Assembly (NCBI GenBank): GCA_028871815.1
Contig: JAGWMJ010000009.1
Coordinates: 1-64,000 of the forward strand
Source of the DNA: Armatimonadota bacterium
Lineage (GTDB): Bacteria; Armatimonadota; Chthonomonadetes; Chthonomonadales; Chthonomonadaceae
DNA: 64,000 nucleotides
Reading direction: 5' to 3'
Shown here: positions 1 to 64,000 of the stretch, one piece after another
How positions within the stretch are numbered: position 1 is the first letter of the stretch
Layout: each line of letters opens with the position of its first letter
Program-made: the position numbers and the translations under genes
Notes under the pieces: generated by a model
The model's input: only the letters and a program-made list of their open reading frames with translations
The model's database searches: none
Told to the model about the DNA's origin: nothing

Positions 1-1
1 C

Positions 2-523
2 GATGCCAGCCTCTACTACAAGGGAATCAAAAACCTTACACTGGGCTTGTGGGGCGGTACCAACGTCGGCCAGGTTCACCTGGCCGAGGCGCGCGACCGA
101 TTCGGCGCCACCTTTCACTGGGTCGCAGGTTCGAACGACCTGGAGGTTGAGGTCGCCGGCGCTCGCGATTACGCGGCAGGCGCACCGGCGCCGGGAAAAA
201 CGGGAACCTCGTCCGCCGGCGGCTACCTGACGTTTGGGCACCGCTTATCGCCCCTGTGGCAGTTGGGAGCTCGTTACGATATCTGGAACCCGGATTCACA
301 CGAGGGCGAGAATGGCACGTTCGACACGACGGAGGACGGCATCACACTCGCCAGTTCCAACCACAAGCTGAAGGAGTACACCTTCGGCGTCAATTACAAT
401 CTGCCGCGCGAGCACGCGCGCATCATGCTTGATCTGATCCGTGACGACGCCGAACAGAACGCCGCTCCCTTCTTCGGAAAGAGCCGCACAATCCTGCTCT
501 CCAACTTCCAGGTGACTTTCTAA
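2..523 (+). CDS. Outer-membrane porin, 5'-truncated (OprP/OprO-like C-terminus)
   Basis: The frame is open from base 2 and ends at the TAA at 521-523, so only about 173 C-terminal residues lie in the window. The text alternates polar and aromatic residues in short strands (YYKGIKNLTLGLWGG, LTFGHRLSPLWQLGARYDIW, YTFGVNYNLP) and ends in QVTF. A terminal Phe on the last beta-strand is the usual outer-membrane assembly signal. The general look resembles phosphate-selective porins of the OprO/OprP type, but the diagnostic N-terminus is missing, so substrate is unknown. A ribokinase gene follows after 30 bases on the same strand. It implies an outer membrane. Confidence 0.6.
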   Translation, partial: DASLYYKGIKNLTLGLWGGTNVGQVHLAEARDRFGATFHWVAGSNDLEVEVAGARDYAAGAPAPGKTGTSSAGGYLTFGHRLSPLWQLGARYDIWNPDSHEGENGTFDTTEDGITLASSNHKLKEYTFGVNYNLPREHARIMLDLIRDDAEQNAAPFFGKSRTILLSNFQVTF

Positions 524-553
524 GCGGGGAGTTTGGAAGGGCGGAGGAGACCT

Positions 554-1492
554 ATGAGCACCGCTGGCCGGCCAATTCTGGTGATCGGCAGCGCAAATAT
601 GGACCTCAGCGTCTGTGCGGCCGCAATTCCCGGCCCAGGAGAGACGGTACTTGGCGCCAACTTTGCAGCCTCACCGGGCGGTAAAGGCGCCAATCAGGCT
701 GCGGCGGCTGGCCGGTTAGGCGGCGATGTCCGATTTGCCGGGCGTGTCGGCAGCGACCCGTTTGGGGCTCAACTCCGAGTGAGCTTGGAGGAGTCGGGCG
801 TCGATTGCCGGCTGCTCGACGTTGCGCGAGACGTGGCCACGGGCGTGGCCCTGATCACCGTGAGTAACTCCGGTGAAAACGCCATCACAGTGGCTGCCGG
901 TGCGAATGGATGCATGGATGAGGCCGCCGTAGCGCTGCTGGCTGACGAGATACTCGACTGCGGCCTGCTGTTGATGCAGCTCGAGATTCCGCTGGCCGCC
1001 GTTCGGGCCGCCGCCGGGCTTCCGCGTAGAACCGGCAGTCGGTTCATCCTCAATCCTGCGCCCTACAACGCCGGGATCGAACTCGAGTGGTTGAGCGGCG
1101 TGAGCCTTATCACACCGAACGAGCATGAAGCTGCCGCGCTCCTTAAGTGCAAGCCGGCCGATATCCTGCGGGATCCCGGCGCTGCTGCAGCCGAGCTGCG
1201 CAGACTGGTAGCGGATGCTGCGATAATCACACTGGGGTCGCTGGGATACGCCATTGCCGGACCTAATGGCGTACACCTTGGTCCGGGCATGGTCACAAAC
1301 GAGGTAGACACCACCGCAGCCGGCGACTGCTTCAATGGCGCACTGGCTGTGGCTCTGAGCGAAGGCGCTGAGCTTTACGAAGCCGCACACTGGGCGAACG
1401 AAGTGGCTGCAATCTCCGTGACGCGGCACGGCGCACAGGCCTCCCTGCCATGGCGGTCAGAGGCGCCTGTGCTTGTCCGAAGGGCTAATTGA
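554..1492 (+). CDS. rbsK: Ribokinase (PfkB family)
   Basis: Predicted 312-residue ribokinase, which phosphorylates D-ribose at O5 with ATP so that it enters the pentose phosphate pathway. The substrate-binding motif GGKGANQ is at about residues 42-48. The C-terminal anion-hole/catalytic motif DTTAAGDCF starts at about residue 252, with Asp258 as the likely base. Length is normal for the family. A longer frame opens at a TTG at 533, but ATG 554 is preceded by GGAGGAGA at 543-550 and starts just before the first beta-strand, so 554 is preferred. It follows the porin fragment closely and precedes the Fic-like and MocA-like genes. Other PfkB sugar kinases are possible, but these motifs fit ribokinase best. 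Confidence 0.85.
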   Translation: MSTAGRPILVIGSANMDLSVCAAAIPGPGETVLGANFAASPGGKGANQAAAAGRLGGDVRFAGRVGSDPFGAQLRVSLEESGVDCRLLDVARDVATGVALITVSNSGENAITVAAGANGCMDEAAVALLADEILDCGLLLMQLEIPLAAVRAAAGLPRRTGSRFILNPAPYNAGIELEWLSGVSLITPNEHEAAALLKCKPADILRDPGAAAAELRRLVADAAIITLGSLGYAIAGPNGVHLGPGMVTNEVDTTAAGDCFNGALAVALSEGAELYEAAHWANEVAAISVTRHGAQASLPWRSEAPVLVRRAN

Positions 1493-1565
1493 CACCGCGG
1501 CTCCCGGTTGGGTAACCTCAGCGTAAATCGGGCAGACCGGCCCAGGTTCGGTCCGCAGGAGATTC

Positions 1566-2042
1566 GTGACGCACGCGGCAAACACAACCCAGCAGATCGT
1601 GTACCTTACCACACACGATATCACGTGGATCAACACGACCGTAACGGGCAGGCCGAACCATTTTGACTGGGTGAAACTGGAGGCCGCGATGGCGGCGCAG
1701 TACCAGTATGGCGAGACCCGCGATATTGTCGACCAGGCTGCCGGACTGCTCAACGCCCTTCTGCTCCAGCCGCCATGGCGGGTCGGACGGCGGCGGACGG
1801 CGCTTATAGCCATCACGACGTTTCTAACCGCTAACGGCGTTCAATGGACCGCTACGCCGGAGATTCTCGCAAGCCGCGTTGCCGGAGTCGCGAGCCACCA
1901 ATTGGGTGCGCGACAGGCTTTGTCCCAGATACTGGAAGGCGGCACCTTTGGCCCGCCGCCGGACGAGTCGTTGCGGCAGGTGATTGCGGACCAGTGTGCG
2001 GCGCTGGCAGATAGTCTGATCTCGCTGGCGGAGGGAGATTGA
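1566..2042 (+). CDS. Fic/Doc-like protein with a lost catalytic motif
   Basis: A 158-residue protein starting at GTG 1566 after AGGAG. The middle resembles the Fic/DOC fold: YLTTHDITWIN, then KLEAAMAAQYQYGE, then a helix AAGLLNALLL leading into PPWRVGRRRTALIAITTFL, then ANG. In active Fic/Doc proteins the segment before TA reads HPFxDGNKR. Here it reads PPWRVGRRR, so the catalytic His, the acidic residue and the Asn are missing and only Gly and Arg remain. AMPylation or Doc-type kinase activity is therefore unlikely; it may be a structural or binding relic. Its stop overlaps the TTG start of the next gene (ATTGA), which suggests translational coupling. Assigned from pattern similarity only. 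Confidence 0.55.
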   Translation: MTHAANTTQQIVYLTTHDITWINTTVTGRPNHFDWVKLEAAMAAQYQYGETRDIVDQAAGLLNALLLQPPWRVGRRRTALIAITTFLTANGVQWTATPEILASRVAGVASHQLGARQALSQILEGGTFGPPPDESLRQVIADQCAALADSLISLAEGD

Positions 2043-3034
2043 CCGGAATCCCTGCGACCCGCGCACACGAACTACGAGTTGCCGTTACCGGAGCCGATGA
2101 TGCCATCCTTCACCACATCGGCCTATGGCAGCGCATACCCGGTGTGCACGTCGCAGCATTCTGCGACGCCGACCGTGAGCGGTTGCTGCAAGCCGTAGAT
2201 CTGGCGCCCGGCGCGGCCGCATTTACCTCTAACGAAAGCCTTCTTACTTCCGGACTGTTCTCGGCACTCGATATTTGCGCACCGACCGCCGAGTACACGG
2301 CGCTGGTGGAAACAGCCCTGGCGGCCGGTTTCGATGTGCTTTGCCGCGCGCCCGTGTCAGGCGACCAGGCAGCCGCGCGCGCTTTCGCGGCCGTGACGCT
2401 TCGGGAGGGTCAGGTCTTCCTTCCCGTGCCGTCGTTGCGGTTTCACCCTGCTATCGCGTTTCTACGCGACATGGTCGAGAACGATGATCTCGGCGGAGCG
2501 CTGCACATCCAGGTCAGCGTTTCCGCGGAACAAACGCCTGCAATCGGCGAGTCGCTGGATGCGGCAGCGATCGCAGGCATCGATCTCTTTGCGTGGCTGA
2601 CAGGCCATATAGGGAGCGCCCGATCGGCAATTGGGGCCGCATCGGGATTCCCGGACGCGGCGGCGATTGCGATCACGTCATGTCACGGAGCAGTCGGATC
2701 GATCCTGGCCACGTGCGGTCGACCCATGGCCGGCACCTCGGTAGCCGTATCCGGAAGTGCGGGCGCTGCCGATGCTGTTGTGGGTACGGGTCTTGTGCGA
2801 TTCCGTACCGCAGAGTCGCCGGTATGGCTGACGCATGACGCTGGGGTTGGCGACCCGGATGAGGCGGCGATCCGTCACTTCGCGGCTTGCATCCACAGCC
2901 ATTCGCAGCCACTTTGCACCGCGCGAGATGCTGCCACCGCGGCCGCTGTCTGGGCCGCAGTTTGTGCGCGACCCGTTGCGAGTGGCGGCTGGACCACGCT
3001 GCCCGACGGGTACAATAGTGCTAGCTACCGTTGA
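2039..3034 (+). CDS. Gfo/Idh/MocA-like protein, degenerate
   Basis: A 331-residue protein starting at TTG 2039, which overlaps the previous stop and is preceded by GGAGGGA. The order of elements follows the Gfo/Idh/MocA oxidoreductases: first strand LRVAVTG, second strand HVAAFCDADRERL with an acidic end, ALDICAPTAEYTALVETAL, then FDVLCRAPVS and a FLPVPSLRFHPAIAFLRDMV stretch. Two key features are changed: the glycine-rich GxGxxG loop reads TGADDAILHHIG, and the EKP motif that carries the catalytic Lys reads CRAP. NAD(P)-dependent oxidoreductase activity is therefore doubtful. It may act as a binding partner of the preceding Fic-like protein or be an evolving paralogue. Confidence 0.6.
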   Translation: MTGIPATRAHELRVAVTGADDAILHHIGLWQRIPGVHVAAFCDADRERLLQAVDLAPGAAAFTSNESLLTSGLFSALDICAPTAEYTALVETALAAGFDVLCRAPVSGDQAAARAFAAVTLREGQVFLPVPSLRFHPAIAFLRDMVENDDLGGALHIQVSVSAEQTPAIGESLDAAAIAGIDLFAWLTGHIGSARSAIGAASGFPDAAAIAITSCHGAVGSILATCGRPMAGTSVAVSGSAGAADAVVGTGLVRFRTAESPVWLTHDAGVGDPDEAAIRHFAACIHSHSQPLCTARDAATAAAVWAAVCARPVASGGWTTLPDGYNSASYR

Positions 3035-3174
3035 GGTAGATACGCACCCGTGGTAACCCAGATTCCTGTTTTTGATCCGACCCCAATCCCGCATTCGAGC
3101 CGGCAGCATAGGGCGCGGTTGCCATTGGTTGACGCGTTCACAGCGGGACATGGACGAGAAGGAGCGATTTTGAG

Positions 3175-5841
<2,667 letters not shown>

Positions 5842-5855
5842 CACCGCGCCATTCG

Positions 5856-5884
5856 TTGACAGCCGGAGCGTCGCCGGGTATAGT
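5856..5884 (+). promoter_or_regulatory. Sigma70-type promoter of tRNA-Arg
   Basis: A -35 box TTGACA (5856-5861) and a -10 box TATAGT (5879-5884) are separated by exactly 17 bases. The predicted start lies about 5890-5892, a few bases before the mature tRNA 5' end at 5895. This is the best promoter match seen in the window and lies just after the ppdK stop. Confidence 0.85.
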
Positions 5885-5894
5885 GCCTGTACTC

Positions 5895-5967
5895 GCGCCT
5901 GTAGCTCAGTGGATAGAGTGCTTGCCTCCGGAGCAAGAAGCCGCAGGTTCGAATCCTGCCAGGCGCA
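5895..5967 (+). tRNA. tRNA-Arg (anticodon CCG)
   Basis: A complete cloverleaf can be folded by eye. The acceptor arm GCGCCTG (5895-5901) pairs with CAGGCGC (5960-5966), and A5967 is the discriminator base. The anticodon stem CTTGC/GCAAG encloses the loop CTCCGGA, with anticodon CCG at 5928-5930, reading CGG arginine codons. The T arm is GCAGG/CCTGC around TTCGAAT. No CCA is encoded (TTT follows), so a CCA-adding enzyme is required. It has its own consensus-like promoter at 5856-5884. Confidence 0.95.
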
Positions 5968-6003
5968 TTTGGGTTCCCAGCGATGCCTCCCGCGCCGCCA
6001 GCC

Positions 6004-6678
6004 TTAATTCCGGCGGTTTGAAAGCAGGCGAAGGATGAACCAGAACAGGTTGAGAGCATCCAGGTAGAGGCTCACTGCCCCGGCAACCGCGTCGTCCGGA
6101 CCAAGCCGATGTTGGATCCGTGACGTGTCGTACAGCACGAATCCGCTGAATATCAGCACCCCGGCATAGGTGTAGAGTGAGCTGAGGAACGGCAGCCGAA
6201 AGAAAAAGAGCACCACCATAACGACCAAGAGTCCAAGCAGGCCAACCGTGAGGATACCGCCCAGGAAATTGAAGTCGGTCCGGGATACCAGCGCGTAGCC
6301 GGCAAGACCGCCGAAAACGACGGTGGTGAGAACGGCCGCCTGGAGGGGCACGCCTGGTGCATGGGCGCCAACCAGGACGAGTACCGGTCCGAGTATCGCG
6401 CCCTGAATCGCAGAATACAGGTAGAGGAACGCATAGTTCACGCCCTGGACGCGGCTGAGAAAGACCATCCCGATACCCACGCCAAGCCCAACGAACAGCA
6501 AAACCATGAAGTTGTTGAGGACGGCAATCGCCAGGTTGGCCTGACCGGCAACGTAAGCTCCGGCCGCCACCGAAACGAGGACGGACGAGAAGAATATCCC
6601 AAATACCTTCCGGACAAAGGCCGCCCGTACATCCACGGGTGCGTCGATTACGCGATATCCAACGGCAGCGGTTTGCAT
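6004..6678 (-). CDS. Bax inhibitor-1 / YccA-family membrane protein
   Basis: A 224-residue polytopic membrane protein of the BI-1 (UPF0005) family. About seven hydrophobic helices are visible, for example VFGIFFSSVLVSVAAGAYVA near the N-terminus, then FMVLLFVGLGVGIGMVFL, and TVGLLGLLVVMVVLFFF. The C-terminal part shows the family hallmarks SGFVLYDTSRI and LYLDALNLFWFILRLL. Bacterial members include YccA, which modulates FtsH, and the calcium-leak protein BsYetJ; the exact role here is unknown. The open frame extends much further upstream, but that part overlaps def and has no family similarity, so ATG at 6676-6678 is taken. No strong Shine-Dalgarno sequence is seen. Confidence 0.85.
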   Translation of the reverse strand: MQTAAVGYRVIDAPVDVRAAFVRKVFGIFFSSVLVSVAAGAYVAGQANLAIAVLNNFMVLLFVGLGVGIGMVFLSRVQGVNYAFLYLYSAIQGAILGPVLVLVGAHAPGVPLQAAVLTTVVFGGLAGYALVSRTDFNFLGGILTVGLLGLLVVMVVLFFFRLPFLSSLYTYAGVLIFSGFVLYDTSRIQHRLGPDDAVAGAVSLYLDALNLFWFILRLLSNRRN

Positions 6679-6876
6679 AGGTTCTGATTTCCATTCACCC
6701 TTGTGTGGGTGGGCAAACGGTTGATTTGACACGATTCTACCCCGAAGTTTGGCACGGCGTCGCGGTACGGGGCAGCGGTTGCCTTGCGGCTGACGCGGCG
6801 GTTCGGGTAAATTACCATACGTACGAACGGCCCTTGGATGCGCCGACTCCGCCAGCGCGTTGATCGCTTGTAGACT

Positions 6877-7440
6877 ATGCCAGACACTGTTCCCTGTACC
6901 GACCCCACCCTGCCGCCTCCTGAGCTGATTCCCGCATGGGAGCGACACCCGGAGATCGTGAAGATTGGTGATCCGGTACTGCTGGCAAAGGCGGCGCCGG
7001 TAAAGCGCGCTGACGCCAGCCTCTCCAGGCTTCTCGCTGAGCTCCGCCGTCTGATGGTCAAGGCCGACGGCGTCGGTCTGGCTGCGCCGCAGATTGGTGT
7101 GTCGCTGCGCGCGCTGGTCTACGATTCCGGCGACGGCATCCGCGCGCTGGTCAACCCCCGGATTGCCAGTTACCGCGGCGAACAGCTTGAGCCGATGGAG
7201 GGCTGTCTCTCGATTCCGGGGCTCCGGGGTACGGTGAAACGGGCGATGGAGATACGTGTGAAGGCGTTGGATGACCACGGTCGGCCGATAACTGTGCGGG
7301 CCGAGGATTTCGAGGCGCGCGTGATCCAGCACGAAATGGATCATCTGGACGGGATCCTGTTCATCGAGCGCGCTGAACCCGGCACCCTGGTATGGCTAAC
7401 CGGCGTTGGCGAAGACCACGAAGAGTCTCCGGAAGAGTAG
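6877..7440 (+). CDS. def: Peptide deformylase
   Basis: A 187-residue peptide deformylase, which removes the formyl group from the initiator methionine of new proteins with a catalytic Fe(II) or Zn(II). All three family motifs are present: GVGLAAPQIG (motif 1), EGCLSIPG with the metal-binding Cys (motif 2), and QHEMDHLDG with the two metal-binding His and catalytic Glu (motif 3). ATG 6877 has no clear Shine-Dalgarno sequence. It is followed one base later by fmt, the enzyme that puts the formyl group on, a conserved def-fmt pairing. Confidence 0.95.
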   Translation: MPDTVPCTDPTLPPPELIPAWERHPEIVKIGDPVLLAKAAPVKRADASLSRLLAELRRLMVKADGVGLAAPQIGVSLRALVYDSGDGIRALVNPRIASYRGEQLEPMEGCLSIPGLRGTVKRAMEIRVKALDDHGRPITVRAEDFEARVIQHEMDHLDGILFIERAEPGTLVWLTGVGEDHEESPEE

Positions 7441-7441
7441 C

Positions 7442-8389
7442 TTGGCTAATCGCCGCCTCCGCGTCCTGTTTATGGGTACCTCGGAGTTTGCACGGCCCAC
7501 TTTGGAACGGGTGACGGCGGCCGGTCACGACATTGCCGCGGTTGTTTCGCAGCCGGATCGACCATCTGGCCGCGGGCGCCGGATGCAGCCCACACCGGTT
7601 TCCGAAGCGGCCCTTCGGCTTGGTTTGCCGCTATTGCGCCCGGAGAGGGTTCGGCGAAGGGCGTTCCTGAATGAGACTCAGGCGCTCGCTCCGGAGATTA
7701 TCCTCGTTGCCGCCTTTGGCCAGATCCTGCCGCAAGCCCTACTCGATATCGCATCGATCGCGCCGGTAAACGTTCACGGCTCGCTGCTCCCGGCCCTGCG
7801 AGGGGCAGCACCGATCCAGCGGGCGCTTATGCAGGGTGCAGCGGAAACCGGCGTCACTACGATGTGGATGGATGCAGGAATTGATACCGGCGACGTGCTG
7901 ATGGCGGAAAGAGCAGCGATTCTGCCGGACGATGACGCGGGTTCGCTGGGTGCGCGGCTGGCAGAACTCGGCGCTGCGCTTACGCTGAAGACTCTGGACC
8001 AGTTGGCTGCGGGGACGCAGGTGCGCCTGCCGCAGGATGGAAGAGGCGCCAGCTACGCACCGAAGATCGATGCCGCAGAGCAAGAGATAGGATGGGACCG
8101 GCCCGCCGGAGAGATCATCAACCGGGTGCGTGGTCTCTCACCCCTGCCCGGAGCGTGGTTCGCGTTCCGCGGAACGCGGGTTCGCGTCCAAAGGTGCTCG
8201 CATGGCGAAATCATGCGTTCAGCGAATGCCGGTGTATGCGTGGCCGTAAACAACCGCGACGGTTGGGCAGATATCGCAACCGCCGACGACGTCGTCCGTC
8301 TTTGGGAGGTACAGCCCTCCAGCAGAAGCGCCATGCCGGCAGCGGTGTGGGCGCGTGCTGCGGGATTGCGCGCCGATATGGCGTTATGA
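7442..8389 (+). CDS. fmt: Methionyl-tRNA formyltransferase
   Basis: A 315-residue enzyme that transfers formyl from 10-formyl-THF to Met-tRNAfMet. The N-terminal catalytic domain starts LRVLFMGTSEFA and carries VNVHGSLLPALRGAAPIQRA, with the catalytic Asn/His region and SLLP loop, followed by GVTTMWMDAGIDTGDVL. The C-terminal domain contains INRVRGLSPLPGAWF. The frame is open from a TTG at 7406 inside def, but the family start is better at TTG 7442, two bases after the def stop, with GGAAG at 7431-7435. The TGA stop (8387-8389) abuts the antisense stop of the convergent DinG gene. Confidence 0.95.
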   Translation: MANRRLRVLFMGTSEFARPTLERVTAAGHDIAAVVSQPDRPSGRGRRMQPTPVSEAALRLGLPLLRPERVRRRAFLNETQALAPEIILVAAFGQILPQALLDIASIAPVNVHGSLLPALRGAAPIQRALMQGAAETGVTTMWMDAGIDTGDVLMAERAAILPDDDAGSLGARLAELGAALTLKTLDQLAAGTQVRLPQDGRGASYAPKIDAAEQEIGWDRPAGEIINRVRGLSPLPGAWFAFRGTRVRVQRCSHGEIMRSANAGVCVAVNNRDGWADIATADDVVRLWEVQPSSRSAMPAAVWARAAGLRADMAL

Positions 8390-10396
8390 GCTGGATCGCA
8401 GGCCGTGACAGAAGGTTTGGGCCACGGACCAATCGCTGGTAAAGCGGGCCGGAGGAAGCGAGTCGAGAAACGCCTGGCCGTAGCGGCGGTTCAAGAGACG
8501 CGTGTCGAGAATGCAGACGATGCCGGTATCGGCCGCCGTCCGGATCAGGCGACCGAAGCCTTGTTTGAGCCGCAACTGCGCTTGCGGAACGCTAAAACCC
8601 GTAAAGCTGTCGATGCCGTCGGCTTCCATAGTCCGGGTGCGCGATACAGTAACCGGAGAATCCGGCACGGCAAACGGAATGCGGTCGATAATGACGCACG
8701 ACAGCGCTTCACCGCGAATATCCACGCCTTCCCAAAAGGTCTGCACACCCAGCAGCAGCCCATTGCCCGACCGTGTAAACAGTTCAATGAGCTTTTGCGG
8801 CGGCAGGTCACCCTGTCGGAAGAGCGGCAGTGAACTGAGTTGTTGCAGGCGCGGGTAAGCGGCGTTGAGCGCGGCCCGCGACGTGAACAAGGCAAACGCC
8901 CTGCCCTGCGTTGCGTCGGCGATGCGTGCGATCTCACCAGCAACCGCACTACTGTAAGCCTCATCTGCACCACGTTTCGGCTCGGGCAGGTGCCGCGGTA
9001 CGTAGAGCATCGCGTTATTGCGATAGTCGAACGGGCTGCCCACAACACACTCGGCCGTGCCATACGGCAAGCCCAATTGCCGTCGCGTGTAGTCGCAGGC
9101 TTCGCCGTTGGCCAGTGTGGCAGAGAGCATGACCGCGGCGCCGCCGGCGGCTGTCAGCGGTGACCACAACTGCGACTCCAGCACACCGCCAACACTGACA
9201 GGCGTGGCGCTGAGAGTCGTAACTGCGGTATCGCGGCGACGGCTGAAACCGGCGTCTACGCTTCCCCATCGGACTGTGTTCGTGTCCTCGTCCGAATACA
9301 CGGCGGCAAGGGCGGCTGCGAAGGCTTGCAGCTGCGTACTAGCCCCTGCCAGTCTGTCTGCCAGCAGTTCGTTCTCGGGGATCTGTGTCTCCACACTCCT
9401 TGCAACGGCGGTAACTGCGGCTTGTACCTCTTCAACATCCCCCTGGCGAACGAGGCACCGCTCGCGCGCGTCGCTCATAAAGAACTCGCGCCGTTCCATC
9501 GAGCCGAAGCTGGCGAAGATCCGATTGGAGAGCCGCGCCAGTTCATCAAGCGCTGCGGTGTCAAGATCTATGCCGACAAATCGCTGCAGCCGTGCTGCGA
9601 GCGCAGGTATCTGGAGCGAATTCACCGACCGGGAAAAAGCGTCGGTAGCTGCCGCTTCCAGGTGGTGCGCTTCGTCGAAGACCACGTACCGGTACTCCGG
9701 CAGCAGCTTGGCGCCCTCGTCCTCGGCCCGCATCGCCAGATCTGTGAAGAACAGCGCGTGGTTCACCACCAGTATCTGACTCTCCGCCGCGCGACGCCGC
9801 ATGTTAAAGTAATGGCACCGGCTGAACCAGTCGCAGCTCATTCCGCGGCACGTCTCGGAGTTGGCTGCTACGTCGTACCAGCCGTCTACCAGGAAATCGA
9901 GGGTAGCCCGATCACCGCTCCATGCCGGATCCTCTGCCCACGCCTGCAGCCGAGCGAAACCCGGGTCGCTGCTCATGAACAGAGATCGTCGCGCCGTGTC
10001 GTAGCCTTGATGGCAGAAGTAGTGGCCGCGCCCCTTCATCAGCGTGACCTTGATTTCCGCGCCCGCATTACCAAACAGCCGCTGAACCAGCGGTATATCG
10101 TGCTCCATCAGCTGCGTTTGCAGGTTGATGGTATAGGTGCTGATGACGGTTCTCTCGCCACCGATTGCCGATTGAAACGCGGGAATGAGATACGCCAGCG
10201 ATTTGCCCGTTCCCGTTCCGGCTTCGCAGAGGCAGTGCTCGCCGCGGCGGAACGCGCGTTCGACAGCCTCGGCCACGTGCAGCTGCTCGGTACGGGTCTC
10301 GTATTCAGGCAGGAGCGCGGCCAACGGACCGCCCCGGTCGAAGATTTGAGACAGCGTGAGGCCGGCCGCGTCCCGCCTGCCTTCTGGGGAAGTCAT
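8384..10396 (-). CDS. DinG/XPD-like ATP-dependent DNA helicase
   Basis: A 670-residue superfamily 2 helicase of the DinG/YoaA/XPD type. Walker A is GTGTGKS in CEAGTGTGKSLAYLIPA (residues about 59-75). Walker B is VFDEAHHLE. Between them the cysteines of YFCHQGY and ETCRGMSCDWFSRC fit an iron-sulphur cluster domain. The C-terminal helicase lobe has GVQTFWEGVDIRGEALSCVI and RLKQGFGRLIRT (motif VI). Such enzymes unwind 5'-3' on forked or R-loop substrates during DNA repair. It follows nuoB and nuoI on the minus strand with 34 bases between. Its TAA (8384-8386) and the fmt TGA (8387-8389) are directly adjacent on opposite strands. Confidence 0.9.
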   Translation of the reverse strand: MTSPEGRRDAAGLTLSQIFDRGGPLAALLPEYETRTEQLHVAEAVERAFRRGEHCLCEAGTGTGKSLAYLIPAFQSAIGGERTVISTYTINLQTQLMEHDIPLVQRLFGNAGAEIKVTLMKGRGHYFCHQGYDTARRSLFMSSDPGFARLQAWAEDPAWSGDRATLDFLVDGWYDVAANSETCRGMSCDWFSRCHYFNMRRRAAESQILVVNHALFFTDLAMRAEDEGAKLLPEYRYVVFDEAHHLEAAATDAFSRSVNSLQIPALAARLQRFVGIDLDTAALDELARLSNRIFASFGSMERREFFMSDARERCLVRQGDVEEVQAAVTAVARSVETQIPENELLADRLAGASTQLQAFAAALAAVYSDEDTNTVRWGSVDAGFSRRRDTAVTTLSATPVSVGGVLESQLWSPLTAAGGAAVMLSATLANGEACDYTRRQLGLPYGTAECVVGSPFDYRNNAMLYVPRHLPEPKRGADEAYSSAVAGEIARIADATQGRAFALFTSRAALNAAYPRLQQLSSLPLFRQGDLPPQKLIELFTRSGNGLLLGVQTFWEGVDIRGEALSCVIIDRIPFAVPDSPVTVSRTRTMEADGIDSFTGFSVPQAQLRLKQGFGRLIRTAADTGIVCILDTRLLNRRYGQAFLDSLPPARFTSDWSVAQTFCHGLRSSS

Positions 10397-10430
10397 CCGC
10401 CGTTGTGATTACGCGGCCGTGAACCGGCCG

Positions 10431-10988
10431 TCAGCGTGAGGACCCGGACTCGCTATGTGAAGTGCTCGCGCGCTGCGCAGGCTCCAACAACATCTCTTTG
10501 GTGTAGAGGAAGTCTTTCCGCGTGTAGTCGGCCAGTTCAAAATCCTTGCGCAGGGTGATGGCGCCGGTTGGACAAGCGTCCTGGCAGTAGCCACAGAAGA
10601 TACAGCGGGCCATATTGATCTCGTACCGTGCCGCGTAACGCTCACCCGGTGAGTAGCGGCGCGCGTCGGTATTCTCTGCCGCCTCAACATAGATGCAGCG
10701 GGCCGGGCATGCGCCGGCGCAAAGGCTGCATCCGATACACTTTTCCAGCCCGTTGTCGTAGCGGGTCAGCACATGCCGCCAGCGCGTTCGGGGGAACTGC
10801 TCGCGCCGCTCTTCAGGATACTGAACCGTGCCGGAAGGGCGCGTGCGCAGAACCTGCTGCGCGTAGTGCTTCAGCGTGATTCCAAGACCGGTAGCGATCG
10901 CCTGCGCTCCGCCAACCGTCTCATCACCCATTCTCTGCGGAGCGGTCAGTTTGCGAACGAGGTCGCGGGAGAGGAATGAGGGCTTCAT
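10431..10988 (-). CDS. nuoI: NADH-quinone oxidoreductase subunit I (two 4Fe-4S ferredoxin)
   Basis: A 185-residue complex I subunit carrying clusters N6a and N6b in the peripheral arm. Two CxxCxxCxxxC motifs are present: Cys84, 87, 90, 94 ([11 protein letters not shown]) and Cys129, 132, 135, 139 ([11 protein letters not shown]), each followed by Pro. The N-terminus has the amphipathic GLGITLKHY segment seen in NuoI. Its ATG overlaps the nuoB stop by four bases (ATGA), so the two are translationally coupled. No other nuo gene is in the window, so this is a split arrangement of the complex I genes. Tyrosine and arginine spacing looks normal. Confidence 0.93.
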
Positions 10989-11554
10989 ACCTCCTCACCA
11001 CGGTTCCGTGCCATTAACGGCTTCAGTTCCAGGACTTTGCCACTGCCGCCGGCCTTGATCTTCTCCTGCAGTTTCATAATCCCATAGATCAGCGCATCCG
11101 GACTAGGCGGGCATCCGGGCACGTAAACATCAACCGGCACAATCTGATCAACACCCTGGATAATCGCGTAGTTGTTATAAACGCCGCCCGTTGAAGCACA
11201 AGCTCCCATGCTGATGACCCACTTGGGATTCGGCATCTGGTCGTAGATATGCCGTAGAACCGGTCCCATCTTGGTGGAGACCCTGCCCGCGACAATCATC
11301 ACATCTGCCTGACGCGGAGTGGCGCGGAACACTTCGGCGCCGAAGCGGCTGAGATCGAACCTTGTAGCCACGCTGGCCATCATCTCAATGGCGCAGCAGG
11401 CGAGTCCGAATGTGAGCGGCCACAGGCTGTTTCGCCGTGCCCAGTTCACAAGCTCCTCAAGCCTTGCGAGTACGAACGGCTCGCCGCCCGGTCCGAATGC
11501 CGGCGTAGGTGAAGCCGAATCGTGCACCGTTATCTCGGTAAATGTATTAGCCAT
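10985..11554 (-). CDS. nuoB: NADH-quinone oxidoreductase subunit B
   Basis: A 189-residue complex I subunit that binds the terminal cluster N2 next to the quinone site. The four ligand cysteines are visible: tandem Cys53-Cys54 in [10 protein letters not shown], Cys119 in [10 protein letters not shown] and Cys148 in [14 protein letters not shown]. The frame is open to GTG 11581, but ATG at 11552-11554 (MANTFTEI) is preceded by GGGGAG and is preferred. The extended N-terminus of about 35 residues before [10 protein letters not shown] is somewhat variable in the family. It heads a minus-strand unit nuoB-nuoI-helicase. A TACAAT-like -10 box on the minus strand lies at 11601-11606. Confidence 0.95.
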
Positions 11555-11600
11555 CTTCTCCCCGGTTCCGGCGCATTGCACGCGATCGTGCGCACGCCCT

Positions 11601-11645
11601 ATTGTACCTCGGAGAACGTGCGGCGCTCATGCCGGCAGGTACAAT
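11601..11645. promoter_or_regulatory. Possible divergent promoters of nuoB and asnB
   Basis: Two TACAAT hexamers face away from each other. The one on the minus strand occupies 11606-11601, about 40 bases upstream of the nuoB start. The one on the plus strand occupies 11640-11645, about 60 bases upstream of the asnB start. Neither has a good -35 box at 17 bases, so this is only a suggestion. Confidence 0.3.
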
Positions 11646-11703
11646 GGCAGGCGCGCTGCCGATCACCCACCGACGACAGCACCACGAAAGGCGACTACAC
11701 CTC

Positions 11704-13620
11704 ATGTGCGGTATCGGGGGCTGGCTCGGCTACGTTGAAGACGCATCCAGCCGGGCTGCCGTATTGGCTCGGAAGATGGAACACCGCGGCCCCGATGGAA
11801 CCGGGATAAAGCTTTGGCCTGCCGCCGCGCTTACCCATAACCGTCTGCAGATTATCGACCTCTCGCCCCTCGGCGCGCAGCCGATGTCAAACGAGGATGG
11901 TACCGTCTGGATCGCCTTGAACGGCGAGATATTCAACCACCATGCCCTCCGCTCCCGCCTGGAAGCGGCGGGCCACACGTTTCGGGGACGATGCGACTCG
12001 GAGGTGGTCCCGCACCTTTACGAAGAGTACGGCGCCGGGTTTGTGGACCACCTGACGGGCCAGTTCGCGGTAGCGATCTATGATGTCCGGCATGACCTCT
12101 TGCACCTTGCCAGAGATCGATTTGGCATCAAACCACTCTTTTATTCGGTAAAGCCGCACCTGCTTGCATTCGCGAGCGAGATCGGCGCTCTGCGTACGCT
12201 TCCCGGCATTGGCGCTTCGATCAACATGCAGGCTGCGGCCGACCTGGCCGCGATGTGCTACGTGCCTGCACCCGACACGTGGTATAGAGATATTGCAGCT
12301 TTACAGCCTGGATGCCATCTGACGGCCAGGTTGAATGGCGAGCGCGTGGAGTGCCGCGACCGGCGGTACCACACCTGGTGCGTGGCGCCGAATCCGGCCG
12401 CACGGCTGGGGGCGTCGGTAGATTGTGCCTCGAGCCTGATCACCGAGGCAGTAGCCAGCCAGATGGAGAGCGACGTGCCCCTCGGCGCGCTGCTGAGCGG
12501 CGGAATCGACTCGTCACTCGTGAGCGCCGCCGCCGCGCGCGCGCTGCGCGGCGATCTGCACACGTACAATGTCCAGTTTCCAGATCGCGACTATGACGAG
12601 ACCTGGGCAGCCGTCGCCGCGGCGGAATCCATCGGCTCTCACCACGAGACTTTGGAAATGACGGCGCTTGACACCTCGTGGGAATCGATCACGAGCATGC
12701 TGATCCATGCCGGCCAGCCCTTTGCCGATACCTCGCTGTTCGGTGTGAACGCCGTCTCGCGCCTGATGAGGTCTCGCGTTACGGTGGCTTTGTCCGGTGA
12801 CGGCGGGGATGAAGCTTTTGGGGGCTACGACGCCTTCTGGCAGGTTTCCCAGGCGGCGCGCATTCAGGCGATGCCGCGGATCGTTCGCCGGGCTGTTGCG
12901 GTAGGCGCCGGCGCAGCCGGCAGCGTCGGCGCCATTCCGGCCACATGGCCGGTGCGACTGCGCGAGATGGATGGCCTCGGTGCGGCCGGGCTGCTTGCCA
13001 ATGCCTGCTGCTGGATGCGCCCTGCTGAGGCAAAGACCTGGCTGGCATTTGACGGGGCCGAGCCCGTTACGCGGCTCTTTGAACCTCAGTGGCGCATCGA
13101 ACTGCCCGCCGGCTGCAGCAAAACAGAGGAGCTATCTGCGCGCCTCACCGAAGTGTTCGGCCGGTTGGTGCTGCCGAGTGACTTTCTGTTCAAGGTCGAT
13201 TGCGCTTCGATGCGCGAAAGCCTGGAGGTGCGGGTGCCGATGCTGGATGAGCGCCTATTTGAATATGGTCTCACGATGCCGCACGCACTGAAGGTGCGCA
13301 AAGCCGAGGCAAAGCGCGTTCTGCGGGGCGTTGCGCAGCGCTGGCTCCCGCCGGCCGTGGCGCGCAAGCCGAAACGCGGGTTCAGCGTACCGATGGACCG
13401 CTGGACGACCGATGCCTTCAAAGCACAGTTACGGGAGGAGCTGCTCTCGCCAAATTCGCCGATCGCGGCGCTGTATCGGCCGGAAAAGTACCGGCCGGTG
13501 GTTGAGGCGTTCTGCGCCGGCCGCAGCCTGCCCGGAATCTCGCGCCGCGGTCTATTCCAGCGCACATTCATGCTGCTTTCCGCACACCTCTTCGGCGGTA
13601 CGACGCCACCCACCCCATAA
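11704..13620 (+). CDS. asnB: Asparagine synthase-type amidotransferase (first copy)
   Basis: A 638-residue glutamine-dependent amidotransferase. The N-terminal Ntn glutaminase domain starts MCGIGG, so Cys2 becomes the catalytic nucleophile after Met removal. It continues with [10 protein letters not shown] and [11 protein letters not shown]. The C-terminal ATP-pyrophosphatase domain has the PP-loop [11 protein letters not shown], then [18 protein letters not shown]. The frame is open from 11602, but only ATG 11704 gives the essential Cys2; AAAGGCGA precedes it. AsnB homologues in polysaccharide loci (WbpS, AsnO-like) often amidate sugar acids or act on the glycan rather than making free asparagine. 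A second copy lies at 28194, at the other side of the same locus. Confidence 0.92.
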
Positions 13621-13758
13621 GGTATACTCGGACACCGCCGGACGGTCAATCGCGCCGCTTACGTGCCGCGGCGATTCGCCGAATTGAGTGCGGCCCGACT
13701 TGCGCCACCCCGGCCGGTGCCTGCGAGGTCCTATTACTGCGCCCATGATGATCATTCG

Positions 13759-14766
13759 ATGAGTCCCGTTCTTGTGACCGGCACGGCCGGGTTCATTGGG
13801 TACCACCTAACTCGCGCGTTGCTGCAGGATGGCGAAACCGTAGTCGGCTTGGACAGCGTCAACGACTACTATTCCGTTCAGCTGAAGCGGGATCGGCTCG
13901 CCAATCTCCGTGGCATCGGCGATTTGCACATGGTGGAAGCCAACCTGGCTGACCGGGCAGCGGTGCAGCAGCTGTTCGACCGTTATCGACCGCGGGTCGT
14001 GGTGAACCTGGCTGCACAGGCCGGCGTCCGTCACTCGCTCACAAATCCACACGTGTACGTTGAGAGTAACGTAACCGGGTTTATGAACATTCTGGAGAGT
14101 TGCCGCTACACCCATGTGGAGCACCTGGTGTACGCATCGTCCAGCTCCGTATATGGCGCCAACCAGCAGATTCCGTTCTCGGTGCTGGGACCGGTGGATC
14201 ACCCGATCAGCATCTACGCAGCCACCAAACGGGCCAATGAACTGATGGCCCACACGTACAGCCACCTGTACGGGCTGCCAACCAGCGGCCTCCGTTTCTT
14301 TTCTGTATACGGGCCGTGGGGAAGGCCGGACATGGCTTTATTCATGTTCACCAGGTCGATCCTTGCGGGAGAACCTATCGAGGTATTCAACAATGGTGAA
14401 TTACGGCGCGACTTCACGTACATCGATGACATTGTGAGCGGTATCCGCGGTGTAATGGCGCACATTCCGGTCGCCACCGACGACCCGAATTCGCTAACTC
14501 GCCCGGATCAGGGTACAGCCCCGTACCGCGTCTACAATATCGGCAATAACACGCCCGTGCAGCTTATGGATTTCATCCGCGTGCTCGAAGAAACGCTCGG
14601 ACGCGATGCCGAGAAAGTCTTTCTCCCGATGCAGGTTGGTGACGTCCAGGAGACTTTTGCCGACATCGATTCTCTCACCGACGCAACCGGATTCGTTCCA
14701 ACCACCACCATCGAAACCGGCATTCCACGCTTCGTTTCGTGGTATCGCGACTACTACGAGGTCTAG
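13759..14766 (+). CDS. NAD-dependent epimerase, UDP-glucuronate 4-epimerase-like
   Basis: A 335-residue extended short-chain dehydrogenase. The NAD-binding motif TGTAGFIG is at about residues 7-14. VNDYYSVQLKRDRL right after the second strand is typical of UDP-glucuronate 4-epimerases, as are AAQAGVRHSL and LRFFSVYGPWGRPDMALF. The catalytic YxxxK is YAATK, with upstream Ser in YASSSSVYG. It would turn UDP-GlcA into UDP-GalA for the surface polysaccharide. The frame is open from ATG 13663, but the Rossmann start is at ATG 13759. No strong ribosome-binding site is visible. It sits between asnB and the initiating sugar transferase. Confidence 0.88.
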   Translation: MSPVLVTGTAGFIGYHLTRALLQDGETVVGLDSVNDYYSVQLKRDRLANLRGIGDLHMVEANLADRAAVQQLFDRYRPRVVVNLAAQAGVRHSLTNPHVYVESNVTGFMNILESCRYTHVEHLVYASSSSVYGANQQIPFSVLGPVDHPISIYAATKRANELMAHTYSHLYGLPTSGLRFFSVYGPWGRPDMALFMFTRSILAGEPIEVFNNGELRRDFTYIDDIVSGIRGVMAHIPVATDDPNSLTRPDQGTAPYRVYNIGNNTPVQLMDFIRVLEETLGRDAEKVFLPMQVGDVQETFADIDSLTDATGFVPTTTIETGIPRFVSWYRDYYEV

Positions 14767-14884
14767 GCGGCAGAGATCGGATGATGGCGGTTCTCTGCTC
14801 ACGCAGCCGACCGACATGCCCGGGCATTGGTTGCGCCAAACTACTGAGACATCATGGCCGAGGAGCAATTGGGGGGATGGCTGG

Positions 14885-15505
14885 ATGAAGCGCGCGTTTG
14901 ACGTTGTGCTCTCTGCATTCGGTATCGCGCTTGTTTCGCCCATTTTGCTGATAGCGGCCATTGCTGTCCGGCGGTCGTCACCCGGTCCCATCTTCTTTCG
15001 ACAGGATCGTGTTGGTCTTCGTGGCGAGTTGTTCAAGGTCTACAAGTTTCGTTCCATGACGGTAAACGACGCTGCCGGCCCTGCCGCATACGCCGGTGAG
15101 GCTCGCGTTACGGCGGCCGGGCGTATAATACGCCGCACGAAAATCGACGAGCTGCCCCAGCTCTTCAACGTGTTCCGAGGCGAAATGAGCCTCGTGGGCC
15201 CGCGTCCACAGATCCCACACTATGTTGCGATGTATACGGCGGAGCAGCGGCAGGTATTGACGGTAAAACCCGGTGTGACGGGGCCCTCGCAGATCGCCTT
15301 CCGTGACGAGGAGGCCATTCTGGCACGCGCAGCCGACCCTGAACAACTCTACATCAGCCAGGTCATGCCGGCAAAACTGGCGTTGGACCTGGGTTATGTG
15401 CGGCACCACACGCTATTCGGCGATCTGGGCCTGATTTTGCGGACTTTTACCGCCATCCTCCTCCCGATGGTACCGGGATTTCGGCGCAAGGCGCAGACGG
15501 ATTGA
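14885..15505 (+). CDS. Initiating sugar transferase (monotopic phosphoglycosyl transferase)
   Basis: A 206-residue protein of the bacterial sugar transferase family (PF02397). It moves a sugar phosphate from a UDP-sugar to undecaprenyl phosphate, the first membrane step of polysaccharide or glycoprotein glycan assembly. One N-terminal hydrophobic hairpin (VVLSAFGIALVSPILLIAAI) anchors it. Family motifs are GPIFFRQDRVG, FKVYKFRSM, IRRTKIDELPQLFNVFRGEMS and SLVGPRP. The short form without an N-terminal polytopic domain resembles PglC/WcaJ-C. ATG 14885 follows a GGGGGG run at 14871-14876. Its stop overlaps the MFS start as ATTGA. Confidence 0.92.
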   Translation: MKRAFDVVLSAFGIALVSPILLIAAIAVRRSSPGPIFFRQDRVGLRGELFKVYKFRSMTVNDAAGPAAYAGEARVTAAGRIIRRTKIDELPQLFNVFRGEMSLVGPRPQIPHYVAMYTAEQRQVLTVKPGVTGPSQIAFRDEEAILARAADPEQLYISQVMPAKLALDLGYVRHHTLFGDLGLILRTFTAILLPMVPGFRRKAQTD

Positions 15506-16890
15506 CGACGTACCAGCCGCCGCCACGTGGTTTCCGTACATTCAGGATCCTCTGGCTGACGCAGTCGGTCTCTGTATTTGGCAGCGCGCTCACGTATTTC
15601 GCCATTAACATCTGGCTGGCGCAATCGATGTATCCGCTGCCGGCACAGAAGCGGTTGCTAGCGTGGTCCATCAGCGCCGTCAGCCTGGCGTTTGTGCTTC
15701 CCACGTTTATTGCACCGCTGGCCGGCGCGTGGGCAGACCGGCATGACCGCAAGCGGATCATGATTGTGATGGACCTCCTCAGCACGTGCTTGAGCAGTAC
15801 CCTGGCATGGCTGCTCCTTGAGCACAGGTTGGCGATCGCTCCGCTGCTGATTCTCACCGTGCTGTTCGCACTCGCGGCGCAGTTTCACGGCGCTGCCTTT
15901 GATACGTGCTACTCGATGCTGGTCACTCGGGAACAGCTTCCTCGCGCAAATGGGATGATGCAGACGATGTGGTATCTATCGAGCATGGCATCGCCGGCCG
16001 TTGCAGCTCTCATCATTTCGGCGCCGGCGCTCCTGCGTCACACATCGTCGCCGTCGCTGATACCGCATTGGTTAAGAGCCATGCCAAACGGGATGCCTCT
16101 GGTCGTATGCGTGGACGCCGTTACGTTTCTCATGGCGGCCCTGACGATGACGATGCTCCATGTACCTTCGCCGGAACGGCACGACCTGATGCATGCCGAC
16201 GGCATCACGCGCAAGTCGATCTGGGACGACGTCCGTGACGGTGCGCGATTTGTGTTGCAGCGCAAGCCTCTGGTCTGGCTGCTCTCCACATTTGCGGTAG
16301 TAAACTTTGCGGCCGCGCCGGCGATGGTATTGGTTCCGCTGCTCGTGAAATACCAGTACGCAGCGGATTGGGCGCGGCGCCACTATACATTCGCAGCAGC
16401 CTTAGGCCTTTTAGCTACTATAGCCAGCGTCGGTGGATTCGCGGGCGGACTCGTCGTGAGCTTATGGGGTGGTTTGAGGCGCCGCCGAGTCGCGGGGATC
16501 CTCCTCCCACTGACAGCGAACTGCGCGCTCATCGTGGTTTATGCCACCACACACTCCTACCCGACCGCGGTGGTCCTTACCTTCTGCATCATGGCGACCG
16601 GACCAATCGCCAATGCGCACAGTCAGGCGATCTGGCAAGGCGAGACGCCGCCCCCCATGCAGGGGCGCGTATTCTCGGTGCGGCGGCTCATCGCCCAGTT
16701 CACGGCGCCGCTCTCTACTTCGGTGGCCGGCTGGGCTGCCGGCCTTTACGGCGCGTCACCGGTTGTGGCCGGAATGGGCCTCTTCGGAGCGGTATGCTGT
16801 GCCGTGCAGTGGCTTAATCCCGTCATTTGGCAGGCCGGCACGGGATCGGAGGGCGGCGCGGCCCTGACCACGGGGCACGCCGTTGAGTAG
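15502..16890 (+). CDS. MFS transporter
   Basis: A 462-residue major facilitator with about 12 hydrophobic helices. The loop after helix 2 reads GAWADRHDRKRIMI, the MFS loop 2-3 signature. The overall form resembles the MFS_3/EntS-like efflux subgroup (FRTFRILWLTQSVSVFGSALTYF at the start). TTG 15502 overlaps the stop of the sugar transferase (ATTGA), so it belongs to the same transcript. In this setting it could export a metabolite or glycan component, but the substrate is unknown. Its end overlaps the TTG start of queC by eight bases. Confidence 0.85.
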   Translation: MTTYQPPPRGFRTFRILWLTQSVSVFGSALTYFAINIWLAQSMYPLPAQKRLLAWSISAVSLAFVLPTFIAPLAGAWADRHDRKRIMIVMDLLSTCLSSTLAWLLLEHRLAIAPLLILTVLFALAAQFHGAAFDTCYSMLVTREQLPRANGMMQTMWYLSSMASPAVAALIISAPALLRHTSSPSLIPHWLRAMPNGMPLVVCVDAVTFLMAALTMTMLHVPSPERHDLMHADGITRKSIWDDVRDGARFVLQRKPLVWLLSTFAVVNFAAAPAMVLVPLLVKYQYAADWARRHYTFAAALGLLATIASVGGFAGGLVVSLWGGLRRRRVAGILLPLTANCALIVVYATTHSYPTAVVLTFCIMATGPIANAHSQAIWQGETPPPMQGRVFSVRRLIAQFTAPLSTSVAGWAAGLYGASPVVAGMGLFGAVCCAVQWLNPVIWQAGTGSEGGAALTTGHAVE

Positions 16891-17572
16891 CTCGGTAGTG
16901 CTGGTATCCGGCGGCATGGATAGCTGCGTCACGGCTGCTATCGCCAAAACAGAATCGGATGCTGTGGCGATGCTTCACGTCAGTTACGGACAGCGCACTG
17001 CAAGGCGCGAACTGAAGGCGTTTCGGGACATTGCCTCCCACTACGCAATCCCAGATTCGCATCGGTTGGAGTGCAGTCTGGAGCATCTGACACAAATCGG
17101 CGGGAGTAGTCTCACCGACCACAATATTCCGGTTGCACCGGCCGACCTGGAGAGCACCGCCATACCAGCCTCGTACGTACCATTCCGGAACGCCCATCTC
17201 TTGAGCATCGCCGTTTCGTGGGCCGAGGTGCTTGGCGCCACACGTGTGTACATCGGCGCCGTTTTCGAGGATAGCAGCGGATATCCCGATTGCCGGCCCG
17301 CCTATTTCGACGCGTTTAACCGGGTGATTGAAGCAGGTACTGCCGCCGGAAGGATCCGCGTGGTAACGCCGATTATTCACCTCTCCAAACAGCAGATCGT
17401 TGAACTGGGCGTCCGACTGGGGGCGCCACTGGCGCTGAGTTGGAGTTGTTACCAGCGAGAGGACGCTGCGTGCGGTGAATGCGACAGCTGTGCTTTGCGC
17501 TTGAGGGGTTTCGCGCGAGCCGGCCTTGAGGATCCGTTGCCCTATGCGGTACGCGCCGATTGGGCCGACTAA
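16883..17572 (+). CDS. queC: 7-cyano-7-deazaguanine synthase
   Basis: A 229-residue QueC, which converts 7-carboxy-7-deazaguanine to preQ0 with ATP and ammonia in queuosine biosynthesis. The PP-loop SGGMDSCVTAA is at residues about 9-19. AIPASYVPFRNAHLLSIAVSWAE is the family central segment. The zinc site is formed by four cysteines in SCYQREDAACGECDSCALR. TTG 16883 gives the standard start LSSSVVLVSGG and overlaps the MFS stop; GTG 16898 is an alternative but would cut the first strand. It seems to be carried as a housekeeping passenger in the polysaccharide locus. No other queuosine gene is visible here. Confidence 0.93.
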   Translation: MSSSVVLVSGGMDSCVTAAIAKTESDAVAMLHVSYGQRTARRELKAFRDIASHYAIPDSHRLECSLEHLTQIGGSSLTDHNIPVAPADLESTAIPASYVPFRNAHLLSIAVSWAEVLGATRVYIGAVFEDSSGYPDCRPAYFDAFNRVIEAGTAAGRIRVVTPIIHLSKQQIVELGVRLGAPLALSWSCYQREDAACGECDSCALRLRGFARAGLEDPLPYAVRADWAD

Positions 17573-17611
17573 CCGCGACCCGGCCGTTCCACTGGGCGGA
17601 AGGCCACCGGT

Positions 17612-19666
17612 TTAGCTGGGCGGGATACCGGCGCCATCGCCGATTCGCTCGTCATCATCACCGGAGCGGCCACCGGGGGCAACCCGAACATTTGCGCGGA
17701 TTGCGCTTCTGCGAACATCGGTTGCGATATGCTGCTCGGCGCGGTCTTCATCGGAAACAAACTCCGGAATAAGTTTCTTCAGACAGTCCAGGATCGGCTG
17801 ACGTCCGCCCATTAGTACTGCGGCTTCAAACTCCTGAAGCGGCGCGTCCATGTTGTCCGGAATGAAGTCGGTGGCGTTACGCACAATGCGGATCTTCTCA
17901 TGGCCCGTACTCTCGTAGCGCTCTCCTTCAATCCACAGGTCTTCCCGAAGTTTCTCGCCGGGCCGGACACCGGTACATACGATGGGAATCTGGACGCGCG
18001 GTTCGAATCCGGAGAGCCGGATCAGGTCTTCGGCGAGATCGACGATTCGGATTGGCTCGCCCATATCCAGCATCATCACTTCAGCGCCGTTGCCCAAAAC
18101 GGCGGCCTGAAGCACCAACTGCACGGCCTCGGGAATCGTCATAAAGAATCGCGTCATATCCTCGTGGCTGATGGTAACCGGGCCACCGGCCGCGATCTGT
18201 CGCTTGAAGATAGGCACCACGCTGCCGCGGCTGCCGAGCACATTGCCAAAACGAACGGCCACGTAGTGCTTGCCGGTCCGTCGCGCGGTGTTGAGCACCA
18301 GCATCTCTGCCGCCCGCTTGGAAGCCCCCATAATGCTGCTGGGCTTAACCGCCTTGTCGCTGGAGATCATCACCAGGTGCCCGACATCGTTTTCCTCTGC
18401 GGCGCGCAACAGGTTGCGAGTACCGAAAACGTTGTTGGTGATCGCCTCGGAAGGGTTGTTCTCCATCAGCGGCACATGCTTGTGGGCTGCTGCGTGGAAA
18501 ACGACATCCGGTCGGAATTCGGCCATCACCTGGGCAATTCGGCGCTCCATTCGAATGTCGGCGATCACCGCCACGATCTCCGGCCGATCATCGCGCTGCG
18601 GATACATCGCGGCCGCCATCTTCACGAGCTCATTCTGCGCTTCAAACACGGAGTTCTCGCCGTGGCCAAGCATAACGAGGCAGCGGGGCCCTGCCTGCAG
18701 TATCTGGCGACACAACTCGCTGCCAATGGAGCCGCCTCCGCCCGTGATCATCACGCACTTACCCGAAAGAAACTGACGAACGGCCTCAGTATCGGTCACG
18801 ATAGGGTCCCGGCGCAGCAGGTCTTCAATATCCACCGGCCGAAGCTTGCTGAGTGTGACTTTCCCTCCGAGGATTTCGTACATGCCCGGCAGCGTTCGAA
18901 CCGGCACGCCGGCCTCCTCGCAGATCGTCACAAAGCGCCGTACCGCCGCACCGGAAGCTTTTGGCATCGCCACAATTACTTCAGCAGCGCTCTTGTCAAT
19001 GATGCATTGCCGGAACGCATCCGCGCCACCAAGTACGGGCAGGTTCTCGATCTCCAGCCGTTGCTTCCGGGGATCATCGTCAATGAACCCTACGGGCCGC
19101 ATGCCGAGCTGCGGATTCCGGCGCATTTCAGTCGCCACCAGCTGTCCGGCCGATCCTGCGCCGACGATGAGTACGTTATGGCCACCCTCCACCTGTGGCT
19201 GCCTGAGGATCGTGTCGGCAAGGCGCGTGCTGAGCCGCAGGCCAATCATCACGAGAGATGCAAACAGGCAGTCGATGAATGGAACGCTTCGCGGTACGTG
19301 CGTCCGTTCCGGAGTGAGCAGACTGTATGCGCCGTAGATGACGTAGATGGCGACCATGGAGACGGCGCCGGCCTGCGCCGCCTGTACCAGCGCGAGCACG
19401 CTGGCCTTCGGCCAGAACTTGTTGTACATCCGATAGACGCGCTGAACAACGAGGCGGATAACCAGCCCAACCACCGTGTAGATCGCCAGTGCGGACCACA
19501 ACCCGTTAAATGACTTGTGGCCTTCCAGCCGAATACCGAGAGCAATCGCCGGCGAAAGGAGGAGGACCACAATGTCCATCGCAAAGAAGTGTCGATTGTG
19601 CAGCCCGGCAATCCGGCTCCACAAGCGCGACGGAGCGCCATCGGTGTGTTTGGTATCGTTCTTCAT
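17612..19666 (-). CDS. CapD/PglF-type nucleotide-sugar 4,6-dehydratase, membrane-bound
   Basis: A 684-residue protein. The N-terminus has four predicted membrane helices (HFFAMDIVVLLLSPAIALGI, LWSALAIYTVVGLVI, GAVSMVAIYVIYG, PFIDCLFASLVMIGL). A CoA-binding-like nucleotide domain follows with VLIVGAGSAGQLVATEM. The catalytic short-chain dehydrogenase domain has MITGGGGSIGSELCRQI and the SSDKAVKPSSIMGASKRAAE segment, whose SDK and downstream Lys fit the long-form UDP-GlcNAc 4,6-dehydratases (PglF, WbpM, CapD). Its product would be a UDP-4-keto-6-deoxy sugar such as a precursor of bacillosamine or FucNAc. It is convergent with queC, 39 bases apart. Confidence 0.93.
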   Translation of the reverse strand: MKNDTKHTDGAPSRLWSRIAGLHNRHFFAMDIVVLLLSPAIALGIRLEGHKSFNGLWSALAIYTVVGLVIRLVVQRVYRMYNKFWPKASVLALVQAAQAGAVSMVAIYVIYGAYSLLTPERTHVPRSVPFIDCLFASLVMIGLRLSTRLADTILRQPQVEGGHNVLIVGAGSAGQLVATEMRRNPQLGMRPVGFIDDDPRKQRLEIENLPVLGGADAFRQCIIDKSAAEVIVAMPKASGAAVRRFVTICEEAGVPVRTLPGMYEILGGKVTLSKLRPVDIEDLLRRDPIVTDTEAVRQFLSGKCVMITGGGGSIGSELCRQILQAGPRCLVMLGHGENSVFEAQNELVKMAAAMYPQRDDRPEIVAVIADIRMERRIAQVMAEFRPDVVFHAAAHKHVPLMENNPSEAITNNVFGTRNLLRAAEENDVGHLVMISSDKAVKPSSIMGASKRAAEMLVLNTARRTGKHYVAVRFGNVLGSRGSVVPIFKRQIAAGGPVTISHEDMTRFFMTIPEAVQLVLQAAVLGNGAEVMMLDMGEPIRIVDLAEDLIRLSGFEPRVQIPIVCTGVRPGEKLREDLWIEGERYESTGHEKIRIVRNATDFIPDNMDAPLQEFEAAVLMGGRQPILDCLKKLIPEFVSDEDRAEQHIATDVRRSAIRANVRVAPGGRSGDDDERIGDGAGIPPS

Positions 19667-20039
19667 TGCTTCGTTTTCCGGGAGATGCGGTCACGTGTGC
19701 GACGCAACCCAAACTCCATGCGCTACGGCATGGCAACCTATGTCTCGCTGGGCAATACAGAGGTTGCACTCGGCCGCCATCAGGGGCGCAAGCATGCGAT
19801 CGACCACGCCCATCCCGAGTTGGCGCTATGTACCGGCAGAGATGAACAAAAACTCGCCCATGCGTTAGACGCGGTGCAAGTTGCATTGTTCAGCCAACCC
19901 GATGTTTCGGACCAAACTTCTGTCCATTATACCCGGCTGGACGCCGGAATTGATACCAAAACCTAGTTCGGCAGCAAACATAAGGGGCATTTTTACCCCG
20001 TCGCGACGCCAATGCCGGTGTTGACGCCGTCCTGGCAAG
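19667..20039. other. Intergenic leader upstream of the dehydratase gene
   Basis: These 373 bases lie between the start of the CapD-type gene and the stop of a glycosyltransferase, both on the minus strand. Open frames here on both strands lack ribosome-binding sites and family-like sequence. A perfect minus-strand TATAAT is at 19931-19926, so a transcript would carry a leader of about 250 bases. I see no JUMPstart sequence or recognised riboswitch in it. An imperfect hairpin at 20028-20047 overlaps the glycosyltransferase stop codon. Confidence 0.5.
19926..19931 (-). promoter_or_regulatory. Possible -10 box for the CapD-type gene
   Basis: The minus strand reads GGGTATAATGG here. The -10 hexamer is perfect, but there is no good -35 hexamer 16-18 bases upstream, and no TGn extension. 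It lies about 260 bases before the dehydratase ATG, so it would give a long untranslated leader. Confidence 0.33.
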
Positions 20040-21293
20040 TCAGGACGCGCGGCGGCTTGCCAACTCAGCCTGCTCCAGTTGTTCGAGCCAGGCTGCAACC
20101 AGGTGATCCCAGGCGAGGTGCTCCCGTATGTACTCGCGGCCTCGCGAACCCATCTCGACAGCCAACTCCGGATCCTCGAAAAGACGCTTGATTGCTGTGG
20201 CGAGCTCACGGGGATCGGCAACGCCGGCCACGAGGCCGGCTCTGCTGTCCGCGATTAGCCGCGCTCCCTCACCACGCCCGGAATAGACTACCGGCTTGCC
20301 GCACGCCATGATGGGGAAGGTCTTGGCCGGACGGATCTCCTCGGCCATTGCAATATCGGCGACCGTGGAGAGTCCGGCGAACGCCAGGGAGTACAGGCGA
20401 GGTATCACCTCCTGAACCACCGGGGCGCGGAAGTGAACGTTGGTGAGCTGCATATCGCGGGCTCGCGCAACCAGCGTCTCTTTCTCGGATCCCGAGCCGA
20501 AAAAGACGAACTGTATCGGGGTGTCCGCCAGCATCGCGGCGGCGTCAAGCGCCACGCCGAGGCCATGCGCGAATCCGTGCGTGCCGGTATACAGAAGAAT
20601 CGGGCCTTGCGGAAGATCATACTCTCGGCGTACCTCTTCATCGGGTGGCGCCGGCGCGTACAGGTCCAGATCCACCCCATTCGGCAGGAAGAGCACCTTA
20701 CCCGCCGGTACGCCCTTCTCGGCAACGAGCCGTTCGGATATGCCGGTGGTAAGCGAGGTGATCCGCGCCGCCGATCGATAGCTCCACCGCTCCAGCCGCT
20801 GGGCCAGCCGCAATGCGCGTCCCGGTTTCATCAGGCCAAGCGCAACGATCGTGTCGGGCCACATATCGGCGACGATCAGGAGTACCGGCATCCGCTTCAG
20901 GCGGGCCACAAGGACGGCCGGAAGCATGATGAACGGCGGCGGTGACTCCACCAGAAGGTAATCGGCTCGCCGGCTGAACAGGAGTGGGAGAAAGCAGGTA
21001 ACGGTAAATGACAGGTAGTTAAGAAGGCGCCGTATTCCAGCCCCGGCGCTGGCATACAACCAAACGCGTGACACAGCGATCCCATCGATCTGCTCCTTCA
21101 TAACAATGCGTCGACGGTATGGCGGGAATATGATGCCGGTTGGATGGTTCGGCATGCCGGTAAGAACCCGCACAGGGTGACCGGCTTCCGCCAGGAAGCG
21201 CACGAATGCCCGCAGCCGGACCGCGACGGCGCTCACCTCGGGCGGGTAGTACGGGCTAAGTAGAATGAATCGCGCCGGCGATGAAGGCTTCAC
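20040..21293 (-). CDS. GT4 glycosyltransferase, WbuB-like
   Basis: A 417-residue GT-B fold glycosyltransferase of family 4. The N-terminal domain begins ILLSPYYPPEVSAVAVRLRAF, the acceptor-side PPxxGG-like loop typical of WbuB/WcaI relatives. TGMPNHPTG and VADMWPDTIVALG are also typical of this subgroup, whose E. coli member transfers L-FucNAc in O26-type antigens. The donor-side domain has LLYTGTHGFAHGLGV and a C-terminal ACGKPVVYSGRGEGA loop in place of the usual EAMA motif. It is the last gene of a minus-strand run; its start overlaps the previous stop by four bases (ATGA). The sugar transferred is not known. Confidence 0.88.
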   Translation of the reverse strand: MKPSSPARFILLSPYYPPEVSAVAVRLRAFVRFLAEAGHPVRVLTGMPNHPTGIIFPPYRRRIVMKEQIDGIAVSRVWLYASAGAGIRRLLNYLSFTVTCFLPLLFSRRADYLLVESPPPFIMLPAVLVARLKRMPVLLIVADMWPDTIVALGLMKPGRALRLAQRLERWSYRSAARITSLTTGISERLVAEKGVPAGKVLFLPNGVDLDLYAPAPPDEEVRREYDLPQGPILLYTGTHGFAHGLGVALDAAAMLADTPIQFVFFGSGSEKETLVARARDMQLTNVHFRAPVVQEVIPRLYSLAFAGLSTVADIAMAEEIRPAKTFPIMACGKPVVYSGRGEGARLIADSRAGLVAGVADPRELATAIKRLFEDPELAVEMGSRGREYIREHLAWDHLVAAWLEQLEQAELASRRAS

Positions 21294-22378
21294 GCCTGTG
21301 CGCCCGCGGTCATACCCGCATATACGGCCATCATCTTGTCAACGCTGGCCGGCCACGAATAGGCATCGCACACCCATCTCCGTCCGGCGGCGCCCATCGC
21401 AGCGCGACGCTCCGGATCCGCAGCTAACCCCGCGATTGCCGCCGCCGCTGCGTCCACGTCCTCAGCTGCACAAACTACGCCCGTTTCACCGTCGCGAACC
21501 ACCTCGGGCAGGCCACCGACGTTGGATACAACCACCGGCAAGCCGCAGGCCGAGGCTTCCAGCACGGCCACGCCAAAGCTCTCAGAGCGACTGAGGGCAA
21601 CGTAGATATCCAGTTGGTGCATTCTCGTGACGACCTCGTCGTGTGGTACCTGGCCGTCGAATTGCGTCACCGGCGCTACGTTCTGCTGAAGCGCGAGCGC
21701 CTCCAGCGTAGCCCGGTCCGGGCCACCACCCACAATTCGCAGACGCAGCCTATCGGCAGCTTGCTTCGACGAAATCTGCACGGCTTTTGCGAAAGCCTCT
21801 ATGAGTAGATCGACGCCATATACCGGCTTGAGCGTTTTGATGGTGCCGACCGTGATCTCGTCGCCACAGGTCGCTGGGCCTGTGCGAGGCACAAACCGCC
21901 GGGTATCAATGCCGAACGGCGTAATGTGCAGCGGCGGCGCTTGCGGCCACAAGGCGCGCACTCGATCTGCCATGGCCTGACTTGTGGAGCAGATTTGATC
22001 CGCCGCGGCCAGATTCTGCAACAAGGTGCGGCGGTTGCGATCCGATTGATCTGGAAAGATGTAGACGTCGCTGCCCCAAACCGATAGGAGAGCTGGGTGG
22101 AAGCCGCAGCGGCGGCCGAGCGTGCCATAGCCGCTTGCGTAGTGCGTGTGGAGTAGATCGGGTCGAATCCGACGCAGCAACTGCTTTAGCGACACGCTGT
22201 TCAGGTAGTAGCCCGCCGGGGCCGGTATTGGCAGGCGATGCGGCGTGACGCCCGGCGCCAGTGGCTCAGTGCCGGGGTGCATGGTAATGAGGTGAACCTC
22301 ACAGCCACGCTCCGCCAGTCCATTTGCCCACCGTGACCCGTGGCCGCCAGCCCAGGCCGCAAGCAATGCAACACGCAT
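21290..22378 (-). CDS. GT4 glycosyltransferase
   Basis: A 362-residue family 4 glycosyltransferase. It starts at the first strand (MRVALLAAWAGGHGSRWANGL) and has LLHTHYASGYGTLG in the N-domain. The donor-binding C-domain includes LRIVGGGPDRATL, YVALSRSESFGVAVLEASACGLPVV and VSNVGGLPEVV; ESFGVAVLEA is the EX7E motif, with Glu at both ends. ATG 22376-22378 lies six bases after the methyltransferase stop. It is part of the minus-strand assembly operon running from the flippase to 20040. Linkage and sugar cannot be told from sequence. Confidence 0.9.
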   Translation of the reverse strand: MRVALLAAWAGGHGSRWANGLAERGCEVHLITMHPGTEPLAPGVTPHRLPIPAPAGYYLNSVSLKQLLRRIRPDLLHTHYASGYGTLGRRCGFHPALLSVWGSDVYIFPDQSDRNRRTLLQNLAAADQICSTSQAMADRVRALWPQAPPLHITPFGIDTRRFVPRTGPATCGDEITVGTIKTLKPVYGVDLLIEAFAKAVQISSKQAADRLRLRIVGGGPDRATLEALALQQNVAPVTQFDGQVPHDEVVTRMHQLDIYVALSRSESFGVAVLEASACGLPVVVSNVGGLPEVVRDGETGVVCAAEDVDAAAAAIAGLAADPERRAAMGAAGRRWVCDAYSWPASVDKMMAVYAGMTAGAQA

Positions 22379-22384
22379 AACCGG

Positions 22385-23161
22385 CTAGCCGCTCGCGGCG
22401 CTAGCCTGGCCGGCTTCCATGTCGATCGGCGACCGCGCCAGGACCGTGAGACAGACGCCACCGAGTGTCCGCTGCAGTAGAAATGGCGATATCGCATGCA
22501 GCAGCTGCCGCAGGGGATACATGAGCTTGAGCATCTTCGTTGCCCTGCCGCTTGGCGCCCGAAAAGCCGGGTCGATGTTGTAGGCCACAACCCGCAGGCC
22601 CGACAGCGTCACCAGATTGATTGCAGACGGGATATCGAGAATGACGAGGTGGCCCGGGTAGTCGAGCTTTTTGGCTGACTGGTTGCGGAGAGAGTTGAGC
22701 CACGTGTTGTCAAGCGGGATATGCAGGGCGACCCAGCGCGCCTTATTCGCCACCTGCCGCATGAAATCTGCCGGCGCTGGCACGTGCTCGATCACGTCGA
22801 GGAGGATAGCAAGGTCAAAAGTCGCCTCTTTAGTGGCGCAAAAGTCGCCCTGGATGAATCGCGTGCTGTCATCCCCCTGAATCTCGTTTACGTGCGGGTG
22901 CAGGTCATAACCTACCGCCTGGGCCTGCGGGAACCCAAGGTCGCGAAGCATATCGCGCAGCAGAAAGGTCGTCTGTCCGGTATCGCAGCCGATGTCCGCT
23001 GCCCGGTTGAACCGGAAGTTGTACTTGCCGCACAGCGGACCAATAAGCTTCCTCAACTCCGCAATTTTGAATGCTGCATCACGAGCGCCTTTCGATTCCG
23101 TGTAGAACTTGCCTGTTGTGTACATTGGGTCAACGATGGACCCAGTACCGACCTCACTCAT
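22385..23161 (-). CDS. Class I SAM-dependent methyltransferase
   Basis: A 258-residue methyltransferase. Motif I is AADIGCDTGQTTFLL, followed by AVGYDLHPH as the acidic second strand and FDLAILLDVIEHVPAPADFM as motif IV. YTTGKFYTESKGARDAAFKI near the N-terminus and HIPLDNTWLNSLRNQS in the C-terminal half are visible but family-unspecific. The frame extends to 23224, but ATG 23159-23161 is preceded by AAGGAGG with six bases spacing. It overlaps the end of the acyltransferase gene by eight bases. In this operon it probably methylates a sugar or lipid-linked intermediate, an inference from context. Confidence 0.85.
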   Translation of the reverse strand: MSEVGTGSIVDPMYTTGKFYTESKGARDAAFKIAELRKLIGPLCGKYNFRFNRAADIGCDTGQTTFLLRDMLRDLGFPQAQAVGYDLHPHVNEIQGDDSTRFIQGDFCATKEATFDLAILLDVIEHVPAPADFMRQVANKARWVALHIPLDNTWLNSLRNQSAKKLDYPGHLVILDIPSAINLVTLSGLRVVAYNIDPAFRAPSGRATKMLKLMYPLRQLLHAISPFLLQRTLGGVCLTVLARSPIDMEAGQASAASG

Positions 23162-23681
23162 CTGCAACCTCCTTGAGTACTCGCGCTGGAATGCCGCCTG
23201 CAATGGCGTTGGCCGGAAGGTCACCGGTCACAACGGCGCCGCCAGCCACCAAAGTGCCTGGTCCGATCGTGCGGCCGGCCGTCACGACCACGTGCGCGGC
23301 CAGCCACACGCCGCGACCGATCTCCAGTGGTCCGGGCCGATGCTTGCCGAATCGGTATGATCCGTCGGAGCGCGTGTGCTCGGCAGACACCAGAACGCAG
23401 TACGGGCCGATCAGCACTTCATCGCCGAGGCTGATCGGCTCCTCGGCCGCTATCCAGGTTCCCTGCGCGATATAGACGTCGTTTCCAACGGACAGTTGGC
23501 CGGCGTTAAGCACCGTTACATTACGGCCAATCTGCAGGTTGCGGCCCGCTGAGCGCAGAAATGGCCGCATCAGCGCGCCTCGCAGCTGCAGGCACGGCCG
23601 GCTATCCGGGAGCCAATTGACGGCCAACATCACGAAGTGCAGCGGCCACTCCCGCCACAGCGCGTTAAGAAGCCGCCGCAT
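23154..23681 (-). CDS. Hexapeptide-repeat acyltransferase (WcaF/NodL-like)
   Basis: A 175-residue left-handed beta-helix acyltransferase. Hexapeptide turns are seen in NLQIGRNVTVLNAGQLSVGN and then in PISLGDEVLIGPYCVLVS. The catalytic His is likely in SAEHTRSDG, and the C-terminal coil ends GIPARVLKEV, as in maltose/galactoside O-acetyltransferases and WcaF. It would transfer an acetyl or similar group from acetyl-CoA onto a sugar of the polysaccharide. A frame extends to 23744 over the previous gene, but ATG 23679-23681 has GGAGGAG just upstream. Confidence 0.87.
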   Translation of the reverse strand: MRRLLNALWREWPLHFVMLAVNWLPDSRPCLQLRGALMRPFLRSAGRNLQIGRNVTVLNAGQLSVGNDVYIAQGTWIAAEEPISLGDEVLIGPYCVLVSAEHTRSDGSYRFGKHRPGPLEIGRGVWLAAHVVVTAGRTIGPGTLVAGGAVVTGDLPANAIAGGIPARVLKEVADE

Positions 23682-23740
23682 CGCTACTCCTCCGCCTGCT
23701 GCGGTCCGAGAGCCCTTGCCCGCGGCGGCAGTTGCCGCGC

Positions 23741-24916
23741 TCACACATCGCCACGAAACGTCTGCAGCAACCGATTGAGATGCTCCATCATGACGTCTAC
23801 CTGCCGCTCTTGCGTATTCTGCCGCGCAAGCGCCAGGCCGCCGGCAATCATGGCTCGCCGGCGCACCGGGTCCTCAACGACGCGGTTCATGGCGTGCGTG
23901 ATCGCCTCAATGTCTCGGGCCGGCGCCAGTTCGGTGATCTCACCCACGAGCGCCGGTATTGAACCAACCTCGGTTGAGACAACAGGGACTGAGTGCGCCA
24001 TCGCCTCCCAGATCGTTCGGGGAAACGACTCGTCCCACGACGGCAGCAGGTAGATGTCTGCGGTTCTGTAATACGCGAACAGGTCGGGTCCAGCCGCTCG
24101 GTATCCGTGGAATGTTACCTTGTCGCGTATCCCAAGGCGATGCATCGCCTCATCCATCTCGGCCAGAATGGGCGTGCCTTCAGCCGGCCAGCCCACGATA
24201 TCCAGGTGGGCGTCATGCCCGCCGGCAACGAACTGAGCAAACACCTCTAATGCGTCCAAAGTCCCTTTCGCACGTTCAAGGCGGCCGGTAAGCAGCACGT
24301 GAAGTGGCGCGCTAAGGCAGGTATCCGGCCGTTCCACGAAGTCGCCTTCCGAGAGCGTGGTGGTCCGTATTTCAATCACGCGGTCCGGCCCGCCCGTGAG
24401 CCCGTGGCGGAGCTGTGGGCTGTTGATAAACGTCAGGTGCCGACTGGCGCGCCGGGTTTGCTGCGCGGCGCTGTAGCTGGCCCACATATGTAGTAACAAC
24501 CGGCGTACCGGTCCGCGGCGCGACCTGCGTGCCGCCGTGTAGAGGTTGCCGACCAGCAGCAGAGCCGTGGGCCGCTTGCCGCGAACGTCGCAAAGCGCCG
24601 GCAGCAGCGGGCATGGGCCGCGAACCACCAGAACGTCGGGCTCCATCAGCTCCTTACGAATCCGCGAGATCCAGCGGCTCGGCGTGAAGGTGCCGCGGAG
24701 GGCGGTTGGCGCCGGTCCGGCGTTTACAAACCGGATATTCGACGCCTGCAAACGGTAGTCTAGCGCGAGATTGCCTCGCGCACCGGTATGCATAAAGCAC
24801 ACGAGTCGGGTATTGGCTGCCGCGACCGCATCCAGAAATCGGCCAAAAAAGCCGGGTACCCATACGCCGCCGTCCCGCTCCTCGGCAAGGATGTGATAGT
24901 AGATCCCGAGCTCCAT
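23741..24916 (-). CDS. GT4 glycosyltransferase
   Basis: A 391-residue family 4 glycosyltransferase. The N-terminus reads MELGIYYHILAEERDGGVWV, and the start abuts the flippase stop within eight bases. The donor domain shows LHVLLTGRLERAKGTLDALE, LDIVGWPAEGTPILAEM and YLLPSWDESFPRTIWEAMAHSVPVV; ESFPRTIWEA holds the EX7E Glu pair. STEVGSIPALVG follows. It lies between the flippase and acyltransferase genes, so it most likely builds the repeat unit. Specificity is unknown. Confidence 0.88.
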   Translation of the reverse strand: MELGIYYHILAEERDGGVWVPGFFGRFLDAVAAANTRLVCFMHTGARGNLALDYRLQASNIRFVNAGPAPTALRGTFTPSRWISRIRKELMEPDVLVVRGPCPLLPALCDVRGKRPTALLLVGNLYTAARRSRRGPVRRLLLHMWASYSAAQQTRRASRHLTFINSPQLRHGLTGGPDRVIEIRTTTLSEGDFVERPDTCLSAPLHVLLTGRLERAKGTLDALEVFAQFVAGGHDAHLDIVGWPAEGTPILAEMDEAMHRLGIRDKVTFHGYRAAGPDLFAYYRTADIYLLPSWDESFPRTIWEAMAHSVPVVSTEVGSIPALVGEITELAPARDIEAITHAMNRVVEDPVRRRAMIAGGLALARQNTQERQVDVMMEHLNRLLQTFRGDV

Positions 24917-24923
24917 ATCTGCG

Positions 24924-26273
24924 TTAGAGCCTCTCCCGGTCGTTGCCGTGCGGAATGGTGCTGCGCAGCACAGTCAACCTCGCCAGCGCCCACTTTGGAG
25001 GTTCTGCGAGAGTGCCTGTGAGCAGCTTTCGGAACGGCATCCGCCCCACCCTTGTAAATATAGCTATACTAACTATAGCTGCCAGCGAATAGGCCGCTGT
25101 ACTGGCCCATGCGGCGCCGAGGATGCCATAACGTGGAATCAGTGTGAAGTCGAGCGCGGCAGTGGCGACGAGCCCACACGCCACAGCAACGGTGTTGCAG
25201 CCGGGACGCCCCAGACCGGAAAAGGTGCTGCCCATCACATTGAGGACCGCTACGGACCACATCCCGGGCAAGAGCCACAGGCCCGGCGCTATCGCGCCTT
25301 GATAGGCTTTGCCGTACAGCACCATCACGATGAACGGCATTCCGATGCCAAGCACCACCGCTGCGCCAGCCACGAGATAGAGCGTGGCGCCCAGCGCGAG
25401 CGGCGCCGATTCGACGCCGCGCGCTTGACCTGAAGAGGCCACCCGCGGCATCTGTACCACCGAGACCGCTGCCGGAATGAGCAGCAGCACCTGCGCTGCG
25501 GAAACCCCGGCGGAGTATACCCCCACGGCCGCCCCGCCCATTATGGCGTTGACGATCATTGTGTCGAGGCGGTAGTTCATATGCTGCACGAAGACCGTCG
25601 TTGCGCCTTTGGCGCCGTACGCCAGGTATGTCTTGCGCCAATCCGGTGGAAGTGGCGCCCTGCCCGCCGGATGCTTCCATAACACAAACTGCATCGCCAC
25701 CGCGACCGCCACAATCGTAGCAAACAGCTGGATGAGCACGAGTTGAAGCGCGGTCGGATGCAGGCGCAAGAGGATTACCACCAGTATCCCGGCCAACAGC
25801 ACGGCTGACGCAAGGACGCTGATGAGGTTACGCATCGAAAACGCCTGCAGGCCGACGAGCACACCATACGCCACGCGATAGATGAGAAATGCCACCGATA
25901 GCGTGCACGAAGCAACGACAACCTCCGGGCCGAGGTCGCGGATCACAATGGAATGGGCGAAGCGCTGAACGGCCAGGTAGACGAGTAGAATCGCCGCAAT
26001 GCTCACCGGCACCCACCGAACACACACAGATCGGGCCTCGGACATTGAGTTCCGGTCACCGTGCTGCCGGGCAATGTTATACGCTACGGCGTCGGATAGC
26101 CCAAAGTCGGCCGCCGACGCGATGAGCACTGCCACGAAAACGGCAACCACCATGACGCCGCGCTGCTGGGGGCCAAGAATTCTGGCAGCGAGAATCGCTG
26201 TTGCGGCCTGCGTGCCGTAGACCGCTATTTGCGTGTTGAGTACGCCAAGTGCTTTCCGGGCTGCGGCTGGCAT
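24924..26273 (-). CDS. Polysaccharide flippase (Wzx/MOP superfamily)
   Basis: A 449-residue polytopic protein with about 12 hydrophobic helices. The start LGVLNTQIAVYGTQAATAILAARILGPQQRG matches the first helices of Wzx/RfbX-type flippases, in which ARxLG precedes the first loop. Such proteins move undecaprenyl-diphosphate-linked repeat units across the inner membrane. Its upstream side is a 236-base gap after the glycoside hydrolase-like gene, so the operon promoter may be in 26274-26509. The start ATG is at 26271-26273. All genes down to 20040 follow in the same direction with minimal spacing. Confidence 0.88.
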   Translation of the reverse strand: MPAAARKALGVLNTQIAVYGTQAATAILAARILGPQQRGVMVVAVFVAVLIASAADFGLSDAVAYNIARQHGDRNSMSEARSVCVRWVPVSIAAILLVYLAVQRFAHSIVIRDLGPEVVVASCTLSVAFLIYRVAYGVLVGLQAFSMRNLISVLASAVLLAGILVVILLRLHPTALQLVLIQLFATIVAVAVAMQFVLWKHPAGRAPLPPDWRKTYLAYGAKGATTVFVQHMNYRLDTMIVNAIMGGAAVGVYSAGVSAAQVLLLIPAAVSVVQMPRVASSGQARGVESAPLALGATLYLVAGAAVVLGIGMPFIVMVLYGKAYQGAIAPGLWLLPGMWSVAVLNVMGSTFSGLGRPGCNTVAVACGLVATAALDFTLIPRYGILGAAWASTAAYSLAAIVSIAIFTRVGRMPFRKLLTGTLAEPPKWALARLTVLRSTIPHGNDRERL

Positions 26274-26509
26274 CGGCTAGCGATCGGCCCGTCGATCGGC
26301 ACCGGACACGCCGAAAAGCTCGCTCGCATCCGCGGCTATGGTCGACGCGACAGATTCTCGACGCTGGTTGTTCTGGCCTTGGATGTGATTACGTCTCGGT
26401 ATCGACAGACGACGGATGCAGAGGCACGCGCTTGGAGAGGTTCCAACGGCCGCGACAAAGCGCGCCGACTGCCCGACACCGCCCGCATTGCTAACAGGAG
26501 ATGCCGCGC

Positions 26510-27697
26510 CTAAGGTGGCGCAAACTTGAGTAGTGGCAGCCCCACCGGGCTCGTGAACAATGAAGAGTGTACCTGCGTGAAAATCGTGTCGGTAATGTCC
26601 TTACCGCTGAAGAGGGCTTCACCGGCCACTCCGTCCGTTCGCAATGCAGAAATCTCCTGCGTTATGGTCACCGGAGAGTTCTTGGCATTTGGCAGCAGCT
26701 TGCTAGCGTACCACCCAACGCCAACGAGTATTACAACCGGGCAGTACAAGCCCATGGTATTCACCACCTGCGCGACATGGGCGTTGAAGCCAGGCAGATC
26801 GCTCTGGTAGACCTGGCCGACATAGAAATCGATCAGACCGGCCTTGGCCCAGTTCACCCAATCGCTGCCGAGTGTTGTCTTGGCGGCAGCGAAATCATAG
26901 CCGCCGTTGGCAGATAGGCTCAGCCCCGGATATTTGGTGTTCATGAGTTTGCGGAGCGCCTGCAGAAACTGCGTGACACCGATAATGCGAACGTACTGCG
27001 CTGCGGCAGATTTCAGGTCGGGCGTTCCGGTGATGTGAAACTGGTCCTTGTAGATCTGCATGCACGCCGTGCAAACACAGAAGTCGTTGCTGCTGTAGCC
27101 AGGCTCCTCAATCTGGATTCCGGAGACGCCCTTGTAGTGCTGCAGCATTTTGTCGATGAGGTTCAACTCGAACTGCCGCGCCGCTGCCCAGGACAGGCAG
27201 ACCACCGTCCATGGCTGAACGATCGGTTTACCGGTTTTGGGATCGATGCTGCCCTGATTCGGCCGCTTTACAGCCCAATCCGGATTGCCGCCAAGGCGAG
27301 TGACGAACTCCGGGCTTGCCTTGGACTTGTATTTGGTCACCGAGTAGGTGAGATCGACCTTTATACCGGCTTTGAGCGCCGCATTGATGAACAGGCCAAC
27401 CACATCGAACTTCGCTTTCGGCACGGTCTTCTGATAGGTTGCGTCGGTGAGCGCCGCGAAGTACTCGCTGCGCACATAAACGAAGAGCAGATTGAAATTG
27501 GCTGCCTGCAGCTTCGCCACAAAATCGGCAATCTGCTGCGTGGCCGTTTTCTCGTCAGGGCTGAATTGCGCTTCCGGCACGATGTAAGCCGCACGCACCT
27601 CGGCAGAGTTCTGCCTCGGCGCTGCCAGTGCGCCACTGGAGATAAGCAGCGAGGCGGCGCAAGCGCCGATCCACATAGTCAGTGACTTGAGTTTCAT
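26510..27697 (-). CDS. Exported TIM-barrel glycoside hydrolase-like protein
   Basis: A 395-residue protein with a signal peptide (MKLKSLTMWIGACAASLL, then ISSGALAA). The mature part begins VRAAYIVPEAQFS and shows repeated strand-helix units such as FNLLFVYVRSEYF, AALKAGIKVDLTYSV and YPGLSLSANGG. It resembles GHL10/DUF4015-type putative glycosidases. GVSGIQIEEPGYSSNDFCVCTACM holds tandem acidic residues and three Cys; IEEPG is the probable active-site strand. The frame starts at 27751, but ATG 27695-27697 has AAGGAT and opens the signal sequence. In this locus it may trim or depolymerise the polysaccharide, like other locus-linked hydrolases. Family level is likely, activity unproven. Confidence 0.65.
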   Translation of the reverse strand: MKLKSLTMWIGACAASLLISSGALAAPRQNSAEVRAAYIVPEAQFSPDEKTATQQIADFVAKLQAANFNLLFVYVRSEYFAALTDATYQKTVPKAKFDVVGLFINAALKAGIKVDLTYSVTKYKSKASPEFVTRLGGNPDWAVKRPNQGSIDPKTGKPIVQPWTVVCLSWAAARQFELNLIDKMLQHYKGVSGIQIEEPGYSSNDFCVCTACMQIYKDQFHITGTPDLKSAAAQYVRIIGVTQFLQALRKLMNTKYPGLSLSANGGYDFAAAKTTLGSDWVNWAKAGLIDFYVGQVYQSDLPGFNAHVAQVVNTMGLYCPVVILVGVGWYASKLLPNAKNSPVTITQEISALRTDGVAGEALFSGKDITDTIFTQVHSSLFTSPVGLPLLKFAPP

Positions 27698-28193
27698 ATA
27701 AGGGATCCTTAGATTCACAGCTCGGTATCGGACCACCGGCCACTGCGACATGCCATCGCACTATCAGACGGCGGCTGTTGATCAAAGTGACACCTCGCGC
27801 CGCGCTTCGTTTAACGCTCGCGGTCCAAACAACCGGCAGTCCATCCGCAACAACTGTACCCGGTTAGTGCGACACAGGCGAATCTTGCATCAGAGCCGGT
27901 TTAGGAGACCGACCGCCGCCGGTCGCAAGTCAAGTGGTATTCTCTTCAGGCGCAAAGGGATGGTCGACCGGAGGCAGCATGCCACAGCCTGTTCAAATGA
28001 CGACCGACCGCGAGAGACGCCGGCAGTTACCCACCGTGAACGCACGAACGTAACGGCTGCCACCAGTTTGGATACCCGGTTGGCGATCGGTTCGCTGCGC
28101 GCCGCTGGTGGTTTCCAGAGTTGGGTATCGGCAGTCGTAGCGTGGATTGCTACGCCGACTCACACATGAACGCGTTTGAAAGGGATTGTGCCT
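27698..28193. other. Long divergent intergenic region
   Basis: These 496 bases separate the exported hydrolase-like gene (minus) from the second asnB (plus) and should hold both promoters. No convincing sigma70 pair was found on either strand. A 139-residue open frame on the plus strand (27750-28169) has no ribosome-binding site and a composition unlike a protein. The inverted repeat CGTAGC/GCTACG lies about 40 bases before the asnB start. No recognised riboswitch or RNA gene was seen. Confidence 0.45.
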
Positions 28194-30098
28194 ATGTGTG
28201 GTATTTGCGGTATATATAGATTGGATGCCGGCCCGGTGAGCCCGGCGCGTACCGAAGCCATGACGGCGCAGCTTGCCTATCGCGGGCCGGACGGCATGGG
28301 AGTTGCCACCGGTCCGGGGTACTCCTTTGGGCATCGGCGCCTTTCGATCATCGATCGGACGGAAGCAAGCGCGCAGCCAATGTCGGATTCAGCTTCGCAG
28401 ACGGTACTAACCTACAACGGCGAGATCTACAACTATCGCGATCTTCGGTCGGAACTGGTGAAGCGTGGCGCCACCTTCCGGTCCGAGGGCGACGCCGAAG
28501 TCCTTATCAACGGCTATCTCGAATGGGGTCTCGCCGAGCTGCTCCAGAGAGTGCGCGGCATGTTTGCCTTTGCGTTGCTTGACCGGCGCGACCACAGCCT
28601 TCACCTGGTACGTGATCCCGTCGGTAAAAAGCCGCTCTTTTACCATCAGAGTGAAGGTGAGGTGGTCTTCGCCTCTTCAGCCCTGGCCCTGGTCGCCGGT
28701 CTCGGCTATGTTCCGGATGTGGACCCAATCGCCGTGGACGAGCTGCTATGGAACACCTACATCCCGGCTCCGCGTTCCATATTTGTGGGTGTAGAGAAGG
28801 TACCGCCCGCTACGGCTGTGTCCATTTCAACGGACGGCGATACCAAAAGCAGCGTGTACTGGCAGTGTGACTTTGGCCGAACGGACGCCGGCATCGATCT
28901 TCCGGAGTGGATGAACCGTACCGAAGAGGCGATCACTACGGCAATTCGCCGGCGGTTTGTAGCCGATGTACCGGTTGGCATTACGCTCTCCGGCGGCATC
29001 GACTCCGGTCTTGCGGTCGCCCTTGCCTCGCAGGCGGTCGGACGCGTTAGCACCTATACGATCCAGACGGAAGACAAGGTGCTGGATGAGAGCGACCGGG
29101 CCGCGATGGTTGCAAAGCGGTACGGAACGGATCACCACGTCCTGCTGATTGAGGCGGATATGCGGAACGACCTGCCGTCGCTCGTCAACGCGCTCGGTGA
29201 GCCGCTCGGCGACAGCTCCGCTGCAAACCTGTTTATGTTGGCGAAGATCGCCAAACCACTGGTATCGGTACTGCTCACCGGCGATGGCGGAGACGAGACC
29301 TTCGGCGGCTACGGCGCAATGTATGCCGGGTACATGGGCAACAGGATCGGTCGCTGGCTCCGCGGGCCGCTGCGCCCGATGGGCCTGATGTTGGCAGGTA
29401 TTCTGGACCGGGCTCCCGGGGCAGCGCGCAGAGGCGGCACACTGATGAGGTATGCCAGTTTGCCGCCGGAGCAGACGTTTGGGCGCACGAGCATCATCAC
29501 GGACCAGCTGCGGACCGAGTTGCTCACCTCCGACATGCTCGCTCGCGTTGGTGAACACACTCCGTGGCTGCACTACGACGAAACACTCGCGTCTACGAAG
29601 GATTTGCCACTGGATGCGCGCGTGATGGATGCATACTTCAACACAATCCTGCCGGGCGATTTGCTCCAAAAGGCTGATTGTTCCACCATGGCGGTGGGTC
29701 TCGAAGCACGTTCGCCATACCTGGACCTGGATGTTATCTCACTGGCGCAACGGATGCCGGGGAGCGTGCGGTTTCATGGCGGTCAAAAGGGGCTGTTGCG
29801 CACGATTGCAAGAAAGTACCTCCCGGCGGAGATTGTTGATCATAAGAAGCAGGGATTCGGCGCACCATTTGCGCACTGGCTGCGCAACGAATGGACGGAC
29901 CTGGTGGACGAGTTTGTATGCGGCCCAACCGTCGAAGAGCGCGGCTGGGTTCGTCGCGAGTCGCTTGAGCGGGTTTTGGCAAGCTTCCGCGCCGGTGGGC
30001 CGCGCGGACCGCTATTGTGGACGCTCCTGATACTGGAGTTGTGGCTGCGCCGCGCTGCTGAGATCGCGCGGACGAGCCCGGCGACGGCTGGCGCCTGA
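28194..30098 (+). CDS. asnB: Asparagine synthase-type amidotransferase (second copy)
   Basis: A 634-residue paralogue of the protein at 11704. The glutaminase domain starts MCGICGIYRLDAG, with Cys2 as nucleophile, then LAYRGPDGMGVA and LTYNGEIYNYRDLRSEL. The synthetase domain has ITLSGGIDSGLAVALAS and LTGDGGDETFGGYGAMYAG. ATG 28194, not the upstream 28176, is taken because Cys2 must follow the initiator; AAAGGGA precedes it. It shares the domain order but differs clearly in sequence from the first copy, so this is not a recent duplication. The context suggests amidation of a glycan acid or peptide, not simply asparagine supply. Confidence 0.92.
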   Translation: MCGICGIYRLDAGPVSPARTEAMTAQLAYRGPDGMGVATGPGYSFGHRRLSIIDRTEASAQPMSDSASQTVLTYNGEIYNYRDLRSELVKRGATFRSEGDAEVLINGYLEWGLAELLQRVRGMFAFALLDRRDHSLHLVRDPVGKKPLFYHQSEGEVVFASSALALVAGLGYVPDVDPIAVDELLWNTYIPAPRSIFVGVEKVPPATAVSISTDGDTKSSVYWQCDFGRTDAGIDLPEWMNRTEEAITTAIRRRFVADVPVGITLSGGIDSGLAVALASQAVGRVSTYTIQTEDKVLDESDRAAMVAKRYGTDHHVLLIEADMRNDLPSLVNALGEPLGDSSAANLFMLAKIAKPLVSVLLTGDGGDETFGGYGAMYAGYMGNRIGRWLRGPLRPMGLMLAGILDRAPGAARRGGTLMRYASLPPEQTFGRTSIITDQLRTELLTSDMLARVGEHTPWLHYDETLASTKDLPLDARVMDAYFNTILPGDLLQKADCSTMAVGLEARSPYLDLDVISLAQRMPGSVRFHGGQKGLLRTIARKYLPAEIVDHKKQGFGAPFAHWLRNEWTDLVDEFVCGPTVEERGWVRRESLERVLASFRAGGPRGPLLWTLLILELWLRRAAEIARTSPATAGA

Positions 30099-30177
30099 TA
30101 ACCTCGCCAAGGGGTCCGGCGGTGCGCTCCCAACACCGTCCTCTCGACAAATGTGAACTGACCTTGCTACCCGGGTG

Positions 30178-31584
30178 TCACGCCTCTAAAGCAGCGGCAG
30201 TCACGAGATCATCCGTGGCCGCTGGTGCAGGCTCATTCGGCAGCACCGCTGCGCAGCTCAGTCCGAATAGAACACCCGGTGCAACGGTCCTCATCGCAGA
30301 GACGCACATGTAGAGCCACGCCCACACGAGCCACGCCACAGTTAGCGACCGGTTTTCCACGCCATTTGCGCTGCGGATGTTCCGAACGGTGATGACGAGG
30401 AGAATGATGAGCGCCGATACGCCGAGGAGGCCATGCTCAGCTAGATCGCGCGTCGGCTCCGTGTGCGATTCTTCGGCTGCTCCCCTCTGGCTGCGGAAGT
30501 GCTCCTTGGTAGAAAGGCCAACCCCGACGCCGAAGAGCGGGTGCTGCAGAAAGGTGTTCACGTCGTCCAGCGCCAGCACATCGCGATGGGTCACACCGCT
30601 CTGCTCGAATCGCTTGACCAATGCGCCCTGCGTAAAGCTATCGAGAATTGGCAGCACAATAAACACGCTGACACCGACTGCGACGGCGCCAACGAGCACC
30701 ACCTTCAGCATGTTGCGAAAGCCGTTCGCCATGAACACGACCCCTGATGTAATGCTGAGGGCCGAAAGATAGAGCCCGGTGCGTGAGAACGTTATGGCGC
30801 TAAGCGCCGCCATGCCGATGCTGCATGTAAACAGGACTACCCGGATGCTGAGCTGCCGGACATCCTGCAGTGCATACATAAAGGCCACCGTAACACCAAG
30901 CCCCATGGCGCCGGAGACTTCATTTGGGCCGTATCCGGCGCTAGCCGCGAAGTTGGAAGCTTTGCCGAAATCGATGTGGGTGGATGTTGCCAGGTTTACC
31001 ACAAGAATGGTGGCAAGACCCAGTGTGGGAGCGATGAGGCAGCGAAGCGCGCGCAGCAGAGACGCTCGCGTAAGTCGCACGTTGTAGAAGAACCAGCAGC
31101 ACACGGCGAGAGCGATTGGGCCGGACATGTCGAACGCCAGAAAGGCGTGCGCGCGGCTTCCGGAAACGCCGAACAGGGTATAAATCGCGGCCGGAGTTAG
31201 CAGCGCGATGTACGCCAGCGGCAGCATGCCCTTTCTCAGACGCCCGTTCCAGATGAGGTAGATCGACAACAGAACCGTGATGGAATACTCAGCGAACTCC
31301 CACGGCAGACCGGGCGCCTGCGACAACCGCCACATCACCTCCGACCCGGCGATGTAACATGCGATGCCGGCCATGTACGCGGGAGAGCGACGCGACACGG
31401 CCAGGAACAACCCGGTGACGAACACGATGCCGGCATGTATTGAAGCGATTATCGGCACCTGCCACATCAGGATCGCGAGCGGCGCGTGCATGCCGAAGAA
31501 CATGTACGGGCCAAACTCGGGAATGCTGAGCCTGCGTGCCCGCTTTGAACGGAGGCCGCGAATTGGCCGCGCTTCCGTTACCAT
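30178..31584 (-). CDS. O-antigen ligase/polymerase-like membrane protein (Wzy/WaaL type)
   Basis: A 468-residue membrane protein with about ten to twelve helices. A long periplasmic loop sits between TQGALVKRFEQSGVTHRD and AAEESHTEPTRDLAEHGLLG, ending in the HxxxxxxxxEhGxxG pattern typical of Wzy/WaaL (PF04932). PLFGVGVGLS just before that loop is also a family mark. It polymerises repeat units or joins glycan to a lipid carrier. The frame is open far upstream to 32739 because of antisense coding of L25; ATG 31582-31584 (MVTEARPI) is chosen, and ATG 31675-31677 is an alternative. It converges with the second asnB. Confidence 0.82.
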   Translation of the reverse strand: MVTEARPIRGLRSKRARRLSIPEFGPYMFFGMHAPLAILMWQVPIIASIHAGIVFVTGLFLAVSRRSPAYMAGIACYIAGSEVMWRLSQAPGLPWEFAEYSITVLLSIYLIWNGRLRKGMLPLAYIALLTPAAIYTLFGVSGSRAHAFLAFDMSGPIALAVCCWFFYNVRLTRASLLRALRCLIAPTLGLATILVVNLATSTHIDFGKASNFAASAGYGPNEVSGAMGLGVTVAFMYALQDVRQLSIRVVLFTCSIGMAALSAITFSRTGLYLSALSITSGVVFMANGFRNMLKVVLVGAVAVGVSVFIVLPILDSFTQGALVKRFEQSGVTHRDVLALDDVNTFLQHPLFGVGVGLSTKEHFRSQRGAAEESHTEPTRDLAEHGLLGVSALIILLVITVRNIRSANGVENRSLTVAWLVWAWLYMCVSAMRTVAPGVLFGLSCAAVLPNEPAPAATDDLVTAAALEA

Positions 31585-31806
31585 GGCGGTAAGTCGTCGC
31601 CGGCGTGGCGGCAACTGGCTGTTGTTGGCGGTGAATCGGTGGTGGTCATAACCTGGTGCCTGCCGGATAGTATACATCAAGGCTAAACCGGCAGCCGCCA
31701 TGCCACAGCGGGATCGCAGGCAGCCGTGGGGTATAACTAACGGGCACATTTGATCTGGAGCCGCGCGATGGCAGGCGGCCGCACAGAACGCGGAGGAGAT
31801 GTTTTG

Positions 31807-32430
31807 ATGGTATCGACGTTGGTGGCCCGGAAAACAACCACTGTGACAAAAGGCGAGGTAAAGAGGCTGCGTCTCGCAGGCTATGTTCCCATCTCGGTTC
31901 AGCATAAGGGTGACGAGACCGTGCACCTGGAGCTGCATACTGCAGAGCTGGAGCGCTTCCTGCAGGAGCATGGCGAGTTCAGCCTGCTGGAGCTTGAACT
32001 GCCGGACGGAAAGAAGAAGACCGCCATCGTAAAGTCGCAACAGCGCGAACCCGTTTACCACAAACTGCTGCATGTAACCTTTCAGGCCGTCTCGCGCCAC
32101 GACAAGATCACGGCGCACATACCTCTTCGATTTCATGGCGAACCGGAAGAGGTACGAAACCACGTCGCCGTGCCGCAGCATGTACTGGAGACCGTGGAGG
32201 TTCGAAGCCAGGCCGATCACCTGCCGGACCATATCAGCGCCGATGTCTCTGCCGTTTCGACAGGACAGGCTCTTCGCGTCCGCGATCTCGCTGCGATTGC
32301 GGGTGTGGAGTACCTTACGCCAGGAGACACTGTGCTCTACACGGTCTCTCATCTGCGCGCGGAGGTGGCTCCGGCCGTGGCTGAGGCGGTCGCCGCGGAA
32401 GCCCCAGAGGCGGCGCCGGAGTCCGCTTGA
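31807..32430 (+). CDS. rplY: 50S ribosomal protein L25, CTC/TL5 form
   Basis: A 207-residue two-domain L25 (general stress protein CTC, TL5). The N-domain, which binds 5S rRNA, starts with LVARKTTTVTKGEVKRLRLAGYVP. The TL5-type C-domain contains HIPLRFHGEPEEVRNH, EVRSQADHLPDHISADVS and ends in an Ala/Pro/Glu-rich tail. KGEVKRLRLAGYVPISVQHKG replaces the usual GxxxxRRLRxxGxxPAVVYG, so the family call rests on the overall layout. ATG 31807 follows GGAGGAG at 31791-31797; the longer frame to 31750 is not needed. It is a housekeeping gene inside the polysaccharide region, divergent from the polymerase. Confidence 0.85.
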   Translation: MVSTLVARKTTTVTKGEVKRLRLAGYVPISVQHKGDETVHLELHTAELERFLQEHGEFSLLELELPDGKKKTAIVKSQQREPVYHKLLHVTFQAVSRHDKITAHIPLRFHGEPEEVRNHVAVPQHVLETVEVRSQADHLPDHISADVSAVSTGQALRVRDLAAIAGVEYLTPGDTVLYTVSHLRAEVAPAVAEAVAAEAPEAAPESA

Positions 32431-32477
32431 CGGCAGCGTTGGGTGGCGACGCCTGCCATGTGCATCAGTCCGACAGT

Positions 32478-32507
32478 TTGACGCCTTCGCCGCGGCGCGG
32501 GTATGAT
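32478..32507 (+). promoter_or_regulatory. Promoter of the WbpB/D/E-like operon
   Basis: TTGACG (32478-32483) and TATGAT (32502-32507) are separated by 18 bases. The expected transcription start is about 32513, leaving an untranslated leader of about 100 bases before ATG 32615. No terminator is evident between the L25 gene and this site. Confidence 0.6.
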
Positions 32508-32614
32508 GCGACGTGGCTGGCATCGGCTTCGCCGCAGCAAACCGGTAGCGTTTGCGTACCGCGGTTTTTGTGGCCGCTCTGCTGAAATCCTGACGTTGGC
32601 TGGGAGGCCGGGTT

Positions 32615-33613
32615 ATGGGCGAATCGACGGCTTCCGTTGCCGTAATCGGGTGCGGATACTGGGGCAAGAACCTCGTTAGAAACTTCGCCGAGATGGGCGT
32701 GCTGTCAGCCGTGTGTGATACCACGGAAGCCGGACGCACGACGGCCCGTGCGATCGCACCGGACGCTGCGATCTACGACAGTACCGAGGAGCTGCTTGCC
32801 AGCGGCGTACAGGCCGTAGCGATTGCTACGCCGGCTGAGACTCATACGGCCACGGTGCGGGCAGCGCTATCTGCCGGCAAAGACGTATTCGTTGAGAAGC
32901 CGCTTGCCCTGAGCCGCGCCGACGGCGAGAGGCTGGTAGAGCAGGCGCACCAGGCCGGGCGAATTCTCATGGTCGGGCACGTGCTGGAGTACCACCCCGG
33001 CATCCGGCGACTGGTGGAGCTGGCTCAAACCGGGGCATTGGGCCGCCTCCAGTACGTCTACTCCAACCGGCTGAGTTTGGGCAAAATCCGTCGGGAAGAA
33101 AACATCCTGTGGAGCTTTGCGCCACACGACGTAGCCGTCATCCTCAGGCTGGTCGGCGGGCTTCCGGTCGAGGTATCGGCAGCCGGCGGTTCCTGGGTAA
33201 CTGCCGGCATCGCTGACGTTACGGTGACGAATTTGCGGTTTGCCAATGGTGTGCGCGGGCATATTCACGTAAGCTGGCTTCATCCATTCAAGGAGCAGCG
33301 GTTGGTGGTCATCGGCGATGCCGCGATGGCAACCTTTGATGACGTGGGTAAGAAACTGGTTGTCTATGACCAGCACGTGAGCCTTGACGAGGGAGTGCCG
33401 TTGCCTCACAAGGGTGAAGCTCACGAGGAGCAGTATCCTGACAAAGAGCCGCTCCGGCTGGAGTGCGAGGCATTCGTCCACGCCGTGCTGACCCGTAACC
33501 CACCGCTCACCGATGGCGTCAGCGGCGTGCGCGTACTCGCGGTGCTGGAAGCCGCCCAGGCATCGCTGACTGCCATGGGCCAACCCAAATCTGTTCCGGC
33601 ATACGGCGTGTAG
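32615..33613 (+). CDS. Gfo/Idh/MocA oxidoreductase, WbpB/WlbA-like
   Basis: A 332-residue dehydrogenase. [17 protein letters not shown] (residues 8-24) is the Rossmann loop, and [10 protein letters not shown] holds the catalytic Lys95. [17 protein letters not shown] carries the conserved His. WbpB/WlbA oxidises C3 of UDP-GlcNAc-uronic acid, giving the 3-keto sugar that an aminotransferase then uses. The next two genes encode just such an acetyltransferase and aminotransferase, so the call is strengthened by context. ATG 32615 follows GGGAGG. It is the first gene of a three-gene operon with 17-base gaps. Confidence 0.9.
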
Positions 33614-33630
33614 GCAGCCGCTCATCTACT

Positions 33631-34266
33631 ATGACCAATTCTGAGACAACCGCCTTTTTTGTACACCCCACGGCGATCATCGATCAGCCCGTTTCAATCG
33701 GCGCGGGTACCAAGGTCTGGCACTTCAGCCACATCATGTCGAACGCGGTTCTGGGCGAGCGCTGCATTCTGGGTCAGAACGTGGTGGTGGCGCCCGGCGT
33801 CGAGATCGGCAATAACGTCAAGATTCAGAACAACGTCTCCGTTTATGCCGGTGTTGTCCTTGAGGACGATGTGTTCTGCGGACCGTCGTGCGTGTTCACC
33901 AACGTTATCAACCCACGGTCACAGATCGTTCGGCGCGACCAGTACCAGGAGACGCGCGTTTGTCGCGGCGCCACGATCGGCGCCAACGCAACTATCGTTT
34001 GCGGAGCGGTGCTCGGTCGGTACGCGTTCATCGGCGCCGGCGCGGTGGTGCGGGGCGATGTACCCGACTATGCCCTTATGGTGGGTGTACCCGCTCGACA
34101 GATCGGTTGGATGAGCCGGCATGGGCACCGGTTGAGGCTGGATGCCGACGCCACTGCAGTCTGCCCAGAGTCGGGATGGCGTTACCGCGAAGTTTCGCCG
34201 GGCGTACTTCGGTGTGTCGATTTCGATGAAGATGAGGCGCTGCCGCCAAAAGCGGAGCGAGAGTAA
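33631..34266 (+). CDS. Sugar N-acetyltransferase, WbpD/WlbB-like
   Basis: A 211-residue left-handed beta-helix acetyltransferase. Repeats include [60 protein letters not shown] and [20 protein letters not shown]. This matches WbpD/WlbB, which acetylates the 3-amino group of UDP-GlcNAc(3NH2)A to make UDP-2,3-diacetamido-2,3-dideoxy-glucuronate. The likely catalytic residues are the conserved Asn-Asn and His in IQNNV and VWHFSH. The C-terminal portion [14 protein letters not shown]... is typical of this subgroup. It lies between the WbpB-like and WbpE-like genes. Confidence 0.9.
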
Positions 34267-34283
34267 ATGCGGAAGGATGTTAA

Positions 34284-35489
34284 ATGACCAATACCATACA
34301 AGCCGGATCACCTCTGGTGACTGAGAAGATCGCGCAGCCGGTTCCCCTGCTGGACCTCAAGGCTCAATACGCGGAGATTCGTGAGGAGATTGCTGCCGCC
34401 ATCCAGCGTGTACTGGATTCACAGCGGTTCATCCTGGGCCCTGAAGTTGAAGCGTTCGAGAAGCAGATTGCCGAGTACTGCCAGTGCCGGTGCGCAATCG
34501 GCGTGAGCTCCGGCACCGATGCGCTGCTGATTGCGCTGATGACGCTCGGCATCGATCATGGTGACGAGGTGATCACGCCTTCGCACACGTTCTTCGCCAC
34601 TGCCGGTGGAGTTGCCCGCCTTGGCGCGAAGCCGGTATGCGTGGATGTGGACCCCTGGTCGTTCAACCTTGACCCAACCAAACTTGAAGCCGCCATTACG
34701 TCACGGACGCGTGCCATCATTCCGGTTCACCTGTACGGCCAGACTGCCGACATGGCGCGAATCACTGAGATCGCCGAGCGACACCACCTCCCAGTTGTGG
34801 AGGATGCAGCGCAAGCGATTGGCGCCGAGTATCACGGCAAGCGCGCAGGTTCGTTGGGTACGTTCGGTTGCCTGTCGTTCTTTCCCAGCAAGAACCTGGG
34901 TGGATACGGAGACGGCGGCATGGTGGTTACCAACGACGAAGAACTTGCCGACCGCGTTCGGCTTCTGCGCACCCAGGGCTACCGTCCGAAGTACTACAAC
35001 AAAGCGGTTGGCGGCAACTTTCGACTCGATCCTCTCCAGGCGGCTGTGCTGGCAGCGAAGCTGCCGCACCTGGACGCATGGACGGCGGCACGGCAGCGTA
35101 ATGCCGGCACCTACAGGAAGCTGTTCGCCGAAACCGGCCTCGAGATCGACGGCTGGAATGGCGAATCCGTGGCCGGTGTCAAGGGGATCGTCCAGCCGGC
35201 TGATATGGGATTCGGCCGGCACGTTTACAACCAGTTCGTTATCCGCGCCGGTTTCCGCGATGAGCTGATGGCATGGCTGAAGCAGCATAACATTGGGTCG
35301 GAGATCTACTACCCGGTCCCGGTTCACCTTCAGGAGTGCTTTGCCGCACTCGGATACAAGCGCGGAGACTTTCCGGCTAGCGAGCATTCTGCCGAGGAGT
35401 CCCTTGGCCTGCCGATCTACCCCGAGCTTACGGCGTCACAGATCGAAACTGTGGTCTCAAGCGTCGCCGATTTCTACCGGCAAAGGTAG
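34284..35489 (+). CDS. DegT/DnrJ/EryC1/StrS aminotransferase, WbpE-like
   Basis: A 401-residue PLP-dependent sugar aminotransferase. PLLDLKAQYAEIREEI is the N-terminal signature, VSSGTDALLIALM binds the cofactor phosphate, and FFPSKNLGGYGDGGM carries the PLP Lys203. It would place an amino group at C3 of the keto-sugar made by the WbpB-like enzyme, with glutamate as donor. Length is slightly greater than average because of an N-terminal extension of about 20 residues. ATG 34284 lies 17 bases after the acetyltransferase stop. A strong hairpin at 35523-35558 follows the stop. Confidence 0.93.
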   Translation: MTNTIQAGSPLVTEKIAQPVPLLDLKAQYAEIREEIAAAIQRVLDSQRFILGPEVEAFEKQIAEYCQCRCAIGVSSGTDALLIALMTLGIDHGDEVITPSHTFFATAGGVARLGAKPVCVDVDPWSFNLDPTKLEAAITSRTRAIIPVHLYGQTADMARITEIAERHHLPVVEDAAQAIGAEYHGKRAGSLGTFGCLSFFPSKNLGGYGDGGMVVTNDEELADRVRLLRTQGYRPKYYNKAVGGNFRLDPLQAAVLAAKLPHLDAWTAARQRNAGTYRKLFAETGLEIDGWNGESVAGVKGIVQPADMGFGRHVYNQFVIRAGFRDELMAWLKQHNIGSEIYYPVPVHLQECFAALGYKRGDFPASEHSAEESLGLPIYPELTASQIETVVSSVADFYRQR

Positions 35490-35522
35490 GCCGCTTCTAC
35501 CGAACCCGAAGACGAAGACCGA

Positions 35523-35558
35523 AGAGCCGCCCTACGGATCGCTCCGTAAGGCGGCTCT
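35523..35558. terminator. Bidirectional terminator-like hairpin
   Basis: AGAGCCGCC (35523-35531) pairs with GGCGGCTCT (35550-35558). After one mismatch the stem continues TACGGA/TCCGTA with a four-base loop, 15 base pairs in all. It lies between the convergent ends of the aminotransferase gene and the exported Asp-box gene. No T tract follows in either direction, so it may need a factor or may protect mRNA ends. Confidence 0.65.
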
Positions 35559-35598
35559 CGGCGTGTTCACGACCCACGCATCCCAAGCGCAGTGCGGG

Positions 35599-38373
35599 CT
35601 ACTTCACCTCAAATGGCCAGCCATTTGAGGTGCCGCCACCCGGCGTGGGATTGGTGACGGTCAGCGTGACTCGGGCCACCGATCCAACCAGCGGCGCCGG
35701 TACAACGGCGGTGAGGTGGGTTGGCGAGATAAATGTAGTTACCAGCTGCGTGGTTACCTGTCGCTCCGTGAAGCTTACAACGGCGCCTTTCACGAACAGA
35801 CTTCCGAAAACGTGCAGCGTAAACTGCTGGGAGCCCGCCGCCACGAAGTGTGGCAGGCTTCCGACCAGCACCGGTGTGCCGTTCGTCACCGTCAGCGTTC
35901 GTGGTGCCGCCGTCTTACCGCCGGTTTGAGCTGTTATATGGAAGTGTCCGGGGCGAAGTAGCAGCGAGTTCGGCACGATGGCCATAACCTCGGCCGAGGA
36001 TACCCAGGTGGTGGAGAGCGCAGTACTCTCGAAGAACGCTTGCGTGTCCTGGCCAAGCTCGCGACCGGTGATCGTCAGCGTGACAGGGCCTGAGCCCGCC
36101 GGCACGTTCGCGGGCAAAAGCGCGCGAATCCAAGGTGTGGCGGCGCCAAGCGCAACCTCCCAGGCGGAGCGACCGTGGGTGTAGGCTTCCAGAATGTTCT
36201 CGGTGGTATTGAAGGCCAGGTCCGACACGGCGACGCCTGCCGGCAGACCGGTTCCGAACAGGCTCCATTGACCCTGCACCGTAGCGGTGTACACACCCTG
36301 ATCCGTACCGACCCAAACCTGCCCATTTACCCAGTTCACTACGACAGCGTTGGTCGGTTCGTCCGGCAGGTTTCCGGTGACGTCCGTCCAGGTTCCGCCT
36401 GCGTCGCTGGTAAAGAACACATGGCCCACGCCACTTGCCCCAGCGAACAGATCGCGTACGATGTATGCCTCCTTGGCGTCCAGCGGATTGACGGAGATAC
36501 CCTCGAAGTGGTCGGAGAATCCCGGCACGGTTGTTGCCGTCCATGTGGCGCCGTCATTGGTTGTAACGTAGATCGTGCCTCCAGCAGCGGCGTAGACGGT
36601 AGTCCCAGAGACACCGATGCAGTTGACATTGGTTCCCAGGTTATTGAATCCCCCGCTCCCGGCGGTCCCAATCTCTTTCCAGCTCGTTGTCGAGTCTGTG
36701 GTTTCCCACACGCCGGTCGTTGGGTAGAGAAGGCGGGCTGAATTGCTCGGATCCATCGTGAAATGCGGATAGAAGTCGGATCCTTCGCTGGTTGGTGGCG
36801 TTGCGTCGTTCCACGTGGTGCCGCCATCGGTGGATTTTGCGAGGTTTGTACCGGCATAGGTGTGGTACATCACCAGGGGATTAGCCTGATCGATCTTGCA
36901 GAATCCACCGTCACCGCCGTCGATGATTGGCCATGTGATGTTGTTGGTGAACATCTCGGTGCCATTATCCTGGCTGCCTGCAATAGCAACCAATGGATTG
37001 ACGGGATGCATGGCGCCGCCAGTGAACTGGATCGTTCCCAGGTTGCCATTTATCGACTCCCACTTCAGGGATGACGGGCTAAGATTGTCGAGTCGCCAGA
37101 TGCCGCCATCACACCCGTTGAGAAGCCGTCCGCTGGCGTCAAACGTCAGCGAATGCTCATCAGTGTGCGGCCCATTGTTGCTCGCATCGGCCTGAACGTT
37201 GTTCCACGTCGTTCCGCCGTCGGTTGTTTCGGCCACGTTTTCGCCACTGAAATCGCCGGCTCCCGCCAGAAAGACGACGTCGGCGTTGGTCGGGCTGCAC
37301 GCGATGGGCATGTCGTACCAGGCTTGTGGCGAAGCTGTATCCGGTGCGCTGGCGAGCTTCACCCAGGTCGTACCGCCATCGGTGGACTTGAAGACGCCAA
37401 ACACACCGTTCGTGTTGATGTTCTCCACCGTGCTGTAGAGTGTGCTCGGGGATGACTGCGCGATCGCCAGATGTATCCAGCCGACGTTCGCGGCTGCAGC
37501 CCCGTTCGGATGTCCGGAGAGCAGACTCCAGGTAGTTCCGGCGTCGGTCGACTCATAGACCCCGTTACTCGCGCTACCGCCCACGTTACCGACGGCACAG
37601 TAGAGCGTGCTTGGCGTTGTGGGGTTGATCACCACGTCGCTGAACGGGTCGGTGGTGGATACCGCTGCTGTGGTGTTTGCCCACGTAGCGCCGCCATCGG
37701 TCGACTTGTATATTCCGGTGGTGCCAAACTTGCCGTTTGCGCCGAAATCGGCCATCGCCGCGTACACGGTCTTTGCATCTGCCGGATCGACGGCAATTCG
37801 CGATGTGGTGAGGCCCACGAAGGCGTTGCTCGGTCCGGTTTCCAGCGTCCAGGTTGCGCCGGCGTCGGTAGAGACCAGTATGCCCAGGCCATACCGTGAA
37901 TCACCGGCATTGTTGGCTTCACCGGTACCGGCATAGATGACACTGGCGTTTGAGGGCGCTACGGCTATGGCGCCCATGGCGAGATCCGGCTCAGCGTCGG
38001 TAAGCGGAGTCCAGAGGGCGCCGCCATTCGTGGTTTTCCACACACCGCCGCCGGCAGAAGCCACGTAGATCGTGTTGGCGTCCGTCGGTGAGCCTGCGGC
38101 GTCGACAACCCGCCCAGACATGCCCGATGCTACACCGAAATCGTTGGACTCCGTGAGGGGCGACGGACCTATACTCGTCCAAACTCCACCGATATTTGGC
38201 CCAAAAAAGCCAGGTCCGCTCGGCGGCGGCACCGGCTGACTGGTGTTGCGGGAACCGATATGCATCTTGTGCAGCACAGGATGGTGCACCTGAGCGGAGG
38301 TAACGGTACTGACCCCGAGGCAAACTGCGAAGAGCACGGCGCAATTCAGGTAGGCAGCTCGTAATCTGATCAT
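35599..38373 (-). CDS. Exported Asp-box (BNR/sortilin-type) repeat protein with C-terminal IPT-like domains
   Basis: A 924-residue exported protein. The signal peptide ends near LGVSTVTSAQ at about residue 28. Nine or ten Asp-box motifs follow (TTNGGALW, STDAGATW, STDGGATW, STDAGTTW, STDGGTTW, TTDGGTTW, TTNDGATW, TSDAGGTW), one per blade of one or two beta-propellers, spaced about 60-80 residues. The last 200 residues (LLPANVPAGSGPVTLTITG..., VTLTVTNPTPGGG) look like two or three immunoglobulin-like IPT/TIG domains. Similar architectures occur in xyloglucanases, sialidases and surface adhesins; catalytic residues are not identifiable. ATG 38371-38373 has GGAG upstream. Confidence 0.8.
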   Translation of the reverse strand: MIRLRAAYLNCAVLFAVCLGVSTVTSAQVHHPVLHKMHIGSRNTSQPVPPPSGPGFFGPNIGGVWTSIGPSPLTESNDFGVASGMSGRVVDAAGSPTDANTIYVASAGGGVWKTTNGGALWTPLTDAEPDLAMGAIAVAPSNASVIYAGTGEANNAGDSRYGLGILVSTDAGATWTLETGPSNAFVGLTTSRIAVDPADAKTVYAAMADFGANGKFGTTGIYKSTDGGATWANTTAAVSTTDPFSDVVINPTTPSTLYCAVGNVGGSASNGVYESTDAGTTWSLLSGHPNGAAAANVGWIHLAIAQSSPSTLYSTVENINTNGVFGVFKSTDGGTTWVKLASAPDTASPQAWYDMPIACSPTNADVVFLAGAGDFSGENVAETTDGGTTWNNVQADASNNGPHTDEHSLTFDASGRLLNGCDGGIWRLDNLSPSSLKWESINGNLGTIQFTGGAMHPVNPLVAIAGSQDNGTEMFTNNITWPIIDGGDGGFCKIDQANPLVMYHTYAGTNLAKSTDGGTTWNDATPPTSEGSDFYPHFTMDPSNSARLLYPTTGVWETTDSTTSWKEIGTAGSGGFNNLGTNVNCIGVSGTTVYAAAGGTIYVTTNDGATWTATTVPGFSDHFEGISVNPLDAKEAYIVRDLFAGASGVGHVFFTSDAGGTWTDVTGNLPDEPTNAVVVNWVNGQVWVGTDQGVYTATVQGQWSLFGTGLPAGVAVSDLAFNTTENILEAYTHGRSAWEVALGAATPWIRALLPANVPAGSGPVTLTITGRELGQDTQAFFESTALSTTWVSSAEVMAIVPNSLLLRPGHFHITAQTGGKTAAPRTLTVTNGTPVLVGSLPHFVAAGSQQFTLHVFGSLFVKGAVVSFTERQVTTQLVTTFISPTHLTAVVPAPLVGSVARVTLTVTNPTPGGGTSNGWPFEVK

Positions 38374-38429
38374 AATGGCACTCCATTAATCATGGAAACG
38401 GCACTCTGTCTCGCACTGCGGATGCGATT

Positions 38430-38444
38430 GGTCGTATTACGACC
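38430..38444. repeat. Near-perfect palindrome in leader of the Asp-box gene
   Basis: GGTCGTA-T-TACGACC is a 15-base inverted repeat with a one-base centre. It is located 57 bases upstream of the Asp-box gene start and about 80 bases downstream of a candidate promoter, so it could be an operator for a dimeric regulator. The loop is too short for a good RNA hairpin. Confidence 0.4.
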
Positions 38445-38532
38445 GCAGATCCACGTGGACGCCGGCGGCCGGCACGGGCCCGACGACAGGCAGCGCCAAA
38501 CTCGTGATACACGGTTTGCCGCGCTGCACCCA

Positions 38533-38541
38533 TATATACCA
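38533..38541 (-). promoter_or_regulatory. Possible extended -10 promoter of the Asp-box gene
   Basis: On the minus strand 38541 to 38533 reads TGGTATATA, a TGn-extended -10 box. The -35 region at 17 bases is poor, as is common for extended -10 promoters. The resulting leader would be about 150 bases and would include the palindrome at 38430-38444. Confidence 0.33.
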
Positions 38542-38580
38542 CACCTAAACGTTAACCGCACAGTCTGGTAAGGCGCATGA

Positions 38581-38614
38581 AAATGCCCCGGCACACAGGA
38601 GTGGCCCGGCATTT
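38581..38614 (-). terminator. Terminator-like hairpin after the FG-GAP gene
   Basis: AAATGCC (38581-38587) pairs with GGCATTT (38608-38614), with weaker pairing inside the loop. On the minus strand it begins 32 bases after the FG-GAP gene stop and ends in ATTTTC, a short T run. It would separate that gene from the Asp-box gene. Confidence 0.45.
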
Positions 38615-38645
38615 CCATGCAGACTTCGTTACTAACGGCTGCGGG

Positions 38646-39488
38646 TCAGCGCAGACCGGCAATCTGCCAGTTCAGATCCACGCCCTGGGCGATGTAATCT
38701 TCGCCTTTTATGGCGACCCCGTTCAGGAGCCAGTATGCCACGTCTCCCGTGCTTGAGTTCTCAAAGACGATATCGTCTTCGCCGTCGCCATCCAGATCAA
38801 TCGTGCCGGCTATGTACCAGGAGGTGTCAACACCCTGAGCAATGTAGCCGTAGTCGTAGGATTGAACTCCGTTCATTAGCCAGTAGACGACATCGCCGGA
38901 GGTGCTGTTCTCCCACAGGATATCCGGTGAGCCATCCTGATTCAGGTCGGGCGTCCCAACAATCCGCCACGAGGGGTCAACACCCTGGGCGATCCATCCC
39001 GAACTCACCTCTGTCGCGCCATTCATAATCCAGTAGGCGACGTCGCCGGTACTGCTGTTCTGCCACAGGATGTCGGGCTGGCCGTCGCCGTTGAGATCGG
39101 GCGTACCCACCACGCGCCAATTGGGATCGATTCCGTACGCGATGTAGCTACCCTGCACAAAGTTGAGACCATTCATCTGCCAGTATGCCAGATCGCCCGT
39201 TTGGGTGTTCTGCCACAGAATGTCCGGTTGGCCGTCACCATCCAGATCGGGCGTCCCGACGATCACCCAGGATGGGTCGATGCCGTAAGCGATGTATTGG
39301 CCCTGCAGAACCTGCGTCCCCTGCATCAACCAGACGGCAACGTCGCCGGTTGCAGAGTTTTCCCAAACGATATCCGGATACCCGTCGCCGTTGAAATCGG
39401 CATCCGCCCTGGCTGTGCGACCGGTCAGGGCAATCAAAGCCAGGCACGATGTAAGAGCGGCAAATGTGGCAAACCGGAGTTTCATCAT
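38646..39488 (-). CDS. Exported FG-GAP/VCBS-type tandem-repeat protein
   Basis: A 280-residue exported protein. A signal peptide (MMKLRFATFAALTSCLALIA, cleaved near TARA) is followed by five tandem repeats of about 50 residues. Each begins with a calcium-binding-like loop DxNxDGxPDI (DFNGDGYPDIVW, LDGDGQPDILW, LNGDGQPDILW, LNQDGSPDILW, LDGDGEDDIVF). Each continues with TGDVAYWxMNG, YIAxGxDxxW and xxGTPD. The last blade ends in WQIAGLR, so the propeller may be incomplete or oligomeric. The frame starts at 39548, but ATGATG at 39488 follows AAGGGGGA. No catalytic domain is seen; binding of a glycan or calcium is plausible. Confidence 0.8.
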   Translation of the reverse strand: MMKLRFATFAALTSCLALIALTGRTARADADFNGDGYPDIVWENSATGDVAVWLMQGTQVLQGQYIAYGIDPSWVIVGTPDLDGDGQPDILWQNTQTGDLAYWQMNGLNFVQGSYIAYGIDPNWRVVGTPDLNGDGQPDILWQNSSTGDVAYWIMNGATEVSSGWIAQGVDPSWRIVGTPDLNQDGSPDILWENSTSGDVVYWLMNGVQSYDYGYIAQGVDTSWYIAGTIDLDGDGEDDIVFENSSTGDVAYWLLNGVAIKGEDYIAQGVDLNWQIAGLR

Positions 39489-39581
39489 TCGGGTCCCCCT
39501 TATCATGCCGTAAACGAGCCATCGGCAACTGTGTGACGCCTGCGACATAGATATCGTTCCTCAACCTGAGCGGAACGGCTT

Positions 39582-40244
39582 TTAGCGACCGACGCGGCTG
39601 AGCAGGTCCGAACCCTCCTCCGAAGCGCGGCCGATACGAGCTCCCACCGGCCATTTCGTGAGAACACCGTCGGAGGCCGGCGCGAGCAACGGCATCAGGG
39701 CATCGGTATCCGTAATCCCTGTATCCAGCCAGATCGACCTTGCCTGCCGGGTTAGAACAACCGGCATGCGATTATGAACCGGCCTCATGAGTTCGTTGGC
39801 ATCGGTGGTCAGGATCACGCAGCATGGGGGTTCGCCCTGGGTTTGCGGCGCTTCCCACAATCCTGCCAGCGACAGCAATCCGCCCTCGGCCTTGCTGAAA
39901 TAGAACGGCTGTTTCCGGCTATCCAGCTTCTGCCACTCGTAGAACCCATCCGCAGGAACTATGCAGCGGCGCTGGCGAAAAGCAGCCGCAAACGTTGGCT
40001 TTTCTGCGGCTGTCTCGGACCGTGCGTTAATAAGCTGCGAAGCACCGGCTCGTTCGCGCAGCCATGCCGGGACGACGCCCCACCTGGCAGGCTCGAGGAT
40101 ATTGTGGCCGCCCACTTCGCGCACCATAAGGATGGTTGAAGATGGCGCGATATTGTAGCGGGCCGTGAGCCGCGGAATTGGCGACGCCTGAAACTCCGCG
40201 GCAATCACATCTGCAGGAGTAAAGAGGACAAATCGTCCGCACAT
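39582..40244 (-). CDS. SRAP-family abasic-site protein (YedK/HMCES-like)
   Basis: A 220-residue protein of the SOS response-associated peptidase family. Such proteins form a thiazolidine DNA-protein crosslink with abasic sites in single-stranded DNA and shield them. Cys2 (MCGRF) is the crosslinking residue. The other active-site residues are Asn73 in LINARSET, Glu103 in DGFYEW and His157 in RPVHNRMP, all conserved. The frame is open to 40376, but ATG 40242-40244 gives the mandatory Cys2 and has GAGGAGG upstream. It is divergent from the fucosidase gene. No LexA box was recognised upstream. Confidence 0.95.
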   Translation of the reverse strand: MCGRFVLFTPADVIAAEFQASPIPRLTARYNIAPSSTILMVREVGGHNILEPARWGVVPAWLRERAGASQLINARSETAAEKPTFAAAFRQRRCIVPADGFYEWQKLDSRKQPFYFSKAEGGLLSLAGLWEAPQTQGEPPCCVILTTDANELMRPVHNRMPVVLTRQARSIWLDTGITDTDALMPLLAPASDGVLTKWPVGARIGRASEEGSDLLSRVGR

Positions 40245-40354
40245 ACCAGCCTCCTCGGCACAGGCATCCGGCAGGATTGCCGGCAGCCGCTGTCGTAGTG
40301 CGCCACAATAGAGCAATCGGCGGACCGCAAGGAGCGCCACGGCCAAAGGATACC

Positions 40355-41905
40355 ATGCCACCAAGTCACGAAGCAATCACGCGGCGCACGCTACTGCAGG
40401 CCGGCGCCCTTTCGGTTGGTATCGGGCGGGGATTACAACAACCGGCGCCCTACTCCTCCACCACCGCGATCAACTCCGCGCTGGAGGCGGTGCGCTCGGA
40501 AGCCGATTTAGGCCCGTATTCGCCATCGTGGCCCGGCATTACAGGCCAATTCGGTGTGCCACAGTGGTACAAGGATGCCAAGTTCGGCATTTTTATCCAC
40601 TGGGGCGCGTACTCGGTGCCCGCATTCGGCAGCGAATGGTATCCCCGGATGATGTACATCCAGGGATCGCCCGAGTACCGGCACCACATCGCAACGTATG
40701 GCCCCCAGACGCGCTTCGGTTACAAAGACTTTATTCCAATGTTCCGCGCCGCCCGGTTCGACGCCGCCGGGTGGGCTGCGCTATTCCGGCAGGCGGGCGC
40801 CCGGTTTGTAGTGCCGGTAGCGGAGCACCACGATGGGTTCGCTATGTGGAACAGCGCCATAACGCCGTGGTGCGCCGGAAAAATGGGCCCGAAACGTGAT
40901 GTGATTGGCGAGCTTGCCGCGGCGGTCCGGGCAGATGGGATGACGTTCGGGGTTTCGTTTCATCGTGCAGAGCACTGGTGGTTTTTCAATGGCGGGCGAA
41001 CGTTCCCGAGCGATGTGCAGGATGCACGCTGGCGCGGACTGTACGGCCCGGCAGCACCGGACAACGTACAGCCGAATGCACGGTTTCTCGACGAGTGGCT
41101 GGCCAGAGCGGGAGAACTTGTCAATCGCTACAACCCGCAGCTCTTCTGGTTTGACTGGTGGATCGAGCAGCCCGCATTTCAGACCCGGCTCCAGCAATTT
41201 GCCGCCTGCCTGTACAATCGCGGCATCCACAATCGAATGCCCGCCGCGATCAACTACAAGGGAACCACTTTTCCGGGCCGTGCAGCGGTACTCGACCTCG
41301 AGCGAGGCCAGCTCGCCCAAATCCGACCAACGCTCTGGCAGACCGACACGTCGGTCTCCACTATCAGCTGGGGCTACATCCAGAACGACCGCTATAAGCT
41401 CGCCGGCGACATAATCCAGGATCTGGTGGACATCGTCAGCAAGAATGGCGTGTTGCTGTTGAACATCGGGCCGAAATCCGACGGCACCATAGCCGCAGGT
41501 GAGTCAGCCGTGCTCGTTGAGATTGGCAAGTGGCTGGCCGTAAACGGAGAGGCTATTTACGCCACTCGCCCGTGGATTATCTTTGGCGAAGGTCCGAGCA
41601 ACGTCGTCGGTGGCTCGTTTAACGATACCAAGCGAACTGCGTTCACCGGCAGTGACATCCGGTTCACTCAAAAAGGCGGTCGACTCTACGCGATCATCAT
41701 GGCGTGGCCCGGGTCGTCGGTTACCGTCACGAGCCTTTCGAGCAAGATGGCGCTCGCGCCCGCGCCGGTCGCGACAGTCCGAATGTTGGGCTGTCCGGAG
41801 CCGTTGGCGTGGACGCAGGACGACCGAGGCTTGACCGTTCAGATGCCGGGGCAGCGCCCATGCGATACGGCATACTCATTGGAGATCACTTTTCGTACAG
41901 CGTGA
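40355..41905 (+). CDS. Alpha-L-fucosidase (GH29), Tat-exported
   Basis: A 516-residue glycoside hydrolase of family 29, which releases alpha-L-fucose with retention. The N-terminus has a twin-arginine signal (ITRRTLLQAGALSVGIG). The catalytic barrel starts WYKDAKFGIFIHWGAYSVPAFGSEWYPR, followed by VPVAEHHDGFAMW with the conserved His pair. NPQLFWFDWW is the strand holding the nucleophile Asp. The C-terminal part is a small beta-sandwich. ATG 40355 follows AAAGGA. Its neighbour encodes a GH63-like enzyme, suggesting joint breakdown of a complex glycan. The host substrate is unknown. Confidence 0.92.
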   Translation: MPPSHEAITRRTLLQAGALSVGIGRGLQQPAPYSSTTAINSALEAVRSEADLGPYSPSWPGITGQFGVPQWYKDAKFGIFIHWGAYSVPAFGSEWYPRMMYIQGSPEYRHHIATYGPQTRFGYKDFIPMFRAARFDAAGWAALFRQAGARFVVPVAEHHDGFAMWNSAITPWCAGKMGPKRDVIGELAAAVRADGMTFGVSFHRAEHWWFFNGGRTFPSDVQDARWRGLYGPAAPDNVQPNARFLDEWLARAGELVNRYNPQLFWFDWWIEQPAFQTRLQQFAACLYNRGIHNRMPAAINYKGTTFPGRAAVLDLERGQLAQIRPTLWQTDTSVSTISWGYIQNDRYKLAGDIIQDLVDIVSKNGVLLLNIGPKSDGTIAAGESAVLVEIGKWLAVNGEAIYATRPWIIFGEGPSNVVGGSFNDTKRTAFTGSDIRFTQKGGRLYAIIMAWPGSSVTVTSLSSKMALAPAPVATVRMLGCPEPLAWTQDDRGLTVQMPGQRPCDTAYSLEITFRTA

Positions 41906-42101
41906 TCCACAGCCAGAAAGCATCAACACGACCGGCATAACCGCGCCATTTCACGACAATCTGCTCGCCTGACCGGCGCTCCACCCGGCTCTACTCGAGC
42001 GTGTCTGGTCGGCTATGCCAGCGCGATCATCGTTGCGACTATGGCGAAGCCGCCGGGATGCGCCTCGGTGGCACATTGCCGAACTACTCCCGAGAAGCCC
42101 T

Positions 42102-44507
42102 ATGAAACATCTGGTAAACCTCATCGCGGTGCTCTGTTTGGTGTCGCTGCAGTCTCCCAATCGGTCCGTCGCGTCGTCCGCGACAGCATTAGAGCCCCAC
42201 TCGGTGCTCATCGGCAACTATCTTGTCACTGTGCCGAACGGCATCGCCTTCGTCGTGGATGGTAAATCGGCGTTTGTCCTGGACCCGGGTGGCGAGTATT
42301 ACGCCGGCGAGGCAGCGCCAGATGACAGCTATCACCACGCGCGGTTCCATATCAAGGGCGCATCCGTTGATTTCACCTGGGGTCGTATCGGCACGTGTGC
42401 CATCGGCCGGCTGACTGCCAACCAACCATTGAGTCTCGCACTGCGCCTCTCCAGCGGGTGGCCCGGTTTCTCCAGCACCTTCTCCCCAACTGTCGACGGC
42501 GTAAGTGGCTCATCGATGGACGGTCGAAAGCAACTGACCTGGCGACTGCGGACTTCGCCCTCACCGGAGACAGACGACGGTGACTCCCTGGTACTGCGTA
42601 TCGGCCCATTGGCTCCTGCATATCTGTCCGCTGGTTTCGGCGTACTGCCGCCAGTCCAGACCATCACAAAAACCCTGGCGGTCGCAAAGGCGCGTTACGA
42701 GCGCCGACGCCCGAGTGCATCCGGCGATCACGGCGACTTCCTCGGCGCCATTGAGGCCAACCTGAACAACAGCCGTGTCTTCAGCTCCGATACGAACCGT
42801 GTCGCGCATACGGTCAGCCGTGGCTGGGCCGGCGGCAAAGCGAACAATGCGCCGCTGTTTTGCTGGGACAGTTTCTTCAACGGTAACCTGGCGAGCCTGG
42901 ATGACCCAACCGGCGCGCGGAGGACCGTGCGCGCGATTCTGCAGTGGCAGACAGCGGCCGGCATGGTTCCGAACTTTGGACACTGGGGCACAGCCGGTCA
43001 GCGAGCAAGCGATGACCGCTCCCAACCGCCGGTAGGAGCGTTGTGTGTGTGGAAGATGGAGCAGCGGTGGCCGGACCTCAAGTTTCTTCGGTGGGTGTAT
43101 CCGAAACTGAAGCGTTGGCATGCCTGGTGGATGCGAGCGAGAGACGGTAACCACGATGGCTTGCTGGAGTGGGGAAGCTCTTCCGCGGGCGCACAGGGCG
43201 CGCGCTGGGAGACGGGATGGGACGACACGCCCCAGTTTGATGGCGCCAGAATGTCGGGAGAGACGCTGGATGCCGACGCGGTGGACCTGAACGCGCTATA
43301 CACGATGGATGCCGAGTATCTGGCGCGCCTTGCCAACGAGCTCGGTTATACTCGCGATGCCTCGCGATACCGGGCGGAGCGATCTGCGATGATCCGTAGG
43401 ATCAACAGGCGCCTCTGGAACCCGGCAGTTGGAACGTATTGCAGTCGATTGTGGCATGCCGAACGACAGGTTCCAGTGCCTCAATCAGCGTTTGGCACGG
43501 GCTTTGATGTTGTGTTCTATAACCGCGAGAATCTCGAAAGCCCTGTTGCTCGGATCAAGTCGCCGGCAATTCAGTTCGATTGGAATGGCAAACCGCCGCT
43601 GGCCGGTGTGCCGGCAGACCACTGGAGCGCGCGCTTTACGGGCACATTTACGCCGCCGAAACCCGGCAGGTACCTGTTCAAAACCTCTGCGGACGATGGC
43701 GTTCGGCTACTGGTGGCGGGTCACAAAGTGATTGATGACTGGTCCGTCCACGGATTGGACGACCAGGAGACAGTCGCGACATTCGATTCCGCGTCACCGC
43801 AGCCAGTCTCTTTGGAGTACTTCCAGGCTGCCGGCGGATCGGCGCTCACGATGACCGTCGCGGAGCTCGAGCCCGCGCCGGCAGCCGCGGAGTTCCTGAC
43901 GCGCCTGACACCTATGAATTTCTATCCGCTGATCGCGGGCATTCCGGACGCGTCCCGGACAAGGCAGATGCTGGCTCTCTTGACCGATCCGCACCGTTTC
44001 TGGGGAACCTGGATCGTGCCAACCCTGAGTTACAGGGACCCGCTGTGGCCGCAACAGCGGTACTGGCACGGTACGATTTGGGGCCCGGTGAACTACCTCC
44101 TGTTTCAAGGGCTGATGCGCGACGCGCCGGCCAGGATACAGAACCAGATCGTCGCCCGGAGCTTGCATCTGTTTTTACGCAACTGGGATCGAAAGCGTGT
44201 GTGTGGCGAGAACTTCCTGAGCACCGATGGCGATCCGGGCGGCGATCTGCACTATACCTGGGGCGCACTCCTCTGTCTGATGGGCGTTGAGAATCTGTGC
44301 GACTTCGGGCCCAACGGCACGGTGCGCTTGAATGGTCTTCAGACCGAAACCGTGGAGTTACGAAACCTGCCAATCCACGGCCTGTTGTACACAGTCCGCG
44401 CCAGGCCGCACGTGACAAAACTTCTCCGAAACGGCCGGGTCGTTGCCACAGCCCGCAAGCGCGTCGTATGGGTCAAACTGCCTTCCGCATTGAGCAACTC
44501 ACATTGA
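42102..44507 (+). CDS. Exported GH63-like glycoside hydrolase with inserted PA14 domain
   Basis: An 801-residue exported enzyme. A signal peptide (MKHLVNLIAVLCLVSLQS) is followed by an N-terminal beta-sandwich domain and an (alpha/alpha)6 barrel resembling GH63/GH37 glucosidases. Barrel motifs are CWDSFFNGN (Asp256), GMVPNFGHWG, GLLEWGSSS, WETGWDDTPQFD (residues 369-380, likely general acid Asp) and YWHGTIWGPVNYLLFQGL (from residue 654). Between about residues 469 and 590 there is a PA14-like carbohydrate-binding domain (FTGTFTPPKPGRYLFKTS, ADDGVRLLVAGHKVIDDW), so the barrel is split. The frame begins at 42015, but ATG 42102 opens the signal peptide. Probable substrate is an alpha-glucoside or mannosyl compound. 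Confidence 0.82.
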   Translation: MKHLVNLIAVLCLVSLQSPNRSVASSATALEPHSVLIGNYLVTVPNGIAFVVDGKSAFVLDPGGEYYAGEAAPDDSYHHARFHIKGASVDFTWGRIGTCAIGRLTANQPLSLALRLSSGWPGFSSTFSPTVDGVSGSSMDGRKQLTWRLRTSPSPETDDGDSLVLRIGPLAPAYLSAGFGVLPPVQTITKTLAVAKARYERRRPSASGDHGDFLGAIEANLNNSRVFSSDTNRVAHTVSRGWAGGKANNAPLFCWDSFFNGNLASLDDPTGARRTVRAILQWQTAAGMVPNFGHWGTAGQRASDDRSQPPVGALCVWKMEQRWPDLKFLRWVYPKLKRWHAWWMRARDGNHDGLLEWGSSSAGAQGARWETGWDDTPQFDGARMSGETLDADAVDLNALYTMDAEYLARLANELGYTRDASRYRAERSAMIRRINRRLWNPAVGTYCSRLWHAERQVPVPQSAFGTGFDVVFYNRENLESPVARIKSPAIQFDWNGKPPLAGVPADHWSARFTGTFTPPKPGRYLFKTSADDGVRLLVAGHKVIDDWSVHGLDDQETVATFDSASPQPVSLEYFQAAGGSALTMTVAELEPAPAAAEFLTRLTPMNFYPLIAGIPDASRTRQMLALLTDPHRFWGTWIVPTLSYRDPLWPQQRYWHGTIWGPVNYLLFQGLMRDAPARIQNQIVARSLHLFLRNWDRKRVCGENFLSTDGDPGGDLHYTWGALLCLMGVENLCDFGPNGTVRLNGLQTETVELRNLPIHGLLYTVRARPHVTKLLRNGRVVATARKRVVWVKLPSALSNSH

Positions 44508-45112
44508 CCGCCTGGGCTCGCACCACGTCGAGAACCCTCAAGTACGGCTCACCAATGGCGCTCATTGCGCTGCGCGCCCTGCTCGGCCCGGCGATCCGGT
44601 TTGGGTGCACCTCGCGATGGCCAGGGTGGCTGCTCGGCGCATGTGCGTTAACGGCGTGCCTCACCGACATATTCGATGGCGTCATCGCGCGAAGGCTGGG
44701 CGTGGCTACGGATCGCCTGCGCATGGCCGACAGCATCGTGGATGGCGAGTACTATCTCTTCGTTGCCTGGGGTATATGGCTGGCCGACCAATCGGTCTTG
44801 CAGCCATATACCCCTGCCCTGTTGGCGCTTTTCGCCGTACAAACAGCCTCCTACGTCTTCTCATGGCTCCGGCTGCGCCGCATCGGCGGCCTTCACGCCT
44901 ACAGCGCGAAGGTCTGGGGCCTTTCTCTGTGCGCAGCGTCAATCTGGCTCCTGGCCTTCCGCTCACCAGGCATTTGGCTGACGCTCATGATATTCTGCGG
45001 GTTCCTGAGTAACCTCGATGGGATTCTCATCATCTGGTTGCTGCCGGAACGACGCATCGACGTGCATGGTGCGTGGCATGCGCTTGCGTTGAGGCGCGCC
45101 GACCGGCGGTGA
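44504..45112 (+). CDS. CDP-alcohol phosphatidyltransferase-family membrane protein
   Basis: A roughly 202-residue polytopic protein. LTDIFDGVIARRLGVATDRL, then RMADSIVDGEYY contains the family pattern D-x2-DG-x2-AR-x8-...-D-x3-D that binds CDP and two metal ions. The Gly normally eight residues after AR is replaced by Leu, so the motif is slightly atypical. Such enzymes make phosphatidylglycerol phosphate, phosphatidylinositol phosphate or related lipids. The TTG at 44504 overlaps the preceding TGA as ATTGA; ATG 44468 (214 residues) and ATG 44555 are alternatives. Its stop is directly followed by a GC-rich hairpin. A link with the glycosidase genes is unclear. Confidence 0.75.
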   Translation: MTAWARTTSRTLKYGSPMALIALRALLGPAIRFGCTSRWPGWLLGACALTACLTDIFDGVIARRLGVATDRLRMADSIVDGEYYLFVAWGIWLADQSVLQPYTPALLALFAVQTASYVFSWLRLRRIGGLHAYSAKVWGLSLCAASIWLLAFRSPGIWLTLMIFCGFLSNLDGILIIWLLPERRIDVHGAWHALALRRADRR

Positions 45113-45132
45113 TTGCCCGCGCACGCGGGCAA
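45113..45132. terminator. Bidirectional terminator-like hairpin
   Basis: TTGCCCGC (45113-45120) pairs perfectly with GCGGGCAA (45125-45132) across a four-base loop. It begins at the base after the CDP-alcohol transferase stop and lies between convergent genes. There is no T run on either side. Confidence 0.55.
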
Positions 45133-45171
45133 CGTGACGAACCATCGCACTACCTTGAGGTCTGCAACAGG

Positions 45172-46308
45172 TTAGCTGCCCGGCTGCACACCAAGCACGT
45201 CGGGGTTGAGCATTGCCAGTTCCGGCAACACAAACAGACCGTCTTTTCGGACCAGTTCGTCGTCAAACCAGATTTCACCGCCGCCATGTTCCGCGGACTG
45301 CAGGCAGACCATATCCCAATGCACCTGGCTCCGGTTTCCGTTATCTGCTTCATCGTAGGCCTGGCCCGGCGTAAGGTGGAAGCTTCCTGCTATCTTCTCA
45401 TCAAACAGAATGTCCTTCATCGGTTTCGTGATGTAGGGATTGAAACCGAGCGACCACTCACCGATATAGCGCGCGCCCTCATCGGAATCGAGAATCTCAT
45501 TAAGCCGGTCGCTTCCTCCATCAGCCGTGGCCTCCACCACTCGACCCTTACGGAAAACGAGACGGATGTTGTTGAATACCACGCCTCGGTACAGCGTTTC
45601 GCAGTTGTACTGCATAACGCCCTCCACAGAGTCGCGAATCGGGCAGGTGAATATCTCCCCGTCAGGTATGTTTCTCTCTCCGGCACATGAAATGGTGGCT
45701 ATTCCCTTCTTGCTGAAGGTCAGGTCGGTACCCGGTCCGGTTATGTGCACGCGATCGGTTCGATCCATTAGCTGCTTCAGCGGAAGGGCCGCCCGGGCCA
45801 TGGCGGCATAATCGACCTCGGCGCATACCTGGAAGTAGAAGTCCTCAAAAGCTTCTGTAGACATTCCGGCCGCCTGCGCCATGCTCGAGCTTGGCCATCG
45901 AAGGACAACCCAGCGTGTTCGCTTGACGCGGACTTCGCTGTGTACCGGATACCACCAATGTCGGTCGTACAGCGCCATCTTGTCGGCGGGTACGTCCGAT
46001 AGCTCGCTGATGTTGTGGGAACCTCGGACGCCGATATAGCACTGGACGGACTGCATCAGCTCACGTTCCAGCGAGCCCACCGCTTCCATTTGTTCTACGG
46101 TGGCCACACTGTACAGCGCCCTCAGCACCTCCTGGTGCCGGGTGCTGACGAGCGGTATGCCGCCAGCGGCAGCCACGGTGCGAATGAGCGCCGCCGTAAA
46201 CGGAGGCGGTATGTCAAACGCCTCGATGTATACCTTTTCGCCGCTTTGCACGCTGCACGAATGAGAAACGAGTACCGATGCCAACCGATCGAAGCGCTGG
46301 TCCTTCAC
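45172..46308 (-). CDS. M29-family aminopeptidase
   Basis: A 378-residue metallo-aminopeptidase of the thermophilic (M29, AmpS/AmpT) family, which uses two metal ions to remove N-terminal residues. The family mark GERNIPDGEIFTCP is present, with the metal-binding Glu. ARYIGEWSLGFNP and later SQVHWDMVCLQ hold further metal ligands (Glu, His and Asp). The N-terminal domain reads VLVSHSCSVQSGEKVYIEA, as in M29 members. ATG at 46306-46308 fits the usual start. The substrate range cannot be told. It lies 45 bases downstream of the histidine kinase gene and may be part of the same transcript. Confidence 0.9.
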   Translation of the reverse strand: MKDQRFDRLASVLVSHSCSVQSGEKVYIEAFDIPPPFTAALIRTVAAAGGIPLVSTRHQEVLRALYSVATVEQMEAVGSLERELMQSVQCYIGVRGSHNISELSDVPADKMALYDRHWWYPVHSEVRVKRTRWVVLRWPSSSMAQAAGMSTEAFEDFYFQVCAEVDYAAMARAALPLKQLMDRTDRVHITGPGTDLTFSKKGIATISCAGERNIPDGEIFTCPIRDSVEGVMQYNCETLYRGVVFNNIRLVFRKGRVVEATADGGSDRLNEILDSDEGARYIGEWSLGFNPYITKPMKDILFDEKIAGSFHLTPGQAYDEADNGNRSQVHWDMVCLQSAEHGGGEIWFDDELVRKDGLFVLPELAMLNPDVLGVQPGS

Positions 46309-46353
46309 TCATGCCTCCAGTAGTGCGCCCGCAGCAGAATGGTATTGCACACC

Positions 46354-47673
46354 CTAGTGCGCCGTAGGCGTTTCGGTGTTGAACCGGATTGTGGCACAAA
46401 CCTGCCCACCGGAAGCGGACAACGATACCTGCCATCCGTTGACATCCGCGATGGCCTTGCAGATGGCTAGTCCAAGACCATGGCCACCCGTCTCGGAACT
46501 GCGGGAGGTGTCGGGCCGGAAGAACGGTTCAAACAGGCGCTCCGGTTCTACCGGCAGTCCGCCGTGCGCCGAATTCGTGATCATCAACGACTTTGGTGAC
46601 ATTCCCAGGTCTGCTCGAACCACCGTTCCGGAGTCGGCATACTTGACGGCATTCTCCAGCAGGTTGCGAACCAGCATCTCGACATGCATCGGTGGCGCCA
46701 CGAGCGAGACATCGTCATTCAACTCCATCGTCAAGGTGATGGAGCGCGAGCGCGCAAGCGTCTGGAGCTGGTTGGCGATGCGGCGGCATACGTCAGAGAG
46801 ATAGACTGTTTCGGGTGGCGCGCTGGGTCCGACCTCTAATTGATGCAAAAGCAGCAGATCCTGCACCAGGCGCGTTAGACGTTGTGACTGAAGTGATGCC
46901 TCACCAATCACCGACCGATACTCCTCAACGGAACGGCTCTTGCGGAGCGCGAGTTCGAGATGGCCGGAAAGCGCCTGCAGCGGAGTTCGCAGCTCGTGAG
47001 ATGCGGCCGCATAGAATCGGCCGCGGGTTTCTGCGGTTTCGGCAACGCGCCCCAAAAGCCCATTCAGAGTGGCGACCAACTCTACAAGTTCTGCATCGCC
47101 TGATGGAGGATGAAGCGTTACGCGCAGGTCGTGGACGGATGCATCGTCAGCCTGCCCGGCCAACTGATGAATTGGCGATAGGGTTCTACCGACCAGCATC
47201 CAGGCGCCCAGGCTTGACAGCGCCAGAATCAGAAGGCTGAGGATGATGAGGACGGCAGCTTCCACCCGGAGGCGGTGCGACGTTGCTCGCCATGGAAGTC
47301 CGAGGACGATGGTACCGCCCTGTGTTCGTATTACACGGGTTCTCCATTCGCCATCATGGCGAACCGGCCAGGTCGGCACCCGTTTTTGAGATTGGTACTC
47401 CACCTTGCCGGAGGTTCCGACAACGAGCACAGCGATATTGAGGCGGCTCGCGTCGTCGTCGTCGTCCAGCAAGTGACTGAAGTCGTGGTTGTCATCGGGA
47501 TCGGTGAGCTGATGGTGCACCTTGTGCACGGCCCGGGACAACAGCATCGTAGCCGACATGGAAGCTTCACGCCGAGCATAGAGGATCAATGCGGTACAGG
47601 CCGCGGCCAGGAAGACGAACAGCGCCGCAGAGAACGCCAACGTCATGCGCGTTCGCATCGAGCTAATCGGCAT
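46354..47673 (-). CDS. Sensor histidine kinase
   Basis: A 439-residue membrane sensor kinase. Two transmembrane helices (MTLAFSAALFVFLAAACTAL at about 10-30 and AAVLIILSLLILALSSLGAW at about 139-158) flank a periplasmic domain of about 105 residues that contains a run of acidic residues (LLDDDDDASR). A HAMP segment follows. The dimerisation domain has AASHELRTPLQALSG with phospho-acceptor His226. The ATPase domain shows NLLENAVKYAD (N box) and GHGLGLAICKAI (G2 box). Its start overlaps the response regulator gene by 11 bases. The acidic loop could bind a metal cation or cationic peptide; this is inference. Confidence 0.92.
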   Translation of the reverse strand: MPISSMRTRMTLAFSAALFVFLAAACTALILYARREASMSATMLLSRAVHKVHHQLTDPDDNHDFSHLLDDDDDASRLNIAVLVVGTSGKVEYQSQKRVPTWPVRHDGEWRTRVIRTQGGTIVLGLPWRATSHRLRVEAAVLIILSLLILALSSLGAWMLVGRTLSPIHQLAGQADDASVHDLRVTLHPPSGDAELVELVATLNGLLGRVAETAETRGRFYAAASHELRTPLQALSGHLELALRKSRSVEEYRSVIGEASLQSQRLTRLVQDLLLLHQLEVGPSAPPETVYLSDVCRRIANQLQTLARSRSITLTMELNDDVSLVAPPMHVEMLVRNLLENAVKYADSGTVVRADLGMSPKSLMITNSAHGGLPVEPERLFEPFFRPDTSRSSETGGHGLGLAICKAIADVNGWQVSLSASGGQVCATIRFNTETPTAH

Positions 47674-48361
47674 GCGGGTCCATCCGGTACCCCACTCCTC
47701 GCACCGTATGGATCAGCGGTTCGGCCTGCCCACGATCCAGTTTGCTGCGCAGGTAGCTGATGTACACGTCCAGGACGTTATCGTTTCCGCCGAAGTCGTA
47801 CTCCCAAACGTGCTCTAGAATCATCGCACGTGTAAGAACGCGGCCGGCGTTACGCATCAGGTACTCCAGCAGTGTGTACTCGGTCCCTGAGAGCGATACG
47901 GTTCGTGAACCGCGCGTCACCTTGCGTGACGCTGGGTCCAGAACCAGGTCGCCGACGCGCACCGACTGGGCGCCGGCGCCGCTCCGCCGTAACAATGCGC
48001 GCAGCCGCGCTAGCATCTCCTCCAACTGAAACGGCTTGACGATATAGTCGTCCGCGCCACTATCCAGCCCCTGTACCTTGTCGGCCAACGCATCGCGCGC
48101 TGTGATGAGGAGGATCGGCGTCGCCACGTGTGACTGGCGAAGCAGTTTGCATACGCTGAATCCATCCAGATGCGGCAGCATCACATCGAGAAGAATGGCG
48201 TCGAACGCGCGGCTCAGCGCAAGTTCCACGGCCTGTTGACCATCGCCAATCACAACGGCGGCGTAGCCCGCTTCCTCAAGAGCCTGCTTGAGGAAACGGG
48301 CTACGCTACCGTCATCTTCCACTATCAGAACATCCATGGGTAATCTGCCAAACCAGGTCAT
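47663..48361 (-). CDS. OmpR/PhoB-family response regulator
   Basis: A 232-residue two-domain regulator. The receiver domain has MDVLIVEDDGSVARFL with the acidic pair and FDAILLDVMLPHLDG with phospho-acceptor Asp (residue 51 counted from MDVLIV). The C-terminal winged helix contains VRVGDLVLDPASRKV, LSGTEYTLLEYLM and LDVYISYLRSKLDRG. The longer start at 48359-48361 overlaps the PepSY gene stop as TGATG with GGAGG upstream, favouring translational coupling; ATG 48337 is the other option and matches the family start better. It sits between the PepSY gene and the kinase gene. Confidence 0.93.
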   Translation of the reverse strand: MTWFGRLPMDVLIVEDDGSVARFLKQALEEAGYAAVVIGDGQQAVELALSRAFDAILLDVMLPHLDGFSVCKLLRQSHVATPILLITARDALADKVQGLDSGADDYIVKPFQLEEMLARLRALLRRSGAGAQSVRVGDLVLDPASRKVTRGSRTVSLSGTEYTLLEYLMRNAGRVLTRAMILEHVWEYDFGGNDNVLDVYISYLRSKLDRGQAEPLIHTVRGVGYRMDPHAD

Positions 48362-48771
48362 CAGCCTCCGGCGTTGGACTTCACCTCTGCCGGAGCTGCC
48401 TTGCCACCGACTGCATGCAGGAGCTCAGCCCGCAGTTCGCTGGCTTCTCCCTGCGGATCGACCGACTCGCTGTCGGTAACCTTACCGCTTATGGCATCCA
48501 GTTCCACTTCCTTGAGCTTCTTACCGGTAACGATTACCACATCGTAGTCGGGTCGTGCGCCATCGAACTCGTAGGTGGCCTGCAGTGCACGGCCCGGGAC
48601 CTTTCGCAAGGCGATGCGAATAGCAGCCCACGGCGTGATTCTTCCCGTTGGTATTGATGCTCCACTACGTACCTGGCCACTGGCCTGCAGGTGGGCAACG
48701 GCCACACTGAGAAGCGCCGCACATGCGACCGCAGCGATAGTCACGGGTCGTTTGCGTAAAAACATCCTCAT
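48361..48771 (-). CDS. Exported PepSY-domain protein
   Basis: A 136-residue protein with an N-terminal signal or anchor helix (VTIAAVACAALLSVAVAHL). The PepSY domain runs from ITPWAAIRIALRKVPGR to YDVVIVTGKKLKEVELDAIS, ending GKVTDSE. PepSY domains are small periplasmic modules, often encoded beside two-component systems as accessory sensor proteins or products regulated by them. The frame begins at 48840, but ATG 48769-48771 has AAAGGAG nine bases upstream. It is the first gene of an operon with the response regulator and kinase genes. Confidence 0.88.
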   Translation of the reverse strand: MRMFLRKRPVTIAAVACAALLSVAVAHLQASGQVRSGASIPTGRITPWAAIRIALRKVPGRALQATYEFDGARPDYDVVIVTGKKLKEVELDAISGKVTDSESVDPQGEASELRAELLHAVGGKAAPAEVKSNAGG

Positions 48772-48851
48772 AGTTGGAAACTCCTTTGGCGCCGCTCGGG
48801 CCTCGATGGCGGCGCGATGCCCTGAGCGTACCAGCGGCACCTTAGATGCAT

Positions 48852-48869
48852 CTGTGAGTGGGCTGAGAG
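48852..48869 (-). promoter_or_regulatory. Possible response-regulator binding site (direct repeat)
   Basis: Two similar heptamers, CTGTGAG (48852-48858) and CTGAGAG (48863-48869), are repeated with an 11-base period, about 80 bases upstream of the PepSY start. On the coding strand they read CTCTCAG and CTCACAG. Tandem half-sites one helical turn apart are the usual target of OmpR-family dimers, so autoregulation by the operon's own regulator is possible. This is inference from spacing only. Confidence 0.35.
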
Positions 48870-49028
48870 TCTTCTAACCAGGCGGCTGCGCGTGCGGAAC
48901 GACGTTCCGTTCGCCAAAGCGCCCAGACAAGGGCGGAGTCTTGCCCGCGGAGGCTAGTTCGTCACGGTTTCAAGCCTGGACCGACTCCTGAGCGAGCGAC
49001 CTCCGACCTGGCGCGAACGCGCACGTTA

Positions 49029-51815
49029 TCAGCCCTTACAGCTGAACCAGTCGCGACCGATGCCCGATTCGGCGCGCAGCGGCACGGTTAGCTCCATGGC
49101 GTGCTCCATCTCCCGCCGGACAACCTCGGCCATACCTTCCGCGTGCTCATACGGCGACTCGAGTACAAGTTCGTCGTGTATCTGGAGGAGCATTTTCAGT
49201 GGCAGTCTGTCATCGTCGATCCGCTGTTGCAAACGTACCATCGCCAACTTGATCAGGTCCGCCGCGCTCCCCTGTATCACACTGTTGATCGCCAGACGCT
49301 CTCCCAGCGCTCGCCGAGTCGGGCTCGACTCCCGAAGTTCCGGTATCGCCCGGCGCCGTCCCATGAACGTGGTGACGTAGCCGTGTTCCAACGCTTGATC
49401 CACGCACTGGCGCAGGAAGCGGTCGATGCCCGTAAAGCGCGCCTTGTAGTCCGCAATCAGTTTGGAGGCGCCGGCTACGTCGAGCTCCTCAATCCGCCTT
49501 GCAAGACCGTAGGCGGTTACGCCGTAGATGATGCCGAAGTTGATTGTCTTGGCACGGTCACGCATTTCGCGCGTAACCATCTCCAGCGGAACGCCGAAAA
49601 CCTGGGCCGCGACGGCAGCATGAACGTCCTGCTCCGCCATGAAAGCGGCCGTCAGCGCCTCATCCCGGCTGAGGTGCGCCAGTATCCGCAGTTCAATCTG
49701 CGAATAGTCGGCGCAGATCAGCATGCCGCCATGCGGTGCGCGAAACGCTTTGCGGATTTGGCGGCCCGTCTCTTTACGGATCGGTATGTTCTGCAGGTTG
49801 GGTCCCTGCGACGCGATGCGGCCGGTTGCGGTCACCAGCTGATGAAACGTCGTGTGGATGCGGCCATCGGCCGGATCGATGGCCGACTTGAGGTTTCCAA
49901 GGTATGTACTGATCAGCTTGCTGAGCTGTCGGTACTCCATGATGAGGCGCGGGACCGCGGTGCGCGGATCATGAGCATCCTCCTGATCGGCAAGCTTTTC
50001 GAGCACCTCGACATCTGTGGAGCGTCCGGTTTTCGTTTTGCGCACTACCTTGAAACCGATGAGGTCGAACAGGACGTCGGCTAGCTGCTTGGGCGAATTG
50101 AGATCAAACTCGGTTCCGGCCGCAGCGAACACGGAGAGCTTCAGTTCATCTACGCGCGTCGTCAGCGCGTCGCCTTGCCTTGTAAGCTCTTCAGGATCGC
50201 ACAGGATGCCGTTGGCCTCCATCCTGGCCAGCACGAGCGAGAGCGGTGCCTCCACATCTGCCAGCAGCGATGCCATTCCTGCGGATTCCAATTCCGGCTG
50301 CATCAATTGGTACAGCCTCAGGGCCGCGTCGGTATCCTCCGCTGCATAATGGGTCATCGCTTCCAGATCAACGGTATCCATCGAGGCCTGTTCCGAGCCC
50401 GTGCCGATGAGTTGCGATATAGCCGTCATCTGGTAGCCCAAACGCCGGGCGACCAGATCGTCGAGCTTATGACTTGCCTCGGAGGCCGCGAGCAGGTTGC
50501 TGGCAAAGAGCGAGTCGAAAACCACGCCGCGCAGCGTACAGCCGTAACGTAAAAGCACGCGAGCATCGAACTTCAGATTGTGGCCGCACTTCCGCACGTC
50601 TCGCGATTCCAGGATTGGGCCAAGCGCGCGCATGACGGGCGCAAGGGCTAGATGGAGGTGCGCTTGTGGAGAGCGAATCGGCACGTAGGCCGCTTTGCCT
50701 TCGGCCCATGCGAAGCTGAGCCCGCACAGTTGGGCATCCCGCTCGAGCCCGGTGGTTTCGGTATCGAACGCAACAAGCGCTGTGGTTTGCAGCGTGCTCG
50801 CAAGCGCTGCCAATTCCGACGCGGTGCGGATACAGGTGTACTCCTGCTGCCAACGCACGGTTGGAGCTTCACCGTTTTCCGGCAAGGGTTGTTGCTCAAC
50901 CGAAATGAACTCCTCTTCAAACAGGCCCTCGCCACCTGCGATTCGACGGGCATCATCTTTAAGCCGATGAAAGTCCAGCCGCTCAAACAACGGGAGCAGG
51001 CGCGCCAGGTCTGGTCGCGCCGGTCTCGTTGCCTCCAACTCGAACGGGAGTTCGGGATCGCAGTGAAGCGTAACCAGCGCCCGCGAGAGGCCAATCGTTT
51101 CGCGCGCGGCCTCGAGGTTTTCGCGCTTCTTTCCGGTTATTGCGTCGAGGTGCGAATAAATGCCATCGATGCTGCCAAACTCTTTCAGCAGTTGTGACGC
51201 GGTTTTGGGGCCAACGCCGTCAACGCCGGGCACGTTATCCGACGTATCGCCGGTAAGTGCAAGCAAATCAATCACCTGATCGGGCCGAATTCCTTTTGAA
51301 GCCATGAGCGCCGATTCGTCTACGATGGCGCCGGTGGGCACATCAAACATAGCAACGCGTGGTCCGACCAACTGTTCCAGGTCCTTATCCTTGGAGAGGA
51401 TCCGGATCTGAACATCCGTCGCCTCAGGGTCCGCGAGCACCCGCTGCACAACAGTCGCAATAATATCGTCTGCTTCCAGGCCGGTCTTCAGAATTACGGG
51501 CACTCCAAAGCCCGATAGCATTTCAAATACCAACGGTATCTGCGATACCAGATCGTCCGGCGTCGCTCGACGTGTCGCTTTGTAATCGGCATATATCTCG
51601 TCGCGATGCGTCTTTCCGGGTGCATCCGCTGCCGCCACAATAAAGTCCGGCCGTAGATCTCCGAGTACTTTTACCATCAGGCCGGCCACGCCGAACACGG
51701 CGTGAGTTGGCTCTCCGGTCACGTTGCTGCGCATGCCGTTTCGAATTGCGTAGTACGCGCGGAATATCTGGGCGAACGTATCGATTATGTAGAGGCTACG
51801 CGCCACGTTTGCCAT
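49029..51815 (-). CDS. polA: DNA polymerase I
   Basis: A roughly 928-residue three-domain polymerase. The N-terminal 5'-nuclease domain includes LYIIDTFAQIFRAYYAI, FIVAAADAPGKTHRDEIY, ADYKATRRATPDDLV and LTGDTSDNVPGVDGVGPKTA. The 3'-5' exonuclease domain retains VAFDTETTGLE (the Exo I DxE). The polymerase domain has motif A DYSQIELRILAHLSRD, motif B RDRAKTINFGIIYGVTAYG and motif C LQIHDELVLE. It fills gaps in repair and removes Okazaki primers. The frame opens at 51920 over the neighbouring gene; ATG 51813-51815 is used here, but GTG 51804-51806 has better spacing to GAAAGGA. It follows the DUF6785-like gene at 25 bases. Confidence 0.96.
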   Translation of the reverse strand: MANVARSLYIIDTFAQIFRAYYAIRNGMRSNVTGEPTHAVFGVAGLMVKVLGDLRPDFIVAAADAPGKTHRDEIYADYKATRRATPDDLVSQIPLVFEMLSGFGVPVILKTGLEADDIIATVVQRVLADPEATDVQIRILSKDKDLEQLVGPRVAMFDVPTGAIVDESALMASKGIRPDQVIDLLALTGDTSDNVPGVDGVGPKTASQLLKEFGSIDGIYSHLDAITGKKRENLEAARETIGLSRALVTLHCDPELPFELEATRPARPDLARLLPLFERLDFHRLKDDARRIAGGEGLFEEEFISVEQQPLPENGEAPTVRWQQEYTCIRTASELAALASTLQTTALVAFDTETTGLERDAQLCGLSFAWAEGKAAYVPIRSPQAHLHLALAPVMRALGPILESRDVRKCGHNLKFDARVLLRYGCTLRGVVFDSLFASNLLAASEASHKLDDLVARRLGYQMTAISQLIGTGSEQASMDTVDLEAMTHYAAEDTDAALRLYQLMQPELESAGMASLLADVEAPLSLVLARMEANGILCDPEELTRQGDALTTRVDELKLSVFAAAGTEFDLNSPKQLADVLFDLIGFKVVRKTKTGRSTDVEVLEKLADQEDAHDPRTAVPRLIMEYRQLSKLISTYLGNLKSAIDPADGRIHTTFHQLVTATGRIASQGPNLQNIPIRKETGRQIRKAFRAPHGGMLICADYSQIELRILAHLSRDEALTAAFMAEQDVHAAVAAQVFGVPLEMVTREMRDRAKTINFGIIYGVTAYGLARRIEELDVAGASKLIADYKARFTGIDRFLRQCVDQALEHGYVTTFMGRRRAIPELRESSPTRRALGERLAINSVIQGSAADLIKLAMVRLQQRIDDDRLPLKMLLQIHDELVLESPYEHAEGMAEVVRREMEHAMELTVPLRAESGIGRDWFSCKG

Positions 51816-51840
51816 CCTTTCTCGTACCACCGGCGGACCA

Positions 51841-53847
51841 TCAGGCGCCGAAGAAGTTATATGTGCGCATGCCAAGCGCCAGGCTTGCAAGGCCCCAAAT
51901 ACTGCCCATGATGCAGTCACCGAGAATCAGGCCGAGAAAGAAAGGCAGGTACCTTCGGTAGGTGCGCAAACCACCGTACCGCATACAGAGCAGCTTTAGC
52001 GCCCATGCTATGAAAAGCGGCATCCAGACAAGGTTGATCGCCCACGACGACGCAATTGCGTATCCGAGCGGATGGAGCGGGAAACCAAAAAAGCGTAGGC
52101 GCAGCACGAACAGCGTGATGACACACAAGAATCCAACCGCCATCGCCATCATCGCCGGCGTACTCGGCCGCGGATTCAAGGTTGCCCCAACCCACTGTGA
52201 CATGCGGTTCAGCGCTTCTTGAGGCATTGGCGTAACGTCCCTCATTTTGCTTGCCGCGCCGAGACGATATGCCTGAGTTTCAGAGGCCCAAAATGTAGCA
52301 AGCGTGCCGATGAGCACAGCAAGCATGATTGCCCCGAGCATCCGGCGCGCCTGCATGCCCCGCAACCGCGCCATCTGCAAGCCCTCCATGCCGGCCGGCA
52401 TCGTGTCGCTCCGGTGTGCTCGCGTAAAGGAGTATCCGAACGTCATAAATGCCATATCATGCTGTGAGAAGACCTTCATCCCGGTAATCCGTGGGATCAT
52501 GGCGTCCGGTCCCATAAAGTGGAAATCGTGCACCGGCGAGCCAACCTCGGCGCGAACGCGAGTCACGACGATGATGATCGCAAGGTAGATTCCGAGCCAG
52601 GCTGCGATCACCCACGGGGTGACATCGGCTGCGAGGCAGAATATGATGATTCCGCACAGGCCCGCGACAAGGCCCAGCAGCGCCATTCGTGGCGAGAGTG
52701 CCTCGTGAGCGCCATTGGCTGCCACCTCATCGCGGCCGCCACCGCGCGAAAGCGCGGAACGCCATATCGCCGCATAGGCCTTTCTGCCGCTCCATATATA
52801 GAAGCAGAATAAGCCCATAAGCGCCCCGAATCCCTGCTCTGGCGCGTAGGGGAAGTTTGCGTCGGCGTCCCACGCCATTGCGCGTGTTACCACAAGTTGC
52901 ATCTTCCAGAAGATATAGAAGAACCAGCAGGAGAAGAGGAGATCGAGCGGAAGCAAGAACCCCAGACCTATTACCAGCGGGTAGAACGTGATCGGCGTCC
53001 AGTCGATTCCATCCCACGGTTTGACGGTGAAGAAAGGCTTGAGGTCAACCACACCTACGTTGATGGCCGGCAGCGACGGATAGAGGAATGCTATACCGTT
53101 CCACAGCGTGAGGCCCGCCGCTACCGCGAATCCGGCCCACATCAGGCGGCTGCCGAAAAACGCTTTGCCAGTACCGTCTTCCGTCATCTCCATTGGCAGC
53201 CATACAACGGGAAAGGTCAGGCGCTCACTATCGGCCCATTGGCGGCGCAGCAGGACATTGATGCAGTTTGCACACCATAGCACGAGGACGACAAACAGCG
53301 TCCAGAAACAGATTGGGCGTAACCACGCTTTAAGGATCGCCGCGCGATAGAAGGAGCTGTTGCCGAGATAAAAGCCGCGCAGCACCGAGCGGTTGGTGAT
53401 CACAAGCCACGACGGGAACGCCGGCAGGAAGTGGTTCCAGCCGTTCGACTTCGACGCAAACCAAGTCCCGTGGCCGATGATGCCATTGAGGATGGGTATT
53501 CCATCGATGCCGGCGATTCCTGTGGAGATGGTCAGCATCGTCCAAAGCACCAGCAACTCAGCCTGCGAGAACGCGAACCTCGGCGCCAGGCGGCAGACGC
53601 CACGATTCAGCGCGAGCAAAACCGCCAGGACAAATACCACGTTGGCGCAGATGGGCAGCTGCGACGGATACGGGCCATACATAACCCGCTCCATCTGCAG
53701 TACCCAGAAAACGTTGGGAGGAATCAGGATGCAGCCGAGCGAGAGAGCGCGCCAGGTAATGCCGGTCGGTCGCTTTTCCGTCGTGGGATTGGATGACTCA
53801 TCACCCGATGCGTGGGGCGCGGAAAGCTGTTGCATCGGCGAGGCCAT
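51841..53847 (-). CDS. Large polytopic membrane protein (DUF6785/OPT-like)
   Basis: A 668-residue protein with about 13-15 hydrophobic helices. It begins with a cytosolic stretch of about 30 residues, then WRALSLGCILIPPNVFWVLQMERVMYG. Repeated features are LPICANVVFVLAVLLALN, AELLVLWTMLTISTGIAGIDG and PVVWLPMEMTEDG. It resembles the DUF6785/DUF6784 families, distant relatives of the oligopeptide transporters found in Planctomycetes, Armatimonadota and similar phyla. Function is unknown; a transporter is likely from topology. There is no clear ribosome-binding site at ATG 53845-53847; ATG 53835 (MQQLS) is possible. Divergent from the small YggX-like gene. Confidence 0.7.
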   Translation of the reverse strand: MASPMQQLSAPHASGDESSNPTTEKRPTGITWRALSLGCILIPPNVFWVLQMERVMYGPYPSQLPICANVVFVLAVLLALNRGVCRLAPRFAFSQAELLVLWTMLTISTGIAGIDGIPILNGIIGHGTWFASKSNGWNHFLPAFPSWLVITNRSVLRGFYLGNSSFYRAAILKAWLRPICFWTLFVVLVLWCANCINVLLRRQWADSERLTFPVVWLPMEMTEDGTGKAFFGSRLMWAGFAVAAGLTLWNGIAFLYPSLPAINVGVVDLKPFFTVKPWDGIDWTPITFYPLVIGLGFLLPLDLLFSCWFFYIFWKMQLVVTRAMAWDADANFPYAPEQGFGALMGLFCFYIWSGRKAYAAIWRSALSRGGGRDEVAANGAHEALSPRMALLGLVAGLCGIIIFCLAADVTPWVIAAWLGIYLAIIIVVTRVRAEVGSPVHDFHFMGPDAMIPRITGMKVFSQHDMAFMTFGYSFTRAHRSDTMPAGMEGLQMARLRGMQARRMLGAIMLAVLIGTLATFWASETQAYRLGAASKMRDVTPMPQEALNRMSQWVGATLNPRPSTPAMMAMAVGFLCVITLFVLRLRFFGFPLHPLGYAIASSWAINLVWMPLFIAWALKLLCMRYGGLRTYRRYLPFFLGLILGDCIMGSIWGLASLALGMRTYNFFGA

Positions 53848-53923
53848 TGGGCACTATTATGGCGTAAACTCTGGTAGATCGCCGGTCGTCCGGCGCCAGG
53901 TGATGCAGCAAGGAGGCCGGCGC

Positions 53924-54175
53924 ATGGCGAAGATTGAGTGCCTACATTGCTTGACAACGCAGGAGGCGATGGATGCGGCCCCAGTCGGCGGCTCACTTGG
54001 CGAGCTGCTGCTCCGTCACACATGCCGCAGTTGCTGGCAGCTCTGGGTCGACCAGCAGTTGCTGATCATCAACCATTACGGTCTGCAGCTTGCCGATCCA
54101 GAGGATCGTAGACAACTCACGTCAACGATGAAGGAGTTTCTCAACCTGCCCGAACCACCGGGCAACAAGGCTTGA
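53924..54175 (+). CDS. YggX-like (Fe(2+)-trafficking) small protein with two CxxC motifs
   Basis: An 83-residue protein from ATG 53924 after AAGGAGG. The part GGSLGELLLRHTCRSCWQLW, VDQQLLIINHYGLQLADPED and RRQLTSTMKEFLN follows the YggX pattern (PGxLGxxIxxxxSxxAWxxWxxxQxxLINExxLxxxxPxxRxxLxxxMxxFL). YggX is linked to iron supply and oxidative damage of Fe-S proteins. Here two cysteine pairs (CLHC at residues 6-9, CRSC at 34-37) are present, which the E. coli protein lacks. They could form a zinc or iron site. A longer frame upstream (53393) is antisense to another gene and is rejected. Confidence 0.75.
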   Translation: MAKIECLHCLTTQEAMDAAPVGGSLGELLLRHTCRSCWQLWVDQQLLIINHYGLQLADPEDRRQLTSTMKEFLNLPEPPGNKA

Positions 54176-54186
54176 CTCCACGAGCC

Positions 54187-55167
54187 TCATTTGTGTTTCC
54201 GGGCAGGCTTTGAAGGAACCGACGCTGGTGGGGCAATCGACATAACCGGCTCCAGAAACGCGTGCTTTGAGGCGTAGTTGAGCGTGACCTTGAAGTGGCT
54301 TAAAAAGTTCACTCCAAGGACTGCGGACGTTTTGTCGAAACCGGCCGGCGCATCTACCGAGAGGAAGCCTACCATAACCTTATGGACGACTGCCTTTCCC
54401 ATCGAAATGGAGGGGACGACCGCGAAACCAACCTTCGCCAACCTGCCGCCTACGCCCGAGATAGCCGTAACGGTTGCCGGTTTGAGCTTGAGTTGCGCTG
54501 CAACCGCAACGGGTATCAATGTGCCCGGGCAGCCCGTATCGAGCAAAGCCTGAACGGTAGCCTTACCGACCTGAATCTTCACAAACGGACGCCCGTCGCG
54601 CATGAATAACGGTACAGCGATCGATGCGGCCGGCGGTTTGGTCTTGATAGACATGAGGACCAATGCCGCTTCAGGGTAATCTACAGTGACCTGAAATGCC
54701 GACAGAAACGGTGTTCCCAGCCATCCACTGGGCGCCTGTGGCGCCCCGGAAGCGCTGACCAGCGATGACACGTCGATGAGGGCTGGCGTAAGATTGCTGA
54801 GCGCAACGGATCCCACGTGGAGCGATGCCAATTTGGCCTGCATCGCGTCGGTTGTGGTCTGAAAGACGCTCAATCGAACCCGGGTAGCCACCGCCTGAAG
54901 GCTTTGCGACTTGTATACTGCCGGGCTGATGGTAATGGCGTTAAGACCGCTATCAATGGCGAACGTAGCGAACGCCTTTTGGTTGATAAAGCAGTCGACA
55001 ACGGGTATGCCCTGCCAGTAGCGAATCGGCACCACAGCCGGCAACTGCACCGAGGCTGGGATTGGGAGCGGGGCAGGCTGGATTGGGAGTACCTGTCTGG
55101 TGGTGGAAGCACCCAAACCGATAACTGTGGCTGCCATAACGGCGCGTAAGCAACTAATCCGATTCAT
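54187..55167 (-). CDS. Exported retropepsin-like aspartic protease-fold protein
   Basis: A 326-residue protein with a probable signal peptide (MNRISCLRAVMAATVIGLGA). Two homologous beta-barrel lobes are seen. Lobe one has FATFAIDSGLNAITISPAVY; lobe two has VQALLDTGCPGTLIPVAVAAQ, then GVNFLSHFKVTLNYASKHAFLE. DSG and DTG are each the catalytic triad of retropepsin/aspartyl-protease (PF13650/PF13975) domains. Two lobes in one chain could act as an internal dimer. Lobe ends LGTPFLSAFQVTVDY and LGVNFLSHFKVTLNY repeat each other. The frame starts at 55323, overlapping aroQ; ATG 55165-55167 is chosen because it opens the signal peptide. Substrate unknown. Confidence 0.75.
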   Translation of the reverse strand: MNRISCLRAVMAATVIGLGASTTRQVLPIQPAPLPIPASVQLPAVVPIRYWQGIPVVDCFINQKAFATFAIDSGLNAITISPAVYKSQSLQAVATRVRLSVFQTTTDAMQAKLASLHVGSVALSNLTPALIDVSSLVSASGAPQAPSGWLGTPFLSAFQVTVDYPEAALVLMSIKTKPPAASIAVPLFMRDGRPFVKIQVGKATVQALLDTGCPGTLIPVAVAAQLKLKPATVTAISGVGGRLAKVGFAVVPSISMGKAVVHKVMVGFLSVDAPAGFDKTSAVLGVNFLSHFKVTLNYASKHAFLEPVMSIAPPASVPSKPARKHK

Positions 55168-55618
55168 TTGTTGCAAGCTCGATGCGCTCTTGCAGCGCGT
55201 CCATCGCGAGCAGGTAGCCATGCGCTCCCAGGCCGCTGATCTGGCCAACGGCGGCGGGCGCTGTAACGGACCGACTCCGAAACTCCTCGCGAGCGTGGAT
55301 ATTGGAGAGGTGCACTTCCACAACCGGCAAACCTACGGCCGCCAGCGCGTCACGGATAGCGTAGGAATAGTGCGTGTAAGCCCCGGGATTGATTACGATT
55401 CCATCGGCCCAGTTGCGCGCTTCGTGAATCGTTTCGATGATATGCCCTTCATCGTTATGCTGGCACACTCGAACGGTGATGTGCCGTAGTTCGGCGTGCG
55501 CCTTGATGCGGGCATCGATGTCGGTGAGCGACTGGCTGCCGTAAATGGTCGGCTCGCGTGTTCCGAGAAGATTGAGGCTCGGCCCGTGGATGACGCTGAT
55601 GCGTACTTGCCGGTTCAC
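55154..55618 (-). CDS. aroQ: 3-dehydroquinate dehydratase, type II
   Basis: A 154-residue type II dehydroquinase, which converts 3-dehydroquinate to 3-dehydroshikimate in the shikimate pathway. Motifs are VIHGPSLNLLGTREPTIYG (GPSLNLLG at residues about 12-19, with the catalytic Tyr of IYG), QHNDEGHIIETIHEA, VINPGAYTHYSYAIRDAL and VEVHLSNIHAREEFR. GPSLN replaces the more common GPNLN, a small change in the active-site loop. ATG at 55616-55618 overlaps the Trm112 gene stop by four bases. No other aro gene is in the window. Confidence 0.95.
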   Translation of the reverse strand: MNRQVRISVIHGPSLNLLGTREPTIYGSQSLTDIDARIKAHAELRHITVRVCQHNDEGHIIETIHEARNWADGIVINPGAYTHYSYAIRDALAAVGLPVVEVHLSNIHAREEFRSRSVTAPAAVGQISGLGAHGYLLAMDALQERIELATNESD

Positions 55619-55872
55619 GACTTGGACGAGGCCTCTGGCGTTCCGGCATCATGATCTTCCGGGTTGGCATTCGGGTCGCGGAGAACCGCCTCCTCCACCA
55701 GCAAAACCGGCACGCCATTATTGACGGGGAAGGCATATCTGCCGCATGCGCATACCAGCACACCGGCTTCCTTATCGAGATGTACGGAGCGCCTCTGCGG
55801 ACACGCTGGGCAAGCGAGCAGGTCCAGAAACCATTGCTCCAATACCTGGGGTGGCGGATCGGTGTTATTCAT
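55615..55872 (-). CDS. Trm112-family small zinc-binding protein
   Basis: An 85-residue Trm112-like protein. The form is LLACPACPQRRSVHLDKEAGVLVCACGRYAFPVNNGVPVLL: a CPxC pair, a CxC pair in place of the usual single C-x2-C, and FPVxNGVPVLL at the end. Eukaryotic Trm112 activates methyltransferases, and the bacterial YcaR-like form is often beside glycosyltransferase or lipid-A genes. The frame continues to 55896; ATG 55870-55872 has no ribosome-binding site either. It overlaps aroQ and follows a glycosyltransferase gene. Confidence 0.82.
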   Translation of the reverse strand: MNNTDPPPQVLEQWFLDLLACPACPQRRSVHLDKEAGVLVCACGRYAFPVNNGVPVLLVEEAVLRDPNANPEDHDAGTPEASSKS

Positions 55873-55943
55873 CTTGACAGGGCACCACGGCAGCACAGAT
55901 TAGATGAACAGAATACCTGCAACCGAAGTGCCGGCGCGCCAGC

Positions 55944-57074
55944 CTAACTTGCGGTTACATCTTTGTATGCCTGGATGGTTCGAGCCGCCGTTGAGCGCCA
56001 CGTAAAGCGTGCTGCGCGTGGTGGGCCAAGCGCGGCAAGACTCTCCCTCAGAGCCGGATCGGTCATCATGCGCACAAGAGCCGATTGGAACTGCTGCTGT
56101 TCGAGCGGTGCGATTAAGGCCGCATCGCCCACAACCTCCGGCATAGCGGGTCGGTCGCTCACCAGCACCGGCGTACCGCATGCCATCGCCTCCAGGGGAG
56201 GCAGACCAAAACCCTCGTACATCGCTGGATGGCAGTAGAAGAGGGATGCCGCGTAGAGTGCAGGGAGGTCCCCATCGGGTACATAACCCAGGAGACGCAG
56301 CCATGCGGGATCTGCTCCATTGTTCGCAGAGCGAGCCCGGTCCACGATCTCCTCCGCCGAGCCGCCCCACCCCGGCTTGCCGGCGATCACCAAATCCATC
56401 CCGCCAGCCGCCGACTGACGGGCCACCGCAAACGCCTCTGCAAGAAAAGCAAGATTCTTGCGTGGCTGCAGCACGCCGACTGAGAATACGAACGGTGCAT
56501 CAAGGCCGTACGTGGCACGGACCTGGCTGAGGCTCTCTGCAAATTTATCGCGCGGATTCAGAAACTCTTCGGGCAAGCCGAGCGGAGTAGCGATAACCAG
56601 CCCTGGGTCCAAATCATACAGTCTCAGGATGTCGCGGCGCGAGCTTTCGGAAACGGTAATCACCCGGGCGGCTCGGCGCATCGAGGCGGCTGCGAACATG
56701 TTGAGCAGCAAGCGATCGTACGGGCGGTACCACTGCGGATAGAGACGGAATGAGACATCGTGAACCGTGGTGACGACGGGACACGGAATCCGAGGAGGAA
56801 CGTTGTACTGCACGTGGAGGACGTCCGGCGGCTTCGCCTGTATCGCTCTCGGCAGGACGAGTAGCGACCAGACGCGATCATTGGCGGCCGGAAGCGAAAT
56901 GAACTCGGCTTGCCCCAGCCATGCTGCCTCCGCAGCATCGACCGGAATACGGGTGTAGACAGTAAGCTTCGGCGGATCCGGCGCGCTCAGCATCGCGCGG
57001 ATCAGGTTCCGCCAGTAGGTCCTGTCACCCGTATAGCGACCCGTGATGGCTCGGCCATCCACAGCGACATTCAC
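55944..57074 (-). CDS. GT4 glycosyltransferase
   Basis: A 376-residue family 4 glycosyltransferase. The start MNVAVDGRAITGRYTGDRTY is typical of mannosyltransferase-like GT4 proteins. DVLHVQYNVPPRIPCPVVTTVHDVSFRLYP precedes the RxxRVITVSESSRRDI segment. The donor domain has FVFSVGVLQPRKNLAFLAEA, DLVIAGKPGWGG and YCHPAMYEGFGLPPLEAMACGTPVLVS with the EX7E motif. VVGDAALIAPL follows. It overlaps the next gene by four bases (ATGA). Together with its neighbour it builds an unidentified glycan, perhaps separate from the main polysaccharide. Confidence 0.92.
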   Translation of the reverse strand: MNVAVDGRAITGRYTGDRTYWRNLIRAMLSAPDPPKLTVYTRIPVDAAEAAWLGQAEFISLPAANDRVWSLLVLPRAIQAKPPDVLHVQYNVPPRIPCPVVTTVHDVSFRLYPQWYRPYDRLLLNMFAAASMRRAARVITVSESSRRDILRLYDLDPGLVIATPLGLPEEFLNPRDKFAESLSQVRATYGLDAPFVFSVGVLQPRKNLAFLAEAFAVARQSAAGGMDLVIAGKPGWGGSAEEIVDRARSANNGADPAWLRLLGYVPDGDLPALYAASLFYCHPAMYEGFGLPPLEAMACGTPVLVSDRPAMPEVVGDAALIAPLEQQQFQSALVRMMTDPALRESLAALGPPRAARFTWRSTAARTIQAYKDVTAS

Positions 57075-58240
57075 TGCAGGGATGCTCGCTGTCGCCGAGG
57101 CGATGCAGCCACAATCTGCGCGTAGAGAGCGGCCAAGCGAGATGCCATAGCCGCGTAGCTGTTGCGGTCTGCGTAGGATGCGCAGGCTGCCGTAAGCCCG
57201 GCCCGGCGGGCGGGAGAGCCGATCAACTCGCGAAGTTCCTCGGCGAATCTGGGCGTACTATCTAGAGCAGCCAGCGCCACACAGGGATCACCATCTGCCG
57301 CGATTTCCCGGTGCGGAGGTATGTTGCTGGCGAGGATCGGCCGGCGATACGCGATAAGGCTGGCTAGCGAGCCGGAGCCGGACATCTCGACATACGGTGC
57401 GATAGCTACGTCGGTTGCGGCCATGGCAAACGGCACATCCGACGGCTGAAGGTAACCCGTGATGTGAACGCGGGCCGACATGCCCTCGGCCAGTATGCGG
57501 GCACGAAGCTTCGCGCCGGTATCCGTATGGTCGTCTGGATGATCGCCGCCGGCGAAGAGTAGGTCGACATCGGGCGGCAGAAGTGGCAACATATCGAGGG
57601 CCAGATTGTGACCCTTTCGCGCCGTAACGAATCCGAAGATTGTCACGGTGTGCTCGTTGGTGAGACCGAACCGCTCGCGCCCCGCCGCCCGGTCGGGTAA
57701 CGGCTGAGGTTCCGGAACGGGATGTCGCATCACGTGCAGCCGCGACGGCTCAACGCCAATCGACTCCAGGCGTGTGCGATCCAGGAGCGTATGCACTACG
57801 ATGGCGCGAATCTTATGATGGCAAAAGTTGCGCCGGTTGGCGACGGTCAGCGCCAGTCGGCGCAGCTTGCTGCCGGTCGGTGATACCACTTCGTGGGCCG
57901 TAACTACCAACGGCTTGCGCGCGGCGCCATAAACTGCGCCGATATGGCTTCGCAGCGGAGAGACTCCGCCGAACAGAAAGTACTGGTGCTGGATGTGAAT
58001 CAGATCCGCCGACGCAGCGGCGGCCAGCGACCGGATATAGGCCGTGCCGTCTACTGCGCGATGCAGCAGTGCGCTGCCAATGCCGATTCGCCGGATCTCC
58101 GGTATCGGCGCACGAAGGACTGCGGGCGCGTCGGGCAGCCTCTCAAACGCACTCAACAGGTGCTCCGTATAATCCCGTACACCACACTGCAGTCGGTCCG
58201 GCAACATCATTGCCACCCGCAGCCGTGCGGGGTCGGTCAC
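57071..58240 (-). CDS. GT4 glycosyltransferase
   Basis: A 389-residue family 4 glycosyltransferase. The N-domain contains RVAMMLPDRLQCGVRDYTEH, LIHIQHQYFLFGG and PLVVTAHEVV. The donor domain has TVTIFGFVTARKGHNLALD, DLLFAGGDHPDD, ITGYLQPSDVPFAMAATDVA and IAPYVEMSGSGSLASLIAYR, so the second Glu of the EX7E motif is replaced in a Ser/Gly-rich stretch, as in several GT4 subfamilies. It overlaps the PfkB gene stop and the next glycosyltransferase start by four bases each. Specificity is unknown. Confidence 0.85.
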   Translation of the reverse strand: MTDPARLRVAMMLPDRLQCGVRDYTEHLLSAFERLPDAPAVLRAPIPEIRRIGIGSALLHRAVDGTAYIRSLAAAASADLIHIQHQYFLFGGVSPLRSHIGAVYGAARKPLVVTAHEVVSPTGSKLRRLALTVANRRNFCHHKIRAIVVHTLLDRTRLESIGVEPSRLHVMRHPVPEPQPLPDRAAGRERFGLTNEHTVTIFGFVTARKGHNLALDMLPLLPPDVDLLFAGGDHPDDHTDTGAKLRARILAEGMSARVHITGYLQPSDVPFAMAATDVAIAPYVEMSGSGSLASLIAYRRPILASNIPPHREIAADGDPCVALAALDSTPRFAEELRELIGSPARRAGLTAACASYADRNSYAAMASRLAALYAQIVAASPRRQRASLQ

Positions 58241-59199
58241 GGTGATTCAGTCCGTACCGGGCGACCGTGGACGGCTATCCAATCCAATGTTGCCTCCATT
58301 GGGAGGACCCCGGATGTGGCGCCGTTTCCCATTACCGAAAGCGCGCCTACCGCATTGGCGAACTCTGCTGCCGCGAATGGATCCCAGCGGCGTGCGAGGC
58401 ACGCCAGGAAGCCGGCAACCCAGGCATCACCTGCTCCCAGCGTATCCGACACGGGTACCGACCATGCCTTCACGGTAACATGTCGTCCCCCCTCGAGCAA
58501 CAGGTAGCATCCCTCGGCGCCTAGCTTTATACCAACGTTGCGTGCACCCAGGCTCTGCAGGCGGCATGCAATTTCGGGCACCGAGGTAATGCCATTGACC
58601 ATGTGGCTCGCCTCCTCGTAGCTGGGCAGCAGGTAGTCTACGTAAGGTAGGCACGGCGCAAGACGTGACATCCAGTCACCAGCCGGATCCCAAACGACGT
58701 CCAGAGAGGTGGTGACGCCCGCCGCCCGAGCGCGGTGCAGCAAATCTGCCATTGGCTCGCCGTCGATGCCGGGCATCACCAGGGCGCCGCCGATGTTCAG
58801 GAAGCGCGTGTTGAGCAGGCGTTCACAATCCAGTCGTGACGCGGAAACGGTGCCGCTTGCCCCGACATCGTGAAGAAAGCTGCGCTCGCCATCCGGCGCG
58901 ACCAACACTACGGTGCTGGCTGTCCGCGAGGCGACATCCACCACCACATCATCCGTTTCGACACCACTCTCGCGCAAACGGTGGAGGAGGAACTCGCCAA
59001 AGCCGTCTCCACCAACACATCCCGCCGCGGCGCAAGATACTCCGAGCTTGGCAAGCGCAATCGCCGTGTTGGCCGCATTACCGCCGGTCTGCAGTTCAAT
59101 TCGCTCCAACATCGCCAGCTTGCCACGGCCGGGCAATCCCTCTACCGGCCGCGCCACCACGTCGGCAACCAGGATACCAAGACAGGTAACGTCGCGCAA
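58237..59199 (-). CDS. PfkB-family carbohydrate kinase
   Basis: A 320-residue sugar kinase. TGGNAANTAIALAKLG is the substrate-binding motif near the N-terminus, and SDTLGAGDAWVAGFLACLA is the C-terminal signature with the catalytic Asp in GAGD. FLNIGGALVMPGIDG and LDVVWDPAGDWM are typical of sugar kinases beyond ribokinase (ADP-heptose/2-keto-3-deoxygluconate-like). Its place between a membrane protein and two glycosyltransferases suggests it supplies a sugar phosphate for glycan synthesis, though the substrate is open. The start overlaps no gene; the stop overlaps the next start by four bases. Confidence 0.88.
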   Translation of the reverse strand: MRDVTCLGILVADVVARPVEGLPGRGKLAMLERIELQTGGNAANTAIALAKLGVSCAAAGCVGGDGFGEFLLHRLRESGVETDDVVVDVASRTASTVVLVAPDGERSFLHDVGASGTVSASRLDCERLLNTRFLNIGGALVMPGIDGEPMADLLHRARAAGVTTSLDVVWDPAGDWMSRLAPCLPYVDYLLPSYEEASHMVNGITSVPEIACRLQSLGARNVGIKLGAEGCYLLLEGGRHVTVKAWSVPVSDTLGAGDAWVAGFLACLARRWDPFAAAEFANAVGALSVMGNGATSGVLPMEATLDWIAVHGRPVRTESP

Positions 59200-59202
59200 C
59201 GG

Positions 59203-60087
59203 CTACACCTCCCGCCCAGTTCCATGACTGGGCCCGGAGCGGTCGTCCAGCTGATAGGCTCGGGAATCCGGCGGAGGCTCACCCGTATCAAAGGCGGCGA
59301 GTACGCCGTATCGAACAAGTTGGGCACGCGCACCCTGGCAGCTGCAGATTGCCAACAGCGGTATGGCGCAAATCATCATCGGCAACACTGAGACCAGCAT
59401 TATCGCAAACACGATCAGCGACATCCCCATGAGCTCGGCGGCAAACATGGGATCACCGATTGTGAGGAAAAAGGAACGCTTCAATGCCGCTCCGGCGCCT
59501 CGCCTGGCCTGGTGACCCGGGTCGTCCAGCGCGCCCAGCTCCTGCGCCGCAATCAGCGGGTACTGGTAAGCACCCATCATCAGCCAGAAAATGGTGATGT
59601 ACAGGCAAACCATGGCGCCGAGCTGCCCGGCAAGTCCGAGATGACCGTAGAACCGAAAGTTTATGCCGATCAGGAATACGAACGCGAGGTGCAATATGCT
59701 GAGCATAAGTGACGCACGCCAGAGCCGGGCCGCGTTACGAAACAGATCTCCCCACGCTACCTCTTCGCGAGCGCAAATCTGCCACGCAACGCCAAATGTG
59801 CCACCGACCAGGAGCATCAGTACGCTCCAGAGAACCACGACCAGCGCGCCCCTCATGCCCCACGCCTGCGGCGGCAAAACGTCCCAAATGGAACCAATCG
59901 CCAGGATGATGGCCGCGATGGTAACGCTGATCGCCACTACAAGCCCGATGTGATCCCAGGTTAGGCCAAAAGCGGTGCGCATCTCGCGGAGAAACCGCGC
60001 GGGAGGCGGCCGATCCGTGACTTCAGATCGGTCCGGCTGCGGAGCTTGTTGGTCGTCAGCGCGCCGATTGTCGGGCGTCTTGAGCAT
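59203..60087 (-). CDS. Polytopic membrane protein of unknown function
   Basis: A 294-residue protein with a hydrophilic N-terminus of about 45 residues and about six membrane helices, for example LVVAISVTIAAIILAIGSIW, ALVVVLWSVLMLLVGGTFGVAW and MGMSLIVFAIMLVSVLPMMI. No motif was recognised; the segment WGDLFRNAARLWRASLMLSI recalls the DUF624 (YesL) style but not strongly. The frame opens at 60189; ATG 60085-60087 is used because the upstream part is antisense to the ABC permease start. It is the first gene of the minus-strand block that ends at 54187. It may be an export or assembly component of that block. Confidence 0.6.
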   Translation of the reverse strand: MLKTPDNRRADDQQAPQPDRSEVTDRPPPARFLREMRTAFGLTWDHIGLVVAISVTIAAIILAIGSIWDVLPPQAWGMRGALVVVLWSVLMLLVGGTFGVAWQICAREEVAWGDLFRNAARLWRASLMLSILHLAFVFLIGINFRFYGHLGLAGQLGAMVCLYITIFWLMMGAYQYPLIAAQELGALDDPGHQARRGAGAALKRSFFLTIGDPMFAAELMGMSLIVFAIMLVSVLPMMICAIPLLAICSCQGARAQLVRYGVLAAFDTGEPPPDSRAYQLDDRSGPSHGTGREV

Positions 60088-60182
60088 AGCGTTGGCGAAA
60101 CGTGGGTGGAGCAGCCGATTGAAGGAATAACGCGGCCTTAGACACAATACCCGAACCACATCCGTAACCGCTTGGCTACAAA

Positions 60183-61334
60183 ATGGCATTCGCCCCGCTG
60201 CATACTCTCCTGACTTGGCTGGCTGCCGCCGTCGTGCTGCTTTGCGGCTGGGTAGTATGTGGATTCGCGCGATGGACTGCTGGGCGTTTGCCGGTTCGCT
60301 GGAGGAGGCTGCTGGTTGGAGCGGCCGGGTACGTCGTGTTGGTGCTCTTCGCCGTGGTGTTTGTTACCCCGTTCCTTTGGATGCTGGTCACCTCGGTAAA
60401 GGTTGATACCCAGATATTCAGCAACCACGTGCAATGGCTCCCAACGGTGCCAACGGTTCGCGAAACTGTGGTTGATAGCAACGGAATCCGCAAAACGAGC
60501 TACGTGCCGGTAGTCGTTTTGCACATCGGCATACAGACGCGGCGAGTGGCGCTGCTGGCAGACCTGGAACACGGGCAGAGCCGTGTCAGGGAACTTGGCG
60601 CAAACGCGCAAATTGAGGTCGTCCCAACTGCCAACATTACGCCGGTGCGCCGTGTTGAGCCGCAATGGCACAACTATCCCGACGCGCTCCGTTCGTTTCC
60701 GTTCTGGCTCTACACCGCCAATACGCTGCTGATCTGCGTGCTAACGATGGCGGGTACCGTGATCTCTGCAGCCTTGCCGGCGTACGGTTTCGCCCGGGTG
60801 CGGTGGCGTGGACGCGACACACTTTTCTTCATCCTGCTGGCCACCATCATGCTGCCTCCGCAGGTCACCATGCTGCCTGTGTTTCTTATCTTCCGAAGAC
60901 TGCACTGGACAGGCACATTTCTGCCGCTGATTGTGCCGGCGTTCTTCGGCCCGGCGTTCTACATTTTCCTGCTGCGGCAGTTCTTCAGAACGCTTCCGCA
61001 GGAACTGTCGGACGCGGCGCGAATTGATGGGTGCTCGGAGGTAGGAATTCTGGCGCGAGTTATCGCACCGATATCCAAACCAGCTTTAGCCACTGTAGCG
61101 CTTCTAGCCTTCACCAGCGCATGGATGGACTTCAGTGGACCGCTGATTTACCTGCATGACGAACGAACCTATACGCTGGCTGTTGGCCTTCTGGCGTTTC
61201 TTGGCCGACACGGCGGCGAGTGGGCGCTCCTGATGGCAGCCAGTACCGTCATCACATTGCCGATGCTGGTGATCTTCTTCTTCGCTCAGAAGACCTACAT
61301 CCAGGGAATAGCGCTTACCGGCATGAAGGGCTGA
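60183..61334 (+). CDS. Carbohydrate ABC transporter permease (MalG type), unaccompanied
   Basis: A 383-residue permease of the MalG/CUT1 class. An extra N-terminal helix precedes the usual first helix VLVLFAVVFVTPFLWMLVTSVK. About 80 residues are inserted between that helix and the WHNYPDAL element (SNHVQWLPTV ... VVPTANITPVRRV). Core helices follow, with the EAA-type loop DAARIDGCSEVGILARVIAPI. No solute-binding protein, second permease or ATPase is in the window. The start has no ribosome-binding site and could be downstream. The insert could be a small periplasmic domain. The substrate is an oligosaccharide by family. Confidence 0.88.
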   Translation: MAFAPLHTLLTWLAAAVVLLCGWVVCGFARWTAGRLPVRWRRLLVGAAGYVVLVLFAVVFVTPFLWMLVTSVKVDTQIFSNHVQWLPTVPTVRETVVDSNGIRKTSYVPVVVLHIGIQTRRVALLADLEHGQSRVRELGANAQIEVVPTANITPVRRVEPQWHNYPDALRSFPFWLYTANTLLICVLTMAGTVISAALPAYGFARVRWRGRDTLFFILLATIMLPPQVTMLPVFLIFRRLHWTGTFLPLIVPAFFGPAFYIFLLRQFFRTLPQELSDAARIDGCSEVGILARVIAPISKPALATVALLAFTSAWMDFSGPLIYLHDERTYTLAVGLLAFLGRHGGEWALLMAASTVITLPMLVIFFFAQKTYIQGIALTGMKG

Positions 61335-61335
61335 T

Positions 61336-61524
61336 CTACCCGGACGAGCTTTTGCCCGGCTTACGGGGCGCACTGGCGGATTCTGGCCTGGAAGATACCG
61401 GCGCTACTACCCGTGCGCGGGCCAGCGTGCGCTCAGCATCGTCCTGCGGGCCCTTGCGAATTCCCGGGATGCCAAATCTGCGGACGATGCGGTCCAACAG
61501 CCGGTCTCGATCGACTGGCATCAT
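61336..61524 (-). CDS. Possible small basic protein, unknown
   Basis: A 62-residue frame beginning ATGATG (61524-61519). It is preceded by GGAGGTGAG (61539-61531) with six bases spacing, one of the strongest ribosome-binding sites in the window. The product begins MMPVDRDRLLDRIVRRFG, rich in Arg and Asp, with a disordered Ser/Pro/Lys-rich tail. It is divergent from aspS and convergent with the ABC permease. No family is recognised. It could equally be chance in GC-rich sequence, but the ribosome-binding site argues for a real gene. Confidence 0.42.
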   Translation of the reverse strand: MMPVDRDRLLDRIVRRFGIPGIRKGPQDDAERTLARARVVAPVSSRPESASAPRKPGKSSSG

Positions 61525-61601
61525 GCTCTTCTCACCTCCACAACGCGCGATATCTGCCGTACGGCAAGATTACCGCGCAGGTTTCGCGGATTGTGCGCTT
61601 A

Positions 61602-61632
61602 TGGACCAGCCGGTGACTCCATCGGCTATACT
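61602..61632 (+). promoter_or_regulatory. Possible aspS promoter
   Basis: TATACT (61627-61632) matches five of six -10 bases. TGGACC (61602-61607) lies 19 bases upstream as a weak -35. The expected start is about 61639, giving a leader of about 35 bases before the aspS GTG, with GGAGGAGG in it. Confidence 0.35.
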
Positions 61633-61673
61633 ATCGATTCTGCGACGATCAGGCCTGGAGGAGGATCCCGAGC

Positions 61674-63470
61674 GTGAATACGTGGAAGCGGACGGTTGGC
61701 TGCGGCGAGTTGACGGTTACCGATGTCGACGCCACCGTTCGATTGAATGGTTGGGTAAATCGTCGGCGCGATTTCGGCGACCTGGTGTTCATCGACGTCC
61801 GTGACCGGACCGGACTGGTGCAGGTTGTAGCCGACGCTTCCGTCTCCCGTGACGTGCTCGAGCAGGCCGGCGCCCTTGGACGTGAGTATGTGGTTGCCGT
61901 TGAAGGAGCCGTGCGCTTACGCCGGCCCGGAACGGCGAATGCAGCCATGGCGACTGGTGAGATCGAGGTTGCTGCAGCGCGCATCGACGTGCTGAACGCC
62001 AGTGAACAACTGCCATTCGGAGTTGCCGATGACGAGTTTCAGGCATCTGCAGATGAAACGCTGCGCGTTCAGTACCGATACCTGGATCTGCGAAGGCCCG
62101 ACATGTACCGCCGCTTGAAGTTGCGACACCAGGCCGTGAAGTACATCCGGGACTTCCTGGACGGTCACGGCTTCCTTGAAGTGGAAACACCGCTGTTTAC
62201 CAAGAGTACTCCGGAGGGTGCGCGCGACTATCTGGTGCCGTATCGCCTGAATCCCGGCATGTTTTACGCCCTGCCACAATCGCCTCAGCAGTACAAGCAG
62301 CTTCTCATGGTCGGCGGAGTAGAGCGGTACTTCCAGATTGCGCGATGTTTCCGGGATGAAGCCCAACGGGCGGACCGGCAGCCGGAGTTTACACAACTCG
62401 ATCTGGAAATGTCGTTCATCGAGCAGGAAGATGTGCTCTCATTAATCGAGGAGCTGCACATCGGCCTGGTCAGGGCAATGAGCGGCAAAAGCATGCTCAC
62501 GCCTTTCCCGCGATTCACCTACGACGAGGCAATGGACCTGTATGGCACCGACAAGCCGGACATCCGCTTCGGTCTGGAGGTTGTTCGGCTGAACGGGATC
62601 GCGGCCCGATGTGACTTTGGCGTGTTTCGCTCAGCGGTCGATGCCGGAGGCGGCGTAGCCGCAGTCCGATACCCGGGTGGCAGTGCTCTCAGTCGCCGCG
62701 AGGTGGATGAGCTTGGCGCGATGGCGAGGGAGGCCGGCGCCGGCGGATTGGCCACTATTGCCGTAACGGAGTTGAGCGCGGCGCACGTAAAGTCTGCTCT
62801 GTCGCGCTACTTTGATGCGACGGAAATGGAGGCCATCCTCACCGCATGCCATGCCGAGCAGGGCGACCTGTTGTGCCTTGTCGCAGACGCCGAGCCGGAT
62901 ACGGTGAATGTCGCAATTTCAAGACTGCGCCTGGAGATTGGCCGCCGACTGAATCTTCGATCACCGGACATGCTCTGCTTTTGCTGGATCACCGACTTCC
63001 CTCTGGTGAAGTGGGACGAAGCGAACGAGCGTTGGGACTCGGAACACCATCCGTTTACGATGCCGCACGAACAGGATCTGCCGAAGTTTGATACCGACCC
63101 GGCCGCAATCCGGGCTCATTGCTACGACCTGGTGTGCAACGGGCAGGAGAGCGGATCAGGCAGCATCCGGATCCACCGGGCCGATATTCAGGAGCGGGTC
63201 TTTGACCTGTTGGGCATCTCGCGGGAACGCCAGCAGGAGCGCTTCGGCCACATCCTCAAGGCATTCTCGTACGGTGCTCCACCTCACGGCGGTATCGCTA
63301 CAGGCATTGATCGGCTAATCATGAACCTGCTCGGTGAGGCAAACATTCGGGAAGTAATCGCGTTTCCTAAGACCGGCATGGGATATGATCCCCTGATGGA
63401 CTCGCCGTCGCGCGTGGATCAAGAGCAGCTCGACGAACTCGGTCTGGCTGTCAAACGGCAGAAGCAATAA
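61674..63470 (+). CDS. aspS: Aspartyl-tRNA synthetase
   Basis: A 598-residue bacterial-type class II synthetase. The N-terminal OB-fold anticodon-binding domain starts with VTDVDATVRLNGWVNRRRDFG and FIDVRDRTGLVQVV. Motif 2 is IARCFRDEAQRADRQPEFTQLDLEMSF. A GAD insertion domain follows from about residue 290 (RYPGGSALSRREVDELG). Motif 3 is GGIATGIDRLIMNLLGE. It is the bacterial length. GTG 61674 follows GGAGGAGG at 61657-61664. Whether it is discriminating or can also charge tRNA-Asn depends on the genome's gatCAB, which is not in this window. Confidence 0.96.
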   Translation: MNTWKRTVGCGELTVTDVDATVRLNGWVNRRRDFGDLVFIDVRDRTGLVQVVADASVSRDVLEQAGALGREYVVAVEGAVRLRRPGTANAAMATGEIEVAAARIDVLNASEQLPFGVADDEFQASADETLRVQYRYLDLRRPDMYRRLKLRHQAVKYIRDFLDGHGFLEVETPLFTKSTPEGARDYLVPYRLNPGMFYALPQSPQQYKQLLMVGGVERYFQIARCFRDEAQRADRQPEFTQLDLEMSFIEQEDVLSLIEELHIGLVRAMSGKSMLTPFPRFTYDEAMDLYGTDKPDIRFGLEVVRLNGIAARCDFGVFRSAVDAGGGVAAVRYPGGSALSRREVDELGAMAREAGAGGLATIAVTELSAAHVKSALSRYFDATEMEAILTACHAEQGDLLCLVADAEPDTVNVAISRLRLEIGRRLNLRSPDMLCFCWITDFPLVKWDEANERWDSEHHPFTMPHEQDLPKFDTDPAAIRAHCYDLVCNGQESGSGSIRIHRADIQERVFDLLGISRERQQERFGHILKAFSYGAPPHGGIATGIDRLIMNLLGEANIREVIAFPKTGMGYDPLMDSPSRVDQEQLDELGLAVKRQKQ

Positions 63471-63617
63471 TCGCGGCGTCCTGCCGACCACAAATGCGGG
63501 AGATTGCTGATAGAAGCGGGAGCCTTGCGCGTGCGCAGGTGCAGCTATGCCGCAGCCGGCACGCCCAACAATCGCGCAGAAGCCGGCACAAGCAGATCCG
63601 GCGCAAAACCGGCCAGG

Positions 63618-63956
63618 CTACAAGGCTTCGTCGCCCTCGTCACCAGTTCGGATGCGTACCGCGCGCTCTACATCCGATATAAAGATTTTGCCATCACCCA
63701 CCTCGCCTGTGGCCGCGGCCGCGAGCGCAACTGCCAGCGCATCTTCGACATTTGCATCGGCAACGACCATTTCGACCTTCACTTTAGGAAGCAAGTTGAC
63801 GACATAGGTATTGCCGCGATACTTTTCGGTCCGTCCGCGCTGGTGGCCGAAGCCACGAACGTCGGTCACCGTCATACCCACGATGCCGATGTCGGCCAGC
63901 GCCTGTTTCACATCCTCAAGCTTGATCGGCCGGATTACACACTCAATCTTCTTCAT
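63618..63956 (-). CDS. P-II family nitrogen regulatory protein
   Basis: A 112-residue P-II signalling protein (GlnB/GlnK class). It binds ATP/ADP and 2-oxoglutarate and controls targets such as AmtB or glutamine synthetase regulation. It starts MKKIECVIRPIKLEDVKQAL. The T-loop has EKYRGNTYVVNLLPKVKVE, with Tyr51 at the site that is uridylylated in proteobacteria. The B-loop TGEVGDGKIFI binds nucleotide, and the C-terminal GDEGDEAL closes the fold. It converges with aspS with 147 bases between. ATG at 63954-63956 is clear. The promoter and neighbour upstream lie beyond the window. Confidence 0.95.
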   Translation of the reverse strand: MKKIECVIRPIKLEDVKQALADIGIVGMTVTDVRGFGHQRGRTEKYRGNTYVVNLLPKVKVEMVVADANVEDALAVALAAAATGEVGDGKIFISDVERAVRIRTGDEGDEAL

Positions 63957-64000
63957 GGCGCTCTCCCGGCCGGTTAGAAGTCTGTTCCTTGAGCCGCTGG

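What the first reader, a model, noticed from the sequence alone, without database searches (positions are those of the whole stretch)
1566..3034. Two coupled genes for a Fic-like and a MocA-like protein, both catalytically disarmed
The gene at 1566 looks like Fic/Doc but has PPWRVGRRR where active proteins have HPFxDGNKR. The overlapping gene at 2039 looks like Gfo/Idh/MocA but has lost the glycine loop and the EKP lysine. Finding both degenerate yet open, coupled by ATTGA and with good ribosome-binding sites, suggests they are kept for a non-catalytic, possibly joint, role next to a ribokinase.
Basis: partly seen in the sequence, partly recalled or inferred. Interest (0 to 1): 0.55.

Follow-up and report, generated by a model that had tools for sequence, protein, structure and literature searches.

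The report
Dead Doc toxin paired with dead dehydrogenase
In a poorly studied group of bacteria, a relative of a known bacterial toxin has lost its active site yet is kept as a one-copy gene in several families, and in one order it often travels with a second protein that is losing its own active site, which suggests the two are kept for binding rather than for chemistry.

Summary
The gene at 1566-2042 is a Doc-type Fic-fold protein without the catalytic histidine. The gene at 2039-3034 is a Gfo/Idh/MocA-fold protein without the glycine loop, EKP lysine or Asp/His pair. Predicted structures match P1 Doc (Z 14.9) and NAD-binding oxidoreductases (Z 32.8).

This is not local decay. A profile of the Doc-like protein finds exactly one strong match in each of 132 of 291 genomes of the phylum. 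In the 89 examined, the histidine is present in 6, while the P, F, G and N of the motif are kept in 82-87. The gene tree follows the families (8 changes, minimum 7). Pairs of relatives show dN/dS 0.06-0.18.

The MocA gene sits directly downstream in 15 of 25 Doc-bearing genomes of the window's order, and in 0 of 64 loci of other families. The partners form one clade with stepwise erosion: the deepest is intact, and the lysine is left in 3 of 14, against 16 of 16 unpaired relatives.

Most likely this is a domesticated, non-catalytic Doc with a co-translated partner that became non-catalytic. A physical complex is inferred, not shown. The ribokinase link is not general. The target is unknown.

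The parts
1566..2042 (+). Doc-like Fic-fold protein without the catalytic histidine (158 aa, GTG start)
   Evidence: NCBIfam DOC_P1, PHROG 577, AlphaFold pLDDT 91.6, P1 Doc Z 14.9
1770..1796 (+). degenerate FIC loop PPWRVGRRR (residues 69-77)
   Evidence: catalytic His position is Pro; the F and N positions, kept in 82 and 83 of 89 family members, are W and R here
1971..2030 (+). C-terminal helices beyond the Doc core (residues 136-155), lying where class III Fic proteins carry their inhibitory helix (inferred from alignment)
   Evidence: four Neisseria Fic rows align to model residue 152-153, two rows of variants altered in that helix (3se5, 3sn9) stop at 128 and 132; Arg137 in 73 of 89 rows
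2039..2042 (+). overlap of the start codon TTG and the stop codon TGA (translational coupling, inferred)
2039..3034 (+). Gfo/Idh/MocA-fold protein without catalytic residues (331 aa, TTG start)
2090..2107 (+). lost nucleotide-binding glycine loop: GADDAI (residues 18-23)
2345..2353 (+). lost EKP motif: RAP (residues 103-105)
554..1492 (+). ribokinase-like gene upstream (context; as neighbour shared only with G005 among the loci compared)
3175..5841 (+). pyruvate phosphate dikinase downstream (context; not a neighbour in the other loci compared)

Best explanation
The first gene is a domesticated Doc. An ancestral Doc-type protein became a one-copy, vertically inherited gene in several families of the phylum, lost its catalytic histidine and mostly the last arginine of its motif, and kept the Fic fold (shown by sequence, tree and model), presumably as a binding module (inferred). 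Two C-terminal helices beyond the Doc core lie where Phd or an inhibitory helix would sit, so the old active-site groove is probably covered in cis (inferred from structure alignment). In the order of the window a MocA-type dehydrogenase gene became linked directly downstream, while still intact, and then lost its catalytic residues step by step while the pair stayed together (inferred from tree and alignment). The proteins are probably co-translated and most likely bind each other (inferred): the MocA-fold protein serves as a scaffold or ligand-sensing subunit, perhaps of a sugar nucleotide or NAD as in its enzyme relatives, and the Doc-fold protein docks the complex on a cellular target (target unknown). 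No toxin or redox chemistry is expected from the window's copies.
For: Both folds predicted with confidence and matched to Doc and to MocA dehydrogenases. One strong profile match (E <= 1.1e-20) in each of 132 of 291 phylum genomes, never two (my count from its match list). Among 89 of these 132, catalytic His in 6 and motif Arg in 25, against P 87, F 82, G 84, N 83. Doc tree needs 8 family changes, minimum 7. MocA gene directly downstream on the same strand in 15 of 25 Doc-bearing genomes of the order, over 10 genera; among these paired loci the other neighbour clusters of three or more loci hold a fixed place only within one genus (clusters 12, 15, 22). Paired MocA proteins form one clade (89/90): Lys in 3 of 14, Asp in 1, His in 6, glycine loop in 7; unpaired relatives Lys 16 of 16, His 16 of 16, Asp 13 of 16. 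dN/dS 0.09-0.18 (Doc, 8 pairs) and 0.06-0.12 (MocA, 5 of 7 pairs; 2 saturated). In Chthonomonas calidirosea even the histidine, tryptophan and purine genes are dispersed (PMC4959169, passages), so a kept neighbour is telling.
Against: No binding data and no model of the complex. 10 of 25 Doc-bearing genomes of the order lack the adjacent partner, so it is dispensable. The deepest paired MocA (G018) is still catalytically intact, so joint function need not be non-catalytic there. The window's own copies evolve fast (Doc branch 1.53, MocA 1.86), though two control genes of this genome are also about twofold fast. 6 of 8 Doc dS values and all MocA dS values exceed 1, and no pair involves the window. 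3 of the 132 strong Doc matches (G105, G111, G113) contain a stop codon, apparently at the far C-terminus by the frames. Foldseek itself gave Doc only E 1.2e-3, none at or below 0.001. The placement of the C-terminal helices rests on Z about 8, which for helical folds may be only a common arrangement. PHROG and NCBIfam scores for the window's Doc are modest.
Confidence: 0.5

Rival explanations
1. The two genes are neighbours for shared expression only: each protein has its own non-catalytic role and they never bind.
For: The Doc-like gene stands without an adjacent MocA gene in 10 of 25 genomes of the order and in 64 of 64 loci of other families. The linkage type varies: 4-base or 1-base overlaps, gaps of 6, 12 and 35 bases.
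Against: Linkage kept through 10 genera while other neighbours changed, and erosion of the MocA active site in the linked clade but not in the 16 unpaired relatives compared.
Confidence: 0.2
2. One or both proteins are still enzymes with changed chemistry, for example nucleotide binding and transfer without the histidine.
For: G and N of the motif loop are kept in 84 and 83 of 89 family members. Degenerate Fic2 of Campylobacter fetus is still toxic (PMC5651007, abstract and passages). A Doc clade with Gln for His is described (PMC4454073, passages). G018's MocA is intact.
Against: The position of the base varies freely (R 32, K 17, A 11, Q 8, H 6, P 5, S 3, others 7 among 89), which argues against a new catalytic residue. 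The window's copy also lost N and F. The window's MocA lost glycine loop, Lys, Asp and His together.
Confidence: 0.13
3. The pair is decaying in the window's lineage and will be lost.
For: Long branches for both window proteins; loss of motif residues that most family members keep; the sister lineage G005 has no MocA gene next to the Doc-like gene.
Against: Both frames are open with ribosome-binding sites, folds are predicted intact (pLDDT 91.6 and 81.7), and the acceleration is shared by two control genes of the genome.
Confidence: 0.12
4. The Doc-like protein is an antidote: it competes with active Doc or Fic toxins for their target or binds them.
For: Fic-Fic neutralisation exists in Campylobacter fetus (PMC5651007, abstract and passages). 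The window's genome has two further Fic-family genes over Pfam's cut-off (their motifs were not examined).
Against: The gene tree follows the families and strong matches are one per genome, unlike patchy toxins. No toxin gene was noticed as a recurrent neighbour, but neighbours were not annotated systematically.
Confidence: 0.05

Closest known systems
P1 Doc (Phd-Doc toxin-antitoxin system; 3k33, 3dd7, 3kh2)
   Same: Same fold over residues 11-127 (Z 14.9, 116 aligned); profile of the family finds Doc chains at E 4.9e-9 (9vzc) and 2.7e-6 (3k33)
   Different: No catalytic His, no Phd gene next to it, two extra C-terminal helices, one strong match per genome and a tree that follows the families
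Doc clade D2 with Gln for His (Khater and Mohanty 2015, PMC4454073, passages seen)
   Same: A Doc clade in which the catalytic histidine is replaced
   Different: D2 has a fixed Gln and keeps [D/E][G/V]NKR; here the position varies and the last Arg is mostly lost. Whether D2 overlaps this family was not tested
Campylobacter fetus Fic2 (PMC5651007, abstract and passages seen)
   Same: A Fic protein with a degenerate motif (R195A and a Gly to Thr) that still has an effect in the cell and contacts a partner protein
   Different: Toxin-antitoxin setting; its partner is another Fic protein
AvrB (Kinch 2009, PMC2686095, passages seen)
   Same: Fic-like fold without the motif histidine, binding a target peptide
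   Different: A secreted effector with an inserted domain; no similarity to it was tested here
Gfo/Idh/MocA dehydrogenases such as 5uhw and GnnA (7bvj)
   Same: Two-domain fold (5uhw: Z 32.8, 310 aligned)
   Different: Glycine loop, EKP Lys, Asp and His all lost in the window's protein
Yeast Gal80-Gal3 regulatory module (PMC7556753, passages seen; Gal80's kinship to Gfo/Idh/MocA is recalled)
   Same: Works-like analogy: a MocA-fold non-enzyme binding a kinase relative that lost activity
   Different: Different kinase fold, eukaryotic, transcriptional; analogy only, no membership claimed

Membership tests
Fic/Doc (Fido) superfamily | Doc/Fic helical fold | tested here: met
   model; five best Foldseek rows are P1 Doc (E 1.2e-3 to 1.9e-3); Z 14.9 over 116 residues
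Fic/Doc (Fido) superfamily | sequence profile match | tested here: met
   PHROG 577 E 5.5e-10; TIGR01550 E 1.9e-7 but under its cut-off; no Pfam match for the window protein; of ten relatives five pass the TIGR01550 cut-off and four the Pfam Fic cut-off
active Doc/Fic enzymes | HPFxxGNxR with catalytic His | tested here: not met
   PPWRVGRRR; His in 6 of 89, complete motif in 2 of 89 (L086, L087)
active Doc/Fic enzymes | phosphotransfer or AMP transfer activity | not testable with these tools
   needs biochemistry
Phd-Doc toxin-antitoxin system | adjacent antitoxin gene | tested here: not met
   only 73 bases between the upstream gene and the Doc start; no small upstream gene recurs at a fixed place across families among 68 clustered loci (ORFs of 60 aa or more, clusters of three or more loci)
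class III Fic proteins | C-terminal inhibitory helix with (S/T)xxxE(G/N) | tested here: inconclusive
   helices in place by alignment, but the motif occurs in the last 45 residues of only 3 of 89
Gfo/Idh/MocA | Rossmann domain profile and two-domain fold | tested here: met
   33.6 bits over cut-off 24
Gfo/Idh/MocA | glycine loop, EKP lysine, Asp/His pair (their roles are recalled) | tested here: not met
   row L031: GADDAI, CRAP, A and A
Gfo/Idh/MocA | NAD(P)-dependent activity | not testable with these tools
   needs biochemistry

The most novel reading that the evidence does not exclude
A toxin-derived Doc fold was domesticated before the split of several families of the phylum into a non-catalytic core regulator. 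In one order it recruited a sugar dehydrogenase as a partner and turned it into a second pseudoenzyme, and in two further lineages it is joined instead to a second, more degenerate Doc copy (fused, or as the adjacent gene). That is a bacterial counterpart of the Gal80-Gal3 type of regulatory complex made of two dead enzymes.
Probability: 0.35. Interest if true: 0.75.

Novelty: new variant of a known kind. Interest (0 to 1): 0.58.

Why it matters
Toxins of toxin-antitoxin systems are usually mobile and patchy. Here a Doc-type fold without its catalytic residue has become a one-copy gene in most sampled members of several families, so a function other than poisoning must hold it there. The linked dehydrogenase shows the loss of catalysis step by step in living genera, from an intact active site (G018) to complete loss (the window), so one can ask directly when and why an enzyme becomes a binding partner.

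Tried and rejected
Toxin-antitoxin module: rejected for lack of an antitoxin gene and of the motif. Defence system: PADLOC gives no family for either window protein; relative L061 gives five weak candidate-system matches through its Fic region (E 1.5e-6 to 2.2e-3) and L129 none. Phage origin: the scan of viral contigs found no relative (7 stretches, 0 confirmed). Ribokinase or PPDK as functional partner: in tblastn of 34 neighbourhood loci ribokinase appears in one (L061) and PPDK in none. Natural fusion of the two genes: none noticed among the fetched loci; long open frames in G104, G148 and G159 look like non-coding read-through by eye. A read-through of a relative's gene pair, meant for folding to look at an interface, was aligned but not folded because the alignment placed the single MocA rows on the Doc half. 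Promoter and terminator scan of 1400-3250: one promoter-like site on the other strand, no terminator. phmmer hits of the Doc-like protein to armadillo repeats and an oxidoreductase were judged chance; P1 Doc is in the same list at E 0.02-0.08. Literature: 'Armatimonadetes'+'Fic' (1 paper, unrelated by its listing), 'Armatimonadota'+'Doc'+'toxin' (2, unrelated by their listing), 'Fic domain'+'catalytic histidine'+'pseudoenzyme' (0). Related searches gave the Fic papers cited. The library is open-licence only. Presence outside the phylum was tested only by one pattern-based scan of genome contigs (14 loci, one of them a Phycisphaerae contig with a 41-residue match) and is therefore open.

Full report
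1. What is in the window. Two genes on the + strand, 1566-2042 (158 aa, GTG start) and 2039-3034 (331 aa, TTG start), overlap by the four bases of a TTG/TGA junction. Each has a purine-rich ribosome-binding site 4 nt before its start (read). Upstream is a ribokinase-like gene (554-1492; best model TIGR02152, 295.8 bits, just under its cut-off of 299.65) and downstream a pyruvate phosphate dikinase (3175-5841).

2. The first protein is a Doc. It matches PHROG 577 'Doc-like toxin' (E 5.5e-10) and NCBIfam DOC_P1 (E 1.9e-7, under the cut-off), and no Pfam family. Its AlphaFold model has pLDDT 91.6 and pTM 0.88. The five best Foldseek rows are P1 Doc (E 1.2e-3 to 1.9e-3; nothing reached 0.001), with Z 14.9 over 116 residues in the second look. 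A 29-row profile of the family (A1) finds four PDB sequences at E <= 0.01, all Doc (best E 4.9e-9). The motif reads PPWRVGRRR instead of HPFxxGNxR.

3. The dead motif belongs to the family, not only to the window. Searching 291 genomes of the phylum with A1 gives matches at E <= 1e-6 in 169. In 132 of the 291 there is a strong match (E <= 1.1e-20), one in each and never two (counted by me from its match list); three of these (G105, G111, G113) contain a stop codon, apparently near the C-terminal end (frames). By family label they are f1 16, f2 1, f3 8, f6 10, f14 73, f28 7, f29 16 and f30 1. The remaining 37 genomes have only weaker matches, which may be ordinary Doc or Fic proteins. Family f1 is Chthonomonadaceae (Armatimonadota): named contigs have the same lengths as the unnamed ones. 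I fetched the gene from 89 of the 132 genomes (30 of the 73 in f14) and aligned one main domain per genome; the separate paralog in L080, the distant Doc in L089 and the second domain of two-domain proteins were dropped. The catalytic His is present in 6 of 89 and the last motif Arg in 25 of 89. The other residues of the loop are kept: P 87, F 82, G 84, N 83. A complete HPFxxGNxR occurs in 2 of 89 (L086, L087, one genus); their neighbours are a NUDIX-like and a purC-like gene by eye, and no antitoxin-like gene was seen. The window's copy is the only one with W at the F position and R at the N position.

4. Inheritance and constraint. The tree of the 89 proteins needs 8 changes of family label, where 7 is the minimum and shuffled labels need 52.5 on average; f1, f3 and f14 taken alone are not single clades in it, and 31 of 86 inner branches are open. 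dN/dS of relatives with more than 60% identity is 0.093-0.177 for the Doc-like gene (8 pairs) and 0.062-0.121 for the MocA-like gene (5 of 7 pairs, 2 saturated). Most dS values exceed 1 and no pair involves the window. The window's Doc has a long branch (1.53, against 0.20 in its sister G005). Control genes of the same genome are also fast by three-point estimates: PPDK 0.25-0.26 against 0.10-0.11, FMT 0.43-0.46 against 0.20-0.24, Doc 0.63-0.75 against 0.24-0.36. The excess is therefore largely genome-wide.

5. The second protein is a MocA-fold non-enzyme. The Pfam match is 33.6 bits over a cut-off of 24; the model has pLDDT 81.7 and pTM 0.81; the best structural match is an NAD-bound oxidoreductase, 5uhw, Z 32.8 over 310 residues. 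Glycine loop, EKP lysine, Asp and His are all replaced.

6. The linkage. The MocA-like gene lies directly downstream on the same strand in 15 of the 25 Doc-bearing genomes of f1-f3, spread over 10 genera (G015's copy is cut by the contig end), and in 0 of the 64 loci fetched from f6, f14, f28, f29 and f30 (one of them, L131, has a MocA-like gene about 6 kb away). In clustering of the five genes on either side in 68 loci, listing clusters of three or more loci, the other neighbours of paired loci hold a fixed place only within one genus. Elsewhere recurrent neighbours are mostly confined to one family (f6; f28; f29; three f3 loci), except a two-gene block shared by f28 loci and one f14 locus (clusters 14, 31). 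The kept pair is notable because C. calidirosea does not even keep histidine, tryptophan or purine genes together (PMC4959169, passages). The ribokinase is a neighbour only here and in G005.

7. Stepwise erosion. In a tree of 30 MocA proteins the 14 full-length paired ones lie on one side of a branch (support 89/90, 85% of bootstrap trees). The deepest, from G018, has GCGGIG, EKP, Asp and His intact. G030 lost Lys and Asp. The g4 genus keeps the loop and Lys but has Glu and Asn at the Asp and His positions. The others lost the Lys and Asp, and some the loop or His too; the window lost all. Totals for paired: Lys 3 of 14, Asp 1, His 6, loop 7. Totals for unpaired relatives: Lys 16 of 16, His 16 of 16, Asp 13 of 16. 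The unpaired rows were those whose loci one search returned, chosen by similarity to the window protein, plus the window's second MocA; the partial paired copy L053 was left out. The window's row and L043 are long branches that meet, so their mutual placement is unsafe.

8. How it may work. P1 Doc lacks helices of the Fic core that its antitoxin Phd supplies (PMC2686095, passages). The Doc-like protein has two helices after the Doc core (136-146, 148-155). In the second-look alignment four Neisseria Fic rows (5cgl, 2g03, 3s6a, 3zlm) align to model residue 152-153, while two variants altered in the inhibitory helix (3se5, 3sn9) stop at 128 and 132. So the family may have built an antitoxin-like helix into itself. 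The inhibitory sequence motif is not conserved there (3 of 89 in the last 45 residues), and Z near 8 is modest. Arg137 in this helix is kept in 73 of 89. I infer a binding module whose groove is covered in cis. The partner is probably co-translated and bound, and may keep a ligand pocket without chemistry.

9. A second theme. In the 16 f29 genomes with a strong match the open frame is 369-488 aa and holds an extra, more degenerate Doc copy in front (one match, G186, has a stop codon inside), and in G017 (f2) that copy is the adjacent upstream gene; no other of the 291 genomes matched this copy over its length. Profile comparison of the two copies gives probability 98.8 and E 9.5e-17. The dead Doc is thus joined to a second Doc in two lineages and to a MocA in others, as expected of a module that works in complexes. 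Whether the second copy arose once or twice was not tested.

10. What is known. His-less Doc (clade D2, Gln) and degenerate Fic proteins are described (PMC4454073, PMC5651007; passages seen). A one-copy vertically inherited dead Doc, and its pairing with a dying dehydrogenase, turned up in none of my three literature searches on it, which cover open-licence papers only. The nearest works-like case is Gal80-Gal3 (PMC7556753, passages; Gal80's kinship with MocA is recalled).

Noticed in passing
L129:5793-7031, L080:8162-8974 and other f29 loci: Tandem Doc: an extra, more degenerate Doc copy is fused in front of the main one in f29 (open frames 369-488 aa) and is a separate adjacent gene in G017 (f2).
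   Followed up: yes
L086:7980-8549 and L087:1072-1524: One genus (g14) keeps a complete HPFPYGNRR motif inside the otherwise dead family, next to NUDIX-like and purC-like genes, with no antitoxin-like gene seen.
   Followed up: partly
L207 and L208 (G000:C1:344318-344635 and 533444-533704): The window's own genome carries two further Fic-family genes over the Pfam cut-off (71.6 and 46.9 bits); their motifs were not examined.
   Followed up: no
L090-L092 (G026, G023, G022): Genus g16 has a MocA close to the paired clade with intact EKP, Asp and His but only a weak (G022, G026) or no (G023) Doc-family match in the genome.
   Followed up: partly
32702-33331: A second Gfo/Idh/MocA gene of the window, with EKP intact; distant from the paired clade.
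   Followed up: partly
47-523: C-terminal part of a porin-like beta-barrel protein (Pfam Porin_O_P, 26.2 bits) cut by the window's start.
   Followed up: no
L176: A Phycisphaerae contig with a 41-residue match to the family, the only hit outside the phylum in the genome scan.
   Followed up: no
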